Shown: one piece after another, positions 1 to 64,000 of the stretch | How the letters are laid out: every line of letters starts with the position of its first letter | How positions within the stretch are numbered: position 1 is the stretch's first letter | Assembly (NCBI RefSeq): GCF_028743515.2 | Contig: NZ_CP117969.2 | Location: 2,389,501-2,453,500, forward strand | Length of the DNA stretch: 64,000 nucleotides | DNA from: Imtechella halotolerans | Lineage (GTDB): Bacteria > Bacteroidota > Bacteroidia > Flavobacteriales > Flavobacteriaceae | Direction of reading: 5' to 3' | Made by a program: the position numbers and the translations under genes | Notes under the pieces: generated by a model | The model's database searches: none | Seen by the model: only the letters and a program-made list of their open reading frames with translations | Told to the model about the DNA's origin: nothing

Positions 1-1631
1 TTATCCATCCGTATTACTACATGTGTAGCAGTCTCAGGGATTTGTTGTGCTAGAATAGAGAAATCTGCAGTATATCCAAAAAATAAAGGTCCATCAATAT
101 GTTTAATATATACTTCTTCTTTTAAGTTATTAGGAAAATCAATTTCATCTTTCCAGATATCTTCCCTTGGTATATTACCCAATGTCTTAATAGATGATTG
201 ACGAGCTGTTACATCACTCATTTTCTTCATAAAAATTATAGAAGCTAATATAAGACCAACTGCAACCGCTGTGATAAGATCAAGAAATACAGTAAGTAGC
301 AATACTACAATTATAACAATTGCATCTGATTTTGGCATTTTTCCTAATGCCTTTAAACCACGATAATCCATTACTCCAATACCTACGGTTATCAAAATTC
401 CAGCTAGCACGCTTAATGGAATTTTTGAAGCGATTGGGCCTAAAATTAACAACACCATTAGCAATAATAATCCATGAACAACACCAGATAATCTAGTTTT
501 CCCTCCAGATTGAATATTAACGACTGTACGGATTGTAGCTCCAGCACCAGGTATACCCCCAAATAGTGCTGCAATACTATTTCCAATACCTTGTCCTACA
601 AGCTCCCTATTACTATTATGTTTCGTTTTCGTAATATTATCTGCAACCACCGACGTCAACAAGGAATCAATAGCGCCAAGGCCAGCCAAAGTTATGGCCG
701 TAACTATATAAGGCATTACAAGCCCTAAATCAACACCGTAGAATATACTTAGTTTAGGCAGAGGAAAACCTGACGGAATAGGACTTTTATCTGCTATTGT
801 AAGTGCATTCCACCCTAATATCTGAACAAGTCCTGTTATAACAACCAACGCCACTAATGTACTAGGTATCAATTTTGTAATTCGCTTAAACCCATAAATA
901 ATAAATACCGTCCCTAGGGTTAATAAAAATTCTAACCAATTAATATTCCTCAAAGCATTGCTCGCATACTTAATTGATCCTACCACACCACCTGTTTCAG
1001 TAGAAATAAGTGTCTTACTTTCCTTAAGCACCTCTGCTTCTGATATATTTGAAGCTCGAGCTATAGTTTCCTCAAAATCTTCAATAACCAAAATACCTTC
1101 CGAAGCTTCATCCGCTAATATTTTATTAAGTAAAGACTCCTCGGCAAGCGGTTTATATTTGGCAAGTAATTGAGAATCTAGGGTTGGATTATAACCGAAT
1201 GTTGGGAAAATCTGAGTTATTAAGATGATAACACCTATCCCAGTCATAAAACCCGAAACAACAGGGTATGGAATATATTTGATATAAGAACCTACCTTAA
1301 GAATTCCTAACAATACTTGAAAAATTCCAGCCAATAAGAAAACAAAAAGTATTGTTGGAAGTGCTTTATCCAACTCGCCATTATTCATTCGGACAATTTC
1401 TGCAACAAGTACTGTACTTATAACTGTCATTGGAGCAGTTGGCCCACTAATTTGCGAAGCAGTACCTCCAAAAATAGCAGCTAACATCCCAATAAAAATG
1501 GCCCCATACAATCCAGCAGCTGCACCCAAGCCCGATTGAACCCCGAAAGCTAACGCAAGGGGAAGGGCCACTATGCCGGCTGTAATACCTCCAAAAAGGT
1601 CGCCTTTAAGATTAGAAAAAATGTTTTTCAT
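1..1631 (-). CDS. SulP family anion transporter (C-terminus cut by window edge)
   Basis: Inner-membrane SulP-family permease. Translation of the minus strand from the ATG at 1629-1631 stays open to position 1, so the stop lies outside the window. The N-terminus shows the family hallmark: a first helix with GGITAGIVALPLALAFGV, then a QISGPTAPMTV segment. The C-terminal STAS domain is entered at about 10-110 (HIDGPLFFGYTADF...). About 85 residues (roughly 950-1200) form a mostly hydrophilic loop between two membrane segments, which seems longer than in typical SulP proteins. It lies 94 nt downstream of carbonic anhydrase on the same strand. SulP proteins paired with carbonic anhydrase are known or suspected bicarbonate transporters, so bicarbonate is the inferred substrate; sulfate or another anion cannot be excluded. 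Confidence 0.93.
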   Translation of the reverse strand, partial: MKNIFSNLKGDLFGGITAGIVALPLALAFGVQSGLGAAAGLYGAIFIGMLAAIFGGTASQISGPTAPMTVISTVLVAEIVRMNNGELDKALPTILFVFLLAGIFQVLLGILKVGSYIKYIPYPVVSGFMTGIGVIILITQIFPTFGYNPTLDSQLLAKYKPLAEESLLNKILADEASEGILVIEDFEETIARASNISEAEVLKESKTLISTETGGVVGSIKYASNALRNINWLEFLLTLGTVFIIYGFKRITKLIPSTLVALVVITGLVQILGWNALTIADKSPIPSGFPLPKLSIFYGVDLGLVMPYIVTAITLAGLGAIDSLLTSVVADNITKTKHNSNRELVGQGIGNSIAALFGGIPGAGATIRTVVNIQSGGKTRLSGVVHGLLLLMVLLILGPIASKIPLSVLAGILITVGIGVMDYRGLKALGKMPKSDAIVIIVVLLLTVFLDLITAVAVGLILASIIFMKKMSDVTARQSSIKTLGNIPREDIWKDEIDFPNNLKEEVYIKHIDGPLFFGYTADFSILAQQIPETATHVVIRMD

Positions 1632-1653
1632 ATTGAAGTTTGGTTTGGTTAAT

Positions 1654-1683
1654 GATAACCTACCGGTGTACCGGCAGGCTATC
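1654..1683 (-). promoter_or_regulatory. intercistronic RNA hairpin between can and sulP
   Basis: A 30-nt inverted repeat with 14 paired positions and a 2-nt centre. The two positions that are A/C mismatches on the plus strand become U-G pairs in the minus-strand transcript. The hairpin is therefore fully paired only in the can-sulP mRNA. It is flanked by unstructured AAC/CAA-rich sequence and has no U-tract after it, so it is not a classical terminator. An mRNA-stability, processing or translation-control element is inferred. Confidence 0.6.
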
Positions 1684-1725
1684 ACTGTTGTTGGTTTGTT
1701 GTTGTTTGGTTTCTCTAATAAAAAA

Positions 1726-2364
1726 TTAGAAATCTAGCTGATATACTTCATCTAATTGCTGATTGCTGCTGATGTTAACCTCAAGATCTTTTACAATTCC
1801 AGAACCTACACCATATACCCATCCGTGTAATGAAAGTTCTTGATTATTTCTCCATGCATTTTGTACAATTGAGGTTTTTGCAAGATCAAATACTTGCTCT
1901 TTAACATTTAGTTCCACAAAGCGATCGAAACGCTTCTTTTCATCTCCGATAGAATCAAGTTCTTCTTTGTGAAAACGATATGAATCTTTAATATGTCTAA
2001 TCCAATTGTCTATAAGGCCAATCGAATTATTCCCCATGGCAGCTTTTACACCACCACAACCATAATGTCCGCATACAATGACATGCTTGACCTTAAGCGC
2101 ATTAACTGCGTAATCCAAAACACTAAGCATATTCATATCCGAATGCACCACCATATTAGCAATGTTACGGTGTACAAAAACTTCACCTGGTTGAGCTCCT
2201 ATAATCTCATTAGCAGGAACACGACTGTCTGCGCAGCCTATCCATAATAATGGAGGTTGCTGACCATCAGCTAATTTATTAAAAAACTCAGGGTCAAGCT
2301 TTAATTTGTTTTCTACCCAATTTTTATTATTTTCAAGTAACGACTGATAAAATGTTGATTTCAT
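1726..2364 (-). CDS. can: beta-class carbonic anhydrase
   Basis: Interconverts CO2 and bicarbonate in the cytoplasm. The 212-residue protein has the beta-class zinc site: Cys44-Ala-Asp46-Ser-Arg48 (the Asp-Arg dyad) and His100-x-x-Cys103 in CGHYGCGG. The length is normal for the family. The start at 2364 gives the usual helical N-terminus (FYQSLLENNKNWVENKL). The next gene on the same strand is a SulP transporter, so the pair probably couples anion uptake to CO2/HCO3- conversion. A small membrane protein gene precedes it. Confidence 0.96.
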   Translation of the reverse strand: MKSTFYQSLLENNKNWVENKLKLDPEFFNKLADGQQPPLLWIGCADSRVPANEIIGAQPGEVFVHRNIANMVVHSDMNMLSVLDYAVNALKVKHVIVCGHYGCGGVKAAMGNNSIGLIDNWIRHIKDSYRFHKEELDSIGDEKKRFDRFVELNVKEQVFDLAKTSIVQNAWRNNQELSLHGWVYGVGSGIVKDLEVNISSNQQLDEVYQLDF

Positions 2365-2464
2365 AACTAATTTTTAAAATTTAGAATTAAGGTAATACTA
2401 GCAATTGCCAACATAAATGGCAATGCTAAGGATAACAGAATTATTTTGCTATAAGCAAGGCTAA

Positions 2465-2767
2465 TTAGGCCTCCGGAGGTCGGAAGTTCGAATTACGGTA
2501 GCTAAACCCGTATTCATTAAAGAGGTAATAATAATCCTGAGGTAATTCCTCAATCTTCAATAAAGAAGATTTATAAAATAAATTATGAATAGTAAAAATT
2601 GGTTCTGCGCTTTTTCCTGAATTACTTTTTGTTGAGTTTTCTTCTTCAGCGAGACTATAAAAATACGAAAGTTCTGTCTGCATTTCAACCATCTTTACTA
2701 TCGTCGGCGTGATAATAAAGACTGAGAATATTAGTATAAAGAATATAGCGACATGATTCTCTCTCAT
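2465..2767 (-). CDS. small single-pass membrane protein, unknown function
   Basis: A 100-residue protein if started at the ATG at 2767; a TTG at 2791 would give 108 residues. One strongly hydrophobic segment near the N-terminus (about residues 6-24, VAIFFILIFSVFIITPTIV) is followed by a polar C-terminal domain of about 75 residues with an acidic, Ser/Lys-rich stretch and a C-terminal FRPPEA. I do not recognise the family. A TAnnTTTG promoter element overlaps the TTG start, which favours the ATG. The gene probably begins the transcript that carries carbonic anhydrase and SulP. Its globular part is predicted to be outside the cytoplasm or in the periplasm, but topology is not certain. Confidence 0.7.
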   Translation of the reverse strand: MRENHVAIFFILIFSVFIITPTIVKMVEMQTELSYFYSLAEEENSTKSNSGKSAEPIFTIHNLFYKSSLLKIEELPQDYYYLFNEYGFSYRNSNFRPPEA

Positions 2768-2788
2768 ACTTTTAATAACAGAATGTTG

Positions 2789-2796
2789 CAAAAGTA
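2789..2796 (-). promoter_or_regulatory. promoter -7 element for the small protein-can-sulP transcript
   Basis: Minus-strand TACTTTTG matches the Bacteroidota -7 consensus TAnnTTTG. No TTG lies at the expected upstream distance, so the match rests on the -7 box alone. Transcription would start near 2783, just upstream of the ATG at 2767. Confidence 0.4.
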
Positions 2797-2840
2797 AGAC
2801 AAAAATTAAAAAATCCTGCTAATAAATCAATAATACGAGA

Positions 2841-3617
2841 TTATAATTCCCTTAGAAAAGATGCAGATGTCCAGCCTTGTTTACCATCCAACAACTCAAT
2901 TTTTTTCCAATCCTGTAACGAATCAAGAATCCTGACTTTTGTTCCCTCATGAAGAATAAAGGCCTCTTCACTTCTATCATTAGGCTCAACTTTTACATGA
3001 ATCTCCTTATCAAAAACAATCGCTTCTATAGTTGAATTCCTTTGAGATTGAAGCATTACAGCCGTCAACATACTTAGCATTGAAATCCCTAAAAAACTCA
3101 TACTAAATGAAAAGAAGGTTCTCTTCCAAATTACAGTTATTGAAAAATAATAACCTAAAAAAGATATTATAGCTAGCATCATGGCCAAAATTATTAAATA
3201 GGCCCACCCGTCAAGAGAAAATAATTGAATGACTTGATTTTTAATTTTTCCAATTCCAGTTTCAGGAAGTGGTTCTATGGCATCAACAGTCATTTGACGT
3301 GCAAAAGCTAAATTATTCAAAACATCTGAATCATTTGGTGCTAGTTGCAGTGCCTTTTCATAATAATACACACTTTCAGCTATATTACTTAACTTATAAT
3401 GTGCATTAGCTAAATTAAAATAAACTGATACCGAGTGTTCACCACTTTTCAAAATAGCCATATATCCATCTATTGCTTTTTCATAATCACCATTATTATA
3501 AGCAATGGTAGCCTGGTCAAAGTGGGTAGTATTCTGACCAGTTCCTGAATAAGATATCAGTAAAAACAGAATGCTAAATATCCATTGTTTCATTTGCTTC
3601 ATATTAAAATAATTCAT
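2841..3617 (-). CDS. batE: BatE-type TPR and SH3-domain membrane protein
   Basis: Last of the Bat genes. The 258-residue protein has a signal sequence (residues about 10-27, ending near TGQ). Tetratricopeptide repeats follow at about 30-105 (DYEKAIDGYMAIL, YYYEKALQLAPND), then two hydrophobic segments at about 136-185, and a C-terminal bacterial SH3-like domain (about 195-258, VRILDSLQDWKKIELLDGKQGW). The organisation matches BatE of Bacteroides and Leptospira Bat operons. It starts 9 nt after batD, so the two are cotranscribed. An internal Met at codon 6 is an alternative start. Role by family: part of an envelope complex linked to stress or oxygen tolerance; the molecular activity is not established. 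Confidence 0.9.
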   Translation of the reverse strand: MNYFNMKQMKQWIFSILFLLISYSGTGQNTTHFDQATIAYNNGDYEKAIDGYMAILKSGEHSVSVYFNLANAHYKLSNIAESVYYYEKALQLAPNDSDVLNNLAFARQMTVDAIEPLPETGIGKIKNQVIQLFSLDGWAYLIILAMMLAIISFLGYYFSITVIWKRTFFSFSMSFLGISMLSMLTAVMLQSQRNSTIEAIVFDKEIHVKVEPNDRSEEAFILHEGTKVRILDSLQDWKKIELLDGKQGWTSASFLREL

Positions 3618-3626
3618 CTGAGTGCA

Positions 3627-5414
3627 TTACAATTGTTTATCTATGAGTGAAATCACATCTACTGCTCGCTCATAATCATGCTCCATGGCGGTTTGTGAAG
3701 CTGGTGCATACCTAGCCTGCTCACAGCTTGCTAACAATGAGGTAAACTCATTCACATTGTCAACTTTTACACCCTTCTCTTGTAATAAAGCAATTATCTT
3801 TTCTTTACTAAACTCTGATGTTTCTATATGTAATCTAGCCTTTAAGTAATTATGTAGTGCACGTTCTAGTGCTTCATAAAACGTCTCCTTATGACCCAAT
3901 TTCTTTTTGGCAGCACCTAAGTATTTTTTTGCCAATTTACTAGCAGCCCTTATCTTATTTCCCTGCACGTCACTATCTATAGCCTGTTTTTTCTTCCATA
4001 CGAGCATGACAAATGGAATAAACAATATTGGTAACAACCACCACATATAAAATTCCATGGTTCCAAAAAAAGTATATGAAGAAACAGGTATTAATCCCGG
4101 CTTTAATTTTAAAAATCTAAATTGATTTTCGCCTCCTAAAACTGATTGCTTTACTCCTCCTGTAGTGGTTGAAGGAGTGGTGGTAATAGCTTCAGGTCCT
4201 TCATATACATTAAGTACAATCTCGTCTGACTGAACTGTATGGTATTTACGAGTTTGAGGGTTGAAATAAGAAAATGAAATTGAAGGAATAGGATATTTAC
4301 CTCTATTCTGCGGAACTACTGTATAGTTATCACTTACACGGCCTTGCATGCCTACCAAAGTAGTATTAATACTTTCCTTAAACTCAGGATCATATACTTC
4401 CAAAGATGTGGGCAACTGCAATTTAGGCAACTCAAAAAGTTTTAAGTTTCCATTACCACTGACCTCTACCTTAGCCTGAAGGGATTCAGAAGCCTTTAGA
4501 TCTGTCCGAGTAGTTGTAACTTTAAAATCAAAGTTTCCCACTGCTCCAGTAAAGTTTGATGGTTTGCCTTCTTGAGGTAATTCCTTTACTTGAATTGTCC
4601 TACTACCTGCCGAAACAACCTTTTCTACTTGAGTATAAATTCTTTGTCCAAAAAAATCAACTCTATTAGTTGGCACATCTACAAACACCCCTATAGATAA
4701 TGGCTCAATTGTAAGTTTTCCAGTTTTCTGAGGATACAAAACCATCCTTTTTAGCACTACATACCGATAAGGTTTTCCATTAAATGATCCATTTTCGGCC
4801 TGCAATCTTTGGACAGGGATATCCTGATTCCAAAAATTAACATAAGTAGGTTTATCAATATGTCTTATATCACTGATACTAATAGTAGGACTAATAAAGA
4901 GCTTATAAACTACACTTATTGCTTCATTTAAGTATGGAGAGGCATTGCTTACCTCTGCTACCAAGTGCAAACTTTCATCTGCGATATCATCAGCGGTTTT
5001 CTCATCCGATGGCTTGTCAACTGCAGCTGTAACTTCAATGGCAATAGGAGTGGTTTTATATATAGTTCCATCAATATCTATAGTTGCCTGCCGAATCACG
5101 AATTTTCCTTTGGCTGTAGGTTGTAAAAAATAGGAATAGGTTTTTGAGAAGGTTCTTTTTCCATTTACCCATTGCTGACTTACTGATTGATTAGGCCCCA
5201 TAACTACTCTAAAACCTTCGAATTTTGGAGGCAAGAAATTATCACCATCTTGATTCATTATAAAATCAATCCTCAAACGCTCATTCACTCCTAATTTATT
5301 TTTACTTACTTTGGCTTCAAAGAGTACATCACCCTGAGCCATTACAGTAAAAGATAACATTAGAAAAAACAATCGTATAACACTATGTAAAGGGGCTATT
5401 TTAAACATACACAA
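3627..5414 (-). CDS. batD: BatD, oxygen-tolerance family membrane protein
   Basis: A 595-residue protein with an N-terminal signal sequence (about 10-27) and a long extracytoplasmic part made of several beta-sandwich domains. The first reads FEAKVSKNKLGVNERLRIDFIMN, a typical BatD opening. A single membrane helix follows at about residues 448-470 (FYMWWLLPILFIPFVMLVW), then a cytoplasmic helical tail of about 125 residues. It is batD by sequence and by its place between batC and batE. It probably scaffolds the VWA proteins BatA and BatB in the envelope; this is inference from the family. Confidence 0.93.
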   Translation of the reverse strand: MCMFKIAPLHSVIRLFFLMLSFTVMAQGDVLFEAKVSKNKLGVNERLRIDFIMNQDGDNFLPPKFEGFRVVMGPNQSVSQQWVNGKRTFSKTYSYFLQPTAKGKFVIRQATIDIDGTIYKTTPIAIEVTAAVDKPSDEKTADDIADESLHLVAEVSNASPYLNEAISVVYKLFISPTISISDIRHIDKPTYVNFWNQDIPVQRLQAENGSFNGKPYRYVVLKRMVLYPQKTGKLTIEPLSIGVFVDVPTNRVDFFGQRIYTQVEKVVSAGSRTIQVKELPQEGKPSNFTGAVGNFDFKVTTTRTDLKASESLQAKVEVSGNGNLKLFELPKLQLPTSLEVYDPEFKESINTTLVGMQGRVSDNYTVVPQNRGKYPIPSISFSYFNPQTRKYHTVQSDEIVLNVYEGPEAITTTPSTTTGGVKQSVLGGENQFRFLKLKPGLIPVSSYTFFGTMEFYMWWLLPILFIPFVMLVWKKKQAIDSDVQGNKIRAASKLAKKYLGAAKKKLGHKETFYEALERALHNYLKARLHIETSEFSKEKIIALLQEKGVKVDNVNEFTSLLASCEQARYAPASQTAMEHDYERAVDVISLIDKQL

Positions 5415-5433
5415 TTCTTCTTCATTGTTAAAA

Positions 5434-6285
5434 CTACCAATCTTTTTCGGTTTTCACTGGGGTTCCTTTTACTTTTTTTGCATTGATCTTTTCTTGAACC
5501 TTTTTATCTTCATTACTCATCGCTTCCAATAAATTCTTTATTTGCTGCGCAGATAATTGGCTAGGTCGTGGTTTCTGTCCTTCTCCTTCTTTAGATTTTT
5601 CATCTTTCTTATCTCCTTCATTACCTTGATCCTTTTTATCGCCTTCACCTTCCTTAGGATTTTTATTATCTTCCCCATTTTTATTTGGATCTTTGGGGTC
5701 ATCTTGATTTTCCCCCTTTTCATCCTTGTCCTTATCTCCTTCTTCCTTATTATCCTGATTCTTATTATCGTCCTTATTTTCTTCTTTTTGATCCTTATTA
5801 TCTTTTTGATCCTTATTTTCTTGCTGATCCTTTTTAAGCATTTCTTTTGCTAATGCAAGATTATATCGCGTTTCTTCATCTGTAGGATCATTTCGGAGAG
5901 CTTCTTTATAAGTCTCAACAGCTTTCTCATATTCTTTATTCTTCATAAACACATTACCCAAATTATGGTAGGCCTTGTGTTTCTCTTCTTTTGTTTGTGC
6001 TGTATTCCCCGCTTGTTTAAAACGACTGAATGCTTCACTAAAGCTATTCTGTTTATAATAAGCCGTCCCTAAATTATATTTAGCCACAGCATTACTATCG
6101 TTTTTTGCAATTGCTTTTCGATAGGTGGCCTCCGCATCTTTAAACTGATTTTCTTTCCATTCTTGGTTGGCTTGATGCGTAAAGTTCTGTGACATTTTTA
6201 CTGATTTACGCTGCTCCTTTTCAGAGTTCTGACTCCATATTGTACAAGTAAAAAGGAGATACAGCACTACTACATTATACCTCAT
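5434..6285 (-). CDS. batC: BatC, TPR protein with a highly charged tail
   Basis: Starting at the second Met (6285) gives a clean signal peptide (MRYNVVVLYLLFTCTIWSQ) and a 1-nt gap to batB. The upstream ATG at 6309 would overlap batB by 23 nt and put charged residues in front. Three TPR units follow (about residues 35-150 of the shorter form, e.g. AEATYRKAIAKND and EKAVETYKEALRNDPTDEE). Then comes a stretch of about 80 residues made almost only of Lys, Glu, Asp, Asn, Gln and Gly. The C-terminus (LSAQQIKNLLEAMSNEDKKVQEK) is the conserved end seen in BatC proteins. The low-complexity stretch probably acts as a flexible spacer. Confidence 0.92.
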   Translation of the reverse strand: MRYNVVVLYLLFTCTIWSQNSEKEQRKSVKMSQNFTHQANQEWKENQFKDAEATYRKAIAKNDSNAVAKYNLGTAYYKQNSFSEAFSRFKQAGNTAQTKEEKHKAYHNLGNVFMKNKEYEKAVETYKEALRNDPTDEETRYNLALAKEMLKKDQQENKDQKDNKDQKEENKDDNKNQDNKEEGDKDKDEKGENQDDPKDPNKNGEDNKNPKEGEGDKKDQGNEGDKKDEKSKEGEGQKPRPSQLSAQQIKNLLEAMSNEDKKVQEKINAKKVKGTPVKTEKDW

Positions 6286-6286
6286 A

Positions 6287-7333
6287 TTATTCCTTTTTAT
6301 TTCTTTCATTAAACAAATTCAATCTTTGTACCCAGGCTGTTTTACGCTCTAATAAAAAGATATCTAAAAACAATAAGGCTATTGCAGCTCCTAAAAACCA
6401 CTGAAATTGATCCTTAAAATCAACAAACTGTTTTGTTTCAAATTCCTTCTTCTCCATATTGGTTAGTACCTCTTCAACAAAAGAAACAACTTCCTCAGTA
6501 TCAAATCCATTAATATAGTCGCCCTTACCATTTTGAGCAATGTCTTTTAAAAGATTCTCATCAAGTTTGGTTATAACTACTTCTCCAGTATTATCCTTTT
6601 TATAGGTGTCGATTACTCCCCTTATACGTTCAGGTATAGGTGATCCTTTAGACGTTCCTAAACCAACGGTATAAATCAGTATCCCTTTATTAACTGCTTC
6701 TGTAGCGGCAATGGAAGCACCCTCTGCATGGTCTTCACCATCGGATAGAATAAACAATATCCTGTTAGTTTGCTCTTCATCGTCAAAATAGCTAGTTGCC
6801 AACCTAATAGCCTGGTCAATTGCAGTTCCTTGAGACGAAAGCATATCAGTATTCATCTGTTGTAAAAACATCTTTGCTGCCGCATAATCCGTTGTAATTG
6901 GAAGTTGTGGATACGCTTGCCCAGCATACGCTATAATACCCACTCGATCCCCAGCTAATTTATTTAACAACTCCGATACAAGTCGCTTTGCCTTTTCAAG
7001 CCGATTAGGTGTAATATCCTCAGCGAGCATACTCTTAGATACATCAATAGCAAATACAATATCCACACCTTCTCTTTTCACGGTTTCCATTTTGGTGCCG
7101 ACTTTAGGGTTGGCTAACGCTATGGCCAAACTAGTAATAACCAAACACCGTACAACTAATTTTAAAAAAGGCTTAAATCGAGATTTAGCAGGACTTAGGT
7201 GTTTAAACACAGAAGCCTTTCCAAATTTTTTCCTAGCACGACGCTGCCATAATTTCATTAAAATAAAAAGCATTACAACCACAGGTATTGCGGCTAATGC
7301 ATATAAATATATTTTTTCTTCTAACTGAATCAT
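6287..7333 (-). CDS. batB: BatB, VWA-domain membrane protein
   Basis: I place the start at the ATG at 7333 (MIQLEEKIYLYALAAIP). It leaves a 1-nt gap to batA, while the ATG at 7372 would overlap batA. The 348-residue protein has two N-terminal membrane segments, a von Willebrand factor A domain (about residues 80-290) and a C-terminal membrane helix (about 313-333). The metal-binding MIDAS motif is intact: DVSKS near residue 95, with TDYAA and SDGED further on. It pairs with BatA as in other Bat operons and probably forms a membrane complex with it. Confidence 0.93.
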   Translation of the reverse strand: MIQLEEKIYLYALAAIPVVVMLFILMKLWQRRARKKFGKASVFKHLSPAKSRFKPFLKLVVRCLVITSLAIALANPKVGTKMETVKREGVDIVFAIDVSKSMLAEDITPNRLEKAKRLVSELLNKLAGDRVGIIAYAGQAYPQLPITTDYAAAKMFLQQMNTDMLSSQGTAIDQAIRLATSYFDDEEQTNRILFILSDGEDHAEGASIAATEAVNKGILIYTVGLGTSKGSPIPERIRGVIDTYKKDNTGEVVITKLDENLLKDIAQNGKGDYINGFDTEEVVSFVEEVLTNMEKKEFETKQFVDFKDQFQWFLGAAIALLFLDIFLLERKTAWVQRLNLFNERNKKE

Positions 7334-7334
7334 T

Positions 7335-8336
7335 TTATATAAAACTTCTAAACACCGTATGACGAAGAACAAGCTCCAAAAGGAACAACAGCCCTCCTAA
7401 AACAGCCCAAAACCTAAATTTCTCTTCGTAATTAGTATACTTAAATTCCTCTATTTCGGTAGTTTCTAGTTTATTGATTTCATCGTAAATCTCTTGTAAT
7501 TTCTTATTATTTGTAGCCCTAAAATATTTCCCTCCTGTGATTTTAGCAATTTCTTTCATAAGTTGCTCATCAATTTCAACCTTTTGCATTCCATAGCGAA
7601 AACTTCCATCAGGATTATATGCCACAGGTGAAAGCGCCATGCCATTGGTTCCTAGCCCAATTGTATATGTTTTTATCCCATATTCCACGGCTAGTTCAGC
7701 AGCAGTCTGTGGCTCTATAAAACCAGCATTGTTCACCCCATCAGTCAGTAAAATAATAACCTTGCTTTTAGCTTTGCTATCCTTTAAACGGTTAACCGCA
7801 GTTGCTAATCCCATACCAATAGCTGTTCCATCCTCTACTTGGCCAAATGTAATTTCACGTAATGCATTAAGCACAATAGACTTATCTGTTGTAATAGGTG
7901 TCTTTGTAAAACTTTCACCAGAATATACCACTAATCCAATACGATCATTTACTCTTGCTTTCACAAATTCCCCCGCAACGGATTTAAGTGCCGATAATCT
8001 GTTAGGTTTTAAATCTTGAGCTAGCATACTGGAGGAAACATCAATTGCCATTACAATGTCAATCCCTCGAGTAGTTTTAGTTCGAGATGTCACTTCAGTT
8101 GTTTGGGGACGCGCCAATGCAGTTATCAGGGCTGCTAATGCCATTAGTCTTAAAATAAAAAGAAGTGGTTTAAATTGAGCTAATAATGAGGGTGTTATTT
8201 TAAAACCCTTCGAACTAGACATCTTTAGAGAGGGCAGTTCTTTTTTACGCATAAAGAAATACCATACTCCTGCAGCTGGAAGCATCAAAAGCAGCCAGAA
8301 AAATTGAGGATCTACAAAAGGTGTTTTATCCAACAT
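7335..8336 (-). CDS. batA: BatA, VWA-domain membrane protein (aerotolerance)
   Basis: A 333-residue protein with membrane helices at about 12-30 and 57-76, a VWA domain (about 85-285) and a C-terminal helix (about 306-325). The MIDAS motif DVSSS and the later TDGVNNAG are complete, so metal-dependent ligand binding should be possible. The length and layout are standard for BatA. It lies 10 nt after the BatD-like gene and 1 nt before batB, within the same transcript. It is the first of the two VWA paralogues. Confidence 0.94.
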   Translation of the reverse strand: MLDKTPFVDPQFFWLLLMLPAAGVWYFFMRKKELPSLKMSSSKGFKITPSLLAQFKPLLFILRLMALAALITALARPQTTEVTSRTKTTRGIDIVMAIDVSSSMLAQDLKPNRLSALKSVAGEFVKARVNDRIGLVVYSGESFTKTPITTDKSIVLNALREITFGQVEDGTAIGMGLATAVNRLKDSKAKSKVIILLTDGVNNAGFIEPQTAAELAVEYGIKTYTIGLGTNGMALSPVAYNPDGSFRYGMQKVEIDEQLMKEIAKITGGKYFRATNNKKLQEIYDEINKLETTEIEEFKYTNYEEKFRFWAVLGGLLFLLELVLRHTVFRSFI

Positions 8337-8346
8337 ATATCTTTTC

Positions 8347-9984
8347 TTATTCCTGTTTAAAATCTAATGACTGTAGTGTTCTTTCTATGATTTTGTCCAC
8401 ATAACTATCATCAGCATCATATACAAAAATGACCTGTTGAAAAGCACTGTTTTCAACAAAACTTAGTACTGTATAACCTACCTGTCTAGGTTGTTTCTTA
8501 CTATTTTCTATAACCATGGTCCCAAACATTTTAATCCCCTTCTTCCCAGAAAGTGTATTTACCTCTTCTTCTTTTACTATCATATTACGAGAACCTAACC
8601 TCGTGAATCGATCCATGGAACTCTTAACAGTTTTTTCAATATCAAACGTTGCATCTTTAGAAAAGGTAGTCACACTAACAGCTAAATAAAATCCATCTCT
8701 GATATTTCCATGAGAAAACAATTGATGTGTATGTATGTCATGTTTAACTACATCAGAAATTTGATCTTCTTCTCGCACCAGCACCTTTGGCGTTTCAATA
8801 TGAGTAGGTGGGTAACCATAATCACTCATTATCCAATCCCCTTCAAGTAATAGTTTTGTTTCATTTCTTATAATGGTATCCTTAACATAGGTAAATCCAT
8901 AATAAGCAGTCGTTGCTCCAAATGTGATAACAATCGCGCCCAAAATACTTCCAACAACAATAGCTATTTTTCGTCTATGCTTCCTTTTGGCCAAAAGTTC
9001 CTTATATACTTCAGTTTTCAATAATTCCTCTTCATCGGGCTCTGGCAAAGCTTCTTTAGTTTTTACAACTACCTCCTCTATGATTTTTCTATCATTTTCG
9101 GCTACCGAAATTTCGGGTTTGGATTTTGCAAACTTTACAAGGTCTGCTTTTTGAAGTACACTTTTAAAATTAGAGATTGTGCCTGGCTCCAATTTTAAAT
9201 TCCCTGTTTCTTGAAGTACTTCTAATTTCGTAATAAGTTCATCTGTAGTGCTTTCAAGAGCAGAAATATGTACTTCTTCTTCTAAATAAGCACGAACTAT
9301 ATTAGTGAGCTGAGAATAATATTCTTTGTGTTGTGATTGAATAAGATATCTTGATTGTTCTAAATTTTTCAGCTCAATAATGGCACGTTCGAATGGAGGT
9401 AATTGCGCCATTTTTTCTTCTTCTGTCATAGGTTTCTTCCTAAAAAAGAACCAATACACAAGCAAGGCAACTACAACAATACCAATAAATAAGAATAGTA
9501 ACTTCATCCAATCACTATTGGTCTTAGTAACTTCCATCATTGGTTTAATATCATAAAGGGCTTGTTTTAACGTATCTACCTCAACCGTAGTTATCTCAAT
9601 TCGTAATGAATCAGTGTAAAAAGGTTTTTGATTAATAACAATTTTTTGAGGTGGAACTATATAACTTCCCGAATCAAACTGGGTAAGCCAATACGTACGG
9701 ATAAGATTCAAACGTTCTTGAATACGAGAAGAGTCAATAGGAGTAGCTTCCACAACTTCCATAGGCATGAATGTTTGCCCTTCAGGAAAAGAAACAAAAG
9801 TTGAAGAATCCACTTCTACTTCAATGTTATACCTAATCTGTTCTCCAATTTTTATCTGTGTCTTGTCAGCTTTAGCTTTTACTTTAGGTTGGATCTGGGC
9901 TTGCACAACCATTACGCCCCAAAACAGCATAAGCACGGTTAAGGCCTTTTTTAATAGTTTATACATGGACGTGCGGTAATTCAT
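8347..9984 (-). CDS. BatD-like two-TM protein of the Bat operon
   Basis: A 545-residue protein with a signal sequence (about 10-29), an extracytoplasmic beta domain resembling the BatD N-terminus (about 30-135: KAKADKTQIKIGEQIRYNIEV), a TM helix (about 160-181) and a cytoplasmic helical region. That region (about 195-325) resembles the tail of BatD (YYSQLTNIVRAYLEEEVHI). A second TM (about 338-365) and a C-terminal extracytoplasmic domain of about 170 residues follow. That last domain reads like a stress- or lipid-type mixed fold that I do not recognise. It sits between the DUF58 gene (2 nt) and batA (10 nt), where many flavobacteria have an uncharacterised BatD-related gene. A second scaffold of the VWA/MoxR complex is inferred. 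Confidence 0.8.
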   Translation of the reverse strand: MNYRTSMYKLLKKALTVLMLFWGVMVVQAQIQPKVKAKADKTQIKIGEQIRYNIEVEVDSSTFVSFPEGQTFMPMEVVEATPIDSSRIQERLNLIRTYWLTQFDSGSYIVPPQKIVINQKPFYTDSLRIEITTVEVDTLKQALYDIKPMMEVTKTNSDWMKLLFLFIGIVVVALLVYWFFFRKKPMTEEEKMAQLPPFERAIIELKNLEQSRYLIQSQHKEYYSQLTNIVRAYLEEEVHISALESTTDELITKLEVLQETGNLKLEPGTISNFKSVLQKADLVKFAKSKPEISVAENDRKIIEEVVVKTKEALPEPDEEELLKTEVYKELLAKRKHRRKIAIVVGSILGAIVITFGATTAYYGFTYVKDTIIRNETKLLLEGDWIMSDYGYPPTHIETPKVLVREEDQISDVVKHDIHTHQLFSHGNIRDGFYLAVSVTTFSKDATFDIEKTVKSSMDRFTRLGSRNMIVKEEEVNTLSGKKGIKMFGTMVIENSKKQPRQVGYTVLSFVENSAFQQVIFVYDADDSYVDKIIERTLQSLDFKQE

Positions 9985-9985
9985 A

Positions 9986-10852
9986 CTATCCTCTTCTTTT
10001 AAAATATCCCAATAATTTTTTTACATAACTCTCATCTAGTCGACAGCTCAACGCCCCGGCTCCACTTTTGGAGAAAACAGTTTCAAACTCAGCTACTCGT
10101 TCCTGATAGTATGATGCATAATTCTTTCTAACCTTCGCTGATTGAGTATTTACTAAAAGTAACTCTCCTGTTTCGATATCTTCCATCTGTACAAGTCCAA
10201 TATTTGGAATTGATTCTTCTCTTTTATCATAAATTCTAATACCGGTAACATCGTGTTTTCTAGCGGCTATTTTAAGTGTACGTTCATAACCCTCATCAAT
10301 AAAATCAGAAAGAATGAAAGTGATAGCCTTCTTCTTCATTACGCTGCTTAAAAACTTTAAAGCCTCTGCAATATTAGTCTTACGACTTTTTGGTGTGAAT
10401 TCTATAAGCTCCCTTATTATACGCAAAACATGAGATTTTCCTTTTTTAGGAGGAATAAATAACTCTACTGTTTCAGAAAATAAAATCAGACCTATCTTGT
10501 CATTATTTTGTAGGGCAGAAAAAGCTAATGTAGCAGCTATTTCTACTATAACCTCATTCTTAAATTGATTTTGTGTGCCAAATAATTCGCTACCACTTAC
10601 ATCTACAATGAGCATAAGAGTAAGTTCTCTTTCTTCCTCAAAGACCTTTACAAAAGGCTCATTGTAACGTGCAGTAACATTCCAATCAATACTTCTTACA
10701 TCATCACCAAATTGATATTGACGCACTTCACTAAAAGTCATCCCTTTCCCTTTGAAGGCAGAATGATATTCCCCTCCAAAGATATGATCAGACAACCTCC
10801 GGGTTTTAATTTCAATTTTTCGAACTTTCTTGAGTAATTCTTTGGTATCCAT
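9986..10852 (-). CDS. DUF58-domain protein (MoxR partner, VWA-like)
   Basis: A cytoplasmic 288-residue protein with the DUF58 signature YQFGDDVRSIDWNVTARYNEPFVK at about residues 47-70. A VWA-like fold with a MIDAS start (VDVSGSE) follows at about 86. DUF58 proteins are encoded next to MoxR ATPases and are their usual partners. The gene lies 68 nt after moxR, 2 nt before the next gene, and has no membrane segment. Length is typical. Confidence 0.93.
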   Translation of the reverse strand: MDTKELLKKVRKIEIKTRRLSDHIFGGEYHSAFKGKGMTFSEVRQYQFGDDVRSIDWNVTARYNEPFVKVFEEERELTLMLIVDVSGSELFGTQNQFKNEVIVEIAATLAFSALQNNDKIGLILFSETVELFIPPKKGKSHVLRIIRELIEFTPKSRKTNIAEALKFLSSVMKKKAITFILSDFIDEGYERTLKIAARKHDVTGIRIYDKREESIPNIGLVQMEDIETGELLLVNTQSAKVRKNYASYYQERVAEFETVFSKSGAGALSCRLDESYVKKLLGYFKRRG

Positions 10853-10920
10853 AAGGATTGTTTTCAGTGAATATGCAACCTAGCAATAAAGGACGTACAA
10901 ATCAAAAGTAAATACGCTTA

Positions 10921-11922
10921 TTAAGGCACTTCAATTTCGTTAACAATCTTGTTTATGATATCAACAGAAGTAATGTTTTCAGCTTCCGCCTCGTAGGTAA
11001 TTCCTATACGATGACGTAAGACATCATGAACCACAGCTCGAACATCTTCAGGGATTACAAAACCACGTCGTTTAATAAAGGCGTGGCATTTGGCAGCAAT
11101 AGCCAAATTAATACTTCCCCTTGGAGAGGCTCCAAAACTAATTAGTGGCTTTAAATCAGCTAGTTTATATTTTTCCGGATAACGAGTAGCGAATATAATA
11201 TCAAGAATATATTTCTCAATTTTCTCATCCATATACACTTCTCTAGCAGTTTGTTGTGCTCTAATAATTTGTTCTAAAGTAACAACTGGTTGCACATTTC
11301 CGAAATCTCCAATTAGATTTGCCCGGATAATTAATTGTTCCTCGTCCATTTTAGGATAATCGATCACTGTTTTAAGCATAAATCGATCCACCTGAGCCTC
11401 TGGAAGAGGATATGTTCCTTCTTGTTCAACTGGATTTTGAGTTGCCATAACCAGAAAAGGTCTATCCAATTTAAATGTTTCATCACCAATTGTTACTTGC
11501 TTCTCCTGCATAGCCTCAAGCAAAGCAGATTGTACTTTGGCTGGTGCACGATTAATTTCATCTGCTAGGACGAAATTGGCAAAAATAGGCCCTTTCTTAA
11601 TTGAGAAATCATTTTGCTTAATATTGTAAATCATTGTACCAACTACATCCGCTGGTAGCAAATCTGGTGTAAACTGAATTCGACTAAAACTTCCATGTAC
11701 AGCCTTGGAAAGTGTATTAATAGCGAGGGTTTTGGCAAGTCCAGGAACACCTTCCAATAGAATATGCCCTTGACCAAGCAAGCCAATAAGTAATCGTTCT
11801 ACCATGTATTTTTGACCTACAATTACCTTATTCATTTCTCCGGTAAGAAGATCTACAAAAGCACTCTCTCTTTCAATTTTTTCATTTATTTGTCCAATAT
11901 CAATCGTACTATTTTGGTCCAT
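10921..11922 (-). CDS. moxR: MoxR-family AAA+ ATPase
   Basis: A cytoplasmic AAA+ ATPase, 333 residues from the ATG at 11922 (MDQNSTIDIGQINEKIE). The upstream ATG at 11994 would add 24 residues unlike the family. Walker A is LLEGVPGLAKT, Walker B FVLADEINRAP; sensor motifs follow (VMATQNPVEQEGTYPLPEAQ). MoxR proteins act as chaperone-like ATPases on VWA proteins, and this one heads the Bat run: moxR, DUF58, BatD-like, batA-E. No consensus promoter box was found in the 90 nt upstream. Confidence 0.95.
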   Translation of the reverse strand: MDQNSTIDIGQINEKIERESAFVDLLTGEMNKVIVGQKYMVERLLIGLLGQGHILLEGVPGLAKTLAINTLSKAVHGSFSRIQFTPDLLPADVVGTMIYNIKQNDFSIKKGPIFANFVLADEINRAPAKVQSALLEAMQEKQVTIGDETFKLDRPFLVMATQNPVEQEGTYPLPEAQVDRFMLKTVIDYPKMDEEQLIIRANLIGDFGNVQPVVTLEQIIRAQQTAREVYMDEKIEKYILDIIFATRYPEKYKLADLKPLISFGASPRGSINLAIAAKCHAFIKRRGFVIPEDVRAVVHDVLRHRIGITYEAEAENITSVDIINKIVNEIEVP

Positions 11923-12011
11923 TGCATAAAGTTTTTGAGCTGTGAATTTAACAATGTTGTGAATACGATGCAAATTGTTAAAATAAATAATCAACTGCTG
12001 TTAAGGGATGG

Positions 12012-12051
12012 TTAAAAAACAAAAGGGCAACTGCCTAAGCTGCTGCCCTTT
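12012..12051 (-). terminator. rho-independent terminator of the DUF4382 gene
   Basis: The minus strand shows an AAAGGGCA / TGCCCTTT stem (arms 12022-12029 and 12044-12051) followed by TTTTGTTTTTT. It lies directly downstream of the lipoprotein gene and separates it from moxR. Confidence 0.85.
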
Positions 12052-12074
12052 AGAAAAATTTATGATTGTTTAAC

Positions 12075-12857
12075 TTATTCTAAAGTTATTTCGCCTATAT
12101 CGGTTACTTGTCCATTAACCACAACTACACTTTCAACTATTGTTGCATTTAGGCCAGATGAGGCGTCTGGAGTTATAGTCACAATATAGGTTCCACTAGG
12201 AATACCATGCAAAGCAAAAACACCTTCTTCATTTGTGTTCGCTGTCACTTCGGTTTCTCCTACCATAACTGAAGCAACGGCTGCTACGTCTGCATTCATT
12301 ACTTTACCCTTAATAATTCCACTAGTAGCTTCTGAGGTAATACGTATAACTGGTTTAAGGTTATAAGTTCCTGATGTTCCTGCAGAAACTATAGATTTAT
12401 CAACATCGAAATCCATCAAAAATTCATATGTGTAACCTGATTGCAATTCTTGATGAAGATTTAGCTTTAACCCTGACTGCATAGCACTAGGGGTAGACAA
12501 AGGCATTTCAACGCCATCAACTACAATTGTATTATTTGTACCTAGTACCAATCGGATTTGATTAATATATCCCGATGGCACTACTGCGTCTCCCAGCACA
12601 ACACTTACACCTCCAGTAAGATCTAACAAATTATAAATCCCTGGATTTATGCCTCCAATACTTTCCCATCCTTCTTCTTCCCCTCCTTCGGCATTGCGTT
12701 TAATTTTAACATCCACAACATCTACATTTACAGCATCATAATCTCCAGGAGCATCCGTCATACTTACCACAACACGTGAAGTTCCCGAATCATTATCGCT
12801 ACACGAAAATGTTACGATTGCCATTAAGGCTAATAAGCTTGTTTTTAATAGTTTCAT
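12075..12857 (-). CDS. DUF4382-domain lipoprotein
   Basis: A 260-residue exported lipoprotein with a signal sequence and lipobox ending at Cys19 (TFSC). A DUF4382 domain follows at about 28-170 (VVVSMTDAPGDYDAVNVDVVDVKI), then a carboxypeptidase-regulatory-like beta domain at about 180-258 (IKGKVMNADVAAVASVMVG). Such proteins occur widely in marine Bacteroidota; the ligand is unknown. It is monocistronic, ends at a strong terminator and diverges from the aldo/keto reductase gene. Confidence 0.88.
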   Translation of the reverse strand: MKLLKTSLLALMAIVTFSCSDNDSGTSRVVVSMTDAPGDYDAVNVDVVDVKIKRNAEGGEEEGWESIGGINPGIYNLLDLTGGVSVVLGDAVVPSGYINQIRLVLGTNNTIVVDGVEMPLSTPSAMQSGLKLNLHQELQSGYTYEFLMDFDVDKSIVSAGTSGTYNLKPVIRITSEATSGIIKGKVMNADVAAVASVMVGETEVTANTNEEGVFALHGIPSGTYIVTITPDASSGLNATIVESVVVVNGQVTDIGEITLE

Positions 12858-13029
12858 ACTTTTTAAGATTTAGATTCACCCTTATAACAGTTTTAAACGT
12901 AAATACCCTACCCTTAGGTATGCCTTTTTTTAAAAAAAAAATTCTCTCTTCTTTTAACAAACAGCTCTTTAGATAACAAATCGCTTTTCTTACTTTTATA
13001 AACACAAATAAAACTTGATTTTTCATCCT

Positions 13030-13890
13030 ATGTATTCCAAAATTATTGCCGGAACGATGACCTGGGGGAGCTGGGGCAACAATTTAACTTCATCGCAAAT
13101 ATCACGCCTAATAGAAGAATGTGTAAGTGAAGGTGTTTTCACATTTGATCACGCTGACATTTATGGAGGTTATACAACTGAAGAAATATTTGGAGAAGCT
13201 TTCACAAAAAGTAATATCAAAAGAGATGCAGTTCAATTTATTTCAAAATGCGGTATTCAATACCTGAGTGATACTCGAAACAACAAAGTTAAACACTATG
13301 AATATTCTAAGAATTACATCATATGGAGCGCTGAAGAATCCATAAAAAAGCTAAAAACCGATTATCTAGACCTTTTCCTGCTCCATCGACCTAGTCCATT
13401 AATGCGTGCTGAAGAAATAGCAGAAGCTATTTATCAGTTAAAACAAAACGGTAAAATTTTACATTTTGGTGTTTCAAACTTTTCACCTCTCCAAACGGAT
13501 CTTATTGGGAAATATACCAAAGTTGAAGTAAACCAAATAGAATGTTCACTCACACATTATCATCCAATATGGGATGGTAATTTAGACTACATGAATGTAA
13601 AAAATATTCAACCCATGGCTTGGAGGCCATTAGGCACCTATTTCAAGGAAGAAAATCAACAAACCCTACGCATAAAACAACAACTATTTACACTTCAAAA
13701 TAAATACAACGCTACCGAAAACCAACTATTGCTCTCATGGCTTTTACAACATCCTTCAGGAATAATTCCAGTAGTAGGAACCACGCAAATTAAACGCATA
13801 AAAGAATTAATGGCGGCCACTTCCATTCAATGGGAAACCGAAGATTGGTTTTCAGTTCTGGTTGCAAGTCAAGGCCATAAAGTACCTTAA
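13030..13890 (+). CDS. aldo/keto reductase (YdhF-like)
   Basis: NADPH-dependent carbonyl reductase of the AKR superfamily, 286 residues from the ATG at 13030; a TTG at 13015 would add five residues. The catalytic tetrad is visible: Asp and Tyr in FDHADIYGGY, Lys in ISKCG, His in LLHRPSP. The opening IAGTMTWGSWG and the tail GIIPVVGTTQ are typical of the E. coli YdhF group. It is followed 11 nt later by an SDR gene, so the two reductases are probably coexpressed. The substrate cannot be told from sequence. Confidence 0.92.
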   Translation: MYSKIIAGTMTWGSWGNNLTSSQISRLIEECVSEGVFTFDHADIYGGYTTEEIFGEAFTKSNIKRDAVQFISKCGIQYLSDTRNNKVKHYEYSKNYIIWSAEESIKKLKTDYLDLFLLHRPSPLMRAEEIAEAIYQLKQNGKILHFGVSNFSPLQTDLIGKYTKVEVNQIECSLTHYHPIWDGNLDYMNVKNIQPMAWRPLGTYFKEENQQTLRIKQQLFTLQNKYNATENQLLLSWLLQHPSGIIPVVGTTQIKRIKELMAATSIQWETEDWFSVLVASQGHKVP

Positions 13891-13901
13891 AAAAAACACT
13901 T

Positions 13902-14666
13902 ATGAAAGATTTAAAAACCGCCCTCATCACAGGAGCATCAAGTGGTATTGGAGCTGCTACAGCAAGGCTTTTAGCTCAGAAGGATATCCAATTGATCCTC
14001 TGCGGAAGACGCCAAGAACGTTTACATGAATTGCAGCAAGAACTTTCCTCTAAAACCAATGTCCAAACTTTAGTTTTTGATGTTCGAAATAGGGAGGAGG
14101 TGCTAAAATCCATACAATCACTACCAGAATCATTTTCTAAAATAGACATCCTAATTAATAATGCAGGGAATGCTCATGGACTTGACCCCATTCAAAATGG
14201 GAATTGGGAGGACTGGGATAACATGATTGATGGAAACGTAAAAGGACTTCTTTATGTTTCTCAAGCTGTCATTCCCGGAATGACGAATCGAAATAGTGGA
14301 CAAATCATAAATATTGGATCAATTGCCGCCAAAGAAGTTTATACCAATGGAAACGTTTATTGCGCCAGCAAGCATGCTGTAGATGCAATTACTAAAGGTA
14401 TGCGAATAGATTTAAATCCCCATGGAATAAGGGTAGGCGCCATACACCCTGGAATGGTACTAACAGAATTTAGTGAGGTCCGTTTTAAAGGAGACAAATC
14501 TAGAGCCGAAAATGTATATAAAGGTTTTGATCCTTTACTTGCCAAGGACATAGCAGAAATCATTGACTTTATGATTTCAAGACCTTCACATGTTACTATT
14601 GGTGATATAGTCGTACTACCAACAGCTCAAGCCTCAAGTACAGTACTCCATAAGAAATCAATATAA
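13902..14666 (+). CDS. short-chain dehydrogenase/reductase (YdfG-like)
   Basis: A classical SDR of 254 residues. It has the TGASSGIG cofactor motif at about 10-17, an NAG motif in LINNAGNAHG (about 86-95), a Ser in INIGSIAA and the YxxxK active site (YCASK, about 154-158). An Arg after the first strand (CGRRQERL) suggests NADP(H). The sequence resembles the YdfG group, which oxidises 3-hydroxy acids such as allo-threonine. It lies between the aldo/keto reductase (11 nt) and the AlbA_2 gene (6 nt), so a four-gene operon is likely. Confidence 0.92.
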   Translation: MKDLKTALITGASSGIGAATARLLAQKDIQLILCGRRQERLHELQQELSSKTNVQTLVFDVRNREEVLKSIQSLPESFSKIDILINNAGNAHGLDPIQNGNWEDWDNMIDGNVKGLLYVSQAVIPGMTNRNSGQIINIGSIAAKEVYTNGNVYCASKHAVDAITKGMRIDLNPHGIRVGAIHPGMVLTEFSEVRFKGDKSRAENVYKGFDPLLAKDIAEIIDFMISRPSHVTIGDIVVLPTAQASSTVLHKKSI

Positions 14667-14672
14667 CACACC

Positions 14673-15812
14673 ATGATTAACAAACGCTTACTCATAAAAA
14701 ACCTACTTGCTCATAACGATGAAAATAGTTTTTATGATAAAAAGCGCTTTTTGAATTTGAATGAAAAAGAAGGAAAAGCTAAATTCTTAAAACATGTTTG
14801 TGCTTTAGCTAATTCCAACCCTGCCAATAATTCATTTATTGTTGTTGGTGTTGAAGATGAAGACAATAAAATAGCAGGAGTTGACTTTTTCGATGATAGC
14901 AAAATCCAAAATTTAGTCAATGCATATCTTCAAAATCCTCCTCTAATTGCCTATGAAAATGTATACTTTCCAAACCTACCTGAAGGAAAAGTCATTGGTC
15001 TTATCACCATACGATCTACTGGAAAAATATGTTCACTTCGCAAAAACATATGGAAATACTATGGAGGTGCTATTTTCTTCCGAGAAGGAAGTATCAGTAT
15101 GCCTAAAGACTTTGATATATATATAAGAGACAATAACTCTGATACCGTAGCAGAGATTGAAAAACAAGCAAGCAACAATATTGAACATACTCTTGATGGA
15201 GTAGTTGATTTTTTAAACAATCGTCATAAAGATCTTGATGCCAATTACAAAGTATTTAAGGAACAATTCGTTGTTTGCTGGGCAGGAAACCCAAAAAAAA
15301 ATAATGGGAAGATCTATTATTCCCGTGTAGACATTGAACTTATAAACGAACAAGTTCGTTTATTTTATTCGGCATTAGATGAGGTTGAAATCTCTATGAA
15401 TGAAAATTCCTTCACTACTACCGAATATGTTCAACTAGGTCTTAATAATAGTACTCAATATTATCCCTTGGAAACTGTCACTATTACCTTTTACGACAAT
15501 GGTACATATAAAATTGACAGCACACTAATTTTTGAGCCCCCCCAATATGATAAAAAGACTCTCCATCATATCTATAATACCAATAACACACTGTTGGAAA
15601 AAATAAAAAAGAACCTAACTCTTAATAAGCACGATTTAAATGATTTAAAAGACCTTCCGGCAACTTACCTTTTATGTTATCTAAATGGTTTTGAAGAAGC
15701 CAAAGAAAAACTAGAAGAACATCGATGGCTCATAAAAGAATACAACCCTTCTATTTATATTTCCCTTAAAGAATCCTTACGTATATTGCGAAAAGTAAAA
15801 TACAACTCTTAA
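14673..15812 (+). CDS. AlbA_2-domain (schlafen-type DNA-binding) protein
   Basis: A 379-residue protein. The N-terminal part (about 25-130) has the AlbA_2 pattern: an acidic Lys-rich start (NEKEGKAKFLKHVCALANSNP), then FIVVGVEDEDNKIAGV. The remaining 250 residues (about 160-379) match no domain I recognise. There is no Walker motif, although relatives are often labelled ATP-binding. The stop codon overlaps the start of a calcineurin-like phosphatase gene by one base (TAATG), which implies translational coupling. AlbA_2 domains occur in transcription regulators and in some defence proteins. The role here is unknown. Confidence 0.8.
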   Translation: MINKRLLIKNLLAHNDENSFYDKKRFLNLNEKEGKAKFLKHVCALANSNPANNSFIVVGVEDEDNKIAGVDFFDDSKIQNLVNAYLQNPPLIAYENVYFPNLPEGKVIGLITIRSTGKICSLRKNIWKYYGGAIFFREGSISMPKDFDIYIRDNNSDTVAEIEKQASNNIEHTLDGVVDFLNNRHKDLDANYKVFKEQFVVCWAGNPKKNNGKIYYSRVDIELINEQVRLFYSALDEVEISMNENSFTTTEYVQLGLNNSTQYYPLETVTITFYDNGTYKIDSTLIFEPPQYDKKTLHHIYNTNNTLLEKIKKNLTLNKHDLNDLKDLPATYLLCYLNGFEEAKEKLEEHRWLIKEYNPSIYISLKESLRILRKVKYNS

Positions 15813-16537
15813 TGCGAACTCTTGTTATAGGTGACATTCATGGAGCTTACCTCCCTTTAATGCAAGCACTCGATCGTGCTCGCATTAGTCCTCTAGACAC
15901 CTTAATCTTCTTAGGTGATTATGTCGATGGATGGAGTCAATCTCCAGAAGTAATCGAATATCTCATCAACTTAAGATCATCATACAATTGTATTTTTTTG
16001 AGGGGCAACCATGACGATTTATGTCTTAATTGGTTAAACACACAACAACATAATTCATTATGGTTAAAAAACGGAGGACAAAGCACAATTGAAGCCTACA
16101 AAAGAATCACTCAACCAACATTACAACATCATCAATCTTTTCTCGAGACATTACCTTCATACCATTTAGACTCGGAGAACCGTTTATTTGTTCATGCAGG
16201 TTTCACTAATCTTAATGGTGTAAACTTTGAATATTTCCCTGAAATGCTCTATTGGGATCGCACACTTTGGGAAATGGCTATGGCACTTAATCCGAGAATG
16301 TCACCAAAAGATCCAGCCTACCCCAAACGATTGCTAATATATAATGAAATATTTATTGGTCACACCCCAACTACTCGTATGGGTATTACCATTCCCATGA
16401 ATGCAGCAAATGTATGGAATATAGATACCGGGGCAGCATATAAAGGTCCTGTAACTGTCATGAATGTTGAAACCAAAGAATTTTGGCAAAGTGATGATGC
16501 ATACACTTTTTATCCAAATGAAAATGGAAGAAACTAA
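15812..16537 (+). CDS. calcineurin-like metallophosphoesterase (PP1/2A-type)
   Basis: A 241-residue phosphatase with all PPP metal-site motifs: GDIHG (7-11), GDYVDG (35-40), RGNHDD (64-69), then a His in LFVHAGF and in FIGHTPT. Relatives act on phosphoserine/threonine or on dinucleotides such as Ap4A, and the choice cannot be made here. The ATG overlaps the preceding stop by one base, so it is translated together with the AlbA_2 protein. It ends 3 nt before a strong bidirectional terminator. Confidence 0.92.
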   Translation: MRTLVIGDIHGAYLPLMQALDRARISPLDTLIFLGDYVDGWSQSPEVIEYLINLRSSYNCIFLRGNHDDLCLNWLNTQQHNSLWLKNGGQSTIEAYKRITQPTLQHHQSFLETLPSYHLDSENRLFVHAGFTNLNGVNFEYFPEMLYWDRTLWEMAMALNPRMSPKDPAYPKRLLIYNEIFIGHTPTTRMGITIPMNAANVWNIDTGAAYKGPVTVMNVETKEFWQSDDAYTFYPNENGRN

Positions 16538-16540
16538 CTA

Positions 16541-16569
16541 AAAAAAGCGGCTAATCACCGCTTTTTTTT
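16541..16569. terminator. bidirectional terminator between convergent genes
   Basis: AAAAAAGCGG / CCGCTTTTTTTT stem with a 7-nt loop, lying between the phosphatase gene (+) and the ALDH7 gene (-). The A/T runs on both sides allow termination in both directions. Confidence 0.92.
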
Positions 16570-16577
16570 ATTGACTT

Positions 16578-18131
16578 TTACAGATCAAATTTGATTCCTT
16601 GAGCTAAAGGTAGATCCGCCGTATAATTAATCGTATTCGTTTGACGACGCATATATATTTTCCAAGCATCACTACCACTTTCACGTCCTCCTCCAGTTTC
16701 TTTTTCTCCGCCAAAAGCACCTCCAATTTCAGCACCAGATGTTCCTATATTCACATTAGCTATTCCACAATCACTTCCTCCATGCGAAAGAAAACGCTCC
16801 GCCTCTCTTAGATTAGTAGTCATTATAGCGGACGAAAGACCTTGCACAACGCCATTTTGTAACTCGATTGCATTTTCTAATTCACCACTATACTTTAACA
16901 AATAAAGTATTGGAGCGAAAGTCTCATGTTGGACAATTTGAAAATGATTTTCAGCCTCAGCAATTGCTGGTTTTACATAGCAGCCACTTTCATATCCTTC
17001 CCCTGTAAGCAACCCTCCTTCAACCAATAATTTTCCACCTTCTTCAACCACTTTATTCAATGCTGTTTCATACATCCCTACTGCTGCTGTATCAATAAGA
17101 GGTCCTACATGATTATTTTGATCAAGTGGATTTCCAATGCGCAATTGTCCATATGCCGCAACTAAAGCCTCTTTAACTTGATCGTATATACTTTCATGGA
17201 TAATTAATCGGCGTGTTGAGGTACAACGTTGTCCTGCAGTACCGACAGCTCCAAATACCGCACCTATAACAGTCATTTTTATATCAGCACTAGGAGTCAC
17301 GATAATAGCATTATTACCACCTAACTCCAACAATGATTTACCTAAACGCGCAGCAACAGCTTGTGCTACAGTTTTACCCATTCGAGTCGAACCCGTAGCT
17401 GATATTAAAGGTACACGATTATCATTAGTCATCCATTCACCTACCTGATAATCCCCATTTATTAGACAAGAGATTCCTTCTGGTAGATTGTTATCTTTAA
17501 TTACTTCTGCGATTATATTTTGACACGCTATTCCACATAATGGTGTTTTTTCTGAAGGCTTCCAAACGCAAACATCTCCACATATCCATGCTAATGCAGT
17601 ATTCCAACTCCATACTGCTACAGGGAAATTAAATGCAGAAATTATTCCAACTATACCCAGAGGATGGTATTGCTCATACATTCGATGGCCAGGTCGTTCC
17701 GAATGCATAGTAAGTCCATGTAATTGTCTTGACAAACCAACTGCAAAATCACAGATATCAATCATTTCCTGAACTTCACCCAAACCTTCCTGATAACTTT
17801 TCCCCATCTCATAAGAAACAAGTTTTCCTAGAGGTTCCTTATATTTTCTTAATTTTTCTCCGAATTGACGGACAATCTCTCCTCGTTTAGGAGCCGGCAA
17901 CATTCTCCATGAGACAAAGGCCTCCTGAGCAGTTGCAATCACCTTGTCATATTCTTGCGGAGTTGTTGTAGTAACTTTTGCTATTAAAGCGCCATCAACT
18001 GGAGAGTGAGATATAATTTCTGACCCTCCTTGATACCATTGAGTACCAGTAGAGGTTCCTTTATTTATGGAGCTAACTCCCAATAATTGTAACGCTTCTT
18101 TGATTCCGAAATCTATCATTATTTGTGACAT
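16578..18131 (-). CDS. ALDH7 aldehyde dehydrogenase (alpha-aminoadipic semialdehyde dehydrogenase)
   Basis: NAD(P)-dependent cytoplasmic dehydrogenase of 517 residues. The sequence follows human ALDH7A1/antiquitin closely: [44 protein letters not shown], the catalytic Cys in [13 protein letters not shown], and the tail [17 protein letters not shown] ending in LAQGIKFDL. This supports oxidation of L-2-aminoadipate-6-semialdehyde / piperideine-6-carboxylate in lysine breakdown. No other lysine genes are nearby. Codon 5 (MIDFGIKE) is an alternative start. 3-hydroxyanthranilate dioxygenase lies 330 nt away on the same strand. Confidence 0.93.
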
Positions 18132-18244
18132 TTTGTGCTTTTTTGGTGTTTTTTGTTACATTTTGGCGAATATACAAATTATTCATGGTATTAAAGTTGA
18201 TAAATCCGTTCTAAACTAAATACATCAATTCTTAAACATCTCCT

Positions 18245-18457
18245 ATGAAAAAAATTATTGCCATATTATTAATTGCTACAGGTGTACTAGCTGGTTACAC
18301 AGGTTTAGAAAAATTAAATAAAAGCGAAACCGGCTTTAAAATAGGCGAACTTGAAATTAAAGCTCAAGACAGTGGGGCTAAAAATACTGGGTACGCTTAT
18401 TTAGGAATTGCAATTATTTGCATCATTGGTGGAGTTGTAACTGCTTCACGAAAGTAA
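18245..18457 (+). CDS. small two-TM membrane protein (possibly DUF3185-like)
   Basis: A 70-residue protein with hydrophobic helices at about 4-20 (IIAILLIATGVLAGYTG) and 50-66 (YLGIAIICIIGGVVTA), joined by a polar loop. Both helices are Gly-rich. It reminds me of the DUF3185 group of small membrane proteins, but this is tentative. It stands alone between the ALDH7 and 3-hydroxyanthranilate dioxygenase genes, both on the other strand. Confidence 0.72.
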   Translation: MKKIIAILLIATGVLAGYTGLEKLNKSETGFKIGELEIKAQDSGAKNTGYAYLGIAIICIIGGVVTASRK

Positions 18458-18465
18458 TTTTGTAG

Positions 18466-19002
18466 TTAATGATCAATAAATCTATCATCACATGGCATTA
18501 CATTCCCGCAGTGAGAACAACTACGCCTCTCTAGAGATGAATAAAAATCTTTGAAATGAGGTAAAAAATCTTTCTCTATATTTTGAAGTTCAAAATATAC
18601 CTCATGAAGTTTCTCATTGCATTGATCACAGTACCACACTAATCCATCGGTAAATCCTTTACCAGCACGTACTCGTTCAATTACTAGACCAATTGAATCC
18701 TGCCCTCGTTCTGGGGAATGAGGTATTTTGGCAGGATGTAAGTACATATCTCCAGGACCTAACTCCAACGTATGTTTACTACCGTCTACTTGAATATGAA
18801 TCTTTATATGTCCTTCTAACTGATAAAACAGTTCCTCAGTTTCATTATAATGATAATCCTTTCTAGCATTAGGACCCGCCACCACCATTACTATAAAATC
18901 ATCTGCTTGATGGTAAAGATTTTTATTTCCCACAGGTGGTTTTAAAATAGCTCTATTCTGATCTAACCACTTATGTAGATTAAACGGCTTTTGAATTTCC
19001 AT
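18466..19002 (-). CDS. nbaC: 3-hydroxyanthranilate 3,4-dioxygenase
   Basis: Opens the ring of 3-hydroxyanthranilate to 2-amino-3-carboxymuconate semialdehyde in the kynurenine pathway. The 178-residue cupin has the iron ligands at the same numbering as the Cupriavidus enzyme: His51, Glu57 and His95. Substrate Args are at 47 and 99. The C-terminus keeps a second, rubredoxin-like metal site: Cys125-x-x-Cys128 and Cys162-x-x-Cys165. The product feeds either NAD synthesis or tryptophan catabolism; no other kynurenine gene is in view. Confidence 0.95.
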   Translation of the reverse strand: MEIQKPFNLHKWLDQNRAILKPPVGNKNLYHQADDFIVMVVAGPNARKDYHYNETEELFYQLEGHIKIHIQVDGSKHTLELGPGDMYLHPAKIPHSPERGQDSIGLVIERVRAGKGFTDGLVWYCDQCNEKLHEVYFELQNIEKDFLPHFKDFYSSLERRSCSHCGNVMPCDDRFIDH

Positions 19003-19069
19003 AAATACAATTTTACTGTTAAAGATACTTATTTCTAATTAATCACAACCTCTTACACTCTTATAGATC

Positions 19070-19097
19070 TTGATTCACCAAAATTTCATTATTTTTA
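19070..19097 (+). promoter_or_regulatory. probable promoter of the isoaspartyl peptidase gene
   Basis: TTG (19070-19072), 17 nt, then TATTTTTA, one mismatch from TAnnTTTG. It lies 31 nt before the ATG. Confidence 0.4.
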
Positions 19098-19128
19098 GTT
19101 CGATTTCAATTTAATTCTAAAGAACCAA

Positions 19129-20202
19129 ATGAAAAAATCAGTCCTTATTCTATGTATTTTCTCTTTTTTAATAAGCTGTGACAACAAAACTACTGACAAA
19201 AAAGAAGCAATAGTTAAGCCTCAAAATGCCGAGAACAATCAACCTAACTTTGGAATTGTTATACACGGGGGAGCAGGAACCATTCTCAAGAAAAACATGA
19301 CCCCTGAACTAGAAGCAGAATATAAGAAAGTACTAGAAGAGGCCATTCGTACTGGACATGAAATCTTAAAAAATGGAGGCAGTAGTCTCGACGCCGTGGA
19401 AAAGACGATTAATGTCATGGAAGACTCGCCATTGTTTAATGCTGGTAAAGGCGCCGTATTTACCAATGATGGGAAAAATGAGTTAGATGCCTCAATCATG
19501 GATGGTAAAACTTTAAATGCTGGAGCTGTTGCCAGCGTAACCACCGTGAAAAACCCAATTAATTTGGCAAGGGCTATTATGGAAAAATCTGAACATGTAA
19601 TGCTTGTAAAGGAAGGTGCGGAATTTTTCGCCAAACAAAACGGAATAGCACTCGTAGATCCTTCCTACTTTTACACTGAAAACCGAATGAAGTCATTGTT
19701 AAAGGCCAAAGAACGTGAAAAGATTGAACTTGATCATGACGATAAAACATCATTTTATGACTCTACTATTAAAGATTCTAAATTTGGAACAGTGGGCTGT
19801 GTTGCCTTAGATATGTATGGCAATTTAGCTGCTGGAACATCCACTGGAGGGATGACCAATAAAAAATGGGGCCGCGTTGGAGATGCGCCTATTATTGGTG
19901 CTGGCACCTATGCCAATAACAATACTTGTGCTGTATCCGCAACCGGTTGGGGGGAGTATTTCATTCGTTCTGTTGTTGCCTATGATATTTCTGCATTAAT
20001 GGAATATAAAGGCCTATCACTTCAACAAGCTGCGCAAGAAGTAATACAAAATAAAGTAACTAAATTGGGGGGAGATGGAGGAATTGTAGCAATTGACAAA
20101 GAAGGTAATATTTCTATGGAATTTAATACGGCTGGAATGTATCGCGCCCACATGAACAAGGAGGGAAAGTTACGTATTGGCATTTATAAAGAGAATGAAT
20201 AA
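19129..20202 (+). CDS. iaaA: isoaspartyl peptidase / L-asparaginase, lipoprotein
   Basis: N-terminal nucleophile hydrolase that removes isoaspartyl residues from peptides and hydrolyses asparagine. The 357-residue precursor has a lipoprotein signal (Cys17 in FLISC). It shows VIHGGAGTI, GGSSLDAVE, LFNAGKGAVF and the autocleavage site with the nucleophile Thr in SKFGTVGCVALD, followed by GTSTGGMTNKKWGRVGDAPIIG. The lipobox places it in the envelope, as is common in Bacteroidota. Its last 8 nt overlap the ABM gene. Confidence 0.94.
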   Translation: MKKSVLILCIFSFLISCDNKTTDKKEAIVKPQNAENNQPNFGIVIHGGAGTILKKNMTPELEAEYKKVLEEAIRTGHEILKNGGSSLDAVEKTINVMEDSPLFNAGKGAVFTNDGKNELDASIMDGKTLNAGAVASVTTVKNPINLARAIMEKSEHVMLVKEGAEFFAKQNGIALVDPSYFYTENRMKSLLKAKEREKIELDHDDKTSFYDSTIKDSKFGTVGCVALDMYGNLAAGTSTGGMTNKKWGRVGDAPIIGAGTYANNNTCAVSATGWGEYFIRSVVAYDISALMEYKGLSLQQAAQEVIQNKVTKLGGDGGIVAIDKEGNISMEFNTAGMYRAHMNKEGKLRIGIYKENE

Positions 20203-20518
20203 TGAAACAAACCAAATGAATACACCTTATTACGCTGTAATTTTTACATCAATTAAAAATGAACAATCAATAGGTTACCAAGAAATGGCGCAGCAAATGT
20301 GGGTATTAGCACAGGAGCAACCTGGGTTCCTTGGAGTGGAATCGGCAAGAAATGAATTAGGTATTACGGTAAGTTACTGGAAAGACCTTCCATCTATTGC
20401 CAAATGGAAGCAAAACTCCGATCACATGTTAGCTCAACAGTTTGGTCGTGATAAATGGTATTCACACTACAAAGTCCGCATATGCCTAGTAGAACGAGAA
20501 TATGAATTTACATCATAA
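20195..20518 (+). CDS. antibiotic biosynthesis monooxygenase (ABM) domain protein
   Basis: A small single-domain ABM protein of about 107 residues with a ferredoxin-like fold pattern: YYAVIFTS, EMAQQMWVLAQEQPGFLGVESARNELGITVSYWKD, AKWKQNSDHMLAQQFGRDKWYSHYKVRI. The ATG at 20195 overlaps the upstream stop by 8 nt; the ATG at 20216 (MNTPYYAV) is equally plausible. Relatives are heme- or small-molecule-binding or quinol monooxygenases; substrate unknown. Confidence 0.87.
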   Translation: MNNETNQMNTPYYAVIFTSIKNEQSIGYQEMAQQMWVLAQEQPGFLGVESARNELGITVSYWKDLPSIAKWKQNSDHMLAQQFGRDKWYSHYKVRICLVEREYEFTS

Positions 20519-20721
20519 TTATCTTGATTTTTAATCCATAGAAACCAAGCATGGATGAATTTATATTTGGCCGACTTTCAACCATTTCAATTGTAGGAAG
20601 GATATACTGTCAAACTACGAATATCCACTTTGTCACCAAAAAGGCGATTAAGACCTAAATAACCATATTCACACATTCGCTTTAAATGAACCATATGTAA
20701 TTTATAAAGAGTACATACCTA
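20508..20721 (-). pseudogene. possible frameshifted gene remnant
   Basis: On the minus strand, an open frame from 20721 to the TGA at 20587-20589 reads like protein (key part MCEYGYLGLNRLFGDKVD). A shift by one base at that stop continues as IEMVESRPNINSSMLGFYG to a TAA at 20508-20510. Further upstream a third frame adds FVKPCLGMYSL. Three joined frames with ordinary residue composition suggest a decayed gene. I do not recognise the family and cannot exclude chance. Confidence 0.35.
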
Positions 20722-20969
20722 AGCATGGTTTTACGAACAATAAATTCCTCCAAAAAAATGAAATAAAATACAGATGTATAAAGATAAAGTCTAAGGTATT
20801 AGCGCTCAAATAGCTCATTGTTTGATTACAAAACACCCTAATTGTCTTTTAAGCAATTATCCTGACAATTTGGTTTTCATATAAAGAATCATTCAACTTT
20901 TTTAACATGCACAAATTGCCAAACAAACCTTAAACAAGCATATTATCCGTCTAACATTACTAAACTTAT
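20519..20969. other. 451-nt intergenic region
   Basis: Between the ABM gene and the CYTH gene. The left half holds the possible gene remnant described separately. The right half (about 20760-20969) is AT-rich; I see no ORF, terminator or promoter match in it. Confidence 0.5.
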
Positions 20970-21446
20970 TTAGTCAAATGCCCAGGTTGTATATGGCTTC
21001 TTACTTAACTGGGAGTTGTAATACTTAATATCTCCAGTAACTTCTTCCCCAATCCAGTTTGGTTTTTCAAAAAATTCATCTTCCGATTTAAGTTCAATCT
21101 CAGCAACAACTAAACCTTCATTGGCTCCCTTAAATACATCAACCTCATACAGATGATCCCCAATCTCTACTTCAAATCGAACTTTATCAATTACTCCCGG
21201 TTCGCACAACGCCAATAATGATTCCGCTTCCTCAATAGTAATTTCACGTTCCCATTCGAAACGACTTAATCCACTTTCATTTGAAATCCCTTTAATTGTC
21301 AAAAATGCAGAGTTACCTTTTATACGTATACGTACCGTTCGTTCAGGGTTAGTATTAAGAAACCCTTGTACAATCCTTGTATTTGAATGCGCCAATTCTT
21401 TAAAGGTATCTTGTGTTACTAAAAATTTACGTTCTATTTCTATCAT
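20970..21446 (-). CDS. CYTH-domain protein (triphosphate tunnel metalloenzyme)
   Basis: A 158-residue protein starting at the ATG at 21446, so that the family motif EIERKFLV stands at residues 2-9. The ATG at 21461 would add five residues ahead of it. Alternating acidic and basic residues along the strands (VRIRIKG, FEWEREIT, VRFEVEIGDHLYEVDVF, VVAEIELKSEDE) form the tunnel typical of inorganic triphosphatases. Activity on tripolyphosphate is the common case. It is divergent from dinB, with about 58 nt between them. Confidence 0.92.
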   Translation of the reverse strand: MIEIERKFLVTQDTFKELAHSNTRIVQGFLNTNPERTVRIRIKGNSAFLTIKGISNESGLSRFEWEREITIEEAESLLALCEPGVIDKVRFEVEIGDHLYEVDVFKGANEGLVVAEIELKSEDEFFEKPNWIGEEVTGDIKYYNSQLSKKPYTTWAFD

Positions 21447-21504
21447 TAAAAAACGTTTCAAATATCAGTTCCTTTTAAGAACTTTGTAAAGTTAGCTGAA
21501 ACAG

Positions 21505-22605
21505 ATGAATATTGTAACTTCACATCGCAAAATCATTCATATTGATATGGATGCATTTTTTGCTTCTGTTGAACAATTGGATAATCCCGAACTACGAGGG
21601 ATACCAGTGGCTGTTGGTGGCAGTGAAAAGCGAGGTGTTGTAGCTGCGGCAAGTTATGAAGCACGTAAGTACGGAGTAAAAAGTGCTATGAGCAGCTATA
21701 TAGCTAAGAAAAAATGCCCCGAACTTATATTTGTCAAGCCTCGTTTTGATAGATATAAAGAAATTTCCGAGAGTATTCAGAAAATTTTCTATGATTATAC
21801 AGATTTAGTGGAACCCCTTTCTTTAGATGAAGCCTATCTTGATGTTACTTACAACAAGAAAGGAAATCCATCAGCCTCTGAGATAGCAAAAGAAATTCGC
21901 AATCGCATTTACCTCAATACTGGCCTTACTGCATCAGCAGGAATCTCAATTAACAAATTCATCGCAAAAATTGCAAGTGACTATAACAAACCCAACGGTC
22001 AAAAAACCGTAAAACCTAAAGAAGTTGAATCCTTTCTTGAAGCGCTTGACATTAGAAAATTTTATGGTATAGGAAAAGTTACTACAGAGAAAATGTATCT
22101 CTTAGGAATTTTTACCGGCAAAGATTTAAAAACAAAATCCAGAGAGTTTTTAGAATATCATTTTGGCAATAGTGGAAGTCACTACTATCAAATTGTTCGG
22201 GGTTTTCATAACAGTCCAGTAAAACCAGAACGAATCCCAAAGTCAGTGGGAGCCGAACACACCTTTTTGGAGAATCTAAGTAGCGAAGTTTTCCTCAAAG
22301 AGCGCCTAGATAATATTTCACAGGAGTTAGAAACTCGTTTGAAAAAAAATAAACTGGCTGGAAAAACAATTACTTTAAAAATTAAGTACAGTGATTTCAC
22401 CTTACAAACACGTAGTAAAACACTACCATACTTTATTAGTGATAAAAGTCTAATTCTAGAAATTGCAACAGAGTTATTGTATCAAGAAAAACTTTTTAAC
22501 TCTGTTCGCTTAGTAGGTATCTCACTTTCTAATCTCAATATAGGTTCAAAAAAAAACACCTCCATTAATAAGACAATTTCAGTTCAACTATCTTTTGATT
22601 TCTAA
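21505..22605 (+). CDS. dinB: DNA polymerase IV (Y-family)
   Basis: Error-prone translesion polymerase of 366 residues. Motifs in order: HIDMDAFFASVEQ (about 11-23), VAVGGSEKRGVVAAASYEARKYGV, the catalytic pair in SLDEAYLD, ASAGISINKFIAKIASD, the HhH thumb around FYGIGKVTTEKMY, and a little-finger domain. The C-terminus LSFDF fits a beta-clamp-binding peptide. Full length with no broken motif. No LexA-type box is visible. Confidence 0.97.
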   Translation: MNIVTSHRKIIHIDMDAFFASVEQLDNPELRGIPVAVGGSEKRGVVAAASYEARKYGVKSAMSSYIAKKKCPELIFVKPRFDRYKEISESIQKIFYDYTDLVEPLSLDEAYLDVTYNKKGNPSASEIAKEIRNRIYLNTGLTASAGISINKFIAKIASDYNKPNGQKTVKPKEVESFLEALDIRKFYGIGKVTTEKMYLLGIFTGKDLKTKSREFLEYHFGNSGSHYYQIVRGFHNSPVKPERIPKSVGAEHTFLENLSSEVFLKERLDNISQELETRLKKNKLAGKTITLKIKYSDFTLQTRSKTLPYFISDKSLILEIATELLYQEKLFNSVRLVGISLSNLNIGSKKNTSINKTISVQLSFDF

Positions 22606-22668
22606 CCCAAGTGGAATACAATAGAAATACTAAAGTTTGATTATCTTCGCCATAAACAGCTATTTCGT

Positions 22669-23364
22669 ATGAAAAATGTATTGGTAATTGAAGACGAACA
22701 AAATGTGGCTGCCTTTATAAAAAAAGGGCTAAATGAAGCTGGATACCACGTGTTTATTGCGTATGACGGAGATACTGGCTTGGATTTGATCCAACAAAAA
22801 CAGATTGATTTTATTCTACTAGATGTTATTCTGCCTGGCAAGAATGGGGTGGAGATTGCAAAAGAAATCCGATCTCGAGGCCATAGCGAAACTCCTATTC
22901 TTATGCTTACCGCGTTAGGAACTACTGACAATATAGTGAATGGCCTTGATGCTGGTGCTGATGACTATCTTATCAAGCCATTTAAATTTAAAGAATTATT
23001 AGCTCGATTGCGAGCCTTAGAACGTAGAAAAAATTTCACCGTAAGTCCACAAGCGAAGCTTAAAATTGCAAATCTTGAACTAGATACAGATGCTAAAGTT
23101 GTAAAACGTGATAAAGATGAGATTAAGCTAACCTCAACTGAATATCGTCTTTTGGAGTACTTTATGAAAAACCCAAACAAAGTCTTATCCCGAATTGAAA
23201 TTCTTGAGAGTGTTTGGGATATTGGTTTTGATATAGGAACTAATGTTGTAGATGTCTACGTGAATTATCTTCGCAATAAAATTGACAAAGAATACAGCCC
23301 GAAACTCATACAAACAGTTATAGGCATGGGTTATATTTTAAAAGAAGACTATGAAAATACGTGA
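22669..23364 (+). CDS. OmpR/PhoB-family response regulator
   Basis: A 231-residue response regulator. The receiver domain (1-120) has the acidic pocket EDE (8-10), the phosphoacceptor Asp52 in LLDVILPG, and Lys in LIKPF. A winged-helix DNA-binding domain follows (about 130-228: LTSTEYRLLEYFMKNPNKVLSR, VVDVYVNYLRNKID). It overlaps the sensor kinase gene by 14 nt, so they form one unit. SulP-USP-NhaA lies downstream on the same strand, a possible target by position only. Confidence 0.95.
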   Translation: MKNVLVIEDEQNVAAFIKKGLNEAGYHVFIAYDGDTGLDLIQQKQIDFILLDVILPGKNGVEIAKEIRSRGHSETPILMLTALGTTDNIVNGLDAGADDYLIKPFKFKELLARLRALERRKNFTVSPQAKLKIANLELDTDAKVVKRDKDEIKLTSTEYRLLEYFMKNPNKVLSRIEILESVWDIGFDIGTNVVDVYVNYLRNKIDKEYSPKLIQTVIGMGYILKEDYENT

Positions 23365-24742
23365 TAAAATAGCTTTTAGCTTTACGTTTATAACGGCCAT
23401 GCTTCTTATGACCGTATTTACCATTATTTACTTTTTTACTGATCGGTATACACAAAGTGAGTTTTACCTACGTTTAAGCCAGCGTGGGACTATAGCTGCT
23501 CAAACACACTTAGAAAACGATTCATCCAACATCAACATATATAACGAAATACGTAGAGAGCATTTAAAAACACTTCCAAATGAAAAAGAAATCATTGTTG
23601 TGGCCTCGGCTCCATACCATACTATACATACGGACAGCAGCGCTAAACCATTACCTGATTGGTTTTTTAAAGAATTAAAAGAAAAGGAACATGCCCAGAT
23701 TAAAATAAAAGATATTTATTACTACGCTCTTCTTTACCACGATGAAACCGGTGATTTCATAGTCCTAATGTCTGCCGAAGATCTTTATGGGCAGTTAAAA
23801 ATGAAAAATCTAAGAAACACTCTATGGATAATCTTCATTATTAGCCTAGGAATGTCGTACCTCTTAGGAAGGTTTTATGCAAAAGAAATCATGATGCCCA
23901 TTTCTAACATTACGCAACGAGTGAATGATATAAGCGCAACAAATCTACACTTGAGATTGGACATTAAAAATAAAAAAGATGAATTAGGACAACTAGCAAG
24001 TACATTTAATACAATGCTGGACAGACTTGAAACATCTTTTGAAATACAGAGCAACTTTATAAGCAATGCGTCGCATGAATTAAAAAATCCACTCACCGCA
24101 ATTCTTGGAGAAATAGAGATAAGCCAAAATAAAGAACGTACTGCAGATGAGTATAAGACCTCTTTAAATAAAATTGAAGTAGAAGCAGCGAGACTCGACG
24201 TTTTAATAAGCAGTTTATTAAAGCTAGCTCAAACAGAATTTGATAATAAAGGACTAATCATTGAACCCATCCGGATTGATGAATTATTACTAAGTGTTAA
24301 ACAAAATTTCAACAATATTCATCCTGAAAATAATATTGTATTTGACTTTTCTTTACTTCCAGAAAACCCAGATGCGCTTATCATTCAGGGTAATAAAAGT
24401 CTTTTAAGCATTGCTTTCTCCAATGTATTAGACAATGCGGGGAAATTTTCAGGCAATCAAAAGGTAATCATTAAGATAGAAACCACTTCTAAAACAGTTC
24501 AAATTACAATAACAGATATGGGAATGGGCATCCCTAAAGATGAACTTAAAAACATTTTTGAACCTTTTTATCGTGCCACTAATGTACGTGGAGTTAAAGG
24601 TTTTGGAGTTGGACTTCCACTAACCTATCGAATTGTAAAACTCCATTCAGGACAACTTCAAATAGATTCTGATGTTGAAAAAGGCACTGTGGTTAAATTT
24701 TCGTTTCCCAATCAAGAACAGCATATTACTATTCTTAGATAG
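23351..24742 (+). CDS. sensor histidine kinase
   Basis: A 463-residue inner-membrane kinase. TM1 is at about 10-30 and a periplasmic sensor at 31-155. TM2 is at about 157-176 (LWIIFIISLGMSYLLG), followed by a HAMP segment. The HisKA domain has phospho-His242 (SNASHELKNPLTAILGEIE). The HATPase domain has N box NVLDNAGKF, G1 ITDMGMGIP and G2 GVKGFGVGLPL. All catalytic motifs are present. The sensor has about 125 residues with no recognised ligand domain. It is the partner of the preceding regulator. Confidence 0.95.
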   Translation: MKIRDKIAFSFTFITAMLLMTVFTIIYFFTDRYTQSEFYLRLSQRGTIAAQTHLENDSSNINIYNEIRREHLKTLPNEKEIIVVASAPYHTIHTDSSAKPLPDWFFKELKEKEHAQIKIKDIYYYALLYHDETGDFIVLMSAEDLYGQLKMKNLRNTLWIIFIISLGMSYLLGRFYAKEIMMPISNITQRVNDISATNLHLRLDIKNKKDELGQLASTFNTMLDRLETSFEIQSNFISNASHELKNPLTAILGEIEISQNKERTADEYKTSLNKIEVEAARLDVLISSLLKLAQTEFDNKGLIIEPIRIDELLLSVKQNFNNIHPENNIVFDFSLLPENPDALIIQGNKSLLSIAFSNVLDNAGKFSGNQKVIIKIETTSKTVQITITDMGMGIPKDELKNIFEPFYRATNVRGVKGFGVGLPLTYRIVKLHSGQLQIDSDVEKGTVVKFSFPNQEQHITILR

Positions 24743-24926
24743 GAAAAATCTTCATGCATTTTTAATTACATTCATCCTGATTTTGTTAAGTTCCAGTTAA
24801 ATATGGAAGTTCTAATCCCATTCTAATTCTTCTCTTATCGGTTTCTTATTCCATGGTAGTAATCTTGCAACGTGAAAAATAACACCTATCACTACATGTG
24901 ATTAGTGTAACACCTAAAAAACCGCT

Positions 24927-26552
24927 ATGAAGAATAATTTAAAATCGTATCTAGCCTACGCTAAAAATGACATCCCATCAAGTATTGTCGTTTTCTTAGT
25001 TGCTCTACCTCTATGCCTTGGTATAGCCTTGGCTTCAGGAGCACCTCTTTTCTCTGGCCTTATTGCAGGAATTGTTGGAGGAATTGTTATCGGATTTCTA
25101 AGTAAATCTCATTTGAGTGTAAGTGGTCCAGCTGCTGGACTTGTAGTTATTGTGCTTAATGCCGTAGAAACACTGGGAACTTATGAAGCCTTTTTGCTTG
25201 CTGTAGTTCTTGCTGGATTTATCCAATTACTTCTAGGATATATAAAGGCTGGAATCATTGGCCTTTACTTCCCTTCATCTGTAATAAAAGGTATGCTTGC
25301 AGCCATTGGTCTAATTCTTATACTAAAACAAACGCCCTACCTTATTGGTTTTGATGCTGATGCTTTTGGAAGTTTAGAATTTATGCAACTTGACGGATCG
25401 AATACTATGAGTGATTTTTTTGAAGCTTTTAATCACATTCATCTTATAAGTTTAGCAATTGGATTATTTTCTCTAATCCTATTAAGGACTTGGGAGGCAT
25501 CATTTATTAAGCAGAATGCATTCCTAAGAAGAATTCCAGGAGGTATCATTGTAGTGGTATTAGCAATAGTAATCAATCAAATTATAAATTCAATTGCACC
25601 TGGAATAGCAGTTACTGGTAACCAAATGGTAAACCTTCCTATTATTTCAGAAATGGATTCCCTAGGAGATGTTTTTATATTTCCTGATTTTACAGCATTA
25701 AGTAATATCAATTTATACATTACAGCTTTCACATTAGCCATTGTAGCAAGTTTAGAAACACTTCTCAGTGTCGAGGCCATCGACAAATTGGATCCTGAAA
25801 AACGTCGAACACCACAAAATGCGGAATTGAAGGCTCAAGGAGTTGGAAATATTGTATCTGGGCTAATTGGTGGTCTTCCAATTACCGCCGTAATTGTACG
25901 TAGTTCCGCGAATTTAGATTCTGGTGCTAAATCAAAAATGTCGGCCGTATACCACGGTATCCTATTAATTCTAGCAGTTGCTATTTTTCCTAAAGTAATG
26001 AATCTTATACCGCTTTCTGCTTTGGCTGCTATATTAATTATGGTTGGCTATAAACTTACCAAGCCAGCTCTTTACAAAGCACAACTAAAACTTGGTAGAG
26101 ACCGCTTTATACCATTTGTTACTACTGTAGTTGCTATACTTTTCACAGACCTACTAATTGGAATATTAATTGGTATGGCAGTAGGTGTATTCTATATACT
26201 TCGTGCAAATTATAAAGTACCATATTTCTATAATGAAGAAAAAAAGGATGAAGATGGTCAGCGTCAAATACGAATTGAGCTAAGCGAGCATGTATCTTTC
26301 CTAAACAAAGCAAGCTTACAACTTACCTTAGAACATTTGCCAGAAAAAAGTGAAGTCATAATTGATGGAAGCTTATCTAAAGAAATTGACTATGATGCTC
26401 TTGAATTGATATACAACTTTAAAATGACAGCCCCAGACAGGGATATTAAATGTGTAATTGTAAATCTCCCACATATATCTTCCAACGGAATAAAACGTAT
26501 GTCCAACACCAAGGTAACATACAAAGCAAAGAAAGGGCCAATTTCTGCTTAA
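24927..26552 (+). CDS. SulP family anion transporter (second copy)
   Basis: A 541-residue SulP permease. The N-terminus DIPSSIVVFLVALPLCLGIALASGAPLFSGLIAG and the VSGPAAGLVV motif are typical. About 12 membrane segments end near residue 430, followed by a STAS-like tail (about 445-525, IRIELSEHVSFLNKASL...). It lacks the long loop insertion of the SulP at the left edge and belongs to a different subgroup. The next genes encode a USP-like protein and a Na+/H+ antiporter, so Na+-driven bicarbonate uptake as in BicA-type SulP is a reasonable but unproven inference. A hairpin follows the gene. Confidence 0.95.
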   Translation: MKNNLKSYLAYAKNDIPSSIVVFLVALPLCLGIALASGAPLFSGLIAGIVGGIVIGFLSKSHLSVSGPAAGLVVIVLNAVETLGTYEAFLLAVVLAGFIQLLLGYIKAGIIGLYFPSSVIKGMLAAIGLILILKQTPYLIGFDADAFGSLEFMQLDGSNTMSDFFEAFNHIHLISLAIGLFSLILLRTWEASFIKQNAFLRRIPGGIIVVVLAIVINQIINSIAPGIAVTGNQMVNLPIISEMDSLGDVFIFPDFTALSNINLYITAFTLAIVASLETLLSVEAIDKLDPEKRRTPQNAELKAQGVGNIVSGLIGGLPITAVIVRSSANLDSGAKSKMSAVYHGILLILAVAIFPKVMNLIPLSALAAILIMVGYKLTKPALYKAQLKLGRDRFIPFVTTVVAILFTDLLIGILIGMAVGVFYILRANYKVPYFYNEEKKDEDGQRQIRIELSEHVSFLNKASLQLTLEHLPEKSEVIIDGSLSKEIDYDALELIYNFKMTAPDRDIKCVIVNLPHISSNGIKRMSNTKVTYKAKKGPISA

Positions 26553-26563
26553 TCTCTTAAGGG

Positions 26564-26607
26564 GAGGCGAACGTTGTTTTGGTTAGCACCCATTCGCCTC
26601 TTCCTTT
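26564..26607 (+). terminator. hairpin after the second SulP gene
   Basis: Perfect 8-bp stem GAGGCGAA / TTCGCCTC (26564-26571, 26593-26600) with a 21-nt loop and then TTCCTTTCTTT. The long loop and broken U-tract suggest a partial terminator that lowers expression of the USP-like gene and what follows. Confidence 0.5.
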
Positions 26608-26631
26608 CTTTAAATTAAACACTCTGCTTTT

Positions 26632-27063
26632 ATGAAAATAGTTCTCATTCCTTTAGAAAATATCACAAAAGACGAACAATTTGTTAACACCACTATTGAC
26701 ATGTTTAACAAGTGTAATTTACAAGTAATCCTTTTACTCATAAATCGTCTCCCAGAAAATTCAACTGAATTAAAGGTAGCTGCACTTCGGAACCTCTTAA
26801 TGGAAGAAACCCAAATAAAGTTAAACTTCTTCGCAAAGAAAATCATTAATCAAAACACTGAAATTAAAGAATTTAACATCAAGACAGTTATAGCATTCGG
26901 AAACAAACTAGACGTCATAAAAGAATACTCCCAAAAATACAATGTAGATATAATCGCATTAAAAAATAAAAAACCTTCCTGGATAAATAAAATACTTTCT
27001 GTTCAACATTCTAAAGATTTTGAACAGAAATTTGCATCTACTGTGGTAACTATCAGCTCTTAA
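26632..27063 (+). CDS. universal stress protein-like protein
   Basis: A 143-residue cytoplasmic protein with a UspA-like alpha/beta pattern: a first strand KIVLIPLE, a later VIAFGNKLDVIKEYSQKYNVDIIALKNKK, and a final strand TVVTISS. The G-x2-G-x9-G nucleotide motif of ATP-binding Usp proteins is absent, so it probably does not bind ATP. Usp proteins often regulate transporters when encoded next to them. Here it sits between a SulP and NhaA. Confidence 0.75.
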   Translation: MKIVLIPLENITKDEQFVNTTIDMFNKCNLQVILLLINRLPENSTELKVAALRNLLMEETQIKLNFFAKKIINQNTEIKEFNIKTVIAFGNKLDVIKEYSQKYNVDIIALKNKKPSWINKILSVQHSKDFEQKFASTVVTISS

Positions 27064-27123
27064 TTTACCATTTCTTAACATTTCCTTGGGGTATCTCGGT
27101 AACCTCAGTAACCAAAAGATTAG

Positions 27124-27131
27124 TAATTTTG
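27124..27131 (+). promoter_or_regulatory. promoter -7 element upstream of nhaA
   Basis: TAATTTTG matches TAnnTTTG, 60 nt before the nhaA ATG. No TTG at the usual spacing. A predicted start near 27138 would put a hairpin at the very 5' end of the message. Confidence 0.35.
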
Positions 27132-27141
27132 TTGTATTCTT

Positions 27142-27172
27142 GCCCTTTTTCCTAGAAAAAGGAAGCTTTTTT
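27142..27172 (+). terminator. terminator-like hairpin in the nhaA leader
   Basis: CCTTTTTC / GAAAAAGG stem (27144-27151, 27155-27162) with a 3-nt loop, then AAGC and a run of six T. It can terminate read-through from the SulP-USP genes, or act as a 5' leader structure if the -7 element just upstream is used. Confidence 0.55.
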
Positions 27173-27191
27173 ATTTACATAATTGGATTAT

Positions 27192-28514
27192 ATGACGCAA
27201 AGACTGAGAAAAATTTTTATCACTCCATTTGAAAAATTCCTAAAAGTAGAAAGCCTTAGTGGTCTCCTACTTTTTGGCGCAACTATCATAAGTCTCCTTT
27301 GGGCAAATTCTACTTGGGGGGACACCTACAAAGAATTATGGGAAATACCTTTAGGATTTCAATTTCATAATTTTGAACTTACCAAACCGCTAATACTATG
27401 GATAAACGATGGACTTATGGCCATCTTTTTCTTCTTAATAGGTCTAGAGATTAAACGCGAAGTCCTTCTTGGAGAACTTAACACCTTAAAAAAAGCTTCA
27501 CTACCTATTTTTGCTGCTTTAGGTGGAATTATTATACCGGTATTACTATTCCTAGTACTTAACCCTTCAGGCGAGACTTCTAAGGGATGGGGGATTCCTA
27601 TGGCTACTGACATAGCATTCACATTAGCTATATTAAACCTACTAGGTAATCGAGTACCTTTAAGCCTAAAAATCTTCCTTACCGCTTTTGCTATTGTTGA
27701 TGACATCGGCGCTGTACTGACAATAGCGGTTTTTTATAGTACTAATATTGCCTGGGATTTAATTGGATATTCTTTCCTTTTATTAGCCTTCCTATTTATT
27801 TTAACCAAGCGAGGATATTACAATAGATTCCTGTATTTAGGAATTGGAAGCATTATATGGTTACTTTTCCTAAAATCTGGAATTCACCCAACCATTGCAG
27901 GTATTCTAATTGCATTTACTATACCTGTAAAACAAAGAGGAACTGTATTAGATAATTCAGAAGAGCTAAAAGACATAGTTGATCAACTCAGTGAGACAAA
28001 GCCAACTTCTAAACCAATATTGGTTGATGAGCAAATTTCATTAATAGAAGACCTAGAAGATTGGACCAAGAAAGTACAATCACCTTTACAAAATCTTGAG
28101 CACAAGTTGCACAGCTGGATAGCCTATTTTATAATACCTGTTTTTGCATTATCCAATGCTGGTGTTGCTATAAGCGCTGATAATGAATTACACACTGGAT
28201 TATCCTTAAGCATCATTATTGCCTTAATATTTGGAAAATCTATAGGTGTTGTAATATTATCATGGATAGGAGTAAAAACCGGTTTAGCTTCTTTACCAGC
28301 AGGAGTGAATTTTAATCAGATAATTGGAATTGGGTTTTTAGCAGGAGTTGGATTTACCATGTCAATTTTTATTGCGAATTTAGCCTTTGAAGGAAATACA
28401 ATTCTTATTGACTCTTCAAAAGTTGGAATTCTTGTTGGTTCCCTTATATCAGGATTTATAGGATACTTAATCCTTAGATTTCAATCTAAAAAAACTATCA
28501 CTACACAGGCGTAA
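27192..28514 (+). CDS. nhaA: NhaA Na+/H+ antiporter
   Basis: Exports Na+ in exchange for protons across the inner membrane. 440 residues from the ATG at 27192; the TTG at 27183 is less likely. The transport site is intact: AIVDDIGAVLT with the paired Asp residues, MATDIAFTLAIL with the third Asp, and the cytoplasmic start IFFFLIGLEIKRE. A hydrophilic loop (about 256-305) separates the two halves. Position after SulP and the USP-like gene suggests it renews the Na+ gradient used by, or disturbed by, the transporter. Confidence 0.96.
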   Translation: MTQRLRKIFITPFEKFLKVESLSGLLLFGATIISLLWANSTWGDTYKELWEIPLGFQFHNFELTKPLILWINDGLMAIFFFLIGLEIKREVLLGELNTLKKASLPIFAALGGIIIPVLLFLVLNPSGETSKGWGIPMATDIAFTLAILNLLGNRVPLSLKIFLTAFAIVDDIGAVLTIAVFYSTNIAWDLIGYSFLLLAFLFILTKRGYYNRFLYLGIGSIIWLLFLKSGIHPTIAGILIAFTIPVKQRGTVLDNSEELKDIVDQLSETKPTSKPILVDEQISLIEDLEDWTKKVQSPLQNLEHKLHSWIAYFIIPVFALSNAGVAISADNELHTGLSLSIIIALIFGKSIGVVILSWIGVKTGLASLPAGVNFNQIIGIGFLAGVGFTMSIFIANLAFEGNTILIDSSKVGILVGSLISGFIGYLILRFQSKKTITTQA

Positions 28515-28533
28515 CTAAAGCTCTACAGAATAC

Positions 28534-28566
28534 AAAAAATCCGAAGTAATTACTTCGGATTTTTTA
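28534..28566. terminator. bidirectional terminator between nhaA and pyk
   Basis: AAAAAATCCGAAGTAATTAC... is a near-perfect palindrome with A and T runs on its two sides. It serves the convergent genes nhaA (+) and pyk (-). Confidence 0.93.
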
Positions 28567-28587
28567 TTTCTTCTATATTAATGTTAG

Positions 28588-30033
28588 TTACTTAAAGTTA
28601 CATGTTGTAATTTCAGTTACCCGTAATGTATTAACCATTCCTTTATCTTGAATAGGCATTGCAGCCAAACTTATCATCATATCTCCTACACTTACAAATC
28701 CCTTTTCGCAAGCCATTCGATTAACATCCTCAATTGTTTCATCTGTGCTCACATACCGGTCATAATAAAATGCCTTTACTCCCCACAATAAATTTAATTG
28801 CGTCAATATACGCTTATTTGAAGTAAATACAAGAATATGAGCCTTAGGTCTCCAGGCAGAAATTTGAAATGCTGTATAACCACTATTGGTCAGTGTTGAT
28901 ATAACTTTAGCATCAATCTCATTAGCCATTAAGGATGCATGATAACATATAGATTTTGTGATATATCGTTTTGTACGAATATGAGGTGGTTCTTGTGGAA
29001 CTTTGATTAAAGAAGAGTGCTCAACACTCTCAATAATACTAGCCATACGCTCTATTACCTGTATAGGGTATGCACCAACTGAAGTCTCTCCTGATAGCAT
29101 TACGGCATCTGCTCCGTCCATTACTGAGTTAGCAACATCATTAACTTCAGCACGGGTTGGAGTCAAGCTTGTAATCATGCTCTCCATCATCTGGGTAGCA
29201 ATAATAACTGGTATTCGAGATTGTTTTGCCTTTAAAACAAGTTTTTTCTGAATAAGTGGAACTTCATGTGCAGGGACCTCTACACCTAGATCACCTCTAG
29301 CTACCATTAAACCGTCACAATAAGCTACTATCTTATCAATATTTTCTACCGCCTCTGGTTTTTCAATCTTAGCAATAATTGGAATCTTATGATCAGAATG
29401 TTTTTCTATTAACTCACGAAGATCTTGCAAATCTTGCCCATGACGAACAAATGATAACGCGATCCAGTCAACTTCTTGACTAATTGCAAAAATAGCATCC
29501 TCAATATCCTTTTTTGTTAGTGCTGGAAGAGACACATTAGTGTTGGGTAAGTTCACCCCCTTTTTAGATTTTAACGGACCACCTTGTATCACCTTTGCTT
29601 TGACTTCGTTTTTACGGTTAGTCGAAATCACCTCAAAAATGAGTTTACCATCATCCAATAATACTCGTTCACCAGCATTGACATCTTTAGGAAATTCTTT
29701 GTAGTTCATATACACACGCTCCCTGGTGCCCTCAAAAGGTTTTCCAGTTACGAATGTTATTTCGTCACCTTTTTCTACAACTACTTCTCCACTCATCACA
29801 CCTACTCGAAGTTTAGGACCTTGTAAGTCGGCTAATATAGCTGTGTTGTAACCCAGTTCCTCACTCAAAGAACGTATCATTTTAATACGTTCGGAAACCC
29901 CTTCATAATCTGCATGGGAAAAATTAATCCTGAAAACGTCTACTCCAGCCTCCATCATACCTTTGAGCACTTCTCTGGTACTGGTAGCTGGCCCCAATGT
30001 AGCTACTATTTTTGTTTTTTTTCTGTTAGGCAT
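28588..30033 (-). CDS. pyk: pyruvate kinase
   Basis: Last step of glycolysis, phosphoenolpyruvate plus ADP to pyruvate plus ATP. The 481-residue protein opens with KIVATLGPAT. It has FRINFSHA, the catalytic Lys in IIAKIEKPEAVENID, MVARGDLGVEVP and ATQMMESM, with a C-terminal regulatory domain from about 360. Length is normal. It lies 2 nt after the IPExxxVDY gene, with which it is cotranscribed. Confidence 0.97.
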   Translation of the reverse strand: MPNRKKTKIVATLGPATSTREVLKGMMEAGVDVFRINFSHADYEGVSERIKMIRSLSEELGYNTAILADLQGPKLRVGVMSGEVVVEKGDEITFVTGKPFEGTRERVYMNYKEFPKDVNAGERVLLDDGKLIFEVISTNRKNEVKAKVIQGGPLKSKKGVNLPNTNVSLPALTKKDIEDAIFAISQEVDWIALSFVRHGQDLQDLRELIEKHSDHKIPIIAKIEKPEAVENIDKIVAYCDGLMVARGDLGVEVPAHEVPLIQKKLVLKAKQSRIPVIIATQMMESMITSLTPTRAEVNDVANSVMDGADAVMLSGETSVGAYPIQVIERMASIIESVEHSSLIKVPQEPPHIRTKRYITKSICYHASLMANEIDAKVISTLTNSGYTAFQISAWRPKAHILVFTSNKRILTQLNLLWGVKAFYYDRYVSTDETIEDVNRMACEKGFVSVGDMMISLAAMPIQDKGMVNTLRVTEITTCNFK

Positions 30034-30035
30034 TA

Positions 30036-30500
30036 TTAAAAAATTAAGTTGTTTTTAGATTTTAGTTGGTGCGGATCCACTTCATAGGCAGTAACAACTC
30101 CTGAAACTTTCATCAATTCTTCAATTAATGAAGAACAAGTAAAGAATTGGTCAATGTTATTAATCTTAATGAAGTAATCTACTTTTTTCATCTCTGGAAC
30201 CAAATAGGCCTTTAGTAAGCCCTGTTCTGCAAAAAGTGATTGAGCATTTTTTGCCACATCCTCCCTTACTGCGATATTAGCAACGAGATACCATGTATGT
30301 TCCATATGTTTATCTTCCCATTCATAAACATTAAATCGATGTTGCTGATGATTTTCAACCACAATGGAACTATGAGAAAAATGAGTAGCTATAGCGGCGT
30401 TGATCTGGTACGCAAGCCGATAATCTTCTTCCTGACTATGAATGGCAATCAATGCAAAAGCAGCATCGCCAACATCCTCCAATAGCTTGTAAATAGCCAT
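30036..30500 (-). CDS. IPExxxVDY family protein
   Basis: A 154-residue cytoplasmic protein carrying the family motif as VPEMKKVDYFIKI (about 111-123). The family is restricted to Bacteroidota and has no known function. The gene precedes pyk by 2 nt, a linkage common in flavobacteria. The DYRLAYQINAAIATHF and YLVANIA segments suggest an alpha/beta fold. A role tied to pyruvate kinase is inferred from position only. Confidence 0.9.
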   Translation of the reverse strand: MAIYKLLEDVGDAAFALIAIHSQEEDYRLAYQINAAIATHFSHSSIVVENHQQHRFNVYEWEDKHMEHTWYLVANIAVREDVAKNAQSLFAEQGLLKAYLVPEMKKVDYFIKINNIDQFFTCSSLIEELMKVSGVVTAYEVDPHQLKSKNNLIF

Positions 30501-30611
30501 ACACCTGGTTTCAAAGAAGTGTAAAGATAAGGCATAAACCTCAAAAAAAAGAGGGTTTAACGTATTGTTTACGAATTATTTATAACGAAAACGTTTTAGT
30601 TTGAAAAAGAA

Positions 30612-31352
30612 TTATTTTTGAGCATCAATCTTGTTCTGGAGCTTGAAATAAGCACGCTTAGCTGCACGTTCCTCGGCCTTCTTTTTAGAGGTCGCTCTTG
30701 CCTTTGCGGCAATCTTACCATCTATAAATAACTTTACTGCAAAGTGTTTAATTAGCTCATTACCGCTGTCATCATATACTTCAAACAAAAAAGTCTTTTT
30801 CTCCTTCTGAGCCCATTCTATTAACAAGCTTTTATAGCTTAAAATTTTACCTTCAAGCTTTTCAATATCAACATAAGGTTTAATAACTTTCTTTTGCACA
30901 AAACGTTCACAAAACATATAACCTCTATCTAAAAATATTGCACCGACTAAAGCCTCAAATACATTTCCGTGAATATTTTCTCCAAAATGCTCTTTAGGAA
31001 TTTTACTATCCACCAAATGGATAAGCCCAAGATCTTTACCAAGCTCGTTAAGATGCTCTCTACTCACAACCTTAGAACGCATTTTAGTAAGATAGCCTTC
31101 ATCTCCTGAAGGCACTTGGTTAAATAAGTGATTTGAGATAATAGAACCCAGCATAGCATCTCCTAAAAATTCCAAACGCTCATAGTTTACTGGATTACCT
31201 TTGGCATCCTTTTTATTAATAGACCGATGCGTAAAAGCTTTTTTATAGATTTCTAAATCCTTAGGCGCAAACCCAATAATTCCTTTTAAACGCATAAAAA
31301 AATTCCCGTCATCAGCTGAGCGGGAATGTAGTATTTTATGAATAAGCCCCAT
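30612..31352 (-). CDS. rnc: ribonuclease III
   Basis: Cleaves double-stranded RNA in rRNA and mRNA processing. 246 residues. The RNase III signature is NYERLEFLGDAMLGSIIS (about 56-73) and a second acidic site lies in NVFEALVGAIFLDRGY. A C-terminal dsRNA-binding domain (about 168-242) ends with KAKARATSKKKAEERAAKRAYFKL. It starts 12 nt after fabF, the same acpP-fabF-rnc order as in many bacteria. The hairpin between acpP and fabF could be one of its own substrates. Confidence 0.96.
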   Translation of the reverse strand: MGLIHKILHSRSADDGNFFMRLKGIIGFAPKDLEIYKKAFTHRSINKKDAKGNPVNYERLEFLGDAMLGSIISNHLFNQVPSGDEGYLTKMRSKVVSREHLNELGKDLGLIHLVDSKIPKEHFGENIHGNVFEALVGAIFLDRGYMFCERFVQKKVIKPYVDIEKLEGKILSYKSLLIEWAQKEKKTFLFEVYDDSGNELIKHFAVKLFIDGKIAAKARATSKKKAEERAAKRAYFKLQNKIDAQK

Positions 31353-31364
31353 AGGGAAATAAGT

Positions 31365-32615
31365 CTAATTTAATTTTCTGAACAGGACACAAGCATTATG
31401 CCCACCAAAACCAAAAGTATTGCTAATTGCGACTTTAACATCACGCTTTTGAGCCCTATTGAAAGTAAAATTCAATTTAGGATCAATATTCTCATCAAAA
31501 GTTTCATGATTGATTGTAGGCGGTACAACTCCATGCTCAATTGCCAATATTGAGGCAATGGCTTCAATAGCTCCAGCCGCACCTAATAAATGCCCAGTCA
31601 TTGACTTAGTGGAATTAATATTAATTTTGTACGCGTGTTCTCCAAAGACATTAACAATAGCCTTAGACTCAGCCACATCACCTAATGGAGTTGAAGTACC
31701 ATGCATATTAATGGCATCAACTTCCTCTGGTGACACACCAGCATCTTTTAAACAATTCAACATTACTTGACGCGCTCCCAAACCTTCTGGATGTGGAGCA
31801 GTCATATGGTAAGCATCTGCTGAAAGACCACCACCTGCCAATTCACAGTATATCTTAGCACCACGCGCTATTGCGTGGTCGTAATCTTCCAATATAATAG
31901 CTCCAGCACCTTCGCCCAAAACAAACCCATCACGGTTGGCATCAAACGGCCTTGAAGCAGTTTTAGGATCATCATTACGGGTGGATAGTGCATGCATAGC
32001 GTTAAATCCTCCCATTCCAGCAGCAGTAACTGCCGCCTCGGATCCTCCGGTTACCACCACATCAGCGTAACCCAAGCGAATGTAATTAAGCGCATCAATC
32101 ATAGCGTTAGCTGATGACGCGCATGCAGAAACAGTTGTAAAGTTTGGTCCTCTAAATCCATACTTCATAGAAATAACCCCCGGTGCTATATCGGCAATCA
32201 TTTTAGGTATAAAGAAAGGATTAAAACGAGGTGTTCCATCACCTGAACCGAAATTGAGAACTTCATCTTGAAATGTCTCTAGACCACCAATACCGGCACC
32301 CCAAATAACACCTACACGATCCTTATCAAGTTTTTCTACATCCAATTTTGAATCAACTATAGCTTCATCTGAAGCTACTACAGCATATTGAGCAAACTTA
32401 TCGAGTTTTCTAGCCTCTTTTCTGTCAATGAAATCAGTAACGTTGAAGTTTTTAATTTCACATGCAAATTGTGTTTTAAATTTGGAAGCATCAAAATGCG
32501 TGATGGGAGCTGCTCCGCTCACACCATTTTTTAACCCTTCCCAGTATTCTTGTATAGTGTTCCCAATAGGGGTTAATGCTCCTAAACCAGTGACAACAAC
32601 GCGCCTTAGTTTCAT
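31365..32615 (-). CDS. fabF: 3-oxoacyl-ACP synthase II
   Basis: Condenses acyl-ACP with malonyl-ACP in fatty-acid elongation. 416 residues with the thiolase-fold opening RRVVVTGLGALTPIG, the active Cys in TVSACASSANAM, His in MHGTSTPLGD, Lys/His in TKSMTGHLLGAAGAIEA, and the end ISNTFGFGGHNA. All catalytic residues are present. It lies 100 nt after acpP, with a strong hairpin between them. Confidence 0.97.
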   Translation of the reverse strand: MKLRRVVVTGLGALTPIGNTIQEYWEGLKNGVSGAAPITHFDASKFKTQFACEIKNFNVTDFIDRKEARKLDKFAQYAVVASDEAIVDSKLDVEKLDKDRVGVIWGAGIGGLETFQDEVLNFGSGDGTPRFNPFFIPKMIADIAPGVISMKYGFRGPNFTTVSACASSANAMIDALNYIRLGYADVVVTGGSEAAVTAAGMGGFNAMHALSTRNDDPKTASRPFDANRDGFVLGEGAGAIILEDYDHAIARGAKIYCELAGGGLSADAYHMTAPHPEGLGARQVMLNCLKDAGVSPEEVDAINMHGTSTPLGDVAESKAIVNVFGEHAYKININSTKSMTGHLLGAAGAIEAIASILAIEHGVVPPTINHETFDENIDPKLNFTFNRAQKRDVKVAISNTFGFGGHNACVLFRKLN

Positions 32616-32650
32616 GCTATGATAGTTAGTGTTATGTAAAAAAACAAATT

Positions 32651-32695
32651 ACACTTCAAGAGAATGCGTACCGTGGTACGCATTCTAAAAAGTGT
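32651..32695 (-). promoter_or_regulatory. intercistronic hairpin between acpP and fabF
   Basis: A 12-bp perfect stem (32661-32672 with 32675-32686, 2-nt centre) inside a second 6-bp stem ACACTT / AAGTGT (32651-32656, 32690-32695). In the acpP-fabF message it is followed at a distance by TTTGTTTTTTT. It could act as a partial terminator, an RNase III site or a 3' stabiliser of the acpP message, giving more ACP than FabF. Confidence 0.65.
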
Positions 32696-32715
32696 ATTTT
32701 CAGTATCGTTTGTGC

Positions 32716-32949
32716 TTATTTTGCTGATTCAATATATTGAATTGCTTGACCTACAGTGGCAATGTTTTCAGCCTGATCGTCAGGGATTTGAATATCGAAT
32801 TCTTTCTCAAATTCCATGATCAACTCTACAGTGTCTAATGAGTCTGCGCCTAAATCGTTAGTGAAGCTTGCTTCTGCTACTACTTCATTCTCGTCTACAC
32901 CTAATTTGTCTACGATAATCGCCTTTACTCTTGATGCAATGTCTGACAT
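32716..32949 (-). CDS. acpP: acyl carrier protein
   Basis: Carries acyl chains on phosphopantetheine during fatty-acid synthesis. 77 residues, strongly acidic, with the attachment Ser37 in [16 protein letters not shown]. It is first in the acpP-fabF-rnc operon and has a good promoter upstream. Full length and all conserved residues are present. Confidence 0.98.
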
Positions 32950-32980
32950 AATCTTTAGTTTTTAAAATTTAAATTGTTGG

Positions 32981-33009
32981 CAAAAATAAAAAACTTTGGG
33001 TTAATACAA
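32981..33009 (-). promoter_or_regulatory. promoter of acpP-fabF-rnc
   Basis: On the minus strand TTG (33007-33009), 18 nt, then TATTTTTG (32981-32988), a full match to the Bacteroidota consensus. It lies 31 nt before the acpP start. Confidence 0.7.
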
Positions 33010-33123
33010 CGCAATAGTTAAAAAATGTCTCCTAATTTACTAAAAAAATCAATCTCCCTATTTATTTTGCCTTCGGTTTCTGAATTATTATTCCTTTTTT
33101 TGCACCCTAAATCTTGTTCTTTT

Positions 33124-33690
33124 ATGAAACGTCTAGTCATTTTTGCTTCTGGGTCTGGTACTAACGCCGAAAACATTGTCAATTATTTTCGTAAAAATAA
33201 CCAAGCCGAAACCGTCTTAATCCTTTCGAATAAGCAAGATGCCAAAGTACTGGATCGTGCAACAAAACTAGAAATTCCATCTGTATACTTTACTAGAACA
33301 GATCTTTATAACAACGATAAAGTCCTACAATTGCTTCTTGACGCCAAGCCTGATCTTATTATTTTAGCTGGCTTTTTATGGCGATTTCCAGAAGAAATTT
33401 TAAGAAATTATCCGAATAAAGTAATAAATATTCACCCGGCTTTATTGCCAAAATACGGAGGAAAAGGTATGTATGGAATGCATGTTCATGAATCAGTAGT
33501 TGAAAATAACGAAACTGAAACAGGCATAACAATCCACTACGTTAATGAACATTATGATGAAGGAGCTATTATTTTTCAAGCCTCCACACCTATAAATACA
33601 TCTGACACCCCATTAACAGTGGCCAATAAAGTACATCAATTAGAATATGAATTTTTTCCAAAAATAATTTCCCAGTTAATAAATGAATAA
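33124..33690 (+). CDS. purN: phosphoribosylglycinamide formyltransferase
   Basis: Transfers a formyl group from 10-formyl-tetrahydrofolate to GAR in purine synthesis. 188 residues from the ATG at 33124 (MKRLVIFASGSGTN); the longer frame from 33025 adds 33 residues that do not belong to the family. The catalytic Asn-His-Asp set is visible in INIHPALLPKYGG and HYVNEHYDEGAII. Its end overlaps rnhA by 8 nt. Confidence 0.95.
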   Translation: MKRLVIFASGSGTNAENIVNYFRKNNQAETVLILSNKQDAKVLDRATKLEIPSVYFTRTDLYNNDKVLQLLLDAKPDLIILAGFLWRFPEEILRNYPNKVINIHPALLPKYGGKGMYGMHVHESVVENNETETGITIHYVNEHYDEGAIIFQASTPINTSDTPLTVANKVHQLEYEFFPKIISQLINE

Positions 33691-34159
33691 TCCACATGTA
33701 CATATTTTTACCGATGGTGCCGCTAGAGGAAACCCTGGACCAGGCGGGTATGGTATTGTTATGGAATGGGTTGGAACTCCCTACAAAAAAGAATTCTCAG
33801 AGGGATACAAATACACAACCAATAATCGCATGGAATTACTTGCGGTTATTGTAGCGCTAAAAAAATTAAAGATACCGAATGTAAATGTTACTGTATTTAC
33901 AGACTCGAAATATGTATCTGACGCTGTTCAAAAAGGGTGGGTTTTTAAATGGGAACGAACCTATTTCACTGGAAAGAAAAATAGTGACCTTTGGATTTCC
34001 TTCCTTAAAGAATATCGAAAACATAGAGTAAACATACAATGGGTAAAAGGACACAACAACCATCCCCAAAACGAGCGATGTGACTTTTTGGCTGTCGAAG
34101 CGTCCAAAAAACCAAAACTACTTATCGACAAAGGATTCGAACAAAACAACTCCCTGTAA
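33683..34159 (+). CDS. rnhA: ribonuclease HI
   Basis: Degrades RNA in RNA-DNA hybrids. 158 residues with the catalytic carboxylates in IFTDGAARGNPGPGGYG, NNRMELLAVI, and VFTDSKYV, and the fourth Asp in NERCDFLA. The ATG lies inside the end of purN, so the two are translationally coupled. A normal-length type 1 enzyme. Confidence 0.96.
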   Translation: MNNPHVHIFTDGAARGNPGPGGYGIVMEWVGTPYKKEFSEGYKYTTNNRMELLAVIVALKKLKIPNVNVTVFTDSKYVSDAVQKGWVFKWERTYFTGKKNSDLWISFLKEYRKHRVNIQWVKGHNNHPQNERCDFLAVEASKKPKLLIDKGFEQNNSL

Positions 34160-34184
34160 TGACAGTTATCTACTAAATTTTAGG

Positions 34185-34192
34185 TATCTTTG
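34185..34192 (+). promoter_or_regulatory. promoter -7 element of the START-domain gene
   Basis: TATCTTTG matches TAnnTTTG, 25 nt before the ATG. The -33 region has only a TTA at 16 nt. Confidence 0.4.
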
Positions 34193-34216
34193 TAAGGATA
34201 ACTTCCCTCGGATATC

Positions 34217-34831
34217 ATGAGTTACGGTGTTAGGATTTTATTATACCTTTCTTTTCTTCTCCCATTGTCAATTTGGAGTCAAGAAAACAATTGGGAATTA
34301 AAAAAAATGCGAAATGGTATTCAAGTATACACGCGGACTATACCCAATTCAACTAACAAAGAGTACAAAGCAGTAGTAACAGTCAAATCTTCCATGGAAA
34401 AAGCAGTTACAACACTTTTGGATGGCAACAATTTGTACGAGTGGAATCATCAAACTCCTGAAAGCAAAACTATCAGAAAAATCAACGAACATACTGTTGT
34501 TATTTGGATGAAAAACCAAACACCTTGGCCAATCCCCAACAGAGACCATATTGCTAGATTAGAAGCGGAATACCTTAATAATTATACCGTAAAAATAAGC
34601 ATTACTCCAGAAAAACAATTTTTGATTCCAACTAGTAAAAATGTAATACGTATGGAGGATTTCAAAGGCTTCTGGCTTGTTGTGGATCATGGAAATCAAC
34701 TTATTATTACACAACAACTTTATGGAGATGCCGGAGGAAATCTTCCCGATTGGTTAGTAAATAGTGCTCTAACTACAGCTCCTTACAACACCTTACTCAA
34801 TCTTAAAAACAAGCTTGAAACCACTCCATAA
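34217..34831 (+). CDS. START/SRPBCC-domain exported protein
   Basis: A 204-residue protein with a signal peptide (about 1-21, LLYLSFLLPLSIWSQ) and a START-like lipid-binding fold (about 24-200): WELKKMRNGIQVYTRTIPNSTNKEYKAV, DGNNLYEWNHQTPESKTI, WPIPNRDHIARLE. Related periplasmic proteins bind hydrophobic ligands, but the ligand is unknown. Probably monocistronic. Confidence 0.87.
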   Translation: MSYGVRILLYLSFLLPLSIWSQENNWELKKMRNGIQVYTRTIPNSTNKEYKAVVTVKSSMEKAVTTLLDGNNLYEWNHQTPESKTIRKINEHTVVIWMKNQTPWPIPNRDHIARLEAEYLNNYTVKISITPEKQFLIPTSKNVIRMEDFKGFWLVVDHGNQLIITQQLYGDAGGNLPDWLVNSALTTAPYNTLLNLKNKLETTP

Positions 34832-34859
34832 TCACCATTTTATCTATCTTTCAACACTA

Positions 34860-34887
34860 TTGCTTGAATTTTTTTTATGTAAATTTG
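34860..34887 (+). promoter_or_regulatory. promoter of the PfkB-family kinase gene
   Basis: TTG (34860-34862), 17 nt, then TAAATTTG (34880-34887). A start near 34893 fits the ATG at 34909 and argues against the longer frame from 34864. Confidence 0.55.
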
Positions 34888-34908
34888 CAAAAAAATAGAA
34901 CGCCCGAG

Positions 34909-35835
34909 ATGAGCAAATTATTGATTGTAGGCACTGTAGCTTTTGACGCTATTGAAACTCCTTTTGGAAAAACTGATAAAATTTTAGGTGGAGCCGGCAC
35001 CTATATAGGATTGGCAGCGTCACAATTCAATGTAGATTCAGCTATTGTATCAGTAGTAGGAGAAGACTTTCCTCAGGCATATCTTGATATGCTTGCATCA
35101 AAAAAAATTGATGTCTCAGGCATTGAAATAGTAAATGGGGGAAAGACTTTTTTCTGGAGTGGAAAATATCATAATGATTTAAATACCCGAGACACCTTAG
35201 ATACCCAACTTAATGTATTGGCAGATTTCAATCCTGTAGTTCCTAAAAATTATATAGACGCAGAAGTTTTAATGCTCGGTAACCTTCATCCCTCAATACA
35301 ATTAAGTGTTATTGAACAGATGGTGAAACGTCCAAAATTAATTGTTCTTGACACTATGAACTTCTGGATGAATCACACTTGGGATGAACTATTAGAAGTT
35401 ATAGCTAAAGTTGACATCATTACCATTAATGATGAAGAGGCAAGACAACTCACTGGAGAATATTCATTACTTAAGGCTGCTCAAAAAATCCATTCTATGG
35501 GACCAACTAATGTGGTTATCAAAAAAGGAGAACACGGAGCTTTATTATTTCATAATGACAATGTCTTTTTTGCTCCAGCCCTTCCACTTGAAGAAGTTTT
35601 TGACCCAACAGGAGCAGGAGACACATTTGCTGGAGGCCTCGTTGGATACCTTACAAAAACAAATGATTTTTCCTTTGAAAACATGAAAAATGGTATTATT
35701 TACGGATCTAATCTCGCCTCTTTTTGTGTTGAAAAATTTGGAACAGAGCGTATGGAAGATCTCAGCAAAGAGGCTATTCAAAAACGCTTACAACAATTCA
35801 GACAATTAACTCAATTTGAAATAGAAATTGCATAA
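34909..35835 (+). CDS. PfkB-family carbohydrate/nucleoside kinase
   Basis: A 308-residue kinase started at the ATG at 34909 (MSKLLIVGTVAFDAIETP). The PfkB anion-hole signature is DPTGAGDTFAGG near residue 230, with the catalytic Asp in GAGD. The N-terminal ligand site reads KILGGAGTYIGLAASQF. The substrate could be a sugar, a nucleoside or another alcohol. A terminator separates it from the PurF-like gene. Confidence 0.93.
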   Translation: MSKLLIVGTVAFDAIETPFGKTDKILGGAGTYIGLAASQFNVDSAIVSVVGEDFPQAYLDMLASKKIDVSGIEIVNGGKTFFWSGKYHNDLNTRDTLDTQLNVLADFNPVVPKNYIDAEVLMLGNLHPSIQLSVIEQMVKRPKLIVLDTMNFWMNHTWDELLEVIAKVDIITINDEEARQLTGEYSLLKAAQKIHSMGPTNVVIKKGEHGALLFHNDNVFFAPALPLEEVFDPTGAGDTFAGGLVGYLTKTNDFSFENMKNGIIYGSNLASFCVEKFGTERMEDLSKEAIQKRLQQFRQLTQFEIEIA

Positions 35836-35843
35836 TAATTGCT

Positions 35844-35868
35844 GCCTGGAAATTTCCGGGCTTTTTTT
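35844..35868 (+). terminator. terminator after the PfkB-family gene
   Basis: GCCTGGAAATTTCCGGGC folds into one stem (one U-G pair), followed by seven T. It also forms the leader of the next gene. Confidence 0.85.
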
Positions 35869-35892
35869 ATACTAAAGAACAACAACACAACT

Positions 35893-37791
35893 ATGAGTGA
35901 CGCTATTAAGCACGAATGCGGAATTGCCTTAGTTAGGCTACTAAAACCTTTGGAATATTATAAGGATAAGTATGGAAGTGCATTCTATGGAATAAACAAA
36001 ATGTACCTAATGCTGGAAAAACAGCATAATAGAGGACAAGATGGAGCAGGTCTAGCCAGCATAAAACTAGACACCCTCCCTGGAGAACGCTATATCAGCC
36101 GTATTCGTTCTAACGAGCCACAACCTATCCAAGATATCTTTACCCAAATCAATTCGCGCTTAAACCAGATGGTTAACGAACTCCCAGAATTGAAAGATAA
36201 TGTTGCCTTACAAAAAAAACTACTTCCGTATATAGGTGAAGTATTTTTAGGCCATGTACGCTATGGTACATTTGGAAAAAACAGTATTGAAAACGTACAT
36301 CCATTCCTGCGTCAAAACAACTGGATGCACCGCAATCTAATAGTAGCTGGGAACTTCAACATGACCAATGTTAATGAATTATTCGATAATTTAATCCGAT
36401 TAGGTCAACATCCAAAAGAAAAGGCAGATACAATTACCGTAATGGAAAAAATAGGTCACTTTTTAGATGACGAAGTAAACAAACTATATAAAAAGCTAAA
36501 ACAGGAAGGCTTTAGTAAAAAGGAAGCCTCTCCTATTATTGCTGAACAATTGAATGTCGCCAAGATTCTAAAAAAGGCAGCAAAAAATTGGGATGGTGGT
36601 TATGCTATGGCAGGATTAATAGGTCACGGAGATGCTTTTGTCTTAAGAGACCCAGCAGGCATCCGCCCAGCATACTTCTACCAGGACGAGGAGGTGGTAG
36701 TGGTTGCCTCTGAACGTCCTGTTATTCAAACTGTCTTCAACGTAGAATACGAAGATGTTCATGAATTAGATCCAGGAAAAGCAATTATTATTAAGAAAAA
36801 TGGAGGTGTTACCTTTAAACGTATTTTAGATCCATTGGAACGAAAAGCTTGTTCTTTTGAACGAATTTACTTTTCAAGAGGTAGCGATAAAGAGATTTAT
36901 GAAGAACGAAAAATGCTAGGAAGATTACTATTTCCTAAAATTTTAGAAGTAGTTAATCACGATTTAGACAATACTGTTTTTTCATATATACCTAACACAG
37001 CTGAAACCTCATTTTTTGGACTTACTCAGGAGGTAGAAACCTATTTAAACCAGAAGAAAGAATTACAGATACTAAAAGAAGGGAACAACCTAACTCCTGA
37101 AAAGTTAAGAACCATCTTGGCAACTAGTCCACGAATGGAAAAAATTGCTATAAAAGACGTTAAATTACGCACTTTTATTACAGAGGATAGTAGCCGTGAT
37201 GACTTAGTAGCCCATGTCTACGATATTACATATGGTTCAGTAAAACAAAATGACAATCTTGTTATTATTGACGATAGTATTGTGCGCGGTACAACCTTAA
37301 AAAAGAGTATTTTAAGAATTCTTGATAGACTACATCCAAAAAATATCATTGTTGTTTCTTCAGCACCACAAATACGTTATCCTGACTGTTACGGAATTGA
37401 TATGGCCCGTCTTGAAGACCTAATCGCATTTAGAGCGGCTTTAGAACTACACAAAGACCGAGGAACCTACCATATAGTAGAAGATGTATATAAAAAATGT
37501 ATTGCACAAGTTAATTTAATAGATAGTGAGGTTGTAAATGTGGTGAAGGATATCTACAATCCATTCACTGACGATGAAATTTCAGAAAAAATAAGCACAT
37601 TATTAGCCCCGCAAGAAATTCAAGCTGGAGTAACAATCATATTCCAAACTGTTGATAACTTACACAAAGCTTGTCCAAAGAATTTAGGTGATTGGTACTT
37701 CACTGGGAATTATCCTACAGACGGAGGTAACCGTGTGGTAAACAGAGCTTTCATCAACTTTTATGAAGGAAATAATGAGCGCGCCTATTAA
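35893..37791 (+). CDS. purF: amidophosphoribosyltransferase-like protein (long PurF form)
   Basis: 632 residues from the ATG at 35893; the longer frame from 35839 is not family-like. The N-terminal class II glutaminase has its nucleophile at Cys9 (KHECGIALV), and NRGQDGAGLASI and GHVRYGTFGKNSIENVHPF are present. The usual AHNGNLTN is replaced by AGNFNMTN. The C-terminal phosphoribosyltransferase domain keeps the PRPP loop VIIDDSIVRGTT. The protein is about 130 residues longer than classical PurF. Relatives of this length occur in flavobacteria. It may be a PurF paralogue with changed ammonia chemistry rather than the standard enzyme. It is apart from other pur genes except purN 2 kb away. Confidence 0.85.
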   Translation: MSDAIKHECGIALVRLLKPLEYYKDKYGSAFYGINKMYLMLEKQHNRGQDGAGLASIKLDTLPGERYISRIRSNEPQPIQDIFTQINSRLNQMVNELPELKDNVALQKKLLPYIGEVFLGHVRYGTFGKNSIENVHPFLRQNNWMHRNLIVAGNFNMTNVNELFDNLIRLGQHPKEKADTITVMEKIGHFLDDEVNKLYKKLKQEGFSKKEASPIIAEQLNVAKILKKAAKNWDGGYAMAGLIGHGDAFVLRDPAGIRPAYFYQDEEVVVVASERPVIQTVFNVEYEDVHELDPGKAIIIKKNGGVTFKRILDPLERKACSFERIYFSRGSDKEIYEERKMLGRLLFPKILEVVNHDLDNTVFSYIPNTAETSFFGLTQEVETYLNQKKELQILKEGNNLTPEKLRTILATSPRMEKIAIKDVKLRTFITEDSSRDDLVAHVYDITYGSVKQNDNLVIIDDSIVRGTTLKKSILRILDRLHPKNIIVVSSAPQIRYPDCYGIDMARLEDLIAFRAALELHKDRGTYHIVEDVYKKCIAQVNLIDSEVVNVVKDIYNPFTDDEISEKISTLLAPQEIQAGVTIIFQTVDNLHKACPKNLGDWYFTGNYPTDGGNRVVNRAFINFYEGNNERAY

Positions 37792-37843
37792 ACGTTAACA
37801 ATGAGTATTTCATCGAAAAAATAACATTTTTTTATTATTTCTT

Positions 37844-37873
37844 TTGCCAGATTGTTAATAATTATTACTTTAG
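37844..37873 (+). promoter_or_regulatory. promoter of the candidate small RNA
   Basis: TTG (37844-37846), exactly 19 nt, then TACTTTAG, one mismatch from TAnnTTTG. It is followed about 50 nt later by a perfect terminator, with no ORF between. Confidence 0.45.
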
Positions 37874-37879
37874 CAGAGC

Positions 37880-37949
37880 CATAGCATAAGTAGGTTAAGT
37901 TCATGGTAAGATTTGGGGCAAAAAAAGGTGGACTAGTCCACCTTTTTTT
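37880..37949 (+). ncRNA. candidate small RNA
   Basis: The interval from the predicted start (about 37880) to a perfect terminator (37920-37949) would give an RNA of roughly 70 nt. The body before the terminator can pair CCAT with ATGG. No open frame of note lies in it. It could instead be the 3' UTR and terminator of the PurF-like gene. No known RNA family is recognised. Confidence 0.4.
37920..37949. terminator. perfect palindromic terminator downstream of purF
   Basis: A 30-nt perfect palindrome: seven A, then GGTGGACTAGTCCACC, then seven T. Works on either strand. On the plus strand it ends the PurF-like gene or the candidate small RNA. Confidence 0.93.
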
Positions 37950-37985
37950 ATTTATAAACAAATTCAAACGCTAAAATATATACCT

Positions 37986-38012
37986 AAAAAATCCCGACGA
38001 TGCGGGATTTTT
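37986..38012 (-). terminator. terminator of superoxide dismutase
   Basis: AAAAATCCCG / CGGGATTTTT stem with a 6-nt loop, 24 nt after the sod stop codon on the minus strand. Confidence 0.88.
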
Positions 38013-38035
38013 ATTTGTTTACAAGAAATGAATCT

Positions 38036-38644
38036 TTAGCTATTTTGAGCGTATAATTCTGCCACCTTTTCCCAGTTAATAACATTATAGAAGGCACCTA
38101 TGTAATCAGGACGTCTATTCTGATAATTCAAATAATACGCATGTTCCCAAACATCTATGCCTAAAATTGGGTAACCACCACAACCTATACCAGGCATTAA
38201 AGGATTGTCTTGATTTGCAGTAGAGCATATTTCTACTTTTCCCCCTTTGTGTACACACAACCAGGCCCAGCCAGAACCAAACCGTGTTGCTGCAGCCTTA
38301 CTGAAGGCTTCTTTAAATGCATCAAACGATCCTAGAGCAGAGTTAATTGCATCTGCAAGAGCTCCTTTAGGTTCTCCTCCACCATTTGGAGACATTATTT
38401 CCCAAAACAAGTTGTGATTATAAAATCCACCACCGTTATTTCGAACCGCCACATTATTCATATCTAATCCTCTCAGGATTTCTTCTATTGATTTTCCTTC
38501 CAACTCAGTACCCGAAATAGCCGAATTCAAGTTAGCAGTATAGGCGTTATGGTGTTTTGTATGGTGGATTTCCATAGTACGTGCGTCAATATGAGGCTCT
38601 AAAGCATCATACGCATAGGGTAATTTTGGTAATTCAAATGCCAT
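38036..38644 (-). CDS. superoxide dismutase (Fe/Mn)
   Basis: Converts superoxide to peroxide and oxygen. 202 residues with the four metal ligands His27 ([12 protein letters not shown]), His77 (FYNHNLFW), Asp164 and His168 ([15 protein letters not shown]). The metal cannot be set from sequence with certainty. There is no signal peptide, so it is cytoplasmic. It is divergent from addA and ends at its own terminator. Confidence 0.97.
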
Positions 38645-38677
38645 GATTATAATTTTTTAGTTATTATTTATTTCTTT

Positions 38678-38685
38678 CAAAATTA
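38678..38685 (-). promoter_or_regulatory. promoter -7 element of sod
   Basis: Minus-strand TAATTTTG matches TAnnTTTG, 33 nt before the start codon. TTG boxes lie at 14 and 24 nt, both off the best spacing. Confidence 0.4.
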
Positions 38686-38768
38686 ACAATTATAGCCGTC
38701 AAATACTAACAATAAATTGTTAACTCCCGATAGAAATTTCTTATTTTGCAATAAAAAAAATCACTCTG

Positions 38769-41700
38769 TTGACTTCCTTTACTATCTACAACGCATCGGC
38801 CGGTTCAGGTAAAACCTACACCCTTGTTAAAACTTACTTAAAAATCATTTTACAACAACCACAAAATGATTATTTTAAGCATATACTTGCCATCACATTT
38901 ACCAATAAAGCGGTAAATGAAATGAAAATCCGTATTGTTAATAGTTTAAAAAGCTTTAGAACAGCTCAAATGCTGGAAGAACCAGTCCCTATGTTTAGTG
39001 AGCTCTGCCACGAATTAAAACTTACACCCTCAGAACTACAGCAGCGTTGCGATACATTATTACATTCTATTCTACATAACTACGCTTTTTTCGATATAGC
39101 CACCATCGACAAATTCAATCATAGACTTATTCGAACATTTGCCTTTGATTTGAAAATATCTCAACAGTTTGAGGTTGAACTCAACACTAATGAACTACTT
39201 CAAAAGGCAGTAGACAATCTCATTGCAAGAGCAGGTAGAGATAAACCATTAACCAGACTCCTTGTTGAATTTTCTTTGGAAAAGCTAGAAGATGATAGAA
39301 GTTGGGATATCGCTTCAGATTTTTATGAAATGGCAAAGCTCCTCACTTCTGAGAATCATTTTGAACCTCTACACAAAGTTAAAGACCGCCCCTTAAAGGA
39401 TTTTCTAAAACTAAAATCGCTTCTCAAAGAATATATTGATTCATTACGCAATAAGATAAAAGAAAGAGCAATCGAAATACTTTTAATTATTGATAACAAA
39501 GGACTTGAATCCAATGATTTTTCGAGAGGAACACTATATAGTCACTTTGAAAAACTTAGTAAGCATGAAATCGATGTATACAAAAATCAATTGTTACAAA
39601 ATCTTGAATCAGGAAGTGGTCTGTATAACAAGAATACTCCCGAAAATAAAAAAGCACTTATAGATGACTTGAGACCTATACTTCTTGAAACATACCTTCA
39701 GATAAAAACTATGGTTTATCAGCAAAAACTGTATCAAAATGCCTATAAAAACATAGTCCCTTTTTCTGTATTGAGTGCAATTCAACAAGAAATGGAAACA
39801 ATAAAGGCAGATGAAAACATAGTTCCTATTTCTGAATTCAACTATATTATTTCAGACGCAATTAAAAATCAGCCAGCACCTTTTATTTATGAAAGAATAG
39901 GGGAAAAATACCGTCATTTTTTTATTGACGAATTTCAAGATACTTCCCAGATGCAGTGGAATAATTTACTCCCTCTAATAGATTATGTTCTTCAAAGTGA
40001 AACTTCACAAACACAAAAAGGATCCCTTCTACTTGTTGGAGATGCTAAACAAGCAATATATAGATGGAGAGGTGGTAAGGCAGAACAATTTATCGATCTC
40101 TTTTTAGGGAAAAGTCAACCCTTTCACACCAAAGCTTATGTTGATGTTTTAGGCAATAATTTCAGAAGCCATGCTGAAATTATTCACTTCAACAACGATT
40201 TTTTTAAACATATATCTAATTACCTTCCTGACGATTCATACAAAAAAATATATAAGGATTCCAATCAAGAAATTCAACAAAAAAAGGGAGGGTACGTTTC
40301 CATATCTTTTATTGATTCTATAAAAAACAACGTTACGGAGGAAGACGACGACAATCCAAACAAAGATGAACGCTATGCCGCATCTACATTAGATGCAGTA
40401 AATGAAGCATTAAAAAATGGATTTCAATATCGAGATATTAGTGTACTAGTTCAAAAAAACAAAAATGGTTATCTACTAGCTAATCACCTTTCAAAAAATA
40501 ATATCCCAATTATTTCTTCAGAATCTTTACTGTTGAAAAACCACGCCGGTGTTCGTTTTCTAATTAATTTAATTAAATTAATAATTCAGCCTGAAAATAA
40601 AGAGGCATTGGCCCAACTTCTATTAGAATTTGCCTCAATAAAAGAAATACCAAACGCTCATGATTTTTTAGTTGGATTCACCCGACATACGCCTGAGAAT
40701 TTTTACAACGAATATGGCTTTGATTCTTCCTATGCAAGTACACACTCATTTTATGAATTGATGGAATATGCAATAGCTAGATTTGGTTTAGCATCTCAAT
40801 CGGATGCTTATTTAACCTATTTTCTTGAAGAAATTTGGCAGTTTAACAAACCCTCTCAAGGAGGGATTTACGGATTTCTTTCACATTGGGAGCTGAATGA
40901 AGACAAATGGAGTATTGCAGCTCCAGAAGGTGTGAATGCTGTAACTATAATGACCGTTCATAAAAGTAAAGGACTTGAGTTTCCGGTTGTAATTTTCCCA
41001 TACGCTAATGCCTCACTGTCCTTCGAAATCAATCCAAAAATATGGTATGATGTAATTCCTGAAAACCATGAAGGATTTTCTTCATTACTAATCAATAAAA
41101 ATAATGAAGTTGCTCAATACAGTAATTATGGTCAAGCCTTGATAGATGAACATATTTCCAAAGTAATTCTAGATAAAATCAATGTGCTATATGTTGCACT
41201 AACACGTGCAGAAAATCACCTATACGTTATTTCCGAATATAACTCGCTAAAAAAAGAATCAGACACTCCCAATACATATTCACAACTTTTCATTGATTAT
41301 TTAAAAAAAATCAACAGGTGGAGAGAGGGACAATTACAGTATGAATTTGGAAGCCCTTTAATTCAACATCAACAAAACGTTCAAAAAGAAGAAGATCATT
41401 TACCATTCGCACCACAACGCAAACTTGAATTACAATATAACATAGCGACACGGTCTGGCTCATTATGGGATACTAAACAAGGAGATGCTATTAATAGAGG
41501 TAATATACTCCATGATTTATTATCTCAAATACGTTGGAAAACTGACATTGATGATGCGTTAAAACATGCAATAATTCAAGGAAACATAGCAGCAGAAAGT
41601 TATAACGAACTTAAAGAAATGCTCAACAAACTTGTATCGAACCCCATTTTAGAACCCTATTTTTCACCTAAATACACCATTTATAATGAACAGGAATTAC

Positions 41701-41915
41701 TTGGAGCAGAAAAACAACTACTCCGTCCAGATCGATTAGTTATAGATAACAAAAAAAATGTTGTTATTATCGATTACAAAACAGGAAAGGACAATCCAAA
41801 ATACGCAATTCAATTAAACGAATATGAGCAAGTACTCAAATTTATGGGATATACAATAAAGCACAAATTACTAGTATTTATTAACGAAGAAATTGAAGTT
41901 AAAATACAGTCTTAA
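38769..41915 (+). CDS. addA: AddA-type helicase-nuclease (UvrD superfamily)
   Basis: Large subunit of a RecBCD-like double-strand-break repair enzyme. 1048 residues; TTG start, no ATG nearby. Motifs in order: Walker A NASAGSGKTYTLV (about 8-20), AITFTNKAVNEMK, Walker B FIDEFQDTSQMQW, LLVGDAKQAIYRWRGG, VMTVHKSKGLEFPVVIFP (with an extra ThrIle before), VALTRAENHLYVIS. A C-terminal RecB nuclease site has RPDRLV and IIDYKTGK. The partner addB lies 2.8 kb downstream behind kbl and ompA, an uncommon split. Confidence 0.94.
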   Translation: MTSFTIYNASAGSGKTYTLVKTYLKIILQQPQNDYFKHILAITFTNKAVNEMKIRIVNSLKSFRTAQMLEEPVPMFSELCHELKLTPSELQQRCDTLLHSILHNYAFFDIATIDKFNHRLIRTFAFDLKISQQFEVELNTNELLQKAVDNLIARAGRDKPLTRLLVEFSLEKLEDDRSWDIASDFYEMAKLLTSENHFEPLHKVKDRPLKDFLKLKSLLKEYIDSLRNKIKERAIEILLIIDNKGLESNDFSRGTLYSHFEKLSKHEIDVYKNQLLQNLESGSGLYNKNTPENKKALIDDLRPILLETYLQIKTMVYQQKLYQNAYKNIVPFSVLSAIQQEMETIKADENIVPISEFNYIISDAIKNQPAPFIYERIGEKYRHFFIDEFQDTSQMQWNNLLPLIDYVLQSETSQTQKGSLLLVGDAKQAIYRWRGGKAEQFIDLFLGKSQPFHTKAYVDVLGNNFRSHAEIIHFNNDFFKHISNYLPDDSYKKIYKDSNQEIQQKKGGYVSISFIDSIKNNVTEEDDDNPNKDERYAASTLDAVNEALKNGFQYRDISVLVQKNKNGYLLANHLSKNNIPIISSESLLLKNHAGVRFLINLIKLIIQPENKEALAQLLLEFASIKEIPNAHDFLVGFTRHTPENFYNEYGFDSSYASTHSFYELMEYAIARFGLASQSDAYLTYFLEEIWQFNKPSQGGIYGFLSHWELNEDKWSIAAPEGVNAVTIMTVHKSKGLEFPVVIFPYANASLSFEINPKIWYDVIPENHEGFSSLLINKNNEVAQYSNYGQALIDEHISKVILDKINVLYVALTRAENHLYVISEYNSLKKESDTPNTYSQLFIDYLKKINRWREGQLQYEFGSPLIQHQQNVQKEEDHLPFAPQRKLELQYNIATRSGSLWDTKQGDAINRGNILHDLLSQIRWKTDIDDALKHAIIQGNIAAESYNELKEMLNKLVSNPILEPYFSPKYTIYNEQELLGAEKQLLRPDRLVIDNKKNVVIIDYKTGKDNPKYAIQLNEYEQVLKFMGYTIKHKLLVFINEEIEVKIQS

Positions 41916-41941
41916 GTACCATAGTAAAAATCTTATCTTTG
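41912..41941 (+). promoter_or_regulatory. promoter of kbl
   Basis: TTA (41912-41914, for TTG), 19 nt, then TATCTTTG (41934-41941), a full -7 match. It lies 17 nt before the ATG, overlapping the end of addA. Confidence 0.5.
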
Positions 41942-41957
41942 CATAAAAACACAACTC

Positions 41958-43151
41958 ATGTACGGAAAAATACAACAACATTTAGCCAAGGAACTAGAAG
42001 ATATCAAGAACGCTGGTTTATTCAAAAAAGAACGAATTATCACCTCTGCACAAGGAGCTGAAATCACTATAAACACGGGGGAAAAAGTTCTTAATTTTTG
42101 TGCCAACAATTATTTGGGGCTTTCATCTCATCCGGAAGTAATACAAGCAGCTAAAGACGCAATGGACACTCATGGATTTGGAATGTCCTCAGTACGTTTC
42201 ATTTGTGGCACACAAGATATACACAAAGAATTAGAGCAAAAAGTTGCTGAATTCTATGGCACAGAAGACACCATTTTGTATGCCGCAGCATTTGATGCAA
42301 ATGGTGGAGTCTTTGAACCTCTATTTGGACCCGAAGACGCTATAATCTCCGACTCACTTAATCATGCCTCCATTATTGACGGTGTTCGTTTATGTAAGGC
42401 AAAACGATATCGCTATGAGAATAGCAACATGAAAGACCTTGAAGACCAACTTAAAAAAGCTAATGAAGATGGTGCAAGATTTAAAATTATAGTTACAGAC
42501 GGTGTCTTTTCAATGGATGGACTAGTTGCGCCATTAGATAAAATATGTGACCTAGCAGAAGCTTACGATGCACTAGTAATGATTGATGAGTGTCATGCTG
42601 CAGGCTTTATTGGGAGAACAGGAAGAGGAACCTTAGAAGAGAAAAATGTAATGGGCCGAGTTGACATCATTACAGGTACTCTTGGAAAAGCTTTAGGTGG
42701 AGCTATGGGTGGCTATACGACTGGTAAAAAGGAAATTATAGAGCTTCTTCGTCAAAGATCACGTCCCTATTTATTTTCTAACTCTCTAGCACCCGCTATA
42801 GTTGGGGCTTCCATAAAGGTATTTGAGTTACTTTCCTCAAGCACTACATTGCGTGATCAATTAGAATGGAATACAGATTACTTTAAAAAAGGAATGAAAG
42901 CTGCCGGTTTTGATATCATTGATGGCGATAGTGCTATTGTTCCAGTAATGTTGTATGATGCAAAGTTATCACAAGAAATGGCAGACAAATTATTGACAAA
43001 AGGAATTTATGTAATTGGCTTCTTTTATCCAGTAGTTCCAAAAGATAAAGCGCGTATCAGAGTACAGTTATCTGCAGCTCATACTAGGGAACATTTGGAC
43101 AAGGCAATTGCTGCATTTACCGAAGTAGGGAAGGAACTAAAAGTCATATAA
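41958..43151 (+). CDS. kbl: glycine C-acetyltransferase (2-amino-3-ketobutyrate CoA ligase)
   Basis: PLP enzyme of threonine breakdown: 2-amino-3-ketobutyrate plus CoA to glycine plus acetyl-CoA. 397 residues. Motifs include [39 protein letters not shown] and the PLP Lys in [14 protein letters not shown]. The 2-amino-3-ketobutyrate specificity is inferred from overall similarity to Kbl and absence of biotin genes nearby. Alpha-oxoamine synthases such as BioF are close relatives. Threonine dehydrogenase is not in view. Confidence 0.95.
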
Positions 43152-43199
43152 ACCTGACTAAAATTTCTTAAAAAGTAAAAAAAATTACTACATTTGCTT

Positions 43200-43229
43200 T
43201 TGTTAATATTGATTAACAGGTTACTTTTG
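43200..43229 (+). promoter_or_regulatory. strong promoter of ompA (with a second -7 box at 43189-43196)
   Basis: TTG (43200-43202), exactly 19 nt, then TACTTTTG (43222-43229): a perfect match to the Bacteroidota consensus. A second TACATTTG at 43189-43196 lies just upstream. The predicted start near 43236 fits the ATG at 43263, as expected for a major outer-membrane protein gene. Confidence 0.75.
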
Positions 43230-43262
43230 TATACATTAACACATAATTTAAACAAATTGAAC

Positions 43263-44636
43263 ATGAAACATCTAAGCAAATTATTGGTTGCTATTTTCCT
43301 TGTGGCAGGATTTAGCAGCGTAGAAGCTCAGGACAAAAACAATCCATGGCAGTTTGGTTTTGGAGTGAATGCTGTTGACGCGTTCCCTACCAACAACCTT
43401 CTAATGGATAACGCCAGAAAAGGTAAATGGTTTGACGAGTATTTCAACGCATCTAACCACTGGAATATTCTTCCTGCCATATCTACACTTAACGTTTCTA
43501 AGTATGTAGGAGATGGATTCTCTTTTGGTGTAAGAGGTTCACTTAACAAAATCGAGAACATGGGTGACGCTAAGGTTGACGACCTTACTTACTACGGTCT
43601 TGATGGAGAGATCAAATACAACCTAAATGAATTGTTTGGTATGAAAGTATTTGATCCTTACCTACAAGTTGGTGGTGGTTACTCTTGGATTGATGATTTA
43701 GGTGCTGGTACTTTGAATGGAGGTCTTGGATTTAATCTTTGGTTTACTGAGAATCTTGGTTTAAACTTCCAAACTTCATACAAGCACTCTTTCGAAGACA
43801 GATTAGTTCCTCACTTCCAACATTTAGCTGGTCTTGTTATCAAATTTGGTGGCAATGATACTGATGGAGACGGTATCTATGACAAAGATGATGCTTGCCC
43901 TGAAGTGGCTGGTCTTCCACAATTCAACGGTTGCCCTGATTCTGACGGAGATGGTATTGAAGATTCTAAAGACGCTTGTCCTAATGAGGCTGGCCCTGCA
44001 GAGTTCAATGGTTGTCCTGATTCAGACGGTGATGGCATTGCTGACAAGGACGATGCTTGTCCAACTGTAGCTGGAAAAAGAGAATTGAATGGTTGCCCTG
44101 ATAAAGATAACGATGGTATAGCAGACAAAGATGACGCTTGTCCTGAAGTAGCTGGTCCTAAAGAAAACAAAGGATGTCCATGGCCAGACAGAGATGGTGA
44201 TGGTGTTCTTGACAAAGATGACGCTTGTCCTGAAGTTAAAGGTACTGTTGCAAACAAAGGTTGTCCTGAGGTTACTCAGGAAGTTCAAGACACTTTGAAT
44301 GAGTATGCTAAAACTATTTTATTTGACACTGGAAAATCGACCATCAAAGCTCAATCAGCGACCGTTCTGGATCAAATTGTAGGAGTATTAAATGAATACT
44401 CTAACTCTAAGTTTACAATTGAAGGTCACACTGACAGTACTGGTAGTCTAGCAACTAACAATCGTCTTTCTCAAGAAAGAGCAGATGCGGTTCGTGTTTA
44501 CCTAGTAGACAAGGGGATATCTCCTGACCGTCTAACTGCAAAAGGTTTTGGTCCTAGCAACCCTATTGCATCTAACAAAAATGCTAAAGGCCGCGCTCTT
44601 AATAGACGCGTTGAAATTAACTTGGTAAAAGAATAA
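43263..44636 (+). CDS. ompA: OmpA-family outer-membrane protein with TSP type-3 repeats
   Basis: 457 residues from the ATG at 43263, with a signal peptide (about 1-22, ending VEAQ). A beta-barrel domain follows (about 25-195), then five Ca2+-binding thrombospondin type-3 repeats (about 198-335: [19 protein letters not shown] and similar). A C-terminal OmpA peptidoglycan-binding domain follows (about 345-455: [28 protein letters not shown]). The protein links the outer membrane to the cell wall. The longer frame from 43194 lies upstream of the promoter and is not used. It ends at a strong terminator and separates addA-kbl from addB. Confidence 0.96.
43858..44265 (+). repeat. in-gene tandem repeat encoding five TSP type-3 units
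   Basis: Five imperfect units of about 72-84 nt, each reading D-x-D-G-D-G-I-x-D-x-x-D-A-C-P ... GCP. DNA identity between units is high around GATGACGCTTGTCC-like cores, so slippage or recombination could change the copy number. Long spurious frames appear on the other strand here. Confidence 0.85.
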
Positions 44637-44656
44637 TTTCTTTATAATCTCAATTA

Positions 44657-44686
44657 AAACGCCCCGAATATTCGGGGCGTTTTTTA
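44657..44686. terminator. terminator of ompA
   Basis: AAAACGCCCCGAATATTCGG... is a perfect palindrome followed by six T. It lies between ompA and addB and could stop most ompA transcription before addB. Confidence 0.95.
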
Positions 44687-44697
44687 TTTTTATATCC

Positions 44698-47448
44698 ATG
44701 GAAACATTTTTAGGAAATGTCGTGGCTTCCGTATTAAAAAAAAATATTGATCCACGACAACTTACATTTATTGTACCGAGCAAAAGAGCAGTAGTCTTCT
44801 TAAAAGATCACTATATTCAATTAAATAATTCTATAGGATTTTTACCTAAATTCTACAGTATTGAAGAATTTATCGAAGGATTATCTGGCATAAAACAAGC
44901 TCCTAATCTGGTACTGCTATTTGAACTTTATGATTGTTATAAGACAAACACTCCAAATAACCCAGATAACTTTGAAACCTTTTTAGGCTGGGGACAAACG
45001 CTACTCCAAGATTTTAATGAAATTGACAGGTATCTTATTGAACCCGACACTATCTTTCCGTACATAAAAGCCATCAAAGAAATTGACCATTGGTCACTTT
45101 CAGAAAACCTTACACCTCTGCAAGAATCACATCTTTCATTTTGGAAAACTCTTGGCAGCTATTATTATCAGTATAAAAAACATTTACTTGATAAAGAAAT
45201 AGGTTACCAAGGTCTCGTATACATACAAGCTTTAGAGAACTTAGAATTATATATTCAAAATTTCAGAAATCACACTCATGTATTTGCAGGCTTCAACGCC
45301 CTTAATAAAGCGGAAGAGAGAATTATACAAGAGATTTTACATAATCTACCTGCCTCCATATTCTGGGATACAGATAAAGCATTTCTACAAGAAAAAGACC
45401 ATGATGCCTCACTATTCCTTAAATCACATTTTTCAAAATGGAATTATTATAAAAAAAATACCCCTGAGTGGATTAGTAACAACTTTGAAAATCCTAAAAA
45501 CATTGAAATCACAGGTCTTCCAAAAAACATAAATCAAGCAAAATACATCAGTAATTTATTAAACCGCTACGCTGAAAATGGAACCCTAAAACATACGGCT
45601 GTAGTATTGTCAGATGAGCAACTTTTACTCCCTTTACTATCCAACATCAGCAATGAAATTGAGGCTGTAAATATAACTATGGGCTACCCACTACAGGAGA
45701 CGCCGATAGCGCCTATATTTTCATTTTATTTTAAGCTATTTCTAAACGAACAAAAAGAATGGTATTACAAAGATATCATCGGATTTTTATCCCTCCCTCA
45801 AATAGCCATTCTATTTGATAACAAACCTTCTGTTACTCAAAATCTAATACAATATCTCTATAATAACAATATAAGTTATGTAACTAATTCTACTTGGTTG
45901 GACTGCACCAATGACTCACAAGTAATAAAGACATTACACTGGCTTTTACCAAACTCAGAATCTACTTCTCCCCTACAACTGATTCAGAGAAGTCGTGAAA
46001 TCATTAACAGTCTAAAAAACTACTATAGCCAACAGTCTACGAACACTATACTTTTAGAATATTTATTTAGGTTTTACGAACTTTTCAATCAGCTTGAAGA
46101 CCTTCAACTGTCCTACGGATTTATATCTTCAACTAAATCTTTATATAGACTTTATACCGACATTCTAACAAAAGAATCTTTAGATTTCAAAGGAGAACCT
46201 CTTGAAGGTCTTCAGATTATGGGTATGCTAGAAAGTAGAAACTTAGATTTCGAGAACCTTATTATTGCCTCAGTAAATGAAGGTATCTTACCTTCAGGGA
46301 AAAATAACAATTCTTTTATTCCCTATGAAGTAAAAAAAGCTGTAGAACTTCCAACTTATAAAGAAAAAGACGCAATTTATGCTTATCATTTCTATCGTCT
46401 ATTACAACGTGCTAAAAACATTCACTTACTATATAACACAGAACCAGACGCCCTAAATGGGGGAGAAAAAAGTCGCTTCCTCCAGCAATTGGAATCCTTT
46501 TCCCCAAATCAACATTCAATAAAGTCAAGCATACTAGCACCTAAAATCACCCCACCTGACATTATTGAACTCAAAATCGATAAAACTAGCACTACTATGC
46601 TTCGTCTCAAGGAAGTAGCTGCCAAAGGTTTTTCACCATCATCTTTAGCAAAATACATTAGTAACCCTATGGAATTTTACCAGCAATACATACTAGGTAT
46701 TCGTGAAGAAGAAACAGTTGAAGAAACAGTTGCAGCTAACACTATGGGCACAATTGTTCATGCCGTTTTGGAGGAGATGTACCTACCTGTTGTGGGTCAA
46801 TTCCTTTCAGAAATACAACTTTCGAAAATGAGGAGCACAATCGAAACGCTTACTTTAAAACATTTTCAAGCCTTTTATAAAAATACCTCAAAACTAACTG
46901 GCAAAAATTTGATTATTTATGAAGTCATAAAAAAATACATAGATAAATTTCTATCTATGGAATCAGATACTCTTAAGAAAGGCATCACTATAAAGGTAGT
47001 AGATGTAGAACGCAAAGTAAATATCCCATTTAAAAGTGAAAAAATACCTTTTGAAATAGTACTTAAAGGTACCGTAGATAGGATTGATATACGAGATGGC
47101 CAACTTTGTATTATAGATTATAAGACTGGTAAAGTAGAGGCCAAGGATGTCACATTTCCAGATTGGAACGAGCTTATAACCAATGCCAGTTACACAAAGG
47201 CTTTTCAACTACTTACCTATGCCTACATGTATACCCAAGAAAATGAAGTTAAAGATGAATTAGAAGTGGGTAATATCTCATTTAAAAAACTCTCAGCAGG
47301 TTTCATTCCAGCTTCATTGGGCGTATCAAGAAACAAAGTAAGCAAAATTTCTAAGGAGATGCTTTTAGAAATAGAATTAGCATTGGAAATCTTATTATTG
47401 GAAATTTTAAACCCTGAAATTCCTTTTAAAAATAAAAAAATTGAATGA
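44698..47448 (+). CDS. addB: AddB-type nuclease (PD-(D/E)XK family)
   Basis: Partner of AddA in end resection. 916 residues. The N-terminus FIVPSKRAVVFLKDHY corresponds to the start of an inactivated helicase fold; I see no complete Walker A. The central part has FENLIIASVNEGILPSGK. The C-terminal RecB nuclease has FSPSSLAKYISNPMEFYQQYILGI, TMGTIVHAVLEEMY, TVDRIDIRDG and CIIDYKTGK. The Cys residues that hold the Fe-S cluster in Bacillus AddB are absent. The ATG lies 12 nt after the ompA terminator. The stop overlaps the next gene by 4 nt. Confidence 0.9.
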   Translation: METFLGNVVASVLKKNIDPRQLTFIVPSKRAVVFLKDHYIQLNNSIGFLPKFYSIEEFIEGLSGIKQAPNLVLLFELYDCYKTNTPNNPDNFETFLGWGQTLLQDFNEIDRYLIEPDTIFPYIKAIKEIDHWSLSENLTPLQESHLSFWKTLGSYYYQYKKHLLDKEIGYQGLVYIQALENLELYIQNFRNHTHVFAGFNALNKAEERIIQEILHNLPASIFWDTDKAFLQEKDHDASLFLKSHFSKWNYYKKNTPEWISNNFENPKNIEITGLPKNINQAKYISNLLNRYAENGTLKHTAVVLSDEQLLLPLLSNISNEIEAVNITMGYPLQETPIAPIFSFYFKLFLNEQKEWYYKDIIGFLSLPQIAILFDNKPSVTQNLIQYLYNNNISYVTNSTWLDCTNDSQVIKTLHWLLPNSESTSPLQLIQRSREIINSLKNYYSQQSTNTILLEYLFRFYELFNQLEDLQLSYGFISSTKSLYRLYTDILTKESLDFKGEPLEGLQIMGMLESRNLDFENLIIASVNEGILPSGKNNNSFIPYEVKKAVELPTYKEKDAIYAYHFYRLLQRAKNIHLLYNTEPDALNGGEKSRFLQQLESFSPNQHSIKSSILAPKITPPDIIELKIDKTSTTMLRLKEVAAKGFSPSSLAKYISNPMEFYQQYILGIREEETVEETVAANTMGTIVHAVLEEMYLPVVGQFLSEIQLSKMRSTIETLTLKHFQAFYKNTSKLTGKNLIIYEVIKKYIDKFLSMESDTLKKGITIKVVDVERKVNIPFKSEKIPFEIVLKGTVDRIDIRDGQLCIIDYKTGKVEAKDVTFPDWNELITNASYTKAFQLLTYAYMYTQENEVKDELEVGNISFKKLSAGFIPASLGVSRNKVSKISKEMLLEIELALEILLLEILNPEIPFKNKKIE

Positions 47449-48287
47449 TACATTTACCATTCTTGATTGACGGAAAACATCAACTTCCAATTCTTGGAGA
47501 TATAACTTATACTGAAAGCAATAAAAGCATCCCAATTATTATCTTTTGTCATGGCTATAAAGGCTTTAAAGATTGGGGATGTTGGCATCTGGTTGCTCAA
47601 AAATTTGCCAGCAAAGGATTTGCCTTTGTGAAATTCAATTTTTCCCACAACGGAGGAACTGTTGATCAACCTATAGATTTCCCAGATTTGAAAGCCTTTG
47701 GAAACAATAATTACATAAAAGAATTAGACGATTTACAAACCGTGATTGACTGGCTTTACACTTCTAATTCCCCTATAACACCAAATGGAGGAATACACCT
47801 AATTGGTCATTCTAGAGGAGGTGGTATTGTCACTATCAAAGGAGCAGAGGAGAATCGAATTATGAGTATAACCTCTTGGGCAGGTGTTAGCGACTTTTCC
47901 ATTCACTTTCCTAAAGGAATAAAAAAATTGATTTGGAAAATACGAGGGGTAGGTTATGTTTATAATGTTCGCACTAAACAAAGAATGCCACATTATTATC
48001 AATTCTACAAAAACTTTAAATCCAACCAACAACGCCTAACCATATCTAATGCAGTACAAAAAATAGATATTCCACATTTACTTATTCATGGCACCAACGA
48101 CCTTGTAGTTCCTTTAAAAGAGGCCCAAAATGTTGCCAAATGGAATCCAAAAAGTGAATTATTTATATTAAATGACGGAGATCACAGTTTTCACGCAACC
48201 CATCCTTGGAAAACTGAATCATTACCCGTAGATATGAGCAAAGCTATTGAAAAGACAATGGTATTTCTTGACCAGTTTCGTCCTTAA
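47445..48287 (+). CDS. alpha/beta hydrolase
   Basis: A 280-residue hydrolase with no signal peptide. The nucleophile elbow is GHSRGGG (about 124-130). An oxyanion region HGYKGFKDWG, an acid in HLLIHGTNDLVVPL and a catalytic His in NDGDHSFHATHPW complete the triad. Relatives are dienelactone hydrolase-like or acyl-peptidase-like esterases; substrate unknown. The ATG overlaps the addB stop (ATGA), so it is translated together with addB. Confidence 0.9.
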   Translation: MIHLPFLIDGKHQLPILGDITYTESNKSIPIIIFCHGYKGFKDWGCWHLVAQKFASKGFAFVKFNFSHNGGTVDQPIDFPDLKAFGNNNYIKELDDLQTVIDWLYTSNSPITPNGGIHLIGHSRGGGIVTIKGAEENRIMSITSWAGVSDFSIHFPKGIKKLIWKIRGVGYVYNVRTKQRMPHYYQFYKNFKSNQQRLTISNAVQKIDIPHLLIHGTNDLVVPLKEAQNVAKWNPKSELFILNDGDHSFHATHPWKTESLPVDMSKAIEKTMVFLDQFRP

Positions 48288-48301
48288 ACTATACAATAAA
48301 A

Positions 48302-48325
48302 AAAGCAGTACCATGGTACTGCTTT
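48302..48325 (-). terminator. terminator of the tRNA-Ala gene
   Basis: A 24-nt perfect palindrome centred on CCATGG. On the minus strand it is followed by seven T, directly after the tRNA. On the plus strand the T run is short, so it probably serves mainly the tRNA. Confidence 0.85.
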
Positions 48326-48326
48326 G

Positions 48327-48400
<74 letters not shown>

Positions 48401-48412
48401 AAAAAATCTTGG

Positions 48413-48444
48413 CAAATATACTACAAATAAATTCCAAAAAACAA
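48413..48444 (-). promoter_or_regulatory. promoter of tRNA-Ala
   Basis: Minus-strand TTG (48442-48444), 21 nt, then TATATTTG (48413-48420), a full -7 match ending 13 nt before the mature tRNA. Confidence 0.6.
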
Positions 48445-48475
48445 ATTACGATTTCCAAAGTTTACTAATTGTCGC

Positions 48476-48483
48476 TATTTTTG
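48476..48483 (+). promoter_or_regulatory. promoter -7 element of the enoyl-CoA hydratase-like gene
   Basis: TATTTTTG matches TAnnTTTG, 19 nt before the ATG at 48502. No TTG at the best spacing. Confidence 0.4.
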
Positions 48484-48501
48484 ATGTAAATATTAAGCGA
48501 C

Positions 48502-49269
48502 ATGACAACTACAAGACCTAGCGGAAGCTTATATACCCGTATTGAAAATCATATTGCCACAATTGAATTTGGACATCCAGCAAGTAATTCTTTCCCTTCA
48601 GAATTATTAGCTAGACTATCAAAAGAATTTCATTTGCTTTCTGATAATTCTGAAATACACATCATAGTTCTAAAAAGTGAAGGAGATGGCCCATTCTGTG
48701 CTGGCGCCTCATTTAACGAACTTGTTGACATAAAAACTCTCGATGAAGGGACTACATTTTTTAATGGTTTTGCTAAAGTCCTAAATGCCATGAGACAATG
48801 CTCTAAATTAATTATTGGTCGTGTACAAGGCAAAGCTGTAGGTGGCGGTGTAGGTCTAATCGCAGCCTGCGATTATGTCATGGCCACTGAAGCTTCAGCC
48901 ATTAAACTTTCAGAATTAACAATTGGAATAGGCCCATTTGTTATAGCTCCTGCCATTGAAAGAAAAATAGGAATAGCAGCCTTAAGTGAACTCACCATAG
49001 CCGCCGAGTCTTGGCAAAATGCCTATTGGGCTAAAGAAAAAGGATTGTACGCAAGGGTTTTTGAAACTATAAAAGAATTAGACAAGGAAGTTGAATTTCT
49101 ATCAATAAAACTATCTCAGTATAACCCACAAGCCTTGTATGAAATGAAAAAAGTACTGTGGAAAAACACTGAAGATTGGGACACTTTACTTGATCAACGT
49201 GCACGTATTTCGGGTAAACTCGTCTTATCTGAATTCACCCGAGAAGCTTTACAGAGATTTAAAAAGTAA
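48502..49269 (+). CDS. enoyl-CoA hydratase/isomerase family protein
   Basis: Crotonase-fold protein of 255 residues. The oxyanion-hole segments are GPFCAGASFNEL (about 60-71) and VQGKAVGGGVGLIAACDYVMATEAS. One catalytic Glu position is in SELTIGIGPFVI. The second Glu of true hydratases is not obvious, so isomerase or hydrolase activity is possible. It could belong to fatty-acid, amino-acid or phenylacetate breakdown. Convergent with a 2OG oxygenase gene 6 nt away. Confidence 0.9.
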   Translation: MTTTRPSGSLYTRIENHIATIEFGHPASNSFPSELLARLSKEFHLLSDNSEIHIIVLKSEGDGPFCAGASFNELVDIKTLDEGTTFFNGFAKVLNAMRQCSKLIIGRVQGKAVGGGVGLIAACDYVMATEASAIKLSELTIGIGPFVIAPAIERKIGIAALSELTIAAESWQNAYWAKEKGLYARVFETIKELDKEVEFLSIKLSQYNPQALYEMKKVLWKNTEDWDTLLDQRARISGKLVLSEFTREALQRFKK

Positions 49270-49275
49270 ATAATA

Positions 49276-49923
49276 TTAACGGGTTTTTAACCAGCCTGTA
49301 ATACTTAACCTAGTTGTTTTTACAGGTCTAACCTCATGTTCCAATAACTGACTTTCAAATATAACAACTCGTCCAGGATATGGATAGATTACGACCTCTT
49401 CCTCACCTTCATTGTTCGGAAGATAAATAACCAACTCACCTCCGTTCTCAGGTTTCCAATCTTCATTGTTTAAATAACAAACAATAGAAAGCTTTCTTCT
49501 ATCATCATTTAGAAAGGTATCTAAATGTCTTTTGTAGAAAGTACCCTCAGGATATAATGCATAATGAAATTCCTTATAAAGAATACCCATAAAGCATGTT
49601 TTATTCAAGTAGTCAATAAAGTCATTGATGCGTTTAAAGAACTGTTGTTCAACTATACCACAATCAGCTTCGTTTAGCCATTTAATAAAATCCCCTCTTA
49701 CTGATTTTTCTACAATTTCATTTATACGATTACCAATGGCTGCTTTTTTAAAATCATCATCTTCATATGCCATCATTAGGGAGTTTCTTAAGGCAGCAAC
49801 TTCGGATTCTGTGAAAAAACCTTCTACTATACTGAAGCGCTGCTCTATGAGGTCATTAATAACCTTTTCATACAGAGGATTACATTCAAAATCCAACTGC
49901 TCAAACAATTCGTCTTGTGCCAC
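49276..49923 (-). CDS. 2-oxoglutarate/Fe(II)-dependent oxygenase
   Basis: A 215-residue prolyl-4-hydroxylase-like oxygenase. The Fe(II) site is H-x-D in FYKRHLDTFLND (about 133-144) and a distal His in QLLEHEVRPV, and the 2OG Arg is in TTRLSITGWLKTR. The Tyr-rich strand EFHYALYPEG fits the family. The substrate may be a protein residue or a small molecule. It is alone on its strand. Confidence 0.9.
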   Translation of the reverse strand: MAQDELFEQLDFECNPLYEKVINDLIEQRFSIVEGFFTESEVAALRNSLMMAYEDDDFKKAAIGNRINEIVEKSVRGDFIKWLNEADCGIVEQQFFKRINDFIDYLNKTCFMGILYKEFHYALYPEGTFYKRHLDTFLNDDRRKLSIVCYLNNEDWKPENGGELVIYLPNNEGEEEVVIYPYPGRVVIFESQLLEHEVRPVKTTRLSITGWLKTR

Positions 49924-49991
49924 TAATTAGCTATAATTATTCGAGGTGAAAATTACACTTTTTCTGCTTTTGTTGTATCACTCCTCCCTTT

Positions 49992-50025
49992 TTGAGTAAA
50001 AAATAATTGAAATCTAATACCTTTG
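49992..50025 (+). promoter_or_regulatory. promoter of queD
   Basis: TTG (49992-49994), 23 nt, then TACCTTTG (50018-50025), a full -7 match, 18 nt before the ATG. Confidence 0.55.
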
Positions 50026-50043
50026 TAACTGAAAGAGATTATT

Positions 50044-50493
50044 ATGACTCAAATACGTATTACCAAACAATTTAGTTTTGAAACCGGGCATGCCCTTTAC
50101 GGTTATGACGGAAAATGCAAAAACGTTCACGGACATAGTTATAAATTATCTGTTACCGTAATTGGAAGTCCCAATATAGATACCACTAATGTAAAATACG
50201 GAATGGTTATCGACTTTGGGGATTTGAAAAAAATTGTAAAAGAGGAAATTGTAGATATTTTTGATCATGCAACAGTGTTCAACCAAAACACTCCACACAT
50301 TGATTTAGCAAACGAACTAAAATCCAGAAATCACAACGTTATCTTGGTAGATTACCAGCCTACAAGTGAAAATATGGTAATTGATTTTGCTAATAAAATA
50401 AGACGAAGACTTCCGAAAAATATCAATCTATTTTCGTTAAAACTCCAAGAGACAGAAACTTCCTATGCAGAATGGTATGCTTCAGACAATTAA
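50044..50493 (+). CDS. queD: 6-carboxytetrahydropterin synthase
   Basis: Makes 6-carboxy-5,6,7,8-tetrahydropterin in queuosine/7-deazaguanine synthesis. 149 residues. The zinc His residues are in FETGHAL and VHGHSY, the catalytic Cys in GKCKNVHGH, an Asp-His in FDHATVFN and a Glu near the end in LQETETSYAEW. PTPS-type relatives are possible, but CxxxHGH favours QueD. It is followed 15 nt later by lpxH. Confidence 0.94.
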   Translation: MTQIRITKQFSFETGHALYGYDGKCKNVHGHSYKLSVTVIGSPNIDTTNVKYGMVIDFGDLKKIVKEEIVDIFDHATVFNQNTPHIDLANELKSRNHNVILVDYQPTSENMVIDFANKIRRRLPKNINLFSLKLQETETSYAEWYASDN

Positions 50494-50508
50494 TCGTATA
50501 TTATTCAA

Positions 50509-51267
50509 ATGAATATTCCAGAAGGTAAAAAAATATACTTTGCTTCAGACAATCATTTAGGAGCTCCAACTAGAAATGAAAGCAAGGAGCGAGAAGAAAA
50601 ATTTGTTAAATGGTTAGATACCATTAAAAACGATGCAGCTGCTATTTTTCTCCTGGGCGATCTTTTCGATTTTTGGTTCGAATACAAAACTGTTGTCCCG
50701 AAGGGATACATTCGCACACTGGGAAAGTTGGCAGAAATTTCTGATTTAGGTATTCCTATATATTTTTTTGTTGGCAATCATGACCTTTGGATGAATGGTT
50801 ATTTTGAAGAAGAATTAAACATTCCCGTATTCCACTCCCCTCAAATATTCACCTTCAATGGTAAAAAATTTCTAATAGGACATGGCGATGGACTTGGTCC
50901 TGGAGACAAAGGATATAAACGCATGAAAAAAGTATTCACCAATAAATTTTGCAAATGGCTATTCCGTTGGCTTCATCCCGATATAGGAGTTCGGTTGGCT
51001 CAGTATCTTTCAGTGAAAAACAAGCTAATTTCTGGGGATGAAGACGTTACTTTCTTGGGTGAAGATAATGAATGGCTAGTGCAATATTGTAAAAGAAAAT
51101 TAACTCAGGAAAAATACGACTATTTTGTATTTGGACATCGTCATCTACCGCTAGAAATCAATCTGGATGAGCATAGTAAATACTTTAATTTAGGTGATTG
51201 GATACATTATTATACCTACGGTGAATTTAACGGCAATCACTTTCAAATAAAGGAATACAAATTATAA
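50509..51267 (+). CDS. lpxH: UDP-2,3-diacylglucosamine diphosphatase
   Basis: Hydrolyses UDP-2,3-diacylglucosamine to lipid X in lipid A synthesis, at the inner-membrane face. 252 residues of the calcineurin-like fold: ASDNHLGAPTRNE (the usual D-x-H as DNH), LLGDLFDFWFEY, FVGNHDLWM, GHGDGLGPGDKGYKR, and VFGHRHLPLEI. This matches the flavobacterial LpxH group. It ends at a strong terminator. Confidence 0.92.
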   Translation: MNIPEGKKIYFASDNHLGAPTRNESKEREEKFVKWLDTIKNDAAAIFLLGDLFDFWFEYKTVVPKGYIRTLGKLAEISDLGIPIYFFVGNHDLWMNGYFEEELNIPVFHSPQIFTFNGKKFLIGHGDGLGPGDKGYKRMKKVFTNKFCKWLFRWLHPDIGVRLAQYLSVKNKLISGDEDVTFLGEDNEWLVQYCKRKLTQEKYDYFVFGHRHLPLEINLDEHSKYFNLGDWIHYYTYGEFNGNHFQIKEYKL

Positions 51268-51297
51268 AAATATCCCGAAGTTTTTCGGGATATTTTA
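51268..51297. terminator. terminator of queD-lpxH
   Basis: AAATATCCCGAAG / TTCGGGATATTT stem with A and T runs, directly after the lpxH stop. Confidence 0.9.
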
Positions 51298-51421
51298 AGT
51301 ACTAACATAAATAATCAATTCAAAGGAAATATTTAATATGAATCGCTATTTTCATAATCAGAACATATCAAATAGCAGACCTCTATTTCACAGTAACGGT
51401 TAAAAATCCCAAAAAAAATGG

Positions 51422-53134
51422 CTATCCCATAGATGAAGGACGGATATCTCTGATCCTAAGTTGGAGACTAACAGAGCCATTCCATTCATTTTCATCAATA
51501 CTGTAAACTATATCAACGCGCTTTTGATTAGCTAGTAAATCCAATTTCTTTCCAAGCCCAAATCCTATTGAAACGAAACGATCACTACCGTCTTGCTGAA
51601 AAACAGCCCTAAGGTGTGACTCATCCTTACCAACACACTTTGCCTGTCCAATTTCATATACATTACGTGAAATAAAAACGGGCTGTAAATTTCCGGGACC
51701 AAATGGAGCTATCTGTTTAAGAATCCGATAAAACTTAGGTGTAATTGATGAAAGAGGAATTTCATCATCAATTAAAATCTCTGGAATCAATAGATTTGGG
51801 TCTATAGTTTTAGAAACCACCTCTTCAAAACGTTCCTTAAACATTGGATATTGAGCCTCTGTAAGGGTGAGCCCCGCTGCATATTTATGACCTCCAAATT
51901 GCTCAATATACTCTGCGCATGCTTCCAATGCATTATAGACATCAAATCCTTTCACCGAACGTGCAGAGGCCGCAAGTTTATCTCCACTTTTAGTAAATAC
52001 AAGCGTAGGTCGATAATAGGTTTCAATTAACCTTGAAGCCACAATACCAATAACACCTTTATGCCAGTTTTCATTAAAAACAACAGTAGTAAAACGCTTT
52101 TCTTCCTGTTTTTCCAATATTTGAGTAAGTGCTTCATCTTTTATTAATTGATCAAGTTCTCTTCTGTCAGAGTTAAAATCTTCAATTTCTCTCGCTAAAA
52201 TAGTCGCATTTTTATAATCGGATTCCGTTAACAAATTTACAGCATGCTGACCATGCCTTATGCGACCAGCAGCATTAATTCGTGGAGCTATTATAAAAAC
52301 TACATCACCTAATGTCATTTCTCTTTTTTTTTGAAAAGTCATTAGAGCGTAAATTCCTGGACGAGGTTTGGAATTCAATACTTCTAAACCAAAATATGCT
52401 AATACTCTATTCTCACCAGTAACCGGGACAATATCGGCAGCAATTGCAGTGGCTACTAAGTCCAAAAAAGGTAATAAATCCTCTATATTTTGACCGCGAC
52501 CATGAGCTAAGGCTTGAATGAGCTTAAATCCCACCCCACAACCACAAAGCTCATCATATGGATAATGACAATCCTGTCGTTTAGGGTCTAAAACAGCTAT
52601 AGCTTCAGGTAACTGTTCTCCTGGACGATGGTGATCGCATATTATAAAATCAATTCCTTTCCGAGCAGCATAAGCCACCTCTTCAATAGATTTTATACCA
52701 CAATCTAATGCAATAATAAGGGATACATTATTGTCATCTGCAAAATCAATTCCTTGAATTGACAACCCATATCCTTCCACATATCGATCAGGAATATAGG
52801 TAGCAACATTAGATGTAAATTGCATTAAATATGAAGACACTAAGGCTACTGCCGTTGTACCATCTACATCGTAATCACCGAAAACAAGAATGTTTTCTCC
52901 ACAAGAAATAGCTTTATTAATACGGGCAACTGCAGAATCCATATCCTTCATTAGAAATGGATTATGCAAATCTTTCAAATTTGGACGGAAAAAAGCCCGA
53001 GCTTCATCAAATGTCTTAATACCACGTTGACATAACAAATTAGCTATTTCGTCCGAAACCTGTAAATCCCATGCTAGATTATTCACATGCGAAGTTTCAG
53101 CTTTGGACTTTAAAGTCCAACGAATGTCTGTCAT
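51422..53134 (-). CDS. recJ: single-stranded-DNA-specific exonuclease
   Basis: 5'-3' exonuclease of recombination and repair. 570 residues. DHH-superfamily motifs: VFGDYDVDGTTAVALV (I, about 80-95), LIIALDCGIKS, the DHH in FIICDHHRPGEQLP, and CGCGVGFKLIQAL. The DHHA1 domain carries GGHKYAAGLTL near residue 410, followed by an OB-like C-terminal domain. Complete. It lies 3 nt after the osmC gene. Confidence 0.96.
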   Translation of the reverse strand: MTDIRWTLKSKAETSHVNNLAWDLQVSDEIANLLCQRGIKTFDEARAFFRPNLKDLHNPFLMKDMDSAVARINKAISCGENILVFGDYDVDGTTAVALVSSYLMQFTSNVATYIPDRYVEGYGLSIQGIDFADDNNVSLIIALDCGIKSIEEVAYAARKGIDFIICDHHRPGEQLPEAIAVLDPKRQDCHYPYDELCGCGVGFKLIQALAHGRGQNIEDLLPFLDLVATAIAADIVPVTGENRVLAYFGLEVLNSKPRPGIYALMTFQKKREMTLGDVVFIIAPRINAAGRIRHGQHAVNLLTESDYKNATILAREIEDFNSDRRELDQLIKDEALTQILEKQEEKRFTTVVFNENWHKGVIGIVASRLIETYYRPTLVFTKSGDKLAASARSVKGFDVYNALEACAEYIEQFGGHKYAAGLTLTEAQYPMFKERFEEVVSKTIDPNLLIPEILIDDEIPLSSITPKFYRILKQIAPFGPGNLQPVFISRNVYEIGQAKCVGKDESHLRAVFQQDGSDRFVSIGFGLGKKLDLLANQKRVDIVYSIDENEWNGSVSLQLRIRDIRPSSMG

Positions 53135-53137
53135 TTT

Positions 53138-53557
53138 TTATGAATGATGGTAACGCGTTTCTATGTTTAACTTTGCAAATCGACGAAACATCTCCATGAC
53201 ACCACAGTATTTCTCTATTGACAAATCTACAGCTCGTTGCAATTTTTTTTCATCTAAGTTCCTTCCTTTAAAATGATATTCAATGGTAACTGTATGATAA
53301 TATTTCGGATGTTCTTCAGTTAGCTCGGCAACAGTTTTAATAAAAAATTCATCAACCTCCAGTTTCATTTTTTTCATCAGAGATGCTACATCAAGACCAC
53401 TACACCCTGCCAAAGCAGATAGCATCAATGCTTTAGGGCGTAACCCTTCTCCATCACCGCCATCCTCAGGTGCAACATCTATATATAATTCTCCTGCTGG
53501 ATTTGTTGAATGAAATTTCATATTCCCTTCCCAAGTAGTAATTACTTCGTGTGTCAT
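53138..53557 (-). CDS. OsmC-family protein
   Basis: A 139-residue protein starting at the ATG at 53557 (MTHEVITTWEGNMKF); the ORF from 53626 adds 23 unrelated residues and crosses the promoter box. It has the OsmC pattern PKALMLSALAGCSGLDVASLMKKM with one of the redox Cys residues (GCSG). The second Cys is in EKYCGVMEM. So the pair of an Ohr/OsmC-type thiol peroxidase is present. The first gene of a unit with recJ. Confidence 0.92.
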   Translation of the reverse strand: MTHEVITTWEGNMKFHSTNPAGELYIDVAPEDGGDGEGLRPKALMLSALAGCSGLDVASLMKKMKLEVDEFFIKTVAELTEEHPKYYHTVTIEYHFKGRNLDEKKLQRAVDLSIEKYCGVMEMFRRFAKLNIETRYHHS

Positions 53558-53949
53558 AAACTTATTTTTTATTTTCTCAAATTTACGGATTATTTCCGCT
53601 ATACTAAACGATGCCTTTATTAACACTTATGGCTCTTGTTGAAACCTAAAAAAACTATAAAATTAGAACTTTCTCTCTTCAAGAATCCTATTTAGGATAA
53701 CAGCATTTTACAGGAATACCCAGACCACATAAAGAGATTTATTCAAATTTTTTAAAAGGGAACAACCCTACCTTTAACTATTTACTAAATGATTCGGCAA
53801 AATAAGAGAAAGCATCAATAAATTTAAAATATGGATTCAAACCAATAATAGCAATCTAAGTGTTTTTTGGTCAAAGACATCTATTTTGTTCATATGAATA
53901 ATTTCTAAATTCCCAAAAGGAGCGATTCCATCATCTCCTTCCAAAAAAA
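53558..53949. other. 392-nt intergenic region
   Basis: Between osmC and rsmI. It holds the osmC promoter box (53578-53585, minus strand TAAATTTG), and a short stem AAGGAG / CTCCTT near 53918-53942 that may end rsmI. Two overlapping short frames on the minus strand (53785-53893) read like protein and may be a gene remnant. Otherwise nothing is seen. Confidence 0.5.
53578..53585 (-). promoter_or_regulatory. promoter -7 element of osmC-recJ
   Basis: Minus-strand TAAATTTG is a full TAnnTTTG match, 20 nt before the ATG at 53557. It rules against the longer osmC frame. No -33 TTG found. Confidence 0.45.
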
Positions 53950-54621
53950 TTATTTTTTACCAGCAACAACAGCAACAATTTCTCCCTTTGGAGGTTTGAC
54001 TTCAAAATGTGATAGAACCTGGGCAGCGGTCCCTCTTACCGTTTCTTCGTGCAATTTAGAAAGTTCCCTAGAAACTGAAACTTGTCTATCAGATCCAAAA
54101 TAATTCACAAATTCTCCAAGGGTTTTCACCAGTTTGTGTGGTGACACATAAAAAATCATTGTTCGAGTTTCTTCAGAAAGAAACAAAAATCGCGTTTGCC
54201 GTCCCTTTTTTTCAGGTAAAAATCCTTCAAAAACAAATCGATCATTTGGTAGACCACTATTTACCAATGCCGGAACAAAAGCAGTTGCTCCTGGCAAACA
54301 TTCCACAACTACACCATTCTCAACACAGGCTCGTGTGAGTAAAAAGCCTGGGTCAGAGATTGCGGGTGTACCAGCATCACTAATTAACGCTATGGACTCT
54401 CCACCTTGCAAACGACGCACTAGATTCTCCACCGTTTTATGCTCATTATGCATATGGTGACTTTGCATTGGAGTGTTAATTTCAAAATGCTTAAGGAGTT
54501 TACCACTTGTGCGGGTATCTTCAGCCAAAATAACATCAACCTCCTGAAGCACTTTGATGGCCCTAAAAGTCATATCGTCCAAGTTACCAATAGGAGTTGG
54601 GACGATGTATAATTTACTCAT
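53950..54621 (-). CDS. rsmI: 16S rRNA 2'-O-methyltransferase RsmI
   Basis: Methylates the ribose of C1402 in 16S rRNA. 223 residues of the tetrapyrrole-methylase fold: LYIVPTPIGNLDDMTFRA (about 3-20), VILAEDTRTSGKLLKHF, ALISDAGTPAISDPG, VECLPGATAFVPALVNSGL, and VSVSRELSKLHEETVRGT. About 50 residues shorter than the E. coli protein, missing the C-terminal extension, as in other Bacteroidota. Confidence 0.96.
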   Translation of the reverse strand: MSKLYIVPTPIGNLDDMTFRAIKVLQEVDVILAEDTRTSGKLLKHFEINTPMQSHHMHNEHKTVENLVRRLQGGESIALISDAGTPAISDPGFLLTRACVENGVVVECLPGATAFVPALVNSGLPNDRFVFEGFLPEKKGRQTRFLFLSEETRTMIFYVSPHKLVKTLGEFVNYFGSDRQVSVSRELSKLHEETVRGTAAQVLSHFEVKPPKGEIVAVVAGKK

Positions 54622-54691
54622 ATATTAATTTAGAAAAGGATTTATTCCACCAAAATCAACTCCCATAATTATCCAACAAGGAGTCATTTAT

Positions 54692-55384
54692 TCAATTAAA
54701 CTTATGCTCAATAATTGTCAGAAAACGGGATTCATATTCTTCCTTCCCAGCCCAATGGTTGTAATCCGGCTTAACCATATCACTTAAAAATGACACCGCC
54801 TCATCATAAGTTCTAAGTGTATTTAATTGTGATAGCACTCTATTATAATCCACATCACTTCCATCAAATAGATGTTTAACAAATGCAATTCTATCATTAA
54901 GCCCAACATGAATACCGGGTTTAAGTTTATCATTTAGTGATATAAGCTTTGAGTCTACGTGTACTTCTTTTCTAGTATGCGAATCTTGAACAAGGGTTTC
55001 TTCTGATTTTTTCTCAAAAACGGGCTCAGGTAATATTTCTGATAGGATATCATCCAACGTCTCTGTTTCTGGCATTTCAATGACCATCTCATTAATTGTA
55101 TCCATTAATGGTACTACAATATCCTCTTCATGAGGATTATTTTCAGGGACATCTTTATTACCCGAAATCACCTGTTGTGCAATCTCCTCAAATTTCGTTA
55201 CTACATCACTTTTACCAATGGTAGGTTGTGCTTGTCCAAAATGCTCTTCAACAAATTTTAATATAGTTAGCCTCTCATAAAGCACTTTAACTTCCTGTTG
55301 TAGGGCATTAATATCTTCCTTTCCTTTTAATTTAAGAATTCGATGTGCTATACTTATGAGATCAGATTCCAATTTTTTCTTCAT
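54692..55384 (-). CDS. conserved hypothetical cytoplasmic protein
   Basis: A 230-residue, acidic, soluble protein. An N-terminal coiled-coil-like part (about 1-45: LESDLISIAHRILKLKGKEDINALQQEV) is followed by a low-complexity middle (about 60-150). A helical C-terminal domain (about 152-230: KPGIHVGLNDRIAFVKHLFDGSDVDYNRVLSQLNTLRTYDEAVSF) looks conserved. I recognise the type from flavobacterial genomes, but no function is known. It is divergent from tdk and upstream of rsmI by 70 nt. Confidence 0.85.
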   Translation of the reverse strand: MKKKLESDLISIAHRILKLKGKEDINALQQEVKVLYERLTILKFVEEHFGQAQPTIGKSDVVTKFEEIAQQVISGNKDVPENNPHEEDIVVPLMDTINEMVIEMPETETLDDILSEILPEPVFEKKSEETLVQDSHTRKEVHVDSKLISLNDKLKPGIHVGLNDRIAFVKHLFDGSDVDYNRVLSQLNTLRTYDEAVSFLSDMVKPDYNHWAGKEEYESRFLTIIEHKFN

Positions 55385-55423
55385 TGTTTATAAATTTTGA
55401 TAGGCATGCACATTGGTTTTTGA

Positions 55424-55431
55424 TAAATTTG
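55424..55431 (+). promoter_or_regulatory. promoter -7 element of tdk-alr
   Basis: TAAATTTG, full -7 match. A TTG lies 24 nt upstream, one more than the usual range. A start near 55438 supports the ATG at 55488 for tdk. Confidence 0.45.
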
Positions 55432-55487
55432 TCCGAGATTTATACCAAGTGAACCCTCTGTTGGGTTTTCGTCTTGAAAATTACAAA

Positions 55488-56147
55488 ATGTTTCTCGAAA
55501 ATACCGTTAATCATAAAGAACAATTTGGGTGGATAGAAGTAATTTGTGGCTCAATGTTTTCGGGCAAGACCGAAGAATTGATTCGCAGATTGAAACGCGC
55601 GCAATTTGCCAAACAAAAAGTGGAAATTTTTAAGCCTGCCATTGACACGCGTTACAACGAGGAAATGGTAGTTTCCCACGATGCGAACCAAATACGCTCT
55701 ACCCCTGTACCGGCTGCGGCTAATATACGTTTATTAGCAGACAGCTGTGATGTTGTAGGTATAGATGAAGCTCAATTTTTTGATGATGAAATTGTCTCTG
55801 TTTGTAACGACTTGGCTAACAAAGGTATTCGTGTCATTGTTGCAGGGTTAGATATGGATTTTAAAGGAAATCCTTTTGGCCCCATGCCTGCGCTTATGGC
55901 TACTGCCGAATATGTAACAAAAGTACATGCGGTTTGTACCAGAACAGGTAATCTCGCGCAATACAGCCACCGAAAAGCAGCTGGAGACAAACTTGTTATG
56001 CTAGGCGAAACTGATGCTTATGAACCACTTAGCAGGGCCGCTTTTTATAAGGCAATGCTTAAAGAAAAGTTACATAAGTTGGATGTTACCGACCCGCAAG
56101 AAATTCCCTCTAAACCCGATTCTGAAGAACATGTCAAAGGTTTGTGA
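55488..56147 (+). CDS. tdk: thymidine kinase (type II)
   Basis: Phosphorylates thymidine in the salvage pathway. 219 residues from the ATG at 55488 ([17 protein letters not shown]); the longer frame from 55413 adds 25 residues across the promoter. P-loop [17 protein letters not shown], Walker [11 protein letters not shown], the lasso with [11 protein letters not shown] (the usual Tyr), and three Cys of the four zinc positions (AVCTRTG). The zinc site seems reduced. Base composition is richer in G and C than neighbours. The end overlaps alr by 17 nt. Confidence 0.94.
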
Positions 56148-57240
56148 AACCGTACTCGAAATTGATTTGCGTGCATTAAAACGCAATGCTACTTACTTAA
56201 AAAGTAAGCTTCAGCCAGATACTAAATTTTTGGCTGTTGTTAAGGCCTTCTCTTATGGCAACGACTCTGAATTTATAGCATCATATCTAGAAAAAGAAGT
56301 AGGTGTAGACTATTTTGCAGTAGCATATACCTCAGAGGGAGTAGCTCTACGAAAGGCAGGAATAAAATCACCAATCCTAGTACTACACCCGCAAAGTATT
56401 AATTTTGATGAACTAATAGCATTCAAATTAGAACCTAGTATTTATTCATCCTTTGTACTTAACGCTTTTATAGCAGAGGCTGAAAAGAAAGGATTGAATA
56501 AATATCCTATACATCTGAAATTTAATACTGGATTAAATCGACTAGGATTTTCAAAATCGGAAATTAGCTATGTTGTCGGTCGACTGAATGCAAGTTCCAG
56601 TGTTTATGTACATTCGATATTTTCTCACCTGGCAGCTTCTGAAGATATGAATGAGATTGAGTTTTCGAAAAAACAGATAAATTGCTTCGTTGAAATGGCG
56701 CAAAATTTAGAAAGTAAAATTGGATATAATTCCTTATGGCATATGTGTAATACTTCCGGAATTCTTAATTATCCAGAAGCTCATTTTAATATGGTGAGAA
56801 GTGGTATTGGTTTATATGGCTTTGGGAACGACCCTAAATTCAACTCATTTTTCACGCCCATAGGAAGTCTTAAAACCATAATTTCACAAATCCATGAAGT
56901 TTTACCTGGAGAGAGTCTTGGATATAATCGAGGATTTATTGCTCATAAAAAAACTAGATCAGCAACCTTACCTTTAGGACATGCCGACGGCATAGGAAGA
57001 CAATACGGTAATGGTAAAGGTTATGTAATTATTAATCATAAAAAGGCACGCATTTTAGGTAATGTTTGTATGGATATGCTTATGGTAGATGTTACAGATA
57101 TTACTTGCAAAGAAGGAGATGAAGTATTAGTTTTTGGATTGGATCCAACTGCTGAAGATTTAGCAGCAACTACTGGAACCATTTCGTATGAACTTATTAC
57201 AGGTATTTCTCAACGAGTTAAACGTGTATTTATAACCTAA
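56131..57240 (+). CDS. alr: alanine racemase
   Basis: Makes D-alanine for peptidoglycan. 369 residues from the ATG at 56131, overlapping the end of tdk by 17 nt. The PLP Lys is in [13 protein letters not shown] (the Bacteroidota variant of VVKANAYG). Other motifs are [24 protein letters not shown], the second catalytic base Tyr in LGYNRGFIA, and [14 protein letters not shown]. Complete and stand-alone, not fused to MurF. Confidence 0.95.
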
Positions 57241-57260
57241 CTTTATTTACATTCAAAGCA

Positions 57261-57289
57261 TTGAATTTTTGCAAAAATTATTAAATTTA
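57261..57289 (+). promoter_or_regulatory. promoter of mscL
   Basis: TTG (57261-57263), 18 nt, then TAAATTTA, one mismatch from TAnnTTTG, 31 nt before the ATG. Confidence 0.45.
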
Positions 57290-57320
57290 GAATTGTACTA
57301 ACTAAATTATTTACAGACAT

Positions 57321-57719
57321 ATGGGATTCTTCAAAGACTTTAAAGCCTTCTTACTGAAAGGCGACATTGTAAATCTAGCTACAGCAGTTATTGTCGGTGG
57401 CGCATTTGGCAAAATTGTAAGTTCGTTTACAAACGATGTTCTAATGCCTCCTATTGGAATTTTATTAGGCGGAGTGGATTTTTCCGATCTTAGTATTCAA
57501 CTTAAAGAAGCCGTTGGTGAAACACCAGCAGTAACAATCAACTATGGTTCCTTTATTCAAACTGTTATTGATTTTGTAATTATAGGCTTTTGTATTTTCA
57601 TTGTTTTAAAAGCCTACGAGCGTACTCAGAAAAAAGATGAACCAGCTCCAGTTGCACCTTCAGGACCCACCCAAGAAGAATTACTAACAGAAATTCGTGA
57701 CATATTAAAGAATAAATAA
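57321..57719 (+). CDS. mscL: large-conductance mechanosensitive channel
   Basis: Inner-membrane osmotic safety valve. 132 residues: N-terminal helix FFKDFKAFLLKGDIVNLATAVIVGGAFGKIVSSFTNDVLMPPIGILLGG (TM1), a periplasmic loop with SDLSIQLKEA, TM2 at about 73-94 (FVIIGFCIFIVLK), and a charged C-terminal helix. A standard family member. Confidence 0.97.
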   Translation: MGFFKDFKAFLLKGDIVNLATAVIVGGAFGKIVSSFTNDVLMPPIGILLGGVDFSDLSIQLKEAVGETPAVTINYGSFIQTVIDFVIIGFCIFIVLKAYERTQKKDEPAPVAPSGPTQEELLTEIRDILKNK

Positions 57720-57766
57720 TGAAGTTAGTGTCCTGCTTCACTTCCTATTCTTAATAGATTTATACT

Positions 57767-57796
57767 AAACCACACCATTAGCGTGTGGTTTTTTAT
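57767..57796. terminator. terminator of mscL
   Basis: AACCACAC / GTGTGGTT stem (57768-57775, 57783-57790), 7-nt loop, then a T run. Confidence 0.9.
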
Positions 57797-57869
57797 TGTT
57801 ATAAATTTCACTTATTGTTATATTTTTATGTGTTTTATATTTTTAGCATTAATGATTGGAATTAATAGT

Positions 57870-57877
57870 TACTTTTG
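57870..57877 (+). promoter_or_regulatory. promoter -7 element of asd
   Basis: TACTTTTG, full match, 23 nt before the ATG. No TTG at 17-23 nt; a TTA lies 24 nt upstream. Confidence 0.45.
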
Positions 57878-57899
57878 CAACATATAAATTAAAAAAATC

Positions 57900-58889
57900 A
57901 TGAGAGTAGCTGTTGTAGGTGCCACCGGAATGGTGGGCGAAGTAATGCTGCAAGTTCTTGCAGAACGCAATTTTCCAATTACAGAACTAATTCCTGTTGC
58001 TTCTGAAAGATCGATAGGAAAGGAAATTAATTTTAAGAACACATCCTATAAGGTTGTTGGGCTAGCTCAAGCGGTTTCATTACGTCCTGATATAGCACTA
58101 TTTTCAGCCGGGGGAACTACATCATTAGAATGGGCTCCAAAATTTGCTGAGGCTGGCACAACAGTAATTGATAATTCTTCCGCTTGGAGAATGGATCCTA
58201 CAAAAAAATTAATTGTTCCTGAAATAAATGCATCTCTACTTACCTCTGACGACAAAATAATAGCAAACCCCAATTGTTCTACTATCCAAATGGTTCTGAC
58301 GCTGGCTCCATTACATGCTCAGTACACTATAAAACGAGTAATTGTATCAACCTACCAATCGATCACAGGAACTGGAGTAAAAGCTGTTGAACAGTTGGAA
58401 AATGAGTACGCAAACATTAAGGGGGAAATGGCTTACCACTACCCAATACATCGAAATGCCATACCTCAATGTGATGTCTTTGAGGATAATGGTTATACCA
58501 AGGAAGAGATGAAGCTTGTTCGAGAAACACAGAAAATCCTAAACGATCGTAATATTGCTGTTACAGCAACAGCCATTCGCATACCTGTAGTTGGTGGACA
58601 TAGTGAATCTGTAAATATTGAATTTACTTCCGATTTTAAATTAGATGAAGTACGATCAATACTTCATAATAGTCCAGGAATTACCTTACAGGATAACCCA
58701 GACACCCTCACCTACCCTATGCCTATATATGCACAAGGTAAAGATGATGTATTTGTTGGTCGCTTACGAAGAGATGAATCTCAACCGAATTCACTTAATA
58801 TGTGGATCGTTGCTGACAATCTAAGAAAAGGTGCGGCAACAAATGCAGTACAAATAGCAGAATACCTGTTGAATCAATCTTTAGTTTAA
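57900..58889 (+). CDS. asd: aspartate-semialdehyde dehydrogenase
   Basis: Reduces aspartyl phosphate to the semialdehyde on the path to lysine, threonine and methionine. 329 residues: VAVVGATGMVGEVMLQVL (NADP site), FSAGGTTSLEWAP, the active Cys in ANPNCSTIQMVL, and IRIPVVGGHSESVNIEF with the catalytic His. A normal single-domain enzyme, ended by a terminator. No ask or dap gene adjoins it. Confidence 0.97.
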   Translation: MRVAVVGATGMVGEVMLQVLAERNFPITELIPVASERSIGKEINFKNTSYKVVGLAQAVSLRPDIALFSAGGTTSLEWAPKFAEAGTTVIDNSSAWRMDPTKKLIVPEINASLLTSDDKIIANPNCSTIQMVLTLAPLHAQYTIKRVIVSTYQSITGTGVKAVEQLENEYANIKGEMAYHYPIHRNAIPQCDVFEDNGYTKEEMKLVRETQKILNDRNIAVTATAIRIPVVGGHSESVNIEFTSDFKLDEVRSILHNSPGITLQDNPDTLTYPMPIYAQGKDDVFVGRLRRDESQPNSLNMWIVADNLRKGAATNAVQIAEYLLNQSLV

Positions 58890-58910
58890 CACTTATCTGA
58901 TTTGAATAAA

Positions 58911-58943
58911 AAAAGGGGGACTTGCTTTAAGTTCCCCTTTAGT
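58911..58943 (+). terminator. terminator of asd
   Basis: AAAGGGGGACTT / AAGTTCCCCTTT stem (one G-U pair), 5-nt loop, then TTTAGTTGTTT. Confidence 0.85.
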
Positions 58944-59366
58944 TGTTTGACTAGCTACAATAATATAAACAATTAATTCATGTTTATCACACTTTAGGCA
59001 ATTCATTCAATTTAATGATAAAAACTTACTAAATGAAAGAAAAACTAATAGTTCGTTTAACATTTCGAATAATTAAATTGCTTTACTAGCAAACTTTACA
59101 TCATTTCATGAACTTATTGCAAATATATTCGTAAATATATTCATTAGTTTATGAATATTAACATAATATTATAATATTTTTTATTTTTTTTCATACTTTC
59201 ATTCAGCAATCTCGATTAAACCTAGAGAAGTTTGTCTTTAAAATATTTGTTAAATAGTTCTAATTACCTATTTTCTTCATCTCATTTAATTTATTTTTGA
59301 TTATAATCTACTTGGGGCCATTACCCAACTAGCGCAACCTTTTCTTCTAAACTCAATGTCTTGTTT
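58944..59366. other. 423-nt AT-rich intergenic region
   Basis: It contains inverted repeats TTCATGAA (59105-59112) and ATATTCAT-TAGTTT-ATGAATAT (59137-59158), two close copies of AAATATATTC, a TAnnTTTG box at 59292-59299 (TATTTTTG) that may serve the peptidase gene, and an 18-codon frame at 59033 (MKEKLIVRL...) of doubtful meaning. No RNA gene is recognised. Confidence 0.45.
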
Positions 59367-61523
59367 ATGAAAAATTCTTTAATTCCTATAAGTTGTTTAT
59401 TACTCATGATCTCATGTAATACTATTTCCCAAAAAAAAATAGATTCAATTTCGTATCCTGAAACCAAAAAGGTTGATTCAACAGACCATTATTTTGGCAC
59501 AGAAATTAAAGACCCTTATAGGTGGCTTGAAGATGATCGAAGTGAAGAAACTGCTTTATGGGTTAAAACCCAAAACAAAATTACTTTTGGATACCTGAAC
59601 CAAATACCCTATAGAAATGCTTTAAAAGAACGATTAGAAAAACTTTGGAATTACGAAAAATTAGGTTCTCCATTTAATGAAGGAAATCACACTTACTATT
59701 TCAAAAATGATGGCCTACAGAACCAAAGCGTCCTATATAGAAAAAACAACAATGGAACTGAGGAAATATTCCTTGATCCAAATACATTTTCATCTGATGG
59801 CACAACTTCACTTGGGGGGATTCATTTCTCTAAAGACGGCTCCCATTTAGCCTACACCATTTCTGAGGGCGGTAGTGATTGGCGTAAGCTTATTGTAATG
59901 AAAACATCCACTAAAGAAATAGTAGGAGACACACTTACTGATATTAAATTTGGTACAGTTTCATGGAAGGGAAATGAAGGTTTCTATTACTCTAGTTACG
60001 ATAAACCAAAAGGAAGTGAACTTTCTGCCAAAACAGATCAACATAAACTTTATTTTCATACACTTGGAACTCCTCAAAAAAATGACATCTTAATCTTTGG
60101 TGGAACAATTCAAGAAAAGCATCGTTATGTAGGGGGTACCGTCTCTCATGATGAAAGGTATTTATTCATTTCAGCTTCGATTTCAACTTCTGGAAACAAG
60201 CTATTCTTAAAAGATTTAACTAAACCAAATAATCCTTTAATCACCATAGTAGATCATGTTGATTCAGATACATCTGTTCTAGACAATATAGACTCAAAAC
60301 TATATATAGTCACCAATCTAGATGCCCCTAACAAACGAGTAGTAACGGTAGACGCTTCAAATCCTTCACCTGAAAATTGGGTGGATTTTATACCTGAAAC
60401 TAAAAATGTACTTACGCTATCAAGAGGAGGTAATAACTTCTTTGCTCACTATATGGTAGACGCCATCTCTACAGTCAAACAATATGACTATCAGGGTAAT
60501 GAAATACGTGAAGTTAAATTACCAGGAATGGGTACCGTTTCAGGATTTGGCGGTAAACGTGATGAAAACTTCCTTTACTATTCATTTTCCAACTACGCAA
60601 CCCCAGGAAGCATATACAAATACAATATCCTTGATGGAACTTCTCAAGAATACTGGTCTCCAAATATTGATTTCAATAGCGATCACTATGAGTCAAAACA
60701 GGTGTTTTACACTTCCAAAGATGGCACAAAAGTTCCAATGATGATAACCTACAAAAAGAACCTAAAACTTAATGGGAAAAACCCAACTATTCTGTACGGT
60801 TATGGTGGATTTAACGTGCCTTTAACCCCGTCTTTCAGTATTGCCAATGCAGTATGGCTAGAACAGGGAGGAATTTATGCAGTACCTAACTTAAGAGGAG
60901 GAGGAGAATATGGAAAGGAATGGCATGATGCCGGAACTAAAATGAAAAAACAAAATGTCTTTGATGATTTCATTGCGGCTGCGGAATTCCTTATTGATAA
61001 TAAATATACTTCTTCTGACTACTTGGCAATTCGCGGGGGATCTAATGGAGGATTACTTGTAGGAGCTACGATGACTCAACGGCCTGATCTAATGAAAGTG
61101 GCACTCCCTGCTGTTGGAGTTTTAGATATGTTACGCTACCACACCTTTACTGCAGGAGCCGGATGGGCGTATGACTACGGAACTTCTGAAGACAGCAAAG
61201 ATATGTTTGAATACTTAAAAGGATATTCACCAGTACATAACGTAAAACAAGGAATTTCCTATCCAGCCACATTAATTACTACAGGAGATCATGATGATCG
61301 TGTTGTACCAGCTCATAGCTTCAAATTTGCTGCTGAACTTCAAGAGAAGCAATCTAGCCCAAATCCAACACTTATTCGAATTGATGTAAATGCGGGTCAC
61401 GGAGCAGGAAAACCTGTAAGTAAAACTATTGAAGAAACAGCTGATATATTCGGATTTACTTTGTACAATATGGGATATGAAGAACTTCCTAATACTTCAG
61501 TAGGCAACAAAATAAAAGGATAA
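59367..61523 (+). CDS. S9 family prolyl oligopeptidase, lipoprotein
   Basis: 718 residues from the ATG at 59367, with a lipobox (Cys17 in LMISC), so it is anchored in the envelope. A beta-propeller domain (about 75-430) covers the C-terminal alpha/beta hydrolase. The catalytic triad is Ser in [12 protein letters not shown], Asp in [10 protein letters not shown] and His in NAGHGAGKP. The opening [17 protein letters not shown] is typical of prolyl oligopeptidases. It cleaves after proline in peptides, probably for nutrition. A terminator follows at once. Confidence 0.95.
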
Positions 61524-61536
61524 AAGATAGAATCCG

Positions 61537-61544
61537 TATCTTTG
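61537..61544 (+). promoter_or_regulatory. promoter -7 element upstream of the ABC ATPase gene
   Basis: TATCTTTG, full match, 13 nt after the peptidase stop. A start near 61551 would place the terminator hairpin at the 5' end of the message. No -33 TTG. Confidence 0.35.
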
Positions 61545-61548
61545 TTAC

Positions 61549-61576
61549 AGCCATACATTTTGTATGGCTTTTTTTA
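61549..61576 (+). terminator. terminator of the peptidase gene, in the ABC ATPase leader
   Basis: AGCCATAC / GTATGGCT stem with a 5-nt loop, then a T run; 10 nt before the ABC ATPase ATG at 61587. It overlaps the longer N-terminal frame and so supports the later start. Confidence 0.85.
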
Positions 61577-61586
61577 TAAAAACCCT

Positions 61587-62528
61587 ATGCTTAGTATTCA
61601 AAATATTTCATTTTCTTATAACAATACTCCTGTTCTGAATCAATTGTCTTTAGACATTATTCCTGGTGAGCATTTATCGATTATAGGAGCCAGTGGATGT
61701 GGAAAAAGTACACTATTAAAACTAATTTATGGATTGCTCACTCCTTCTGACGGAAATCTCTATTGGAATGAAAAGAAACTATTAGGTCCTGACTTCAATA
61801 TTGTCCCTGGGGAAGATGACATGAAATACTTAGCTCAAGATTTTGGTCTAATGCCCTTTATCACCGCATCAGAAAATATTGGGAAGTATTTATCCAATTT
61901 TTATCCGATTAAGAAAAAAAAACGCATATTTGAATTATTGGAAATGGTAGGGATGGCAGAATATGCAAACGTAAAAGCTCAATTCCTAAGTGGTGGACAA
62001 CAACAAAGAATCGCTCTTGCTCAAGTACTGGCACAAGAACCTAAAGTTCTCCTTTTAGACGAACCCTTTAGCCATATTGACAACTTTCAGAAAAACACCC
62101 TACGTCGTGATTTATTTCATCATTTGAAATCTTCTAAAATCACCTGTTTGGTAGCCACTCATGATGCAACCGATGCGCTTTCATTTGCTGATAATGTTTT
62201 GGTTCTTAAAGATGGAAAAAAAATAGCCTATAACACCCCAAAAGAACTCTATTTAAATCCAGGCAGCACCTATACAGCTTCGCTATTTGGAGATGTTAAC
62301 ACCATAGATGCTCAGCTGTTTTTTCCAGATAGGAAAGGCTTTCTGTGGATATATCCACATCAATTAAAAGTAAAAGAAGACAGTAAACTTCGAGTAAAGG
62401 TTCTAGATAACTACTTTTCAGGAAATGGATACTTAATAAAAGGTATTTCAAAAGGTAAAATTCTATTTTTTTTACACCATACCTCAATCCCTTCCGGCTC
62501 TGAAACAGGACTCTGCTTAAATAGATAG
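61587..62528 (+). CDS. ABC transporter ATP-binding protein
   Basis: 313 residues from the ATG at 61587. Walker A GASGCGKST, Q-loop in YLAQDFGLMPF, signature LSGGQQQRIALAQ, Walker B VLLLDEPFSHID, and the switch His in VATHDAT. A C-terminal TOBE-like part (about 240-313) is typical of importers of the PotA/FbpC type. No permease or binding protein is next to it, so the transported substrate is unknown. Confidence 0.93.
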   Translation: MLSIQNISFSYNNTPVLNQLSLDIIPGEHLSIIGASGCGKSTLLKLIYGLLTPSDGNLYWNEKKLLGPDFNIVPGEDDMKYLAQDFGLMPFITASENIGKYLSNFYPIKKKKRIFELLEMVGMAEYANVKAQFLSGGQQQRIALAQVLAQEPKVLLLDEPFSHIDNFQKNTLRRDLFHHLKSSKITCLVATHDATDALSFADNVLVLKDGKKIAYNTPKELYLNPGSTYTASLFGDVNTIDAQLFFPDRKGFLWIYPHQLKVKEDSKLRVKVLDNYFSGNGYLIKGISKGKILFFLHHTSIPSGSETGLCLNR

Positions 62529-62534
62529 TCTAAA

Positions 62535-63233
62535 TTATTCTTTGCTTTTATGTTGATAATTAACCTCCCCACCATGTAACACCATTTGACGTACAACCCA
62601 TTGCTTTCGACCTTGTATATAGGCCGAAGGGGGATGAGCTTTATATCTCAAAGGACTTGGTAAAATAGCAGCTATAGCCGCAGATTCCAAACGACTAAGT
62701 TTAGAAGCAGGTTTTTTAAACCAATACTGCGATGCTGCTTCAGCTCCATAAATACCTGGCCCCATCTCTATACTATTGAGATACACCTCCATAATACGTT
62801 CTTTAGACCAAAAAACCTCAATTAATATAGTGAAATATCCTTCAAGACCTTTCCGTACCCAACTCCTATGAGGCCATAAAAAAACATTCTTAGCTGTTTG
62901 TTGGGTAATAGTACTAGCTCCTCTTATTTTTTGACCTTTTCTATTATAATCCATAGCCTTCTGTATGGCCTTCATATCAAATCCAAAATGTTTGGTAAAA
63001 TTTTGGTCTTCGCTACAGATTACCGCCAGCTCTAAATGATCCGAAATCTCATCCAGAGAAACCCAATCATGTTTCCACTTTAATTCATTACCTTTTATAA
63101 ATTGCTGTCCCGTTCTAATAAACATAAGGGATGTAAATGGGATGGGAAGAAATCGAAAAACCAAGACTAAACCTAGTGATATTCCAAAAAACCACAGAAT
63201 ACATTTCCGTATCCATTTAATAATACGCCCCAT
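62535..63233 (-). CDS. mtgA: monofunctional biosynthetic peptidoglycan transglycosylase
   Basis: Polymerises lipid II glycan at the inner membrane. 232 residues from the ATG at 63233 (MGRIIKWIRK); the frame from 63314 overlaps the oxidoreductase gene by 79 nt and is rejected. One TM (about 10-30) and the GT51 motifs: CSEDQNFTKHFGFD with the catalytic Glu, RGASTITQQTAKNVFLW, and EVYLNSIEMGPGIYGAEAAS. No transpeptidase domain, so MtgA. It starts 2 nt after the FAD oxidoreductase stop. Confidence 0.95.
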   Translation of the reverse strand: MGRIIKWIRKCILWFFGISLGLVLVFRFLPIPFTSLMFIRTGQQFIKGNELKWKHDWVSLDEISDHLELAVICSEDQNFTKHFGFDMKAIQKAMDYNRKGQKIRGASTITQQTAKNVFLWPHRSWVRKGLEGYFTILIEVFWSKERIMEVYLNSIEMGPGIYGAEAASQYWFKKPASKLSRLESAAIAAILPSPLRYKAHPPSAYIQGRKQWVVRQMVLHGGEVNYQHKSKE

Positions 63234-63235
63234 CT

Positions 63236-64000
63236 CTATTTTTCTAAAGCTGCCAATTGATTTCCTATGCGAGTACCAATTGCGACTCCCATTCCACCCA
63301 ATCTTACTCCACAAAAAACATTGGTAGAAACCTTCTTCACAATAGGCCTTTTCTCATGTCCCACACCCATAATACCACTCCATCGATGCTCAATATCGAA
63401 ATGTATATTAGGCAATATTACACTCCTTAGTATCTGTTCTAGTCGATTTTGAATAAGTGCAGTTTGCGAAAAGTCTGTAGTTGTTTCCCCAGGAATATCT
63501 AAATTTCGTCCTCCCCCAAATAAAATTCTATTATCTATATTTCTAAAGTAATAAAACCCTTCTTCAATGTGAAAAGTACCTTTAACAGCCAAATTCTCTA
63601 TTGGTTTAGTTATCAATACTTGGGCCCTTGCAGGAAGAACGTCCTCAACTCCCAATTCAGCAGCAAATCCATTGGTTGCAATAAATAGTTTTTTGGAAGA
63701 GAACTCGTATACATTAGTATGAATAACAACCCTATCCCCAAGATCATCAAAAGTATCTACCCAAACACTGTTGAATATTTTAATATTAGCAGCATATGCT
63801 TGCTTTAATAAACTATCCATCATTCTACCAGTATCCAATTGACCTTCAAAGGCATTTGTAATATAATAGTCTTGAACATTATGAAATCCAAATACATTTT
63901 CCCGAACAGCATACACTTCTTCCTTGAAGTAAGGTTTAAGCACTTTATTTATACGCGGAATGTTCTCCAAACAAGCTTCATAGAAATCCGGGTTAGACTT
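63236..64000 (-). CDS. FAD-dependent oxidoreductase, DAO type (N-terminus cut by window edge)
   Basis: The frame is open from the stop at 63236-63238 to the right edge of the window, so the start lies beyond 64000. The 254 residues seen are the middle and C-terminal part of a D-amino-acid-oxidase-type flavoprotein: KLFIATNGFAAELGVEDVLPARAQVLITKPI, FYYFRNIDNRILFGGGRN, RWSGIMGVGHEKRPIV, and VRLGGMGVAIGTRIG (FAD-binding end). The TTG at 63970 is not a real start. Substrate unknown. Probably cotranscribed with mtgA. Confidence 0.9.
   Translation of the reverse strand, partial: KSNPDFYEACLENIPRINKVLKPYFKEEVYAVRENVFGFHNVQDYYITNAFEGQLDTGRMMDSLLKQAYAANIKIFNSVWVDTFDDLGDRVVIHTNVYEFSSKKLFIATNGFAAELGVEDVLPARAQVLITKPIENLAVKGTFHIEEGFYYFRNIDNRILFGGGRNLDIPGETTTDFSQTALIQNRLEQILRSVILPNIHFDIEHRWSGIMGVGHEKRPIVKKVSTNVFCGVRLGGMGVAIGTRIGNQLAALEK

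Follow-up and report, generated by a model that had tools for sequence, protein, structure and literature searches.

A small RNA gene between purF and sod, conserved and often multicopy in Flavobacteriaceae, with complementarity to start codons of exported-protein genes in relatives

The window, a stretch of 64,000 nucleotides of Imtechella halotolerans DNA, contains two convergent open reading frames (ORFs) that we take, following an earlier sequence-only reading, to be purF and sod. Between them lies a compact unit with the features of a small RNA (sRNA) gene:

35893-37791, plus strand: purF, the upstream neighbor of the sRNA gene; ORF counted from its first ATG.
37843-37873, plus strand: promoter-like pair, TTTG (37843-37846) and TACTTTAG (37866-37873), with 19 nt between them.
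37879-37949, plus strand: predicted sRNA gene of about 71 nt, delimited by the 62-row alignment and covariance model, with its 5′ end placed from the promoter box and its 3′ end from the T run.
37879-37906, plus strand: predicted 5′ hairpin, CCAT (37879-37882) with ATGG (37903-37906), from the RNAalifold consensus.
37885-37896, plus strand: pairing region P1, CATAAGTAGGTT, complementary to AACCTACTTATG, which in relatives spans start codons.
37910-37918, plus strand: pairing region P2, GATTTGGGG, complementary to CCCCAAATC, which in relatives lies upstream of start codons.
37920-37949, plus strand: intrinsic terminator, a perfect 30-nt inverted repeat, AAAAAAAGGTGGACT/AGTCCACCTTTTTTT, whose stem varies compensatorily in relatives.
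37987-38012, minus strand: second hairpin, AAAAATCCCG...CGGGATTTTT, by its position probably the terminator of sod.
38036-38644, minus strand: sod, the convergent neighbor, near the sRNA gene in most regions of relatives.

The sequence-only reading had proposed an orphan small RNA at this place. Both promoter boxes were found at the spacing it gave, the palindrome is indeed perfect over 30 nt, and the purF stop codon, which it put about 130 nt before the terminator, ends at 37791, 128 nt 5′ of the repeat. The body of the RNA extends from about 37879 to 37919 and opens with CCATAGCATAAGTAGGTTAAGTTCATGGTAAGATTTGGGG at 37879. The suggested pairing of CCAT with ATGG is possible, and its columns are invariant or nearly so in relatives; the GGTAAGATTTGGGG stretch described as open for pairing is single-stranded in the predicted fold, as are GATTTGGGG and the bases preceding it, and is highly conserved save for a one-base indel. 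The predicted fold of 37879-37949 (−19.2 kcal/mol; z = −2.65) was equaled by 2 of 200 shuffled sequences, and this stability is mostly that of the terminator, since the first 40 nt alone are as stable as their shuffles (z = −0.10). The window has nine occurrences of the pattern TTTG-N18-21-TAnnTTnG where 8.1 are expected, which is the chance level. With the promoter match at chance and the 40-nt body no more stable than shuffles, the window sequence taken singly would leave the question undecided. Promoters of the TTTG/TAnnTTnG type are outside the scope of the sigma-70-type promoter scan, and the terminator-scan listing of the window does not include the sRNA palindrome. Elsewhere in the window, a strong 12-pair terminator-like hairpin (AAAACGCCCCGAATATTCGGGGCGTTTT, 44656-44683) lies directly before a 916-codon ORF.

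When 60 genomes (that of the window and those of relatives) were searched by blastn, strong matches to the core appeared in many genomes of the same family, often several in a row about 200 to 250 nt apart. We took 31 regions from the genomes of 25 relatives, which yielded 67 copies of the sRNA; removing six duplicates and adding the window copy gave an alignment of 62 distinct sequences (a shorter variant, L023:1148-1194, was omitted), 31 columns of which are invariant. The near-unchanging core reads CCATAxCATAAGTAGGTTAAGTTyATGGTA(A)GATTTGGGG and recurs usually between purF and sod, the spacer in which the sequence-only reading had advised looking for conservation. It is the 40-nt body that is conserved, and the terminator varies: in the RNAalifold consensus, both sides of its stem change yet stay paired, with four compensatory pairs. 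The 5′ stem gives no covariation support because its pairs are nearly invariant. A TAnnTTnG box sits at −13 to −6 with its fixed letters present in 79 to 100% of the 67 copies from 25 genomes, and TACTTTAG of the window occupies the same place, in agreement with a predicted start near 37880. This conservation of core and box raises the promoter match above chance, and the comparative data support a compact small-RNA unit having a promoter box and a terminator of its own, from which we infer that the gene is transcribed. The word "orphan" has to go: the copy is single in its own genome but belongs to a family-wide and often multicopy sRNA. We give next to no weight to a micropeptide encoded from the ATG at 37903, which is invariant in the alignment, as this reading is ruled out across the 62 rows by a one-nucleotide indel just downstream (GGTAAGATT/GGTAGATT) that shifts the frame between lineages, as the frame then enters the freely varying terminator, and as the ATG sits in the predicted stem.

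Tandem copies, in arrays of up to six, each have their own promoter box and terminator hairpin. These arrays bear on the reading that the locus is merely the 3′ untranslated region and terminator of purF, with any RNA arising from read-through or processing and the conservation reflecting a terminator and a gene order. The sRNA does follow purF on the same strand, both here and in 25 of the 31 regions, and the promoter match taken alone is at chance. However, such a reading leaves unexplained why the body is conserved while the terminator varies, why every copy of an array repeats box and hairpin, and why six of the 31 regions have copies without an adjacent purF (sod adjoins in two of these and neither gene in four). 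Read-through from purF, which the sequence-only reading had named as the outcome that would speak against an sRNA, is therefore not needed, and we regard this origin as highly improbable.

Several copies depart from the common form. The sod-proximal copies of five genera (L034:5971-6044, L042:4858-4931, L048:4401-4474, L054:4188-4261, and L060:4084-4157) form a subtype, GGGACGAAAAGGG, with a well-conserved upstream sequence of its own, TTATTTCCC(A/G)CAATACCAGTA(A/T)TTTAG, which suggests that the subtype is regulated separately. Two extra copies in one genome (L063:4463-4536 and L064:4087-4160, 8.6 kb apart on G005:C13) lie away from both purF and sod and have a divergent, GGG-less end with terminators present. 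The omitted variant (L023:1148-1194, in G027) carries extra bases in the 5′ hairpin (CCATAAGGCGTAAGTAGGTTAGGTCTATGG) and lies 5′ of a normal copy. Upstream of many copies there is a further element: TT[CTA][AG][TC]C[TG][AG]A occurs between −65 and −30 in 28 of the 67 copies, compared with 0.6 in shuffles; on inspection by eye, it is absent from the window copy.

A covariance model search, as the sequence-only reading had recommended, was run on 149 Flavobacteriaceae genomes representing one genus each and found the family in 120 (in 106 of the 124 of good quality), with one to seven matches per carrier genome at an E value of 0.05. In a 296-genome sample of the phylum, 26 genomes of the same family matched and four listed from that family did not; outside Flavobacteriaceae, the sample gave only two matches (E = 0.004 to 0.007), about the chance expectation. 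The genome of the window has one copy (87.2 bits), and the next candidate (25.6 bits) was rejected as a second copy because it reads as another terminator. A 24-nt exact pattern was present in at least 118 stretches of named genomes. The genera recognized among the matches listed are Flavobacteriaceae (Zobellia, Maribacter, Winogradskyella, Flavobacterium, and others), with some entries labeled merely Bacteroidetes, Bacteroidota, or Bacteroidia. Among the 118 matches listed (pieces of up to 8 kb), both purF and sod were near in 80, purF only in 21, sod only in 13, and neither in 4. A viral origin of the sRNA was set aside, as no viral contig contained one exact 21-nt core pattern (exact matches only). 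The sRNA family is thus typical of Flavobacteriaceae and present in most of the sampled genera.

A first guess at the pairing seed, TTCATGGTAAGATTT against start codons, gave 10 rows in the genome of the window, including the complement of the sRNA itself, against 12 for the control and was dropped; P1 took its place. Three opposite-strand partial matches are complements of the sRNA core, two of them downstream of a CoA-transferase subunit gene, presumably scoB. A wider pattern scan covered 40 genomes, and 18 regions among its rows were picked by eye: two are start-codon sites (L249 and L256), two are scoB sites (L247 and L248), one is a sponge-like unit (L254), two lie in early codons (L261 and L262), and the other 11 are coding, unexplained, or chance matches. 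Among the picked regions, ACCTACTTATG occurred with its ATG as the start codon of two lipoprotein genes.

We then used a strict target pattern, CAAATN{0,13}ACCTACTTATG, in which the spacer excludes the sRNA's own complement. In the 149 genomes it returned 31 rows, corresponding to 29 sites, compared with 6 for the reversed control. Strict sites occur in 27 genomes, all of them among the 120 sRNA carriers, of which they are only a part; none of the 29 noncarrier genomes, several of them small or incomplete, has one. The ATG of the site starts an ORF of at least 100 amino acids (aa) at 17 of the 29 sites (L296 also offers a possible in-frame start 41 codons upstream). The others start a shorter ORF of 17 to 79 aa (six sites) or a doubtful 20-codon frame (one), or fall within a scoB-type small gene (two, of which L311 was assigned by its sequence only) or inside a longer ORF (three). 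For comparison, 5 of the 207 TTATG sequences in the window start one of the 51 ORFs of at least 150 aa used for this comparison. The site counts are not independent, because many of the sites are orthologous and the carriers are close relatives.

By eye, the 17 target ORFs represent about nine unrelated genes, and all of their products begin with a signal or lipoprotein sequence and are, by the same judgment, exported proteins or lipoproteins. Pfam was run on seven proteins, six of them start-site targets. Seven of the 17 targets look like one lipoprotein, whose scanned member is a CAP-domain protein; two further targets carry a Por_Secre_tail sorting domain, Ig/cadherin-like domains are present in one of the two Zobellia/Pseudozobellia target proteins, and two of the scanned targets had no Pfam match. 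The variant of the sRNA and that of the site go together: among genomes whose sRNA variant is known, and which as relatives are not independent, GGTAGATT occurs with AAATCTA 16 to 0 and GGTAAGATT with AATCTTA 2 to 0.

Applied to the genome of the window, a relaxed pattern for targets gave 18 rows (the sRNA's own complement included) versus 16 for the control, i.e., no enrichment, and no target reaches significance. An ORF of 486 codons starting MTIAHSYIVAF (L321) has a bipartite site at its start codon; being one hit, it cannot be significant alone. The best start regions within the window (51 tested) reach −28.9 kcal/mol, stronger than that of the genome's own small-protein gene described below (−25.8 kcal/mol). 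Either the regulon is small in this genome, or our patterns miss it.

The sites downstream of scoB belong to a small-protein gene. Its positions are as follows:

L211:2041-2160: small-protein gene.
L265, L266, L268, L270-L276, L280, and L288: small-protein gene downstream of scoB.
G000:C1, just after 2612113: small-protein gene in the window's genome, with a degenerate site.

We found scoB in 24 of 31 genomes searched, 14 of which carry the sRNA. At 13 of these 14 carrier loci there is a short ORF, usually ending in LTKK(V/L/I)FML or similar; the carrier G007 has no small gene at scoB, and G034 supplies a fourteenth case. Twelve of the scoB ORFs and that of G034 were aligned (29 to 46 aa); the ORF of G005 is short because the conserved end is in another frame. 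The leader and first codons of the gene hold one to several sRNA sites, and the peptide motif NLPxxPT is itself the translation of an sRNA site. Compared with 100 shuffles each, the start regions were matched by at most one shuffle in 12 of the 14 cases, the exceptions being Zobellia (G001; 3 of 100) and the window's own genome (13 of 100), and the predicted duplexes with the sRNA reach −33 to −53 kcal/mol in 12 of the 14. At the ten scoB loci of noncarriers (two judged by covariance model and the others by blastn), a motif scan found no LTKK ORF. This silence is weak evidence, as the scan missed several true members, which were recovered through an ORF listing run on carriers only. Eight of the 13 aligned peptides were given to Pfam and NCBIfam and had no match; the sRNA family brings with it an uncataloged small protein. 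The upstream element TT[CTA][AG][TC]C[TG][AG]A is also found in 8 of 14 small-gene leaders, versus 0.6 in shuffles; many sRNA copies and small-gene promoters thus have a common TTnATCkA element, and they may be coregulated.

Such strong sites raise the question of whether the sRNA serves as the RNA component in a type I toxin-antitoxin-like pair, chiefly silencing the LTKK small-protein mRNA, with other sites secondary. That mRNA does have the strongest and most numerous sites, and the gene accompanies the sRNA at nearly every carrier scoB locus that was read. Against this, the sRNA is unlinked to the small gene and multicopy, most members of the small protein have no hydrophobic span (by eye), one carrier has no small gene at scoB, and start-codon sites are found in no fewer than nine other genes. 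We therefore consider a toxin-antitoxin-like pair improbable and prefer a regulator of several mRNAs.

Downstream of a gene that we take to be hflX (88% identical over 153 aa between G032 and G018) there are sponge-like units in two genera:

L213:2010-2160 and 2320-2460: two tandem units in G032.
L338, minus strand (about plus-strand positions 3930-4080): one unit in G018.

In all three, TTTACATTGTAATTAAGTGATAGTGTTGACCCC is followed by some three sites of partial complementarity and by a terminator. They are not covered by any ORF of 80 aa (L213) or 100 aa (L338), and from their sequence we regard them as putative noncoding sponges, or decoys, for the sRNA.

We favor, with a probability of roughly 0.8, the reading that the unit is an independent gene of about 71 nt for a trans-acting base-pairing sRNA that blocks the start codons of envelope-protein mRNAs, and that the window holds one copy of a family found across Flavobacteriaceae. 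What is expected of a trans-acting sRNA is seen here at the level of sequence, in the form of an independent unit with its own promoter and terminator and, in relatives, of conserved complementarity to the translation starts of unlinked mRNAs. Bacteroidota reportedly do without Shine-Dalgarno sequences (PMC6847099). The 5′ hairpin would present P1, P2 would remain single-stranded, and the terminator would end the RNA. P1 would pair over the start codon of exported-protein and lipoprotein mRNAs and P2 just upstream of it; with no Shine-Dalgarno sequence involved, such pairing would obstruct the ribosome at initiation and thereby repress translation. Multisite decoy transcripts would probably titrate the sRNA, and I. 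halotolerans may use its copy in the same way. More tentatively, at somewhat less than even odds, these parts may form a family-wide circuit in which a multicopy two-seed sRNA shuts the start codons of exported proteins and the decoys are the small-protein mRNA, through its NLPxxPT sites, and the hflX-linked noncoding three-site sponge.

Targets are known for only a few Bacteroidota sRNAs, most of those cited here coming from gut Bacteroides. The present family adds specific sites that overlie start codons in bacteria devoid of Shine-Dalgarno sequences, together with candidate RNA sponges. With it, one can test how translation is repressed by sRNAs in such bacteria and by what means flavobacteria keep their exported proteome in check. 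We found no earlier description of this sRNA in the open-access literature. At the gathering threshold, Rfam recognized only a tRNA in the window and nothing in seven related loci, and no Rfam 15 family reaches its cutoff for the sRNA. Relaxed matches, all below the cutoff of their family, were rejected; the top ones by E value include sraA and BASRCI337 and are mostly terminator based.

The closest known counterparts are the FopS sRNAs of Bacteroides thetaiotaomicron (RF04319), described, together with GibS, as short paralogues with their own Bacteroidota promoters and a terminator (PMC11697453). FopS reportedly binds next to the start codons of outer membrane transporter mRNAs and blocks their translation, and it is bound by the RRM protein RbpB, which counteracts it (PMC11697453). 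Both RNAs are short, with a Bacteroidota promoter and, after TTCATGGTA..AGATTT, a terminator; both are complementary to translation starts of envelope genes. FopS is multicopy, and the flavobacterial sRNA has one to seven matches per genome in relatives and one in the window's genome. FopS copies are reportedly scattered rather than arranged in tandem arrays. These likenesses could mean that the flavobacterial sRNA truly belongs, as a distant member, to the FopS/GibS lineage and shares its ancestor. However, the FopS model scores only 21.7, 22.2, and 21.2 bits here, short of the 56-bit membership cutoff, and although 15 letters of the FopS R1 seed are in common, with a 2-base gap, 157 or, for the other variant, 996 of 20,000 shuffles align equally well. 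In samples of the phylum, no carriers between the two clades turned up with either model; the FopS model matched none of 61 phylum-sample genomes and 1 of 14 control genomes, a Bacteroides. Unlike FopS, whose R1 seed lies in a single-stranded 5′ end, the flavobacterial sRNA carries its FopS-like seed behind, and in part within, a 5′ hairpin, has a second pairing region (P1) before the common stretch, and sits at purF-sod in Flavobacteriaceae. Its strict sites match lipoproteins and secreted proteins, with no SusC-like start recognized, in contrast to the transporter targets of FopS. We consider common descent rather unlikely, the case for homology being suggestive only; by analogy, the sRNA appears to act like FopS and is perhaps a distant relative, and we do not file it as a member.

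Within the flavobacteria, a survey of Flavobacterium psychrophilum reported 85 new RNAs named within Rfp1-89, among them Rfp18, which has at least three stem-loops, pairs through the third, and upon deletion changes the mRNA of secreted metalloproteases (PMC9723704). Rfp18 resembles our sRNA in being a small flavobacterial RNA and differs from it in structure, as the window sRNA has two hairpins. One of Rfp1-89 may be the same RNA. In the enterobacteria, the envelope-stress sRNAs MicA, RybB, and OmrA/B, and in Vibrio the Qrr RNAs, repress several envelope-protein mRNAs at the translation start, some of them as paralogous copies, and act with Hfq, often on Shine-Dalgarno regions. OmrA/B and Qrr are also named in the FopS report (PMC11697453). 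To these the flavobacterial sRNA appears comparable by mode alone, as a set of paralogous copies that would repress envelope mRNAs at their start.
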